NCBI GenBank assembly: GCA_036925085.1
Contig: JAUPFP010000006.1
Span: forward strand, 4,119,131-4,183,130
Direction: 5' to 3'
Length of the DNA: 64,000 nt
DNA from: Brachycybe producta
Taxonomy: Eukaryota > Arthropoda > Diplopoda > Playtdesmida > Andrognathidae
Positions within the stretch are counted from its first letter, which is position 1; every line of letters starts with the position of its first letter. Shown here piece by piece: positions 1-64,000 of this stretch. The notes under the pieces are model-generated. The model was not told where the DNA came from. It was given only the letters and a program-made list of their open reading frames with translations, and did not search any database. The translations under genes and the position numbers were made by a program.

Positions 1-43
1 TTGGAGATTTTTCGAAGTAATTTTGTGATGCAGCCTCTTAAGA
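1..43. repeat. Family A foldback element, truncated end
   Basis: The window opens inside the right terminus of a family A element. It reads through the conserved motif ATTTTTCGAAGTAATTTTG and ends GCAGCCTCTTAA. The rest of the copy lies outside the window. Confidence 0.85.
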
Positions 44-901
44 ATAACAAGTCTAGGTTTCAAATGTTAAACATAATTATCAATTAAATGCGTTTAAATA
101 AACATGCGTAGTATGAGTATTGGCATGGGAAATGTAAATTTAAACATATATTACATTTTCTGCTTCCATATGGCCTTCAAGTCTTGTTATTGGATTGATT
201 TTTTATTGAAAACCTCAAAACGACCAGAAACCTGTTATGGATCGCATTTAATATAAAATTAATCAAGTTCATGTAATTTATCTAAATTAATATTTCCCTC
301 AGTGGTTTCCCATATTATAGATAAACAATTACCAGGAATGTTGTTGTTGTTGTTCAGGAAATGGGTCTGTCATCTATCATTATGGCACACCTTAGCTCTC
401 AGGCTATATCATGAAGAAACTAATTCACAACAAGTCCAGTAGTTTGAAATTAAAACAAAGAATGTGATTCAGGTGGACAGAAAGAAACCAGTCTCACAAT
501 TTTAAGACTAAATCCGCAACCACTCCGCCTCCCCCCCACCCTAAATAATTGATACCACAAAGAATTTAAATTTTCAAAACATGATTCAAGGACTAGCCAT
601 GGAGTCTTTATAGTCTAATTAACTAGTTATGCGAAAATAGATTACGCATAGATATCCACAGTAAAAATAAAATGGGAAATTGGCAACAACAAAAAATAAA
701 CTTTATATATTATAGATTTTTAGAATTACATTAGAAACTAGAACAATCGTTCCCAAACAGCGTGTGGCAATCGTAACGTGCATGCATTTAACTCAAATGT
801 CAGACCTTGACAGGTTGAGGAGTGAGAAAAAAAAACGGCCAAGGAAATTATTTGCCAGGCCCTATGGAGATCCAAAAATGTACAAAACCCAACCCCTTTT
901 A
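44..901. other. Intergenic, no gene seen
   Basis: AT-rich sequence with short simple repeats (a TTG run near 340-355) and no coding region or splice pattern I could support. Confidence 0.5.
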
Positions 902-1665
902 TTAAGAGGCTACATCGCAAAACTACTTCGAAAAATCTCCATTAAGAGCACTAGAATCGTTTTTCTATTGAGCCCATAGACCCAATGTTAAAGAAAAAAT
1001 GTAATTTTTAAAATAAATTAACAATCCCGGCAAAATGTTTATTTTTCATATTTAAAGTTGTCCAATATTAAGTGTTCAAAGTGCAATGTGCACCTTAAAT
1101 ATATGCTGATCGAGTGATAGAATGACAAAAAATTGGTAAGTGCGGTTAATTTTTAAAAAACTACTTCAAAATCGCGCAAATTTCTAACTCATATTATGTT
1201 AAACTAAATTGAGTACGCCCCAAATAAGAAAAAAAATCCATTAAAATGCTCGTAAAAATACGTAAAAATAATTTTTTTAAAAATCAGGACGTATGCCGAT
1301 GTGTTGGCTTCACTTATTTTTAGGTATTTTATAAGCATTTTAATGGATGTTTTTTTGTTTATTTGGGCGTACTCAATTGAGTTTAACATAAGAATTAGAA
1401 ATTCGTGATTTTGAAATAATTTTTAAAAATATAACCGCACTTACCAATTTTTCGCCATTCTATCACTCAATCAGCATATATTTAAGGTACACATTTAAAT
1501 ATATATTAAATATATATTATAAAATTAAACATATTGCCACGACTGTGTATTTATAAAAATTAACCTTTTTTCTTTAACATTGGGTCTAAGGGCACAATAG
1601 TAAAACGATACTAGCGCTCTTTTTGTTCAGATTTTTCGAAGTAATTTTGCAATGTAGCCGCTTAA
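902..1665. repeat. Family A foldback element, full length
   Basis: Starts TTAAGAGGCTACATCGC and ends GCAATGTAGCCGCTTAA. The two halves are inverted copies of about 360 bp around a short unique centre near 1280-1320, so the unit is nearly one long palindrome. TTAA at both ends could be a target duplication or part of the termini, because TTAA is itself palindromic. Confidence 0.9.
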
Positions 1666-2186
1666 AAACACATTTTCACCCTTATTTTTGCCAAGAGGAA
1701 ACAGGGCATTAATGATTTAAAAAAAATATTTCCTAAAATGAGCCAGAGTTGAAATTTAACTCTGCAAGGTTAAGGGGTTAGATTAAAACATGCTATATGA
1801 AATCATTAAAATGTACTGTACAATAAATGCTCAATAAAGCAATTACCGGGTAATACAAATCTATTTGTAATAACAAAAAATTGTTTGGTCACAATAATTA
1901 AAAAGTACGAAGAAGAAGAAAAAAACAAGTCTTGTTTAAATGACCTTCAATATGTTTGATTTAATTACTTTCATGTGCGCGTTATCCTTCTGGGATGTGT
2001 TCTGTTGACTGCTTGGAGCAACACCAAGAAAACAAAAACAAATGTCCTTCTGTATAAGATATTTAAAACGTTTACATGTACCACGTTTATATGAACGAAA
2101 TTAGGTGCATCTACATACATAAGCTGTTTTCTTTATAAGTGTACTTGAAAGATTGCAAGCTAAACGCCAGCCGGAGGTCAATTATG
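1666..2186. other. Intergenic, no gene seen
   Basis: AT-rich sequence with no repeat or coding assignment. Confidence 0.4.
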
Positions 2187-2752
2187 GCGCATTCACACTA
2201 GGCTGGTTTACCAGCTGCCGGTTGCTGCTGGCCGGTTGCAGCCCTCTACCGCAGCATTGTGTGAACTGCTACCAGCAGCTGCTTTCTCCAGCACACTAGT
2301 GATTGAAACTCCATTGCTTGAGACCAGCGGTGACTGGACAAGTGTGAACCCAAAGCAGCCGCTGCTTGCTGTTGCTGCTGGCTAATAGCAGCAACAGCAA
2401 GCAGCAGCTGCTTTGGGTTCACACTTGTCCAGTCACTGCTGGTATTAGCAGCACAAGTCATCCAATCACCGTCTTGCAAAAACACAAACTCTAACAACAA
2501 CCAACCTAAGCAGTGGAGTTTCAACTACCACTAGTGCCTCTACTAGCAACAAAAAGTTCACACTAGATGTAAGCAGCAGGAAGGGAGTCACATGACCAGC
2601 TGGTAGCTACTAAAGTTGGACATGTCCAACTTCACCAGCCACTATTAAAATCAATAGCCCGCTGGAGAAAGCAGCTGCTAGTAGCAGTTCAGAATATGCT
2701 GCTGGAGCGCTACAACCAGCTAGCAACAACCAGCCTAGTGTGACTGCGCCAT
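2187..2752. mobile_element. Family C MITE, G+C-rich, copy 1
   Basis: Ends are inverted: GGCGCATTCACACTAGGCTG at the left and its near complement at the right (CAGCCTAGTGTGACTGCGCC). The interior is unusually G+C-rich, contains many CAGCAGC/GCTGCTG motifs, and has an internal inverted pair around TTTGGGTTCACACTTGTCCA (about 2330-2440). A second copy is at 53323-53720. Reading frames here are by-products of the repeated motifs. Confidence 0.85.
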
Positions 2753-2788
2753 TAGTCTTTGTTAGCTTGAAAGCTTCAACGTGACCAC

Positions 2789-3030
2789 ATCGCACCTCGG
2801 CTGAAACAGTTAAAAAAAACACTTTTTTTGAGTTTAAAGTTAAGAGAAGATTCATGCCTAACTTTGGTGAGGGCCTCAAGTGCAAAAACCGTTTTAACAA
2901 TTCACAATATCGGTTTATTTGGCTCCCCTACAATAGATTGGGTGAGATAGAACAAAAAATGCAACTTTAAACTCATTTTCACAAAAAAAGTTGTTTTTAG
3001 TTGTGCCACACTTCTAGGCTCCAGCCGATA
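2789..3030. mobile_element. Family D MITE, copy 1
   Basis: Begins CATCGCACCTCGGCTG and ends in a decayed complement. It has internal stretches (CGGTTTTTGCACTTG complement, AACTTTAAACTCATTTTC) shared with copies at 14497-14996 and 28371-28625. Confidence 0.7.
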
Positions 3031-3036
3031 AGATCC

Positions 3037-4280
3037 TATACACTCACTCCAGAGTTTCACGTGTCATGAGACACGTGGTCAGTTTTGTGGCTCGAAAGTT
3101 GCCTAACTGGCTGTAGCAACTAATTCGAAACGTCATGTATTTACCGTAGTACCTCTAGAACATATTAAGGAAGTTAAAGCTGAAAGATTATTCTAAAGAA
3201 CCAAAAGGAGGTTAGCAAAATGGACCTTTTTGAAGTTAATTGTCTTTAACAGGGGTCGAGCAAATTAGCATAATTCAAAATTGTATAAAATAAAAAAACC
3301 CTTTAAATATTTCAAAAAACCAATGTTAAAACCTGGCCACAACATTCAAAAACAGATTACAACTGTTAATTATCGTAAAAAATTCAACTTAAAGACACCA
3401 AGGTGGCTAAAATCGAGATCGTACTTTTGGAAAAATCAAACGTTCCCATTGCGTCTATAGAGTCACGCAACACGTGCAAACTGAGTTGTCTGAGGCTCTT
3501 GTTGTCTGAGTGAAACATTCAATTGAGAACCTGAAAATATTGGAGTTTGGCTTGCGAACTTTCAAACGCTTATTGAAAATCATCAGAAAATGCTTTTATA
3601 TGTAGTTTCTGCTTAATTTTTTAAGTATTTACATGCAAAACATAAAATACTAATTAATTTGACCTCCCAGATACATGCCAACGTTTAATAAGTGGAGCTA
3701 ATTTCTTTTTTAAAAAAAAAACTAAATGTAACTTAATCAAAAAGTTAAATTCTACTTTGTTAGACATTTTGTGAAAAGTTAAAAAGGAAAAAATGAACTT
3801 TTCATTATGTTTAAACGTGGCAAAATTATATGCATATTAATTATAAACACTCCTGAATTTATTTCATTAGTCACTTAATAATTTGCTGCCTAAAGTTTTG
3901 CAGTGCATGTAAACGTAGTAACGTTTTCCATCGCAAAAAAAAAAATACATATATACACTGTATATATGTATGTTGCATACCATACCAATGAGCAATGATC
4001 ATTGGTGTGTAATTTATAAACACACAATGAAGGTCAGCAGACCGTCAGCTCAGAATGTGGCTTTCTTCCTATAACGTAGAAATAAACTTAACAACTTATT
4101 TTTGTAAACGGAACTTAATAGTAAAAACCACAATAATCATCCTGAAATCTAAACTGAATTGTGGTTAACTTAAGGTGGCAACATACGAGTAATCCTAATT
4201 TGACAATCCTGACTTGTCAATCCAAAAATTGATCTTCTGTGTTTGGGATTTAGTTTATTCAATCGAAACTTTATTACTAT
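3037..4280. other. Intergenic, no gene seen
   Basis: AT-rich sequence. A short TATA-type simple repeat lies near 3947-3966. No coding exon could be supported. Confidence 0.4.
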
Positions 4281-4326
4281 AGTCAATCTTGACTTGAACA
4301 ATATATTGATCAAGTCAAGATTGACT
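4281..4326. repeat. Hairpin, 17-bp perfect arms
   Basis: AGTCAATCTTGACTTGA is followed after 12 nt by its exact reverse complement. It sits in a stretch (about 4199-4380) with several variants of the same TTGACTTG motif and is probably part of a decayed MITE. Confidence 0.7.
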
Positions 4327-4519
4327 AGCAATAAGCTATAGGTCACGTAAGGATCAATTTCGGCTTGTCACACGGGATTTGCTTTTCATTTTAAATCGCG
4401 TGTGGATAGAACCTATTTTTTTGTTTGTGTTTTTAAAGCTGCTCGACCACTATGTCGGTGACGTGGCGCGGCGCGGCGCGGAGAAAAAACTGGCTCACAA
4501 ACAAAATGCATGTAAATGT

Positions 4520-4653
4520 ATAGAGCCCAGTTTATTAGGGCGAAAGCGAGGAGAAACGCAGCGAAATTCCGACTTCAAGAAGTTTCAAACTTTTTACAGA
4601 GCGGTGCCGCACCGCGTTTCTCCACGCTTCCGACGTAATGGACAAGGCTCTAT
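4520..4653. mobile_element. Short MITE, imperfect inverted ends
   Basis: Ends ATAGAGCC / GGCTCTAT, with inner inverted blocks around GGAGAAACGC and GCGTTTCTCC. Locally G+C-rich. No target duplication is clear. Confidence 0.5.
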
Positions 4654-4881
4654 TCATGGAATATATGCAATTTATTATGGATTAAACTGATTATTGTACA
4701 TGTACAATTGTATAATACTAGAGTGTAACCAAAAGTGTTGGCCTTAATGATTGTTTATGAGACTGATGCAACATTTATTTTTTGGAACCTTTCGCATAAA
4801 AATAATTTCAATTTATAAAGGGGGCGGGGTTATTTTTTATTGCTATTTGGGATGCCATAGTTTACTCTTATTTTCCCCATC

Positions 4882-5643
4882 TTAAGAGGCTACAGGACAA
4901 AATTACTTCAAAAAGTCTCTGCAAAGAGCGCTAGCATCGTTTTTCTATTGAGCTCATAGACCCAATGTTAAAGAAAAAATATTAATTTTTAAAATACACA
5001 GTCGCGGCAATATGTTTATTTTTCATATTTAATGTTGCCAATTTTGACGGTTTAAAGTACAATGTACACTTTAAGGTAGACTGTCAAAAAAAACAGTGTT
5101 TTTCTATTTTCAAAAAATATTTTAAAATCGCGAATTTCTAACTCTTATGTTAAACTCCATTGAGTAAAAAAAAAACATTAATTAAAATGCTTGTAAAAAT
5201 ACGTAAAAATAATTTGTAAAAAGCCAGAAAAAACTCAGCACGTGCGTCAATGTGTTGGTTTCACTGTGGTTTTTTAAAATTATTTTTAGGTATTATTACG
5301 AGTATTTTAATGGATGTTTTTTGCTTACGAGCGCATACTCAATGGAGTTAAACATAAGAGTTAGAAATTCGCAATTTTGAAATATTTTTTTAAAAATAGA
5401 AAAACACATACCAATTTTTTGACATTCTACCACTAGATAAACTTACATTTAAAATGCACATTGCACTTTGAACCATCACAATTGGACAACTTTAAATATG
5501 AAAAATAAACATATTGCCGCAATTGTGTGCATTTTAAAAATGAATGTTTTTTCTTTAACATTGGGTCCACGGGCTCAATAGAAAAACGATGCTAGCTCTC
5601 TTTGTGGAGATTTCTCGAAGTTATTTTGCGATGTAGCCTCTTA
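4882..5643. repeat. Family A foldback element, full length
   Basis: Left end TTAAGAGGCTACAGGAC, right end GCGATGTAGCCTCTTA. It shows the same two-arm palindromic structure as the copy at 902-1665, with several arm mismatches. Confidence 0.9.
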
Positions 5644-6082
5644 CTGTAATACAATTTGAAATTATATGAAAAGCTGTTAAATTACTGTATGTCAAAATAT
5701 TCAACACAACCCTGGGTTGTATTTCCAGAAAGATACACTAATAGTAACTGTCATAGAAGAGAAAATTGTCATACTATTATGAAAATCATTGTCATATGAT
5801 TGCTGTGAAGTTGTGTACAGCATCATATGATCGTCATAAAATAACAGCACACTAGCAAATGATAAAATAATATATAATTGTCACAATTTTATGAATTTTT
5901 TCTGTAATGAGGAAGTTGTTTATTAAAAGAGTCTAGTCTAGTGCAGCCTCACTCACATTATAAATATTAATGTTAGAGGCTAATTTTAAATTGGATAATT
6001 ATTTAATTGCAACATTATAGAAGACAAAGGCTTAAACAGTGCTGGCATATGCATAATATATAATTTAACAACAACGTGTAAA

Positions 6083-7015
6083 GGTTTGTCCACACTTAAC
6101 GAACGGAAGCGAACGAACACGAACATAGACATTCGTATATAAACACTAATGAATGTAGTGTGGACGTCTAAACAAACACGAACGAACGCAAACGAACATT
6201 GCGAACACCGATCCGTCGCTAGTCGGTATTTCAAAAGAAAATGTTTGTGTTCCTTCACTTTCATATATAAAGTGTAGACGTGATAGTAAAACCTCTTTAA
6301 GAGGCTACATCATCACAAAATTACCTCGAAAAATCTCCGCAAAGAGCGCTAGCATCGTTTTTCTATTGAGCCCATAGACCCAATGTTAAAGAAAAATGTT
6401 AATTTTTAAAATACACAGTCGCGGCGGCAATATGTTTATTTTTCATATTTAAAGTTGTCCAATATTAAGTTTTCAAAGTGCAATGTGCACTTTAAACACA
6501 TTTTTGCGAGCATTTTAATGGACGTTTTTTGGCTTATGAGCGCGTACTCAATAGAGTTTAACTCATTAGAGTTTAAGAGTTAGAAATTCGCGATTTTGAA
6601 ATAGTTTTTTTTTAAAAAAATATAATTGCACTTATCAATTTGTTGTCATTCTATCACACGATCAGCATATATTTAAGGTGCACATTGCAATTTGAAAACT
6701 TAATATTGGACACCTTTAAATATGAAAAACAAACATATTGCCGCGACTGTGTATTTTATAAATTAACATATTTTCTTTAACATCGGGTCTATGGGCTCAA
6801 TAGAAAAACAATGCTAGCGCTCTTTGCGGAGATTTTTCGAAGTAATTTTGTGATGTAGCCTCGACGACGATATGCGAATTCAACCAGAATTGCTCGTATG
6901 CATTGTTACGCATTCGTTTGTGAAAGCTCTTGTGCGTTCATGTTTGTTTGCGTATACGCATACGATTATGTTCGGTCTCCTCGTTTGCGCCCATTCGTTA
7001 GGTGTGGACGCACCC
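6083..7015. mobile_element. Family Q MITE interrupted by a family A copy
   Basis: Left end GGTTTGTCCACACTTAACGA is complementary to the right end (TTCGTTAGGTGTGGACGCACC). The interior is rich in CGAACGAACACGAAC-type motifs. The family A copy at 6297-6863 lies inside it, so Q was there first. Confidence 0.75.
6297..6863. repeat. Family A element with internal deletion, nested
   Basis: Left end TTAAGAGGCTACATCATC; right end GTGATGTAGCCTC. It is only about 570 bp because part of the left arm and the centre are missing. Inserted into family Q. Confidence 0.85.
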
Positions 7016-7401
7016 TAATATCTGCTAGAAACAAGTTTTCAAAATTGAAATAGGGGGAGGGGAAGGAAATAATGAGCCAAGGCAAGTGAAAAAGTGTGCC
7101 AAAAACAGTAATAAAAATGTGAAAGAATAAGAATAAGCAATTATTATGTTATGCAAAGTGAAAACCATATAATATAATATATATCCTACTATACCAGTAA
7201 AAAAAAATAACCAGTTATATAGCCTCCTATACCAGTAAAGAAAAATGAGGGTTAACAAGTGAATGTGGACAGTCATACCACAGCATAGAGTGGTCATATT
7301 TGGCGCTGATTTAGCGCGAAATTAAATAGGTGTCATTTTTCTACATTTAACGTCACGGAATGTACCGGCAACGTCACGTCAATTTTGCAGTCGATTCACA
7401 C

Positions 7402-7478
7402 TATATGAAGGATTCGAGAGATTCGAGAACCTTTTAGGAATCCTAAAAGGTTCTCGAATCTCTCGAATCCTTCATATA
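7402..7478. repeat. Perfect palindrome, 38-bp arms, 1-nt spacer
   Basis: Positions 7402-7439 and 7441-7478 are exact reverse complements around a single A at 7440. The arms are built from the GATTCGAGAACCTTTTAGG unit of family E. Confidence 0.95.
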
Positions 7479-7667
7479 AGAATCCTATATTGGTCATTAA
7501 GAAGATACAAATAAATGAAATAATATTAAATATTAAAATTATTAATAATAATAATAAAACAGTGTCTGGCACTCAGGGTCGCCACAAGGTGATATATTAG
7601 TGATCCGAGTTAAGACCGAAATTGCAACAATCGCCGGTTTATTTTAGGATGCGTCCCACCCTCTAGT
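7479..7667. mobile_element. Family E element, partial copy 1
   Basis: Continues from the palindrome. Shares TATTAAATATTAAAATTATT-type sequence, the AGGGTCGCCACAAGGTGAT block and the end GCGTCCCACCCTCTA with the family E copies at 14556-14864 and 23549-23861. Confidence 0.65.
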
Positions 7668-7875
7668 AGAGACTAAACAATATTTTTTTTTAAAATAAAA
7701 CACATGTTGAGCACTAAGTAGAAAAAATAATGATCAGCTGTTCAGTTCACCTGTTTAGCTGTAGGCGTCAGTTGACCGAATAACTGAAAAAAAAGCTGAT
7801 GTTTTCGTAATTTCTGTGTCAATTGCAATACAAATATATATAGGTCTACATATATAAAAATGCTTTCTTATTTAC

Positions 7876-8414
7876 CTGAGTGATTTCGACAGATTTCTTA
7901 TGAACACAACAGACAGTCCCCATGACTCTCCCAAAAGTATTAGAACTCTTGTTGATATTGTTATTGGTGACCACCTGAGTAGTCCTTTGATCACCAGAAC
8001 TCCACTTTGATCCGTCACCGGCACAACTTTCTCGTTCCGACTCTTCAAACGCGGATGAATCGAACCGTAACGATCGAGAACGACGAGTCCAACTCGGTGG
8101 CGGTGGATCAACATCGCACGGAATAGATTCCAAGAGGTGGATCTTGGGAGGACATTGATCAGAACTCAACAATGAGCTTGGATGTAGTTCTGTTGTTGGT
8201 GGTGTTGATAATTTCTTTGGAAAAAGAATGTTTTCTCGGTCACTTTCAGCATCATCATCATCACTATCGAAAACAACCTTGGCTTCAATTTCATCATGTT
8301 TCTTGTGGTGGTTCTGATAGTGTTGGTGGTGGTGTTGGACACATTGAAATTCCTCCTTCTCTGCATCAGTTGTTCGTAAAGAAACAACCGCAACCGATTT
8401 ATCCGAATCCAGGG
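7876..8414 (-). CDS. Internal coding exon of an unrecognised gene
   Basis: A 539-nt open segment is bounded by a strong acceptor (pyrimidine tract then GCAG before 8414) and a donor GTAAAT after CAG at 7876. It supplies two bases of a split codon, then 179 codons, ending in phase 0. The predicted segment is low-complexity: a His-rich stretch with HHHQHYQNHH, an acidic DSDDDD block, DPPPPSWTRRSRS, and a Ser/Asn-rich part near TTQVVTNNNINKSS. I recognise no domain. Splice signals, an open frame across 539 nt in AT-rich DNA and the absence of known repeats argue for a real exon. Partner exons were not found; a spurious frame remains possible. Confidence 0.6.
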
Positions 8415-9276
8415 CTGCAAAAAAAAAATAAATAAAACAAAAATGCGCGAACGCGAAATTATGTATTTTTTTCTTTACTCTCTCACACACAAATCTTTCT
8501 CTCTCCCTCTCTCTTTTCTTTTTGTCTTAAAATTTTTTTTAGTTAGTAGGGGTTGCTGATCATCAGAAATCGTCCCTTTTTACTCCTTATTACAACCCTC
8601 TTCTGATCAGGACACCACCAACTGCGGCTATATTGCAACTTTCTCAAGTTCTTGAAAAAAAAAGATGCGTGGGTGGCTGGATAGACGGATGGATTTGAGA
8701 ATGTGTATTCCTTAAGAAAGTGTGGCCCGGCGAGAAATGAAATTTGATTAAAATGGCGAGGTCATTGGACAAGAGGAAAAAAAAAATAAGTCTTCTTCTG
8801 TTTTATGGCGATCCAAACGAACTGAAATAGCATATATAATTTTTTTTTTTTTACAAAAAGATTAAAACTTTAAACTCAACATACAAATTTCTTTTACCCA
8901 GTTACACACAAACACACATATGATTGGTTGAAGTGCTTGCTGACACAAATTCAAACACAGAATGTAATTTTCAATGAAGGAACAAGTAACTATAATCTAA
9001 CACTCGTTCAGCTTTCGTTAAGTGGCTCCATAGATGTTTTTTTAACGAACTAACTTTCAAGGAAACTTTTTTAGACTGATTCCCATCACCAGTCAGGCAG
9101 GGTCTGCCACTCATCATGGGCGCCCGCACATAGGGGCAAGGTGGGGCGGTCGCCACCCCCCGCCCCAAGCCATTTTTAAAAGTACAAAATTTTTATTTTT
9201 GAAATTTGAAATAATGAAGTAAATTTAAAAAAAAATTGGTGTAATTTACGATTAGGCCTAAGTCATTTTCAAACTA
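8415..9276. other. Flank/intron of the unknown gene, nothing assigned
   Basis: Pyrimidine-rich stretches (8470-8530) and single-copy-looking sequence. No upstream exon joining 8414 could be identified. Confidence 0.4.
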
Positions 9277-9280
9277 ATAC

Positions 9281-9584
9281 CTAGTACACACCTGATAGTT
9301 TAAATGCATTTAAATAATAAATGTGTTCTACAGTGCCCTCTGTAAAGGGCAAACAAACAATATGTCGAATTCAATTTATTCAGTTAATAATCTGAAAATA
9401 TTGAGTTAATACTTAAATATAAATATATAAACTATATTGAAAAAATATTCATTTAGTATTTCAATTTAAAATATTAATAATAAAGTTAATTTTTATTTGG
9501 TTCATGTCCTTAACTGGATTCCGTATAATTCACCTGAACACATTTAATTTGAATTCATTTAACTCATGTGTTTACAAGGTATAA
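9281..9584. mobile_element. Family B MITE, copy 1
   Basis: Left end CCTAGTACACACCTGATAG, right end CTCATGTGTTTACAAGG, flanked by AATA/TATA. The interior holds TTTAAATGCATTTAAAT and the block GGGCAAACAAACAATATG shared by four other copies. Confidence 0.85.
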
Positions 9585-9625
9585 CACAGAAAGGTTATTT
9601 TGAAAGATATCATCATGGAATTAAT

Positions 9626-9740
9626 ACAGGCATCTGTAGACAGCTTCAGAATTTCTTTGGTTCCGCCCTTTTATGAGCGTCAGACCAAATATCAACCAAT
9701 TAGAAATAAAAAGGGTGTGGCATGTGACATCAGACCAGTT
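9626..9740. mobile_element. Family G (MULE-like) MITE, one-sided copy
   Basis: Begins ACAGGCATCTGTAGACAGCT, then the shared core CCGCCCTTTTATGAGCGTCA and CCAATTAGAAAT. The right terminal repeat is missing. Its end module matches the complete copy at 59833-60024 but not those at 20822 and 21139. Confidence 0.75.
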
Positions 9741-9820
9741 CATATCAGTTCAAAAAGTTCTAAATTTTCGCCCCTAAAAAGGTAAATTAGAACAAGTTTA
9801 GAAGACATGCATGTTCAGCA

Positions 9821-10010
9821 TAGGTTTGCCAACTGTGGAGGACAGTCCTCCAGCCAGGAACATGCTTCCCCGAACTTATTTAAGTATTTATACAATTTAT
9901 TGTGTGGAGGACATGTTTGCCTTTGTGGAGGACGGTTATGGTCCTGGTCGGAGGACATTTCCTCCAAATGGAGGACTGTCCTCTACAAAGGAGGAAAGGT
10001 GGCAAGCCTA
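9821..10010. mobile_element. Family F hAT-like MITE, copy 1, with target duplication
   Basis: Starts TAGGTTTGCCAACTGTGGAG and ends AAAGGTGGCAAGCCTA. It is flanked by a perfect 8-bp duplication GTTCAGCA (9813-9820 and 10011-10018). The interior is packed with GGAGGAC / GTCCTCC motifs in both orientations. An 8-bp duplication and TAGG ends fit a hAT-derived element. Confidence 0.92.
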
Positions 10011-10479
10011 GTTCAGCATGAGTATCATTTTGAAAACGATTTTAAGAGAAAAAAAAATTGAAAGTGATTTAGAAACAGGAAAAGTATAACTGAATGACGT
10101 AACGATATTGCTTTATGTATATTAAATATTTTTTTAAAACGTTCTCTGCAGGAATGTCGTTATTTTGTTATTCAGAAAATTTTTCTTATCTTCATACAAG
10201 CGTGCGTGAATGAAATGATGATCATGAAATCCCCCCCTCCCGGCCCTCTCACCCTGCAAATTCTAGTCTATATGTGAAAATGGAAACCACAAAAATGTTT
10301 TCAAAACCACAGAAAATCAGAAAGTTACCCAAAAAAAAATGCATAACTTAAAAAAACAAAACAAAAAAAAATCAAAAACGGTGCTACAAAGGTGTTAAAC
10401 ATGGAAATATATACTTTCAAGAAAAAGAAGTTCAAAAAGTGACGATCTCCATGATAAATACGAATAATAATGTATTTTA

Positions 10480-10592
10480 AAAATTAAACATTTTTTTCTT
10501 CTTTAACATCGGGTCTATGGACTCAATAGAAAAACGATGCTAGCGCTCTTTGTGGAGCTTTTTCGAAGTAATTTTGCGATGTAGCCTCTTAA
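10480..10592. repeat. Family A right-end fragment
   Basis: Only the terminal part of the right arm remains: TCTTTAACATCGGGTCTATG through GCGATGTAGCCTCTTAA. Confidence 0.85.
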
Positions 10593-11170
10593 GTTAGACA
10601 ATCGCTGATTAGAACGTCAATAAACATCAAATATCAAGATTTAAACGTTTAGAAAGTTAGCTAACCGTCTTTTAGTTACATACTTGCTTTTATCTTGGAC
10701 AAATATTATACAGTAGTTTTAGGAAGCTGCTTGAAATTTAAAGCACTGGATGGACAAGATGAAAAGATGTATCCCAGTAAACACGTTTTCAAACACAATA
10801 TCTAAAATTGTGGCAGCATTTCTAATAGTCTTTAAGTGTTTCTAAAAAAAAAGAAAGTAGCACTAAAACAAGATTAAACTTCAGTCTAAAAAAAGTTATT
10901 TTTCGCTTATCACTATATAATGTAGCAAAGTATTAATAAGACTGTTCAGCCGCTCCCTCTTTGTAAAAAAAAGATAAAATATAGAACATCAAAGTAAGAT
11001 ATAAATTTATAAAAATGATTGACGCCAAAAAAAAAAAGGCTTAGCTCCAAACTGTATTACAAGAAACTACTAATAAGTATAAAGTAATATCTTTATGTCT
11101 TTATAATTTCGTTAATTTTTAAATATTTGAATCTTTCAAAACTATAACGTCCGCATTAAAAAAATGTCCC
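10593..11170. other. Intergenic, no gene seen
   Basis: AT-rich sequence without an assigned feature. Confidence 0.4.
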
Positions 11171-11955
11171 ATCACAAAATTACTTCGAAAAATCTCTGCA
11201 AAGAGCGCTAGCATCGTTTTCCTATTGAGCCCATAGACCCAATGTTAAAGAAAAAATTATGTTAATTTTTAAAATACACAGTCACAGCAATATGTTTATT
11301 TTTCAATATTTAAAGTTGTCCAATATTAAGTTTTCAAAGTGCAGTGTGCACCTTAAATATAGGCTGATCGAGTGATAGAATGCCAAAAAGTTGGTAAGTG
11401 CGGTTTTATTTTTAAAAACTATTTCAAAATCACAAATTTCTAACTCTTATATTAAACTCCATTGAGTACGCCCAAATAAGAAAAGAAAAAAACATCCATT
11501 AAAAATACCTAAAACTAATTTTTAAAAAACCACAATTAAACCACAGTGAAGCCAACACATTGGCGCACGTTTCTGGGTTTTAAAAATTATTTTACGTATT
11601 TTACGAGCATTTTAATGGATGTTTTTTCTTTTCTTATTTGGGCGTACTCAATGGAGTTTAACCTACGAATTAGAAATTCGCGATTTTGAAATAGTTTTTA
11701 AAAACATAACCGCACTTACCATTTTTTGTCATTCTATCACTCGATCAACATATATTTAAGGTGCACATTTCACTTTGAAAACTTAATATTGGACAACTTT
11801 AAATATGAAAAATAAACATATTGCCGCGACTGTGTGTATTTTAAAAATTAACATTTTTTCTTTAACATTGGATCTATGGGCTCAATAGAGAAACGAGGCT
11901 AGTGCTCTTTGCAGAGATTTTCCAAAGTAATTTCGCGATGTATCTATCCTCTTAA
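11171..11955. repeat. Family A foldback element, nearly full length
   Basis: The left terminus has lost TTAAGAGGCTAC and begins ATCACAAAATTACTTCG. The right end reads GCGATGTATCTATCCTCTTAA, with a small duplication. Arms and centre (CCAACACATTGGCGCACG) are clear. Confidence 0.88.
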
Positions 11956-13198
11956 ACGTTTTACAGATTGTTCACTTTCAAAGATATTAACATAAAAATA
12001 TTTTAATATGTAACAGACTTTTTACGTTTTCGAAGTACTGTAATTTTGTGATTTTGAAAGTGTGTTAGTAACTAGAACGGTAGCTGAATCACTTAATTGT
12101 TGATACATTTCGTAAAAAAATATTGTCTGTTTAAAGTTTGGTCAATTTCAAACTTTCGTAAAAAGCTAATTTTAAAAGGTGACAAAATGAAATTGGTCAG
12201 AATATTAACAAAAGATTCCGTCCATCCAAAGAGAAAGTTTAGAAAACCGGTCATAATTTGAAATTCTTAAGAAAATTCTTTTCTGGACAGATTGGCTGAT
12301 TTTCTTCTATGTGCACGTTACCCTTTTAAAAATCAAATTATTTTACAATTACTTTTGGTTTTGTAAAATGCCTGACGAATAAATGATCACTCAATACATA
12401 ATATAACTCTGACCATTATCAAACAATGTTTAACATTAGGGCTGGCGATATTTTGGAAAACATCGAAATCTGTCCGACATTTAAAAAATGTGGACGCTAT
12501 ATCTGGTGGATAAAAAAATTGTGACAGTTTCCACTTATATAATAAACACATAGTAACCTGTCTTAAATGTGGTTACTGTAATTAATTTATTTTTTAAATG
12601 TAGTAATTATGACTTCATTACTTTGAAAGGTAATTTTTCTCCAACACTGATTTGACTCCACGAAAGTAAAATGGTACTGTAGATAACTAACAAATTTCTT
12701 GAAACCATGCAATCTCAAAAGGTATTGCAGAATGCAAAATTTGGCAATTGTTATTGCAATTTCATAACGTAAAATCTACAAACACATTTCTTAAGAATTT
12801 ATCTGGATCGCCATCGTTTCACCTGAAATATCGCACATTTTTTGGCCTTGTCATCATTGCCAAACTACACCCTAAAACCATCCTTCCGATCACACCAGTT
12901 ACACTAGTGATAAAATTCCACCAATAGATGTGCCACATCGTAAAACAACTAGTGAAGTTTTGGATGTTTTTGCTAAAATTAATCATTTTAACAATCCACT
13001 TTTGGTGTTTCTTCTGTGGAAATTAGCATGTCGGCTATTTTCAAATATCTTTTTTAAAAGTAGAAGAAATATAAATGAACAGTTTATTTGAGTGCTTGTT
13101 ACACTTTTAATTACATTTTTAAAGTAAATTTGCATGAAACATATCATCTTAACACAAACCGAACATATCATGTTAAGAGCCTTTATATCAATCTTATA
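11956..13198. other. Intergenic; possible hAT remnant
   Basis: No gene seen. A TAGGGCTGGCGATATTTTGG motif near 12437 resembles a hAT terminus, but I could not find its partner end. Confidence 0.35.
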
Positions 13199-13620
13199 GA
13201 GGCGCTCCGACGTCAATGGGGCGATATAAGGAAGCTGACATTGTTAAAACTATCTTCGTTTCTAAAAATGTTTCTAAAAAAATATTTCTAACGACTTATA
13301 AAACATAAAAGGTATGTCATGATTAAGAAAATAAAATTAACTTACCTTCACAACTTGTTGAAATTCCAATACAACGATCACAAGAGGCGAAAAAGACCTA
13401 ACCATGTACACGGCTAGCAAACTTTGTCCGTTGGATCGTTATCTTTTTTTTTTTGCGGGCGACCCAACGGAAAAATAGATAAACCAGAAAAGTACAGTTG
13501 TAGTGACTACTAAGTCAGGCTTTTACTCTTCTTGTGTGCGTTTAATCGAAAGACAACAGATTATCAAAGTAAATTAAATTTGTTTTCTTATTCATGACGT
13601 TTTATACTTTAATTAAGACG
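13199..13620 (-). mobile_element. Family V foldback element, copy 1 (right end decayed)
   Basis: Left end GGCGCTCCGACGTCAATGGG matches both ends of the intact copy at 48538-49082. The centre holds the inverted pair CCGTTGGATCG / CGACCCAACGG around 13428-13477. On the minus strand an ATG at 13405 opens 60 nt ending in a GTAAGT donor (13346-13405). The same 60-nt frame plus donor is conserved in the other copy. The right terminal repeat is missing. Confidence 0.75.
13346..13405 (-). other. Candidate element-borne start exon (20 codons + donor)
   Basis: ATG to AAG|GTAAGT, 20 codons without a stop. The hydrophobic stretch FSPLVIVVLEFQQ resembles a signal-anchor. The copy at 48872-48931 has the same length and donor, and 15 of 20 residues agree. 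Whether it is transcribed is unknown. Confidence 0.4.
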
Positions 13621-13708
13621 CTAATTATATTTTTAACAACTTGGATATTTTTGCGATAAAAGTCTTTAACTATGCTAGTGCCATTCATGTTACGTTGCTG
13701 AAACAACG

Positions 13709-13714
13709 TTTATT
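13709..13714 (-). terminator. Possible PEPM polyadenylation signal
   Basis: AATAAA on the minus strand about 360 nt downstream of the PEPM stop codon. Positional evidence only. Confidence 0.3.
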
Positions 13715-14072
13715 GAAAGCAGCTTAAAAGGCTATTGCAGGTATTACATCATAGACCCTAAATTTTCGCACAAAAAAACAAACGTAGAACACCTGTCAAC
13801 CAAGAAATACTTTCACTTCTAATGAACAGAATCAAACAAACCTAAACAAATTTAAACACAAAACGGTAGTATTACGGTAGTAGTAATATTTTCAAAATAC
13901 GTACGCGGTATCGTAGAACCCCTAAAAAGAGGAATTAAGTAGACACAAAAAAAAATTGTTCAAGAAAAATTAAGTACAAATTTGCCGTAAGTAAATTAGC
14001 TTTTCATTATGGAAATGAAAAAAAAAAAAACATCAAACTAAGCGTAGGCCCAAAACAATAAAAATTAACCCA

Positions 14073-14156
14073 TTACTTCTCCGGCAGGTATTTCTTCTCT
14101 GCATCGACTAGCTCCTCGTCTTGTTGCAAACGAAACACTTCTTTAACTGAAGAGAC
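14073..14156 (-). CDS. PEPM: PEPM coding exon 8 with stop
   Basis: 27 codons plus TAA. Encodes [20 protein letters not shown] and ends KKYLPEK, typical of the mutase C-terminal helix. Confidence 0.96.
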   Translation of the reverse strand, partial: VSSVKEVFRLQQDEELVDAEKKYLPEK

Positions 14157-17100
14157 CTAAGAAAACAAAACGATAATATTCAATACAAAAACAACATCAA
14201 TACAAAAGAAAATACGAGCATATTTTAAAGAGCGAATCAAGAAAATCAAAACACGTTCACGATACTGAATTACTGATATTAAATCAACCACCAAACCTTT
14301 TTCTCGATGTTAGCAAGTGACTGTTCTTTGAATATCTGATTGGTCGTATCCTTCATAGCTGTGATCGAGGCTCGGAGGTTGTGGTTGGCCCATATGATGA
14401 GCGAAATTCCCAGATTTTCAAAAAGTTTAGTCGGTGTAGCATAGTATTTCGTAGGCACAATCACGACGGGACCCTTTAAAAAAAAAAAAGAAATGTCATA
14501 TCGCACCTCGACGAGAAGAGTGAGACAACTAAAAAAAAACACTTTTAGGAAATGATTTCAAATCTTTCGAATCCTAACCTAAAAAAAAACTTTGGTAAAA
14601 TTAGTTTTAACTCCATTGACGTCCAATAGAAGCGTTCACACTGTTTTTTTTTTTTTTTAAATATTATTAATAATTTAATATTTAATATTATTTAATGTAT
14701 TTGCTTGCACCTTCTTAGGATTTTTATATGAAGGATTCGAGAACCTTTTAGGATTCGGATTCGAGAACCTTTTAGGATTCGGATTCGAGAATCTTTTAGG
14801 ATTCGGATTCGAGAACCTTTTAGGATTCGGATTTGAGAAAATTTAGGATTCGTCCCACCTCTAGTTAAAACGGTTTTTGCACTTGAAAAGCTCAGCAAAA
14901 TAAGCCATGAACCTTTTCTTAACTTTAAACTCATTTTCCCCCAAAAGTGTTTTTTTTTCTTCAGTTTTGCCACTCTTCTGGCCGAGGTGCGATATGTTGT
15001 AACACCAACGTTGCAAATTTTCTTTGCTGTCTCAACTGTTTACCTGATCTCTCCAAACTTTCATGAAAGCTTCTATTTCTGAGGCATCAGACTTTTTACT
15101 GTGCATTAAGATGGCATCGGCACCTATGAAGTCAATAAGTAACTATACCATGAAAATGGATGCTAAATGAGAGAATCGGATCTAGATGCAAACCTGCATT
15201 TCTATATGCTTCGGCTCGTTTCAGTGCTTCGTCGAGCCCCCATCCAGCTATCAAAGCCTCGACACGAGCCACAACACAGAAATCGGGATCGAGTTGACTG
15301 TCCTTACAAGCCTAACATAAACGAGTGGGAAAAATCACTAACTGCTAACATTACAAGTAATTAATACGATTCATAAAGCTACAACTAACACCTGGTATTT
15401 AGAGTTTGGGATTTCGGTTTACCCGAAACTGAAAACCGCGGTTTTTCAATGAAAAACCGAAACAAAGTCAATCACTATCACTAAAACAGGTATTTACAAT
15501 GATTAAAAAAACGTGCCAAAACGAAGAAACGTGTTCATCTTTACGCAGCATTTTCCACCATAGAACCAACATTAACATATGTCGAAAAGACATTTCTGTT
15601 GACTCTGTTGAGTAGTAATTTTTGTACAAAACTTCATTTACAGTTATCTGGTAAATCAGTAACTGCTCTGGTTTTCCTAACTGGGGGGGGGGGGGGGGGG
15701 GGGGGGGTTTCTGCTGCCCTTCATCAGTCTTGTGGGCCGGTTACTCACACCAGTGTGCGTAGACACCATGTGGTGTCACCGCGAACATCGTCAGTTCAAC
15801 GGTACTTCGTCCGTCGACGTGCGGAGAGGGTGACACCATGGTGGCCGGCGCCACCCGACGGTTCTGTGTTAGGTAACCACGACTGCAATACCGCCCCAAA
15901 GCGGAGTCAGGGCCAGTAAGTTTAGTTTAGTTCAGTTTAGGGCGTATTTCCAGGGTATTGTGGGCAACCCAGGGCGAGTTGTTACAACATCCTCTATTCG
16001 TGGAGGTTCCCCCATATTCCCAAATCCCCGTCTTATGAAAGGCATGCTTCTAGTTATATAATAACTACACAATGCGAAGATCACATCAAACACAAAAAGA
16101 TGCAACAAATGGATGTGCAGAAGAAACCTTGATTTTTAAAGAGAATTCATCGATATCAGCCAAAGGCTGCGCTCTGCCATCCATTAATGAGTTAGTTTTG
16201 GGAAATAACTTGTCTTCAATGCAACATCCTAGAAATGAAGCAACAAAGATATAATTATAAGGCAATACCAAAGACACACAGGAATTAATCAGTAATGGTT
16301 TGAAAATTGTCTCACAAACAGCATAATCAATATGCCATGCAATAATTTAGATAAGAAACAACAAAAAACGACAATTAATAAAAATGTCAACAATTGCTTA
16401 CCGGCAATGCCTCTCGATTCCAGTTTGCGAATTAAACGGCGGGCGTTGTTGAAGTTTCCATAGCCAGTGTCCGCATCCAATAGGATAGGAATGTCAGTAA
16501 CGTCACTCATGTACTCACAGACATCAACAACCTGCGTCCATGACAGTTCGTTGCTGTCACGTACGCCAGCCTGAGCGGAGATTGAAAGACCACTCCCCCA
16601 AATGCCCTTGAACCCTACAGAAGTACAGCGTAAATTAAGACGCAACATAGAAAAATAACTTCAAAAAATCTCCACAAAGAGCGCTGGCATCGTTTTTCTA
16701 TTGAACCCATAGACCCAATGTTAAAGAAAAAATGTTAATTTTTAAAATACACAAGAGTCGTGGCAATATGTTTATTTTTCATATTTAAAGTTGTTCAATT
16801 CTGCGCTTTAAATATATGTTTATTTAGTGATAGATTGTCACAAAATTGGGAAAGTGTGCATCGATTTAAAAAAAAATATATTTGAAAATCATGAATTTTT
16901 AACTCTTATGTTAAACTCCATTGAGTAAGAAAAACACAACCATTAAAATGTTCATAAAAATACCTAGAAGTAATTTAAAAAAAAAAACAATAAAATCTAT
17001 AAAGTAAACCACAGTGAAACCAACACACTGGCGCACATGTTGATTTTTTATACTTATTTTTAGGTATTTTTGATGAACATTTTAATAGTTGTTTTTCTTA

Positions 17101-19423
17101 CTCAATAAAGTTTAACATAAGAGTTAAAAATTTGCAATATTTCTTTTAAAAACAGAAGCACACTTTCCAAATTTTTGACGTTCCATTTGACGAACATCAA
17201 AATTAGCAAACTTTAAATATTGAAAAATAAACATATTTTAAAAATTAACATTTTTTCTTTAACTGGGTCTACGGGCTCAATATAAAAACGCGGCGATTTT
17301 TCGAAGCTATTTTGCGATGTAGCCTCTTAAAAGAAAAACAAAGCTAAAAGTGTATATGCAAAACAACAATTAAATTCTTTGTTCACTTTCTGACAACCAA
17401 TTAAATTAGTACTGCTCAAACTATCTAATGTGGAGGACCAGCAATTCCCCCCCACCTAATTTATAGGAACCGGTGCCAAATAAATGATATTGTTTTAGGC
17501 CCGATCCACATCAAGCTAACAAAACAGAAAATCAAGTGTTTCCAGACAAATTGGCGACAATTCTAAAACATTTCCGCGACTTTTGTGTTTCTTAAAACCC
17601 CTTCGCTAAACCTCAACATTTACATAAGTCTTCGAAATAATATGTTCAATATGAAGAAGCTTCAATCACAGTTTATTGGTAAACCCAATTCCCAAATAAA
17701 TATTTATATGAGATGGATTCGGCACCATGCTGTACGGAAACTTAATGGATTACTATTACTGCCTGTAGAAAATCGTATCACGCATATTTCCAAACACATA
17801 ATTGGTTAAGGAAATGAGTATACACGTAAAAATATTGATCCTCATAACAATGCTCACCACAAAGGTGCATATTTAGAAGATGTCCATCATGTGCAAGTTA
17901 TTTGCTATTTTTTTTATGTTTAATTATACATTTGTACTATTAACTTAAATTGACATGTGAATTAATTACTTATTCAAACATAAAAGCTTCCCCATTGGAG
18001 CCCAACCCCTTCATTAATACCAGCTTCTTGCACTATCCTAGCACTCAAGCCAGAATGTGCCTCCATTATGAACTCCAGCTTTTTGGATGTGAGCAACTCC
18101 TTCAGTTGTGTCGTTTTTTTAACCTACAACAGAATGGGAGAAAGAAAAAAACAAAATTCAAAGATGTTTTATTAATAAATATCCACATAAAAAGCTAAAC
18201 TTTTTACATTTTTACCATACATTCATGCCATACTCAAATTTGGTCTCCTCAAGATAGCAAGTACGTGAATTAGATAATTGCAGGCTTGAAAATCGTAGTC
18301 GGCAATATGGGCTCCAAATTGGGGAACAATATTCTAACATAGCTCTGACTATGGTAAAATAACAAGACCTCTTTTACATTTTCTTTACAATGTTTAAAAA
18401 GCCGTCCGACGTCACATGCTCCGCCCTTTTCAACGTTGAACCACACAACAAACCAATTCGAAGTTGCCGTTCGTCATAAAAAGGGCGGAGCCAACTTCTG
18501 TTTATCCCGTTTTCTAATTGCATGTACCTGTGGTTAGCTTTACTGACTGCATTGGTTAAGTGCTCTTTCCAAAGCATGTCGTTCGATAAGGTTAAGCCAA
18601 GATGCTTAAATTTATCAACATGGGTTAGCTGAACATCCCCCATTGTGTAAGCTGCCCTGCAAGGTTCCTGCCTTCGAGAGACTCGCATAACGTTACATTC
18701 AGTCAAATTTAGTTGTAGATGCCATGCAGAGCACCACTTTTTAACACTGGTAAGGTCCCTTTGGAGGATTTCAATGTCCTCAACGCCCCTAATCCTTTTG
18801 TACACAACAGCATCATCATCAGCAAATAAAACGCATCGTACTGCTGCACCTATTTGCCAGATCGTTTATGAACAAAAAAAAAAGCAGTGGTACAAGAATG
18901 CTACCCTGCCGTACGGATGCGATAGGATCACGACACTAAAAAAAAAATGCTCATTTTTGCCACTTTTCAAGAAAACGCTGCTAAGATTGGTGGTATTAAT
19001 TAAAAATTATATTTCAGTCAATCTAGTATAATTTTTGAGATATTAATTTTTTTTAACCGAAATTAATGAAAAATGACTGCGCAAAAAATCTAATTCCATT
19101 ACTCGATGCATGTGAAGTCAGTCTTACATCTTCGAAAAGGAGCTTTAGTATTCAGTTTAGTGTACAATTGGTTCTGAAGAACGGGTTTTACATGCCACGA
19201 GAATAAAATACTGCATTCCTATTGGCCAAAATCAAATGGAGCAACTCTACCCCCCCCCCCCCCCCCAACGACCATCCTCATCCTCCGGGTAAGATTGTCA
19301 AGCCATTACTGGTTGTATGGTATCGTATCGTTATAAACAACCTAACGAAGCCTGATACAATAGCAGTCTTACTTTTTGAAGTGAGGACGTAGAAAAAGCG
19401 ACATTTAGCCTCATCTTGTGCAT
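14073..19423 (-). CDS. PEPM: Phosphoenolpyruvate phosphomutase, eight coding exons, 308 aa
   Basis: PEP mutase converts phosphoenolpyruvate to phosphonopyruvate, the C-P bond-forming first step of phosphonate (2-aminoethylphosphonate, phosphonolipid) synthesis; it belongs to the isocitrate lyase/PEP mutase TIM-barrel superfamily. Coding exons (5' to 3'): 19373-19423, 18021-18123, 16402-16614, 16128-16228, 15194-15311, 15044-15123, 14297-14473, 14073-14156; they total 927 nt and all junctions are GT-AG and in phase. Motifs seen: [10 protein letters not shown] near residue 53, [10 protein letters not shown] with D98 and D100, the EDK-x4-NS signature (E127, K129, K133, N135, S136) diagnostic of the mutase versus lyases, R172 and H203. 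Each key residue is offset by 13 from the numbering I recall for the mussel enzyme, owing to a longer N-terminus. The first 17 residues ([17 protein letters not shown]) are basic and hydroxylated without acids, like a mitochondrial presequence. The acceptor just before the ATG implies an upstream non-coding exon. Confidence 0.96.
14297..14473 (-). CDS. PEPM: PEPM coding exon 7
   Basis: 59 codons, phase 0 at both ends. Encodes [20 protein letters not shown] and [11 protein letters not shown], the last barrel strands. Confidence 0.97.
14556..14864. mobile_element. Family E element, copy 2
   Basis: Shares CCTAA..ACTTTGGTAAAATTA, the TTAATATTTAATATTATTT block and the end GATTCGTCCCACCTCTA with 23549-23861. 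Contains an expanded minisatellite. Inserted into family D. Confidence 0.8.
14733..14840. repeat. 24-bp minisatellite in family E
   Basis: Unit GGATTCGGATTCGAGAACCT plus TTTA, repeated about four times with one-base variants. The homologous place in the copy at 23549 has a single degenerate unit, and the copy at 7402 has turned into a palindrome. Confidence 0.9.
15044..15123 (-). CDS. PEPM: PEPM coding exon 6
   Basis: 80 nt. Encodes [20 protein letters not shown] with H203. The donor is GTAAAC, and the upstream intron is only 70 bp. Confidence 0.97.
15194..15311 (-). CDS. PEPM: PEPM coding exon 5
   Basis: 118 nt. Encodes [20 protein letters not shown] with catalytic R172, then [16 protein letters not shown]. 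The donor is GTTTGC. Confidence 0.97.
15400..15680. mobile_element. Family K hAT-like element, partial
   Basis: Begins TTTAGAGTTTGGGATTTCGG with CCGCGGTTTTTC nearby. Internal parts (TTTTTGTACAAAACTTCATT, TAAATCAGTAACTGCTC) are shared with 51722-52045 and, in reverse, 41800-41990. It lies in PEPM intron 4. Confidence 0.6.
15683..15707. repeat. Poly-G tract, 25 nt
   Basis: Uninterrupted run of 25 G in PEPM intron 4; the run is on the strand opposite to the gene, so the transcript would carry poly-C. Confidence 0.95.
16128..16228 (-). CDS. PEPM: PEPM coding exon 4
   Basis: 101 nt. Carries the family signature [20 protein letters not shown], the active-site gating loop. The donor is GTTTCT. Confidence 0.97.
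16402..16614 (-). CDS. PEPM: PEPM coding exon 3
   Basis: 213 nt. Encodes [20 protein letters not shown] and the metal/substrate-binding [16 protein letters not shown] segment. The donor is GTAAGC. Confidence 0.97.
16645..17330. repeat. Family A foldback element in PEPM intron 2
   Basis: Left end decayed (AAAAATAACTTCAAAAAATC); right end GCGATGTAGCCTCTTAA. Both arms can be recognised, and the centre reads CAACACACTGGCGCACATG. Confidence 0.88.
17331..18020. other. PEPM intron 2 remainder
   Basis: AT-rich intron sequence. No repeat family assigned. Confidence 0.4.
18021..18123 (-). CDS. PEPM: PEPM coding exon 2
   Basis: 34 codons plus one base. Encodes [11 protein letters not shown] through [16 protein letters not shown], the first barrel strand and helix. 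The donor is GTATTA. Confidence 0.93.
18240..18935 (-). pseudogene. CR1/Jockey-like LINE reverse transcriptase fragment
   Basis: On the minus strand, in PEPM intron 1: a [16 protein letters not shown] motif, then FINDLAN, after a frame shift [11 protein letters not shown] (the catalytic FADD of reverse transcriptase), then [38 protein letters not shown] and, further on, EYCSPIWSP. Frame shifts, stops and a family G-like insertion (18402-18497) break it. A dead 5'-truncated non-LTR retrotransposon. Confidence 0.88.
18402..18497. mobile_element. Family G-like MITE core inside the LINE
   Basis: Contains GACGTCACATGCTCCGCCCTTTT, CAAACCAATT and CGTCATAAAAAGGGCGGAGC, the inverted G+C-rich blocks of family G. 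Ends are degraded. Confidence 0.6.
19250..19266. repeat. Poly-C tract, 17 nt
   Basis: Uninterrupted run of 17 C in the long PEPM intron 1. Confidence 0.95.
19373..19423 (-). CDS. PEPM: PEPM coding exon 1
   Basis: 17 codons from ATG (19421-19423) to AAA|GTAAGA. An acceptor TTTCAG ends at 19426, two bases upstream of the ATG, so the exon really starts at 19425 and an earlier 5' UTR exon is expected. It encodes the possible presequence. A second in-frame ATG lies three codons downstream. Confidence 0.85.
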
Positions 19424-19715
19424 ATCTGAAACAGAGAAGAAAGAAAAAAACGTTTTTATTGACATTTGGTTAGATTAGGAGTCGCTTAGCATCCAAAAAT
19501 GAGTTTGTATAGCACATTGAATTACTGTGCACCTTCGGTACAGCTTTAAAGCTCATTCCTATAATTATGTTCATTGCTGCTACTTTAAAGCTACTTTGCT
19601 GTCCTCATTACTGGAGCCTATTAAGAGAAAAAGTAAAGCATCCTTTGTAATCCGCGCTTGTTGGTCATTTCAGTAGAGAAGTAATAAATTAGCCAATCAA
19701 AACACACTCCAATTT

Positions 19716-19800
19716 TCATGGGCTGAATAGAAAAACGACGCTAGCGCTCTTTGCGGAAATATTCGAAGTCATTTTGTGATGTAATCATGTAGCCCCTTAA
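19716..19800. repeat. Family A right-end fragment
   Basis: CAATAG-type segment, GCTAGCGCTCTTTGCGG, then GTGATGTAATCATGTAGCCCCTTAA. It includes a short internal duplication near the end. Confidence 0.8.
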
Positions 19801-19812
19801 CAAAACCTAATA

Positions 19813-20120
19813 CCTTGTGCACACACGAGTTAAATGAATTCAAATTAAACGTGTTTCTGTGAATTTTATACGGAATCCAGTTAAGGACATAAGAACCAAA
19901 TAAAAATTTCCTTTTATTATTAATATTTTAAATTGAAAATACTAAATCAATATTTTGTCAATAGTTTATATATTATATTTAAGTATTAACTCAATATTAT
20001 CAGATTTATTAACTGAATAAATTGAATTTGACATATTGTTTGTTTGCCCTTCACAAGGCTCCCTGCAGAACGCGTTTATCGTTTAAATGCATTTAAATTA
20101 TCAGGTGTTTACAAGGTATA
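19813..20120. mobile_element. Family B MITE, copy 2
   Basis: Opposite orientation to copy 1: CCTTGTGCACACACGAGTTA to CAGGTGTTTACAAGG, flanked by AATA/TATA. Confidence 0.85.
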
Positions 20121-20207
20121 ACCTTCCGACTGTTTCTACCGTTGTTCCGACTATTAAGTGTCCACCTGTTCCGACTGGTTTCACCGTTCATCAAAATACT
20201 ACCCTGC

Positions 20208-20251
20208 ATTCACACCTTGTCATGGTCTATAGACCATGAAAAGGTGTGAAT
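20208..20251. repeat. Hairpin around GGTCTATAGACC
   Basis: ATTCACACCTT..CATGGTCTAT pairs with ATAGACCATG..AAGGTGTGAAT, with only a small mismatch. Surrounding sequence contains GTTCCGACT repeats, so it may be the centre of a MITE (about 20130-20290). Confidence 0.75.
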
Positions 20252-20754
20252 CAACTTCATCGTTGTTCTAAGGTTGATCGTACTGGTCAGTGGTCTACTC
20301 ACAGGAAATACTGTTGGATAAAATATTTCCCCTCGTAACATTTACTATGGCGTGGTGCAACATCTTCAGTCTGTTGTGTAGAGAAACTGCGATGAAACGA
20401 GCAGACTAGAAATTGAAAACGAAAGGGTTAAAAACGTCAAAGTTTCAAGCAAACGCCTTAAATTACCGCTTTGCTAAATGTTACTTGCTTCAAGGTGGTC
20501 GTCGTTGTCAGGTCAAAAATGTGCACAAAACGCCGGTTACACGTGGTATAACGGTGCAATAATGATTAGTTTTGTCACTCCTATATGATTCTATCCACTT
20601 AATAATCCTTACCTGTACCGATTAGATATCCTTATCACTTAAAAATAGCAAACTCAGAACCAAATATACAGGTTAGAGAACAGCGACAAAAAAAACCAAC
20701 CAACGGCAAATAAAACACAACGTGAAGCAGATTGAGCCATTTGTATGATCAGCT

Positions 20755-21138
20755 AATCTCGTACCGTACTGCATCTCATTGGCGATAGCTTTGGTCAATT
20801 TGATTTGGGCCAATAGGAACAACAGGCAAGTGTAGCCAACACTAGCTTTTCGTTTGCTCCGCCCTTTCATGAGCGTCATCAATTTCTAATTGGTTTGTTA
20901 TTTGGTTTGATGTCACGTGCCCCACCCTCATCAATTTCTAACTGGTTGACTATTGGTTGACTTTGGCTCATAAAAAGACGGAGTAAACGAAAAGCTAGCG
21001 CTGGCTACACTTGCCTGAATAGGAACGCAGAATTTGATTTTTGCAGCATATAAAACCCGCTCTGCAGAATCTATAGTTACGCTAAACAAAATACTAAAGC
21101 CGCTTTTCGCTTGCAGTGTTGCCAGATGTACTTGATAA
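20755..21138. mobile_element. Family H repeat, split by family G
   Basis: GATAGCTTTGGTCAATTTGAT, CCAATAGGAACGCAG, GCAGCATATAAAACCCGCTC and GCTTTTCGCTTGCAGTGTTG are shared with 60040-60175, and partly with 21340-21585 and 60932-61135. Interrupted by the family G element at 20822-21018. Confidence 0.75.
20822..21018. mobile_element. Family G (MULE-like) MITE, AGTGTAGCC end type
   Basis: Ends ACAGGCAAGTGTAGCCAACA and its complement form a long terminal inverted repeat. The inner core CCGCCC..ATGAGCGTCA / CCAATTAGAAA is shared with other copies. Flanked by a 9-bp duplication ATAGGAACA (20813-20821) / ATAGGAACG (21019-21027). The uninterrupted family H sequence elsewhere reads CCAATAGGAACGCAG, giving an empty-site control. 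Confidence 0.9.
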
Positions 21139-21330
21139 ACAGGCAAGTGTGCTCAGCAAGATGCAGTCGTTTGCACTGCCCTTTTATGAGGAACGGCAAC
21201 TTATAATTGGTTTGTTATTTGGTCTGACGTCACATACCGCCATTTCCAATTTCTAATTGGTTTCTATTTGGTGTGACGCTCATAAAAGGGCGGCGCAAAC
21301 GACTGCATCTTGCTGAGCACACTTGCCTGT
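21139..21330. mobile_element. Family G (MULE-like) MITE, AGTGTGCTC end type
   Basis: Ends ACAGGCAAGTGTGCTCAGCA and its exact complement. The terminal module AAGATGCAGTCGTTTG is absent from the neighbouring copy although the core is the same. Flanks CTTGATAA / CTTAATAA suggest a target duplication with one difference. Confidence 0.88.
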
Positions 21331-21339
21331 CTTAATAAT

Positions 21340-21585
21340 ATTAATAAGAGTCCATTTTTAATTCTGGGGCACAGCCCCCAAAACCCCCTACAATAAGCTT
21401 AATTTAAAAAAACACCACTTAGTTACCGATATATACATGTACATATTATTAATTATTATTTTATTAATCCTGATATTCATAGCTTTTTTTTACGAATGTT
21501 CAGTTACTTTTATTGGGAAGAAATACTGCGTTCCTATTGGCGAAAATCGAATTGACCAAAGCTATCGCCAACGACCGCTCTGTAG
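21340..21585. mobile_element. Family H repeat, second fragment
   Basis: TCTGGGGCACAGCCCCCA, ATAAGCTTAATTTAA, TTTTATTGGGAAGAAATACT, CGTTCCTATTGGCG, AGCTATCGCCAACGAC; nearly the same order as 60932-61135. Confidence 0.7.
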
Positions 21586-21892
21586 TAGCGATTAGCGAAG
21601 GCTAAAAAGATGGCAGTGGGTCTGATGAGGAGGGCAAAGTGGAAAATCGATAACATTAAGTCTATGGGAATTTAGAAGCATCCATTAAATTTACTTCGTT
21701 TTTCTCGTTTAATAATCGAAATTTTCACTTTGACCTCTCATTTGTACTTTTAGAATAAAATATTTACTTTCAAAATCCCCAATTAGTTTTTCTATCTGAA
21801 TAATGGTTTAAAGTATGAATAAGAAAACGTACAGCGTAGAGCTGCAAGATTTATTAAAGTTAAATAAATACATGTTTTTTGACAACGTTATA

Positions 21893-22088
21893 CCTAGTAC
21901 ACACCTGATAATTTAAATGCATTTAAATAATAAACGTGTTCTACAGAGCCCTGCGAAGGGCAAACAAACAATATGTCGTCGAATTCAATTTATTCAGTTA
22001 ATAATCTGAAAATATTGAGTTAATACTTCAATATAATATAGAAATTATCGACAAAATATTTAAATATTTAACTCATGTGTGTACAAGG
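21893..22088. mobile_element. Family B MITE, copy 3 (internal deletion)
   Basis: CCTAGTACACACCTGATAAT to TCATGTGTGTACAAGG, about 100 bp shorter than other copies. Confidence 0.85.
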
Positions 22089-22095
22089 TATAATA

Positions 22096-22391
22096 CCTTC
22101 TACACACATGAGTTAAATGAATTCAAACTAAATGTGTTTAGGTGAATTATACGGAATCCCATTAAGTACATGAACAAAATAAAAATTGACTTTATTATTA
22201 ATATTTTAAATTGAAATTCTAAATCAATATTTTGTCAATAGTTTATATATTCTATTTAAGTATTAACTCAATATTTTCAGATTATTAACTGAATAAATTG
22301 AATTCGACGACATGTTGTTTGTTTGCCCTTCGCAGGGCTCTGTAGAACATTTATTATTTAAACGCATTTAAATTATCAGATGTGTACTAGG
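22096..22391. mobile_element. Family B MITE, copy 4, adjacent and inverted
   Basis: CCTTCTACACACATGAGTTA to CAGATGTGTACTAGG. Separated from copy 3 by only seven bases (TATAATA) and in inverse orientation. Confidence 0.85.
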
Positions 22392-22399
22392 TATAACCC

Positions 22400-22790
22400 T
22401 AATGATAGATGAGCTACAGTGGTGGGAATCACTGGCAAACCGTCGAATAGAGCAAAACCTTGCCCTACTTGAACGTCTTCTAACCAAAAAAAAAACATTC
22501 CATTGTTAGATGGTATCCCCACTAGAAATCCTCGTATAAGTAAGCATTGCCATTCAACGCCAATCAAAGAATTGCAAGCAAGAACTGATGCATATCTTTG
22601 GTCCTTTTTTCCAAATGTATTTAGACTACGGAACACTCTTCCTGCAAATAGTTCTGTGTTAAGACAATTTCAATTTGACAATGATGTCTAAAATCTAAAC
22701 GACAATCATTTGTGATCGGGAATTATCCCCACTGCCACATGGCTTTCGAGCTGAGTGCAGGTGTACCGAGTTGAATTGAAAGCTAAGAAT
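22400..22790 (+). pseudogene. LINE 3' end, CR1/Jockey-like
   Basis: Plus-strand frames resemble the C-terminus of LINE ORF2: ESLANRRIEQNLALLERLLT, then TRNPRISKHCHS, ARTDAYLWSFFPNVFRLRN, LPANSS. The 3' tail (GCCACATGGCTTTCGAGCTG, GTGTACCGAGTTGAATTGAA) recurs at 52530-52600 and in reverse at 55085-55170. Broken by stops. Confidence 0.8.
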
Positions 22791-22810
22791 CCACTGAGTT
22801 GGCGGGGTAA

Positions 22811-22917
22811 AGCGGCACGGCGCATATAGTTTATAAGATGTTCGTCCACTATGAATTGCGGCACAGCACATAGTTTGCAAGAAGAGGTCCATCCATCCAC
22901 GATGAAACGCGGCACAA
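22811..22917. repeat. Two-unit imperfect tandem repeat
   Basis: GCGGCAC..CATATAGTTT.. and GCGGCAC..CACATAGTTT.. units of about 50 bp, followed by a third GCGGCACAAG. Confidence 0.6.
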
Positions 22918-23188
22918 GTTGGTATTGCCCCCCCTCACACTCTGTCCTAGTATGCCAGTCTCATGTGGTTGACTTGAGAACATACGAAGATTTATATCTT
23001 CAGTGAAAATAAAAAGCTATGAATTTCCTAATCAAAGTTTGGATGCTTGAATATAATTATAAAGCCAATATCTATTTAGTCTGATACTATGATTATTGGC
23101 TATCCAAAAGTCCACTGCACTCTGGCAATGTATAACATAGAGAGACTATCTATTCTGTGACCAAACTATCCCATTTTTGATACATATA

Positions 23189-23377
23189 AGGCTAGGAACA
23201 CACACGCAACCCTCAGGTTAGCAATAGAGCGGTTGCACGAGTCACTACCATTGGTTTATGACAGCGCTCACTTTGAATATCAGTTGTAAGTGCGGGCGCT
23301 GTCATATAAAACCCTTGGCATTTAAACACGCAACCAAACTATTACACACCTGAGGATTGCATATGTTCCCAACCTAA
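23189..23377. mobile_element. Family P MITE
   Basis: Left GGCTAGGAACACACACGCAA with CCTCAGG; right complement GGTTGGGAACATATGCAATC with CCTCAGG. The centre contains GACAGCGCTC / GGGCGCTGTC. Single copy here. Confidence 0.7.
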
Positions 23378-23548
23378 TGCAACATGTCATAAAACAACAT
23401 GTTTCATTCAACTGTTTGAAGTTGTGAATTGATACCGTGTTTCACATCCAACTGCAAGGCATCATTGGCTGTGTCGGTTTCCCGTCCCAGACACTGATGC
23501 ATGTTTCAACGAGTGGATGACCATATCAATCATATCTTTTGTTTTAAC

Positions 23549-23861
23549 TAGAAATGGGCCATTCGAAACCTCAAATCTTGAAAAATATTCGAGTTAAGAA
23601 AACTGAAATCTTCTAACCTAAAAAACAATGTTAAAAACTTTGGTAAAATTAATTTTAACTCCATTAAGCAAGTATCACCAATGGATCACCTTGTGGCGAC
23701 CCTGAATGCCACACTTTTTTATTATTAATAATTTAATATTTAATATTATTTCATTTATTTGTATCTTCTTAATGAATAATATAGGATTCCTATACGAAGG
23801 CTTTGAAAAATTCAGGGTCAAATTTCGGATTCGAGAAAATTTAGGATTCGTCCCGCCTCTA
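23549..23861. mobile_element. Family E hAT-like element, copy 3, with target duplication
   Basis: TAGAAATGGGCCATTCGAA at the left and the complement of TAGGATTCGTCCCGCCTCTA at the right. Flanked by a perfect 8-bp duplication GTTTTAAC (23541-23548 and 23862-23869). Confidence 0.88.
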
Positions 23862-23869
23862 GTTTTAAC

Positions 23870-24843
23870 TGTTCAAGCACGTTCTGGCTACAAAATTCTA
23901 GGTCGGCAATATTCGGCATCGGCGCTTCATCTCCCTTAGAATATATTTTTAGCGGCGAGCGAAGCGAGCCAATCATCAAACATTTTCGCTCTTTTTTGAA
24001 TAACTTTTTAATTAATAATGAAACTTAATATAAAGGATAATATGAAGGGGATGTCGAAAAATAAAACTCGATGTTGGACAAGAAAAAAAAGGGGTGGAAT
24101 GATATAGGAAACAAAATAATTTAAATTAAATTCGTAATCATGGAGAGATGGAGAGAGAGAGAGAGAGAGAGAAATGTGGTTGAAAAATGAACTAAATAAT
24201 TGCCAAAATAATATTTTTTTTTTGTAAATGACTATTTACCAAGAACTCTACAAGAAACTATCCACTGAAAATAGAAAGTCGGACAAAAGACAGTATTATA
24301 CAACTGTACATACATATAACACTCCCGTAAGAACTGCATCATCATTAATAATAACAATTACAAATAATAACAAAAAAAATTTAAAAAAAAATCTAATTTT
24401 GGAGGTGACAATACCGCTCCTGAAATTCAAAAAAGAATAATTATCTACTCAAATAGCTGTATACACATTTTGAATTGTTAGTGCAATCATTAAACAATTG
24501 GGAAATACATATAAAAAAACAAAGAAACTTAAAATTTTGAAAGAAAAAAAAAAAGTATTGCTTCTCTACTGACCAGCAGCGAGGGCTGAAATTTAATTAA
24601 GATTTACCAAAAAAAAATTCGAACTTTAGGGCCAATTTTTTTCAAAAGTTAAAACCCATAAAGCAAATCAAGACATGAAATATTAGTATTTTTTGGTAAA
24701 ACGACAAAAATAATAATCAGTAAACGCGAATAACCGTTTTGAAATAAAACTTATATGAAACAAAAAAAAAAAAAAGAAGAAATTTAAGAAAGTAGCAGCT
24801 TAAAGACCAGCACAAATTACAATTAATAATATGGTTACAGCTA
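23870..24843. other. Single-copy-looking AT-rich sequence
   Basis: No coding region supported. A GA microsatellite lies at about 24150-24171. Could be untranslated sequence of an unseen gene. Confidence 0.35.
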
Positions 24844-25606
24844 TTAAGGGGCTACAACATCACAATTATTTCGAAAAATCTCTCCGCAAAAGAGCGCTAA
24901 CATCGTTTTTCTATTGAGCACATGGACCCAATGTTAAAGAAAAAAATGTTAATTTTTAAAATACACACAGTCGCGGAAATGTTTATTTTTCATATTTAAA
25001 GTTGTCCAATATTAAGTTTTCAAAGTGCAATGTGCACCTTAAATATATGCTGATCGAGTGATAGAATGACAAAAAATTGGTAAGTGCAGTTATATTTTTA
25101 AAAAACTTTCAAAATCGCGAATTTCTAACTCTTATGTTAAACTCCATTGAGTACGCGCTCGTAAGCAAAAAACATCCATTAAAATGTTGGTAAAAATACC
25201 TATTTTAAAAAACCACAGTGAAGCCAACACATTGGCGCACGTGGTGATTTTTTCCTGGTTTTTTTAAAATTATTTTACGATGTTTTTTGTTGCTTACGAG
25301 CGCGTACTCAACGGAGTTTAACATAAGAGTTAGAAATTCGCGATTTTGAAATATTTTTAAAAACATAACCATACTTATCAATTTGTTGTTATTCTATCAC
25401 ACGATCAGCATATATTTAAGGTGCACATTGCCGTTTGAAAACTTAATATTGGACAACTTTAAATATGAAAAATAAACAAATTGCCGCAACTGTGTATTTT
25501 AAAAATTAACATTTTTTTCATTGGGTCTATGAGCTCAATAGAAAAACGATGCTATCACTCTTTGCGGAGAGATTTTTCGAAGTAATTTTGTGATGTAGCC
25601 TCTTAA
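24844..25606. repeat. Family A foldback element, full length
   Basis: TTAAGGGGCTACAACATCAC to GTGATGTAGCCTCTTAA; both arms present. Confidence 0.9.
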
Positions 25607-26655
25607 GATAAATAAGCATAAAATATTTAAATACAATATAACTCAAAAGAAAAATATTGAGATATGAATAAGCTTCACAGAGCAGAGAAAAAAAAATTGG
25701 GAGCTGTTTTTTTGGTAATAATTCGTAATACTTTGTATAATTGAAACTAAAAATTGGAAAACACAAGAAACTGTTTCAATAAAGTAAACAACAACAAAAA
25801 ATGACTCATGGGATAGAGAGAATTGATGAGGTGAATAAGGTTCCACACTAATACAATTCAATTGAAAAAAAGGTCACTTATCCATCCAACTCGTTCTCTG
25901 GCCAAAAGAATCAATCCTCTCTCCACAACAATTTTCTTGAAGATTTTCTCCAAAATAACCACTTGTTAAACCAACCCATCACGTAAATATGGCATTTTGG
26001 ATGGAGAAAGATGACATTCATTTATTCTTTTTGTCTTTCTTTTCGTCTACTACGACAGCTAAATAAGGGAAAACGTTATTTAAAAGGAAAGGTAGTCGAA
26101 AAAAAAAAGAAAACAAAAAAAAAAGCATTAACTTTTTAAAAAAAGCAAAAACCTCTACTAAATTAAAGCGACTAAAACTAACAAAGAAAGCAATAAATAT
26201 TTAAAGCATATGTGTGTACCCAAAAACCACCAAACCTATACTCGAAATAACCTCAAGATCACTTACGGAAATGAGCTTTTCTTCTTCGAAATAAAATTAA
26301 TAATTTAATACAAAAAATTTAATAAGTAATCATCAATCCATAATAAAAAGTAATGCGTCTGAACACCAGTCATCTTGAGACTATGTCGAGTGTAGTAAAA
26401 ACGCCACACGACAATCCTAGCAATAATATATAAATGAAATGATGGTGCAAAAGTTTTAATTCATTTTAGTAATGGTATACAATATGACTAAATAAGCTAA
26501 ACGATATATGCACAACAGTTATTTCAAAAATAAAAATGAACAAATACTTTTGCAGCACCACATAAGAATTAAGAGCAAATTCAAATCAGAGCTTATTTCA
26601 AAAGCTTATTTTTGCTCAGCTTAGAAAAGCTTGTAAGACTATGGCATGTTACAAG
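25607..26655. other. Single-copy-looking sequence, no gene assigned
   Basis: AT-rich; no repeat family or exon supported. Confidence 0.35.
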
Positions 26656-26860
26656 TAGGCTTGCCACCTTTCCTCCTTTGTGGAGGACAGTTCTCCATTC
26701 GAAGGATATGTCCTCCGACCAAGACCGTCCTCCACGAAGGCAAACATGTCCTCCACACAATAAATTGTATAAAAACCTAAATTACGTTCATGGAGGACGG
26801 TCCTGACCGGAGGACAGTTCTTCCGAATGGAGGACTGTCCTCCAAAGGTGGCAAAGCCTA
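26656..26860. mobile_element. Family F hAT-like MITE, copy 2, with target duplication
   Basis: TAGGCTTGCCACCTTTCCTC to AAAGGTGGCAAAGCCTA, flanked by perfect GTTACAAG (26648-26655, 26861-26868). GGAGGAC / GTCCTCC motifs recur through the element. Confidence 0.93.
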
Positions 26861-27504
26861 GTTACAAGATCCACAATGTTTAGAAAACTAATAGTTTCAA
26901 GCAAGCATAAAAATGTATGCTCAGAAATAAGCCACGACTAAACGTATTGCAGCCAAAAGAAGAATGATTTTACTCCCCCCCCCCATTTCAAACAAACAGA
27001 CCATGCACCAACAAGACATAAACTAAACTGAACATTTTACAATTGGAACCCATGCAATGAACAGAGCACATGCAAAAATGAGGCATTTCTAAACTTTTTG
27101 CTTTCACTTAAATACTTTTTTCTTGAAGCAGCAGAATAATAAAGCTAAGCCATTAACTTAGTGTGTAACTTACAACTTCATAAGATGTTCTCAGCAGCAG
27201 AAACGCGTTTTCGTAAAGAAAAAAGGAAAAAAAGGAAAAAATTGAAAAAGAATTTTAACTCGTAAACTGTACTTACAAAACGGTTGTATGTAGTCGCCAT
27301 AACCTGTTGAATATACACTGCTAATCAATTACACACTGAAACGCTCACACGTTTGATCAAACAATTGGTCGAGCAGCTCAAGCTGATAGCATCACATAAA
27401 ATACTGCGATTAGCACAATATATAGCCTCTAACAAGCAACGCCTCCCACCCTGCTTTCAAAGCATATATGAGAAATTTTAAAAATTATAAACGATACTCT
27501 CTAC
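26861..27504. other. Mostly unassigned sequence
   Basis: No gene established apart from the weak candidate exon at 27277-27300. A C-rich run lies near 26975. Confidence 0.35.
27277..27300 (-). CDS. Candidate tiny first coding exon
   Basis: Minus strand: ATGGCG start in a reasonable Kozak setting (GTTATGG), eight codons MATTYNRF, then the donor GTAAGTA. It does not join in frame to PEPM exon 1. Without downstream exons this is only a pattern match. Confidence 0.25.
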
Positions 27505-27933
27505 TAGGGCTGTGGAGTCGATGGTGTCGTTCATTTTTTGTAGGAGTCGGTATAAAGTAAACGACTTCGAGAATCCAAAAAAAAAAAAAAAATGATTGAC
27601 CGAACATCAAACTTGAGTCTTAAAAGATGCCATATTGACGTGCCCTGAGATTACGCAAAATACCGCTCAAACCGCTACGGCTTTACCACCGACTCCAGGT
27701 ATCTGTGGAAAGATTATTTTCTGCTCTCCAAATTCGAGCATCGATGAAATCGAACATAACTGAAGCCATGCTATTTTTAAGAACCAATTCAATTTAAATT
27801 AAATTCGATTACAAATGTACAAATTATTTTTGAATAAATACATATGTTGATTTTAGTTTCAAATTTTTTTTATTTTTGTTTGTCAGACTCAAGTCGGAGT
27901 CAAACAATTATGTAACGACTCCACGCAGCCCTA
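27505..27933. mobile_element. hAT-like element
   Basis: TAGGGCTGTGGAGTCG at the left and CGACTCCACGCAGCCCTA at the right. GAGTCGG motifs lie inside. No clean target duplication. Confidence 0.7.
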
Positions 27934-28370
27934 CTCTACACATTTAAATGTTTAATCCCTTATATGATGGTGTAAAACCATTACACAAATGTGGTTTGCA
28001 CGAAATGTAAAACAAACCTCATGAATTTAAATCAAGTATTTAATTTGAAAAACTTTCCCTGAGAAATCCATGAAGATAAATAAAATTCATTAAAATTTTC
28101 AGATCTTTACAAGGATGTTTCATTTTCCTTTGTGCAACTACATTTTGATATGGTGTTAACAATCACCTAATAAAAGTACGACATTTTTTTGAGCCGAAAA
28201 ATGTTTACTAACAAGAGTGAGAGGCTGCATTGCGTCGTCGATTTCTACGGTAAGACGCGTGCTAAGAGGCAACCCATACCATTCACTCAATTGCAAAATG
28301 ATACATTTGTGCGCATAGCGTATATAAAAGCTATGCGGCTTTCTAGGCTGCAGACATTGGTTTCATAATC
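27934..28370. other. Unassigned sequence
   Basis: AT-rich; nothing supported. Confidence 0.35.
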
Positions 28371-28625
28371 CATATCGCACCTCGGCTGGAAGAGTGAGTG
28401 GCACAACTAAAAAAAACACTTTTTTGTGAAAATGAGTTTAAAGTTGCATTTTTTTTTCTAATCTGAATCTATTGTAGGGGAGCCAAATAAACCGATATTG
28501 TGAATAGTTAAAACGGTTTTTGCACTTGAAAAGCTCAGCAAAGTAAGCCATGGATCTTCCCTTAAATTTAAACTCATTTTCTCGAAAAAGTTGTTTTTTG
28601 TGTTGTGCCCCTCTTCCTGGCAAGG
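28371..28625. mobile_element. Family D MITE, copy 3
   Basis: CATATCGCACCTCGGCTGGA, AATGAGTTTAAAGTTGCATT, CGGTTTTTGCACTTGAAAAG, ending near CCCTCTTCCTGGCAAGG. Uninterrupted, so it shows the site into which family E inserted in copy 2. Confidence 0.8.
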
Positions 28626-29249
28626 TCTACATTTGGTATAATTGTCCAATATACAAAATGTATACCCAATTTTGCAAAATGAACATAAATTGGTCGAATC
28701 AAAAACGCGAATTGGATATCCACATTTCGTGTAATGAACAATTTACACCAAATGGATGCGACACAGATTTCTCAAAACCTTCCAAATCATGACTGATCAC
28801 CACTTACATTGTGAAAGCCAATCAGATGCAGTCCCATAATTATCAATGCAAAATCATAAAACAAGCTTTAGACTGAATGGACAAAACAGACTTCAAAGTT
28901 CAAAGCTTCACTATAAACTGTCAATATATGCAAAATAGCTATTAATTACAAAGTTTGTTTGACATGGAATGCTTGTCGCAAAAGCGTTTGCAAAGTTGAT
29001 ATCCAACTCAATCAAGACTGAGTGGCGCGTTTATACCTAATGAGGCAGCAAATGTCGCGTGATTTTGCGCCCCTAGTGTTCAACAATTGTGTACATTGAA
29101 ATTAATTTTAAAAAAAAACTAAAAATAACGCCCATATTAATGTATTGTGCCCTAGGCGCACCCTCCATTTCGAAAACCGTCAGTCTGTAATCACCACAAT
29201 AAATTTGTATAAAATAGATTAAATTGTAATAAATGCTATTTGCGTTACC
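28626..29249. other. Unassigned sequence
   Basis: No exon or repeat family recognised. Confidence 0.35.
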
Positions 29250-29639
29250 TAAAGGCTTGTAAACACTGGGATACTTTGTGACAACACAATGCCGCACGGC
29301 TATCGCGATACATTGTTGCTGGACAGAATACGAACACGAACAGAATACGATACAGTCCCGAAACATTGTTCCATGTCCCCACCTAAACTGAAAATCCTCG
29401 ATAAGATTTAAAGTTTTTTCAGTGGTCCACCATCTTGGATCCTACTCTTTTCAAAGTTAAAACGCAACTGAAGTTTTTGTTTATGTTTCCCAAAACGTCC
29501 GCATTTGCAATGTTTGCACAACTTTGTATGCGTGTTTTCCAGTCTGGTGGGGAAACCAGAAACTTGTTTCTTGACTGTAGCAAATACAGTCCCGAAACAT
29601 TGTTTCACCATAAAGTATCCCAATGTGTACTAGCCTTTA
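29250..29639. mobile_element. Family R MITE
   Basis: TAAAGGCTTGTAAACACTGG at the left; right complement TAAAGGCTAGTACACATTGG. Both ends continue GATACTTT. The motif ACAGTCCCGAAACATTGTT occurs twice inside. Confidence 0.75.
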
Positions 29640-29762
29640 CATTTCTAAGACAATTTCATTAGTACAATATGAATAATAATTGATTAAATATGGTTAATAG
29701 AATGATGGGAAAAAGAAGGGAAACAAAACCACACAAAAGACGAAGTTAGTTTTCAGTTTAAG

Positions 29763-30545
29763 ATGCTACATATCACAAAATTACTTAGAAAAATCTCCGT
29801 AAAGAGCGCTAGCTTCGTTTTTCTATTGAGCCCATAGACCCACTTGCTAAAGAAGAAACGTTAGTTTTTAAAAAACACAGTCGTGGCCATGTTTATCTTT
29901 CCTATTTAAAGTTGTCCAATATTAACTTTTCAAAGTGCAATGTGCACCTTAAATATATGCTGATCGAGTGATAGAATGACAAAAAATTGGTAAGTGCGGT
30001 TCTATTTTTAAAAACTATTTCAAAATCGTGAATTTCTAACTTATGTTAAACTCCATTGAGTACGCCCAAATAAAGAAAAACACATCCATTAAAATGCTCG
30101 TAAAAATACCTAAAAATAATTTTAAAAAACCACAATTAAACCAAAAGTGAAGCCAACACATTGGCGCACGTGCTCGTTTTTTTCTTCTGGTTTTTTAATT
30201 TTTTTTACATATTTACGAGCATTTTAATGGATGTTTTTTGCTTACGAGCACGTACTCAATGGAGTTTAACACAAGAGGCAGAAATTCGCGATTTTGAAAT
30301 AGTTTTTTTAAAATAGAACCGCCCTTACCAATTTTTTGTCATTATATCCCTCAATCAGCATATATTTAAGGTGCACATTGCACTTAATATTTGGCCAACT
30401 TTAAATATGAAAAATATAAACATGTTGCCGCGACTGTGTATTTTAAAAACTAACGTTTCTTCTTTAACATCAGTCTATGGACTCAATAGAAAAACGATGC
30501 TAGCGCTCTTTGCGGAAATATTTCGAAGTAATTACGCGATGTAGT
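29763..30545. repeat. Family A foldback element
   Basis: GCTACATATCACAAAATTAC to TACGCGATGTAG; the extreme ends are altered but both arms are present. Confidence 0.88.
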
Positions 30546-31122
30546 AATGTAGTAAGTAAATCGTCCTGTAAAAAAAAATTAAACTCAAAACCCTTTTTTT
30601 TTCTCATAGTTTTACTCAGCCGGCTATTTTTCTTCTTCGAAGTATACTTGTTTAGATATTACAATATTGTGAAAGTATTTTTTTTTAAAAAAAAGTTATT
30701 TTACATGAGTCACTAAAAAATAAATAGTGAGTTTCGAGTCTCGGCAGCATGCTTTCGTTGTGATGCGACCATTCGACAGCCATATATCTTATAAATTCGA
30801 AAAGCTGCATACACACATTTACATTTGGGTTCAAAGATTGAAAGAAGAAAAAAAAAATACTAATTCTGTACAACGGGTAGTTAGAAGAAAGTTATAAAGA
30901 CAATGGAATTTTGTTTTTTTTCTCTTAAAAATGTTAGTATATTTAAACATATAAATAGAAAGATTAGACCATTAGACTTGAACGCGTTTGCTGTATTTTA
31001 CAATAAAGGTCTTATCCAAACTACACAACAGTATTCTCAATATTCACCCGTTCTTTTGCTTCACACGCACATGCAGACCTTATTTTCTCTCTCTGTCTTT
31101 CATATATTTATATGTAAGATAT
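30546..31122. other. Unassigned sequence between two family A copies
   Basis: T-rich; no supported gene. Confidence 0.35.
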
Positions 31123-31895
31123 TTAAGAGGCTACATCACAAATTTACTTAGAGAAAACTCCGCAGAGCGCTAGCATCGTTTTTCTATTGAACCCATAGAC
31201 CCAATGTTAAAGAAAAAATGATAATTTTTAAAATACACAGTCGCAGCAACATGTTTATTTTTCATATTTAAAGTTGTCCAATATTATGTTTTCAAAGTGC
31301 AATGTGCACCATAAATGTATGCTGATCGAGTGATAGAATGACACAAAATTGGTAAGTGCGGTTATATTTTTAAAAATTATTTAAAAATCGCGAATTTCTA
31401 ACTTTTATGTTGAACTCCATTGAGTACGCCCAAATAAGAAAAAAACATCTATTAAAATGCTCCTAAAAATACGTAAAAACCAGAACAAAATCAGCATGAG
31501 CGCCACTGTGTTGGCTGCACTGTGGTTTTTTTTTAATTTTTATGTATTTTTACGAGCATTTTAATGGATGTTTTTTCTTATTTGGGCGTACTGGGTGGAG
31601 TTTAACATAAGTTAGAAATTAGCGATTTTGAAATGGTTTTTAAAGATATAACCGCACTTACTATTTTTTTGTCATTCTATCAATTGATCAGCCTATATAT
31701 TTAAGGTGCACATTGCACTTTGAAAACTTAATATTGGACAACTTTAAATATGAAAAATAAACATATTGCTGCGACTGTGTATTTTAAAAATTAACATTTT
31801 CCCATTAACACTGGGTCTATGGGCTCAATAGAAAAACGATGCTAGCGCTCTTTGCGGAGTTTTTTTTGAAGTAATTTTGTGATGTAGCGCCTTAA
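31123..31895. repeat. Family A foldback element, full length
   Basis: TTAAGAGGCTACATCACAAA to GTGATGTAGCGCCTTAA. One of the best-preserved copies. Confidence 0.92.
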
Positions 31896-32964
31896 AAACA
31901 CAGCCCTGCTGCATGTCAGCAAAAAAAATTAATTAGTTCAAAAAAGAGTATGAATTCAAAAACTTGCAGTTCATAGTGACCCTAACGTGATAAAGATTAC
32001 GAGTACACGTACTATTTATATTGTAATGGAAAATAAAATTTGATCGTCAGAACTGCAATGACCATTCCCTCACATCAAAGCTTTTTAGGGGCTGACATAA
32101 TTCAGTAAATCTCTAAGACGGGTTAATAAGAAAAATATCTGCACAAGATATGCTCCCCCGTAAATGCCAATTCGCGCCGAAAACTCGCACGATGCATATT
32201 TTTTGTACCTCGAATGTAACCGAATCAGATATACAGAATTGAAACTCGTGATCTGAAAAGTATGTATGTATCCATGAGATTTTTAACCTTGCAATGTTAA
32301 GTCGCGTCGGGGGGGGGGGGGGGGGGGGGGGGGGGGAAAGAAAAGTTTGTCGAGTCCGAAACGGGCTGAACAACTTAACCGACAACAACAACTTAAAAAA
32401 TACCTTCGAGAACAAATGTGTTACTATCAAGTTACGATAGAGTAAGACTCCAGAAAAAAAACAATAAATAACTTAATATGCACATAACAGACAAGTAAAT
32501 CAAAGGCTTTGTGTGGTTTCCAATGATGGGATTCAGCTTGGTCATTATTACGTGAGTTTCATTTGTTGAACGGGGAAGGGGTGGGCGGAGAAAAAAGGCA
32601 ATCAGAAAGGTAAAGATGGACAAGCAAACAAATGTCAACAAAGGGTATCAAAGTTGCAAGGCACACCTCAGAATAAAAAAACAAAAGGTCAAATTTGCCT
32701 AAAACGTTCATTTCATATTTTTTTCTCTCAAAAACAAAGGACAAAGGGGAATATTATTATAACTAACAATATCCACACAATCCATTTTTCGGGGTAAATT
32801 AATTAATGTGTTGCACACGTTAGCTGCTTTTGGCAGACATTCTTTTTTTTTGTTTTATCAGTTCTCGTTATTTGAAAAAAAAAATATTTGCTGTTTCTCG
32901 TCCAAATAAAAGAAAACGGACATTCTCTCTCGGTACACACGCACACAATACACATTCCTTTAAC
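31896..32964. other. SERCA 3' flank / likely 3' UTR
   Basis: Downstream of the SERCA stop. No canonical AATAAA was found here on the minus strand. Contains the poly-G run at 32309-32336. An alternative last exon could lie here but none is demonstrable. Confidence 0.4.
32309..32336. repeat. Poly-G tract, 28 nt
   Basis: Uninterrupted run of 28 G downstream of SERCA. Confidence 0.95.
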
Positions 32965-57035
<24,071 letters not shown>

Positions 57036-57543
57036 GACTACGTTTCGAAGTCACAATTCAAATTAACAGTGGGGTCGTGTATTCTGATTCAAGAACGACT
57101 GACGGCACAGAAAAAAACGATCTCTTTTTTATTTCTTCTCTTCTTTCTTTTCTTCTTCGTTCCAACTTAAAACAAATCGGATTAACCTTGAAAACAAAAA
57201 AACACAAGAAAGTTTTTGTTATTTGAGTATATATATATCCAAAATGAAGCTAGTCTTAAAATATACTTTAAATAGAAAACGTTCCAACACAAAACGGATT
57301 CGGTTTCAAGTAGCCTATTTAAACAATATACGCAAAAAAAAAAGGGATTCAGAAAATCAATCAAAACTGTAAACAATATTTAAAAAATGACTTTTTCGGT
57401 TTCAATGAAAGCCAAAGTTTGAACTCAATTTCCGTTCTTTTTTGAAAACTTTTTTACCATTAGAATTGTCACAACGTTTATTTGACAATGCCTCAAGATG
57501 TGTTTATTAACAGCTGACTTTCGAACTTTTCATTATTCTGCAT
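57036..57543 (-). promoter_or_regulatory. SERCA 5' UTR and upstream flank
   Basis: Immediately upstream of the ATG. TCAGTCGTTC on the minus strand near 57094-57103 resembles an initiator, and purine-rich sequence lies further upstream. Transcription start unproven. Confidence 0.3.
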
Positions 57544-58327
57544 TTAAGAGGCTAGACATCAAAAAATTCCTTCGAAAAATCTCCGCAAACAGCGCTAGCA
57601 TCGTTTTTCTATTAAGCCCATAGACACAATGTTAAAGAAAAAAATGTTAATTTTTAAAATACACAGCAGTCGCGACAATATGTTTTTCATATTTAAAGTT
57701 GTTCGATATTAAGTTTTCAAAGTGCAGTGTGCACCTTAAATATATGCTGATCGAGTGATAGAATGACAAAAAAATTGGTAAGTGCGGTTATATTTTTTAA
57801 AAACTATTCAAAAATCGCGAATTTCTAACTTTTATGTTAAATTCCAAATACGAAAAAAACAGCCATTAAAATGCTTGCAAAATACCTAAAATGGTTTTAA
57901 AAAACCAGAAGAAAAAACAGCACGTGCGCCAATGTGTTGGCTGCACTGTGGTTTTTAATATTTTTAGGTATTTTTACGAGCATTTTAATGGATGTTTTTT
58001 TTCTTATTGGAGCGTACTCAATAGAGTTTAACATACATAGAAGTTATAAATTCGCGATTTTGAATTAGTTTTTAAAAATAAAATTGCACTTACCAATTTT
58101 TTGTCATTCAATCACTCGATCAGCATATATTTAAGGTGCACATTGCACTTTGAAAACTTAATATTGGACAACTTTTAAATATGAAAAATAAACATATTGC
58201 CGCGACTGTGTGTATTTTAAAAATTAACATATTTTTCTTTAACATTGGGTCTATGGGCCCAATAGAAAAACAATGCTAGCGCTCTTTGCGGAGATTTTTC
58301 GAAGTAATTTTGTCATGTAGCCTCTAA
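57544..58327. repeat. Family A foldback element upstream of SERCA
   Basis: TTAAGAGGCTAGACATCAAA to GTCATGTAGCCTCTA; full length. Confidence 0.9.
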
Positions 58328-59260
58328 AAAGACAAAAAAACTTCTGGTGGGCTACCGCCACAATCAAAAGTAAAATCGTGCATTGTATTCTACTTTCAAA
58401 TCAGTAAACAGGAATATTTCCGCCGAAAAATAACGTAAAAAAAAACAAACAAACAAGACAATGAAAATTCTAATAATAGAACTTCAAAAGTGTTTTTTTT
58501 CTTGTTGAGAAAAATACATAACCCAAACAAGTCACTTTTCGTGCGTAAATTACGCGCGTTATTTTTACTCAGAAACTCGAAATAAGACTAATATTTGAGC
58601 GTGGAATGTAGCGCCATCTAACGAACACCAATTAAAACTAAAAACAGTTTTTTTTTTCATTCCTTGACGTCGTCATTGATCGAATCGGAACCTTATCTTT
58701 TTATTTTTAATTTAATTCGTTCAGTTTTTTCTTTCTAATTTGCAACAAATAAAGATATAATTTTCATTGTTTCTAATCTCTTTCTTATTCCGTTGATCTA
58801 TAAGAATTTAACATTTTCCAAAACGAAAATGAGAAACCGAAAGCGAGAACGGAAGTACATCGAATGTCACTTCCCCCCCTTCATTAGAATAAAGAGAAAA
58901 ATCCTCCTCACCCCCCCCCCCCCCTCTCCAAGAAAGAACACATACCAACCTCTATACTATTCTTCTCCTTTGAATATTGTCACCTGATTTTTGGTTAGAA
59001 AAGAGAACGGAGATGCGAACTACTTCCTCACTGCGTCCGCGAACAGAAAAAATAAACTTCGAACGGGCACGGTAAAAAAAGAAGAAATGAACCGGACTAA
59101 CATGCTGCTTCCATCGAACTATTGTTACGTGGTGAAAGAGAGAGAGAATAGAAAGAAAAATCGTCGATCTACGCATGTGTTCTAATGTCATTGGTGCATA
59201 CAAGTCACGTGACCAATGCGGAGACGGTTTGTATGACGTTTTTCCGTCGAGCAACAGCAA
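58328..59260 (-). promoter_or_regulatory. Possible distal SERCA promoter / 5' UTR exon region
   Basis: Single-copy-looking with more CpG than its surroundings (59020-59250). A perfect E-box palindrome GTCACGTGAC lies at 59205-59214. Minus-strand CAG|GTGACA near 58983 could be a donor of a non-coding first exon. A poly-C of 14 nt lies at 58911-58924. Speculative. Confidence 0.25.
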
Positions 59261-59264
59261 AGTA

Positions 59265-59675
59265 GGGACGGCAAAATTCGTTTGTTGAATCGATTCGAAT
59301 ATGAATCGAATCGGATGTTTCGATTCCGATTAATAATCGGAAAATTAACCCATTCGATTTTTATAACATAAGGGTGGAACTGGGAAATAAAACTAATTTT
59401 TTTTTCTTTATATAAAATCATTAAAATGATGTCATGATTTTGCTAAAAATAGAATAATCAACGGATTGAAACTTGAAAAAATAACAAAACCAAATAACAA
59501 TAAAAAAGCAGAAAAAGAAAAACACTAATAAATGGGGAATTTTTTTTATTTATATTGTTTATTTATATGAAATAAATAAAATTGAATTGGCTTGATTTGA
59601 ATCGATTCACTCGATTAATCAAAAGGTGTCGAATCGATTCAATTAATCGAATTGGAATCTGGCATCATTATAGCA
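59265..59675. repeat. Repeat rich in GAATCGATTC motifs
   Basis: TTGAATCGATTCGAATATGA at one side and GTCGAATCGATTCAATTAAT at the other, with roughly inverted ends (GACGGCAAAATTCG / GGAATCTGGCATCA). Probably a decayed DNA transposon. Confidence 0.5.
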
Positions 59676-59832
59676 AACCCATAACATACTGAGGGGAAAA
59701 CCGATGTTAAACGTCTGCGTTACGGTATCCGCAACGGCATTCCTAATTCATTGCTACATCCGTGACATTGATTTAGAGGTGGAAGTCGGCGTCGTCGCCC
59801 ATGAATTTTGGTCGCCAAACGCCGCCGCCGAT

Positions 59833-60024
59833 ATAGGCATCTGTAGACAGCTTCAGAATTTCTTTGACCCCGCCTTTTTATAATCGTCATCAATTTTTAA
59901 TTGGTTTGTTACTGGGTCTGATATCACATGCCCCGTCCTTTTATTTCTAATTGGTTGATATTTGGTCTGACGCTCATAAAAGGGCTGAACCAAATAAATT
60001 CTGAAGCTGTCTACAGATGCCTGT
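59833..60024. mobile_element. Family G (MULE-like) MITE, complete, CATCTGTAG end type
   Basis: ATAGGCATCTGTAGACAGCT to AGCTGTCTACAGATGCCTGT, flanked by a perfect 9-bp duplication GCCGCCGAT (59824-59832 and 60025-60033). The core ATGAGCGTCA / CCAATTAGAAAT is shared with copies that have different ends. Confidence 0.94.
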
Positions 60025-60039
60025 GCCGCCGATTACAGG

Positions 60040-60175
60040 CCGTTGGCGATAGCTTCGGTCCATTTAGCCAATAAGAAAGGAGTATTTTATTGTTGCAGCA
60101 TATAAACCCCGCTCTTCAGAATTCTAAACAGAATACTAAAGCTGCTTTTCGCTTGCAGTGTTGCCAGATGTACAG
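60040..60175. mobile_element. Family H repeat, third fragment
   Basis: GGCGATAGCTTCGGTCCATT, GCAGCATATAAACCCCGCTC, GCTTTTCGCTTGCAGTGTTG. It lacks the family G insertion seen at 20822, so it shows the empty site. Confidence 0.72.
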
Positions 60176-60181
60176 TTTAAC

Positions 60182-60922
60182 TTAAGAGGCTACATCACTA
60201 AATTATTTCGAAAAATCTCCGCAAAGAGCGCTAGCATTGTTTTTCTATTGAGCCGATAGACCCGATGTTAAAGACTAAACGTTAATTTAAAAAAATACAC
60301 AGTCGCGGCAATATGTTTATTTTCATATTTAAAGTTGTCAAGTATTAAGTTTTCAAAGTGCAATGTGCACCTTAAATATATGCTGATTGAGTGATAGAAT
60401 GACAAAAAATTGATAAGTGCGGTTATATTTTTAAAAAGTATTTCAAAAATTTCTAACTCTTATGTTAAACTCCATTGAGTACGTCCAATAAGAAAAAAAC
60501 ATCGATTAAAATGCTCGTAAAAATAATTAACAAAAAAAACAGCACGTGCACCAATGTGTTGGATTCACTGTGGTTTACGTGTGGTTTTTTAAAATTATTT
60601 TTAGGTATTTTTACGAGCATTTTATTTTAATGGATGTTTTTTTTTTTCTTACGACCGCGTACTCAATAGAGTTTAACATAAGAGTTGGAAATTCGCGATT
60701 TTGAAATAGTTTTTAAAAATATAACCGCACTTACCAATTTTTTGTCATTCTATCACTCGATCAGCACATATTTAAGGTGCACATTGCACTTTGAAAACTT
60801 AATATTGGACAACTTTAAGTATAAAAAATACACATATTGCCGCGACTGTGTGTATTTTAAAAATTAACATTTTTTCGGTCTATGGGCTCAATAGAAAAAC
60901 GATACTAGCGCTCTTTGTGGAG
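60182..60922. repeat. Family A foldback element, right tip lost
   Basis: TTAAGAGGCTACATCACTAA to GCTAGCGCTCTTTGTGGAG, then family H-like sequence begins. Confidence 0.9.
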
Positions 60923-60931
60923 CCCTCTAGA

Positions 60932-61135
60932 CCCCCCCCCCCCTCTGTAACAAGCTTAATTTAACCTAACGTAACGCCACTTAATTACAGTTATATTATT
61001 AATGAATTATTATTATTTTAACCCTGGTATTCACAGCTTTTTTTTTAGCTAATGTTCATAGCTACTTTTATCGGAGAAAAATACTGCACTCCTATTGGCC
61101 AAAATCAACTTGACCAAAGCTATCGCCAACGACAG
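60932..61135. mobile_element. Family H repeat, fourth fragment
   Basis: Poly-C (60932-60943), AACAAGCTTAATTTAA, GGTATTCACAGC, ACTGCACTCCTATTGGCC, AGCTATCGCCAACGA; same order as 21340-21585. Confidence 0.7.
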
Positions 61136-61770
61136 CCCCAAACACATGGTGATACTGATCATATAATCGATACGACGGTACCCATATAAGCTTAATACGA
61201 TATGATGATTTTAATCATTTTTAAAACTATTTTTTTCATGCAAGTTCGTTGCGCTGTGCGGAGCGGCGCCGGATTTTCTAAGCACCATCGCTGCGCCGAT
61301 CACACCTTTTTTTTTACCGAGCCAATACCGAACCGATCACACAAAAAATAATTGGCATGCCGATCGATTTAACCGAGCCGATCATGCCGTGTTTCACTAC
61401 CGATTTTAGCTGCTTGCGTCGGCCAACAGAGAAGCTGTTCGCCCACAAGAACGTATGGGAAAAAAAAAGAGTTAAATTATAATTTTCGAGTTTACAAAGC
61501 AATGAATGGCAAGAAAACAATTTTCTTTTAAAGATGAATTAGTGATGAAATTGGTAATAAATTGATTGACCCTCCACCGCTGCCGTTTTATCGGGGAGCA
61601 GACCTAATTGTTGAGTGCGGAAATCGGTTAACATTTGTTTGCCGATCTGATTTTTGCCGATTAGCAGTAAATCGGCTCGGTACAGCCATACTTAATAGTA
61701 TTTGACGATATCTTTAAAAATATACTTCTTATATGGCTAATTGAAACTCATTCACAACACGTTTATGCAA
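61136..61770. other. Repeat-like region with CCGATC motifs
   Basis: Many copies of CCGATC / GATCGG (61290-61690) in an otherwise AT-rich region. Probably a decayed element; ends not defined. Confidence 0.4.
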
Positions 61771-62960
61771 ACAATGTGAAATTCGACCATTTTAAAAGTA
61801 ATGCGGCCCACAATGAATATTTTTGCGGCCCAGCAGCCCCTGTCAGATCCAGGATTACTGATATTCAGCTTGGATCAGTTATGAAAGTAAATCACTGCAA
61901 ACAAGCAGGGCTGTTTTTAGGGGCGTGCGAGGCGTGCAGCCGCACCGGGCGCCGTCTCTGGAGGGGCGCCAAAAAATGAAAAAATTAAATTTTTTTTTTG
62001 GAAATATTTGAAACTTTAATTTTTATAAATTCAATACCTGATGGAAGTAAATAGTAAAAGTCAGCTTGTATACAACAGTACGTCAAGATACTAGTGTTAT
62101 AAAAAAAAACGTGTTTATAAAAAAAAAACCGTTTTTTAAATCGTTTTTTTTTTAATTTTTCTTATTTTCCATTTCCCAACCCTACTAGTGTTGAAAATGA
62201 ACGTGTTTTTTTACTATTACAATTTTTTAAAGTTTTTATTTAAAAAAATGTTTTTCAGATTTCCTATCATATAGTGAAGGTAATTAAAATGACTTAATTC
62301 CTGAATCTGCATTTCACTGCTAATGTAAACTTTGTATTTTTCCCTATCGTACAACTGAAACAATCAGGAATCAGGAATCACCACCACCATACCTAAAGAA
62401 AGGCTTTTTTTTTGCATTCCCCCACCAGTTTTTTTTTTAAATGATTTTTTCAAAAAAACGAACACTTTAATTTACATTTCTAACTAAATCATTCAGTAAT
62501 CTCGTAGACACACGTACTTAAAACTAATCAATTTTATTTCTTTGTTGCGTTTTTCTTTTCCCGTCGTTTTTTTTTAATTTTTTCTTCACCATTTTTTTTT
62601 AAAAAAAAGATGAGTATTAATTTTCAGATGTATTTTTATAATAATTGTATATTTTCCATGACTTTGCAGTGATGATATTTTCTAATTGCTGTACTGTATT
62701 TCAAGTTTTTCTTTGAGGGGAAAACGGCCCTGCAAACAAGATTTCCACCAAAGTAGGAAGAGATATGCCAAGTGGTGTCACAGGAAGAAAAAACATTAAT
62801 TTTACCGATATCCTTGTTCTTTTTTTCTACGGTACTTTTCGAAATAAACCTACGTTTTTATAAAAAATGAAGTTTTTTTTTTTTTTTTTGCGGCCCACAT
62901 AAACTTAGACTTTGTTTATTTGGCCCGTGTTAGCCTTTACGTTTGACATGCTTAGCTAAT
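61771..62960. other. Probable decayed element with GCGGCCC ends
   Basis: GCGGCCCACAATGAATATTT at 61803 and GCGGCCCACATAAACTTAGA at 62890 bracket low-complexity A/T sequence. GGGGCGTGCGAGGCGTGCAG near 61920 looks like another hAT terminus. No coding region. Confidence 0.4.
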
Positions 62961-64000
62961 TACAGCATATTGGCCTTACTCTTTTAATTTAGAATAAGTC
63001 CGAGGAGGGGTGGTGGGGGAATTCGCCATTGGTTTTGGGGTTGGGCACCTCTGGACAGAATAATGAAGAGTTCGATAATCAGCTGTTCTTAAAATAAAGA
63101 TTAAAAAAAAACCCCGGGAACATACAAGCAAAGGTTTCAAGACTGAAGGGAAAACATTTTTAATGTAAACCGAGATCTGTATAAACTTACGAAATTAAAA
63201 GCATACACATTACACGTAACAATACGTTTATGACGTATAGAAGAGCGGTTAATTTTGAATAAGATTGTCAATATTAAAAGTTAAAACACATACCGAATTG
63301 TCAAGTGGTGTCGTGTTATCGTGAATTTCCGAGCGGTTTCCCTCCACTCTCAGATTTATAAAAAAAAATTATCGGCGTACAACCCGCTGTACGTTAAAAC
63401 ACACACACGGAAATCGTCATAAGAAATGGCTATTTTTACGGAAGAACTGAACAAATCATAACGGTTGAAGATGAAACTACTTCATTTCGCAAAATAAGTT
63501 CGTAAAAGACGATGAAATCCGAGTTAGAGCCGTCAATGGCAGAAACAATTCAGCAGACGATCACTCCGTACTAGAGCTTATGTACGTCGACGGTGGCGCA
63601 CTCTATACGCAAATGTCTAAATCTAAAAAAAACTTCATTTCTGCCCTTATTATTCATGGTTATTGGTGGGTAAGTTTCTGCCAAGATAAAAAGCTAAGAA
63701 GCAAGATAAATTTATAAAGGTAACGCAACTCCACGTTAGAAGAAGAAAAAACCCGCCAAAAGTGAGTTAGAGTTAAACATATGGCTTTTGAACCTAGAAG
63801 GAATGGGGACGGATTAAAAGAATGAACATTTGGGTACTATTCTAGCATTAGCCTCCTGGGAACCTCCGCGAGCATGCGCATTGCCGTCTCTATCCTTTTA
63901 CACAGAAAAGTGATCGCAGATTCGCGTTAGCAGAGCCATCTATTGATCGCCAATGTAAACTGTCAATGAGACGTTCACTATAGGAGACATAGGAAGTCGC
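62961..64000. other. Unassigned end of window
   Basis: No exon supported. GCATGCGCATTGCCGTCTCT with TTTTACACAGAAAAGTGAT (63872-63916) repeats a segment of SERCA intron 11 (39120-39165). Confidence 0.4.

Follow-up and report, generated by a model that had tools for sequence, protein, structure and literature searches.

The window (the whole 64-kb stretch of DNA analysed) contains complete and partial copies of a short element with a simple layout: a 37-bp arm, a core, and an inverted arm. The core pattern, at three mismatches or fewer, is matched five times in the window; the mean in shuffles is 0.00. The copies and their associated sites are:

9626 to 9736, plus strand: partial element with a type C left arm (9626–9662) and about 74 bp of class I core, cut near 9736 and without a right arm
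18404 to 18525, minus strand: partial element with a G1 arm, whose tip is at 18525, and a portion of class III core, absent from the list in the original prediction
20813 to 20821: left target duplication of the 20822 element, read from the sequence as ATAGGAACA
20822 to 21018, plus strand: complete element with type A1 arms at both ends (20822–20858 and 20982–21018) and a class I core
21019 to 21027: right target duplication of the 20822 element, ATAGGAACG, with one difference from the left
21139 to 21330, plus strand: complete element with type B1 arms at both ends, both carrying a GATGCAG variant
59824 to 59832: left target duplication of the 59833 element, GCCGCCGAT
59833 to 60024, plus strand: complete element with type C arms at both ends (59833–59869 and 59988–60024) and a class I core
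60025 to 60033: right target duplication of the 59833 element, GCCGCCGAT, the same as the left
60043 to 60173, plus strand: family H copy that, by alignment, represents the empty (uninterrupted) site of the 20822 element

All four copies named in the original prediction (at 9626, 20822, 21139, and 59833) exist; three are complete, and that at 9626 is partial. The three complete elements carry three terminal types, each as an inverted pair, as had been claimed. Also seen were the expected 9-bp duplications, perfect around 59833–60024 and with one difference around 20822–21018; that around 21139–21330 is degraded. The proposed empty site is borne out as well: the family H copy matches both flanks of the 20822 element, and the duplicated stretch is present once. 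As a single strand, the 59833–60024 element folds into a hairpin (z −8.9). The 18404–18525 element sits inside a reverse-transcriptase-like reading frame.

In the 295-Mb assembly, a core 20-mer has 8702 matches with two mismatches or fewer, and the reversed control has none. From fetched loci, 116 complete elements were parsed. This sample is non-random, and its loci came from three sources: the earliest exact 20-mer matches on contig C1; core similarity, for which 40 of 1032 candidates were scored and 30 of them fetched; and incidental neighbours. The parsed elements mostly measure about 190–208 bp, with some of 134–145 bp, and an inner repeat of about 20 bp adjoins the 37-bp arm. Being short, non-coding, and high in copy number, with terminal inverted repeats and a 9-bp target duplication, they are MITEs. 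They lack the long ends of short tandem motifs that mark Foldback elements: the arms are single 37-bp units. (The exception is L034, in which 51-bp arm units are repeated in tandem.)

Matching of the two ends is the rule, though not in every complete element, as had been claimed. In 111 of the 116 elements the ends agree in coarse terminal type (2000 shuffles: mean 23, maximum 37), and in 108 they agree in fine type, with five and eight exceptions, respectively. Nine-bp duplications are general. Among 115 elements, 26 have a perfect duplication, 45 have one with at most one mismatch, and 59 have one with at most two; the corresponding counts in 13225 mismatched flank pairs are 2, 5, and 39. 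Perfect duplications are most frequent at a length of 9 bp (26 elements); there are 8 of 8 bp and 2 of 10 bp.

Eleven arm types were defined, all within one 37-bp frame. Their consensuses are equal in length (37), keep ACAGGCA at the tip, and differ at 2 to 22 positions, with the greatest divergence at positions 8–34. Unrelated modules are ruled out, because all types align over the 37 bp without gaps. Nor is the core fully constant: three core classes exist genome-wide. (Core comparisons used 101 of the 116 elements, those with equal coarse types and a core of 100–142 bp; one step of the analysis omitted L011, L017, and L052, which overlap, and L113–L121.)

Consensuses differ more in their arms than in their cores, and far more among types A, C, and D: 15/37 versus 3/120 positions for types A and C; 8/37 versus 0/120 for A and D; 12/37 versus 3/120 for C and D; 11/37 versus 8/120 for A and B; and 8/37 versus 4/120 for F and G2 (Fisher p from 1e-8 to 1e-3). 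In the 20-mer-picked subset of type D (n = 4), 14 core columns differ from A, 11 of them one gap. Arms and core of inserted copies decay at similar rates: for type C, 5.1% in the arms and 7.3% in the core middle of 15 elements picked by exact 20-mer, and 4.9% and 4.1% in all 33.

Module type and core phylogeny, suspected of disagreeing, agree in the main. Arm type and core class are almost exclusively associated, and for 78 of 101 elements the most similar core belongs to an element of the same arm type (shuffled mean 21.5). The discordant elements are few: L009, in which both arms are type D and the core carries all three marks of type C; L054, in which both arms are type C and the core lacks those marks altogether; and L101, which combines a G1 arm with a core of class I. 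L054 could represent the ancestral state instead of a recombinant. This agreement, taken with the disparity between arms and core, means that core and ends follow a largely common tree, on which their branch lengths are very unequal.

Such a tree might be that of old subfamilies, whose arm types diverged by ordinary substitution, with rare end matching, and whose core was kept by selection (host factors or the transposase might bind there, for instance), with no exchange of ends. This fits the gap-free alignment of the arm types, their near-exclusive association with core class, and the common arm type of most nearest core neighbours. It fits also the words seen directly in the core (CCAAT, GGGCGG, and TGACGTCA-like), which may be host-factor sites. 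However, the core is not immune to change, as class I and class III cores have also diverged from each other (p-distance about 0.38, some of it due to misalignment), and types A, C, and D combine 0–3 core differences with 8–15 arm differences. Moreover, the L009 element and the matched changes in both arms, described below, are not explained by old subfamilies alone. We consider this explanation possible but on balance unlikely.

Matched changes were sought in 106 of the 111 concordant elements, types E and H being too few. Of 58 doubleton arm variants (those present in exactly two arms), 10 are paired within a single element, where 1.77 are expected (Poisson P about 2e-5). The exact arm strings of L042 and L027 each occur twice in the genome, once per arm of the element concerned and nowhere else, and a relaxed search yielded two more elements with identical arm pairs of their own string. 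The 3-bp insertion of L042 is present also in relatives, leaving this element with only one or two private paired changes. Four paired variants were followed genome-wide, and two are not private: the GATGCAG variant of the 21139–21330 arms has 54 matches and marks a subfamily, and the L073 variant has three. Arm-to-arm copying is thus partly supported. The 112 arms of exact length 37 give no more than a weak hint of mosaic structure inside arms.

Neighbouring elements of unlike type might instead recombine and swap single arms, with matching restored through selection by the transposase alone. Elements do crowd together, with 3.70 facing neighbour tips per kb within 20 bp versus 0.33 at 500–1000 bp (about 11-fold), and five of the 116 elements have ends of different coarse type. 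Replacement of both arms, however, requires two exchanges with one donor type; the element-private paired variants are not explained; and no clear duplication was seen at the mixed-end elements L039 and L022. This route appears improbable.

Type C, the largest group, bears on whether arms are homogenised after insertion. None of its 24 doubletons is paired within one element, and the arms of resident copies thus show no measurable homogenisation. Its shared deviations number 4, versus 5.5 in permutations; coincident single changes are expected by chance at about 0.07 per element. Continuous gene conversion, holding both arms identical in every resident copy, would account for the near-identical arms of many elements, but it is largely refuted for type C by those unpaired doubletons and by arms with 2.7 deviations each, independent between ends, and no private shared variant in 38 elements, and overall we give it almost no credence. 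The original prediction of gene conversion between ends, or hairpin-templated turnover, therefore survives in part: the excess of paired variants, the private strings, the larger change in arms, and the few elements with both arms of one type on the core of another (L009, L054) favour it, but not as a continuous process in resident copies.

The results are best explained by rare arm copying in source lineages, followed by amplification of matched pairs. The family would be one large set of non-autonomous, hairpin-forming elements, moved in trans by some transposase. The arms, above all at positions 8–34, have diversified into at least 11 types, with the core nearly unchanged within a class and both arms of one lineage changing together. 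In a source lineage, one arm would occasionally be copied onto the other, via the hairpin or through gap repair templated by the other arm; the likely occasion is replication or repair coupled to transposition. Copying would turn a new change, or an arm acquired from another type, into a matched pair, and only matched pairs would then multiply, because the transposase must bind both ends. We give this explanation as a whole, including the nature of the family and the selection of matched pairs, about an even chance of being correct.

A bolder reading is speculative and rather doubtful as it stands: elements may change their transposase "address", both ends being rewritten at once, by copying of one arm onto the other during transposition-coupled repair, and the core kept, so that a lineage might pass from one transposase to another, the core being a long-lived passenger that outlasts its transposases. 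For a non-autonomous element, loss of its transposase is fatal unless the two ends change jointly. With thousands of copies in one genome, and many matched end types on one core, this family allows such changes to be counted: their frequency, the part played by arm-to-arm copying, and the dependence of that copying on movement as opposed to residence in the genome.

The label MULE-like, given in the original prediction, stands as far as the duplications go: Mutator-like duplications measure 8–11 bp, usually 9, and those here measure 9. The label depends on these duplications, a length that some other superfamilies share; no transposase was tied to these ends. There are 21 PF10551 matches in the genome, and one MULE copy, L102, is open (736 aa, with a MULE domain). 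An E-type arm (C89:405969) lies at the 3' side of L102; a matching left arm was not seen in the sequence covered. (GAATTTTGC is the duplication that an E-type left arm of L102 would carry.) The junction between L102 and this arm is unique, with one full match in the genome; in the related L101 copy, the match stops after 117 of the 153 bases. At the 5' side, the homology between L101 and L102 ends about 8–9 bp from a MITE end in each copy, and a third MULE copy, L105, has an E arm nearby. These associations are read as clustering, not as proof of partnership. Core-less arms were rejected as a mark of an autonomous element, since the next six bases are all off the core in only nine type C arms and one type A arm. 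Core-less type E arms number 85 in the genome at one mismatch or fewer, 25 of them exact; the arm at the 3' side of L102 is one of the 85. Long terminal repeats are not required of animal MULEs or MITEs, and end length is hence not decisive. The ends here, a 37-bp arm and an inner repeat of about 20 bp, fall short of the 100–500 bp typical of plant MULEs according to PMC3310237.

Searches of open-licence PubMed Central for earlier descriptions of matched end exchange gave no direct match among the papers listed. Several systems are similar in part. The Tm1 Mutator/Foldback elements of root-knot nematodes, as described in PMC3169594, likewise have 9-bp duplications, composite terminal repeats built of motifs, and short MITE-like members that outnumber the transposase-coding one. 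Unlike in that account of Tm1, the arms here are short, fixed at 37 bp, and of many matched types on a common core, and a transposase-coding member with these arms was not found. MULEs with multiple terminal inverted repeats, described in PMC3310237, have 9–11 bp duplications, as here, and extra or tandem terminal repeats, recalling the tandem units of L034; those elements vary in repeat number, whereas here matched sequence types vary on one core. Finally, Pack-TIR formation in animals is attributed, in PMC8277862, to gap filling or to fork stalling and template switching, and the mechanism proposed here would be of that kind. In Pack-TIR elements the interior is captured and the ends are kept; here the ends change and the interior is kept.

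The elements are short, hairpin-forming, non-autonomous transposons with a common architecture. Across the 295-Mb assembly (442 contigs), a search for a 20-base word of the core, allowing up to two mismatches, gives 4438 matches on the forward strand and 4264 on the reverse; the same pattern read backwards gives none. Because a single element may yield two matches, these are not counts of elements. From fetched loci, 116 complete elements with both arms present were parsed, and these reveal three parts: a 37-bp arm, a core, and an inverted arm. Core length is about 120 bp, rising to about 132 bp in types F and G and falling to about 68 bp in some copies. Eleven arm types are defined (A1, A2, A3, B, C, D, E, F, G1, G2, and H), with B2 as an additional variant; any two of their consensuses, aligned without gaps, disagree at between 2 and 22 of the 37 positions. 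Inverted repetition extends into the first 20 or so core bases. The window copy at 59833-60024 folds as a single-strand hairpin at -41 kcal/mol, versus -14.1 in shuffles (z -8.9). Two loci depart from this layout: L034:2503-2861, where at least eight tandem 51-bp units, each a G1 arm plus core start, lie beside one complete element; and G000:C18:167979-168050, where two E-type arms face each other a few bases apart, perhaps an element nearly without a core.

The 9-bp flanking duplication first seen at window copies is general. It is perfect in 26 of 115 elements, and present in 45 with at most one mismatch and 59 with at most two; flanks taken from different elements give 2, 5, and 39 of 13225, respectively. 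Perfect duplications of 8 bp number 8, and those of 10 bp, 2.

The original prediction described a constant core carrying exchanged ends in matched pairs. The pairing is confirmed well beyond the window: both ends share a coarse type in 111 of 116 elements (shuffles: mean 23.1, maximum 37) and a fine type in 108 (mean 21.3, maximum 35). Moreover, consensus arms differ far more than the cores they enclose: 15/37 versus 3/120 for A and C; 8/37 versus 0/120 for A and D; 12/37 versus 3/120 for C and D; 11 versus 8 differences for A and B; and 8 versus 4 for F and G2 (Fisher test, p from 1.4e-8 to 1.2e-3). With only exact 20-mer matches retained, A and C cores still show 3 differences, and A and D cores rise to 14 (D n=4), of which 11 columns are a single gap. 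Permutation leaves A and D cores indistinguishable in the full set (observed value reached in 256/1000) and weakly distinguishable in the exact subset (46/1000). Copies of type C show similar decay in the arms and in the middle of the core (5.1% and 7.3% in 15 elements; 4.9% and 4.1% in all 33, which were partly chosen by core similarity), so arms are not simply faster-mutating in copies, and the disparity arises in source lineages. There, the arms may have been sped up or the core held back.

Old subfamilies with a constrained core could also produce this pattern. This explanation retains weight, as arm type and core class go together in most cases. Three core classes are evident: class I accompanies arm types A, C, D, and E; class III accompanies F and G; and types B and H have class I on one side and class II on the other. 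Several arms, most of them with broken inner sequence, are assigned to no class. The sole clear exception is L101, a class I core bearing a G1 arm; L027 is a second formal exception that on inspection reads as class III. For 78 of 101 elements, the one with the closest core carries the same arm type (shuffles: mean 21.5, maximum 37). Types A and D intermingle: the 15 type A elements have 7 type D and 7 type A neighbours, and 5 of 8 type D elements have a type C neighbour. Three marks tell C from A/D cores. L009, one of 8 D elements, has all three C marks between two D arms, which is harder to explain without exchange. L054, one of 36 C elements, has two C arms and none of the marks, and may be the ancestral state. 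L094 and L035 are only partially discordant.

Paired exchange was originally read as suggesting gene conversion between ends or hairpin-templated turnover. The evidence supports copying between arms as a rare event at the level of lineages and does not support it as something that continues in individual copies. Of 58 variants found in exactly two arms of a type, 10 have both arms in one element (1.77 expected): 0/24 in type C and 10/34 in all others. The 38 type C elements have 4 deviations shared by both arms (5.5 in permutations), none private to one element. Shared deviations exceed the maximum of 1000 permutations in types A (43 versus 36), F (12 versus 11), and G (31 versus 24), much of which is accounted for by subfamily structure; types B and D do not exceed all 1000. 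An exact genome-wide search covered four paired variants. Each of the L042 and L027 strings has only two genomic occurrences, one in either arm of its own element; that of L073 occurs three times, and the window's B variant 54 times. Since L042 relatives (three or fewer mismatches) also carry its 3-bp insertion, its privately paired changes number just one or two; in two relatives the left and right arms are mutually identical. At type C divergence, about 0.07 coincidences per element are expected by chance; individual cases therefore carry little weight, and the count of two-arm variants is the stronger evidence. The open-licence PubMed Central literature searched yielded no account of ends exchanged as matched pairs around a constant core.

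Facing tips of neighbouring elements thin out with distance, from 3.70 per kb at 20 bp or less to 1.68 (20-60 bp), 0.71 (60-200 bp), 0.39 (200-500 bp), and 0.33 (500-1000 bp). Neighbours frequently differ in type, and different arms thereby end up side by side. At fetched loci such as L065, L084, L060, and L013, elements of different types lie tip to tip, with gaps that often measure between a few and 20 bp; over all loci, facing tips at such close range have about 11 times the density seen at 500-1000 bp. Existing copies may be preferred as targets, or the elements may share hot spots. At G000:C1:18.9-21.4 Mb, nearly all core matches among those listed are on the same strand, as if the element rode in a large duplicated array.

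The 9-bp duplication makes MULE the best guess for the superfamily. The assembly contains 21 PF10551 matches. At L101, L102, and L105 (contigs C89 and C43), a single MULE transposase gene is present in copies that adjoin these elements: two copies have element tips 8-9 bp from their 5' homology boundary, and two have E-type arms close to the 3' side. MULE genes at L115-L121 (contigs C89, C5, C2, and C38), about 99.5% or more identical and arranged as inverted pairs with long inverted repeats, are a recent foldback-like MULE; the scanned stretches of these loci contain no arms of the present family. The L102 copy, whose 3' E-type arm forms a junction unique in the genome, encodes a MULE domain in an open frame of 736 aa. 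Its best database match, 36% identical, is named from the spider Trichonephila clavata, and the second is from a firefly.
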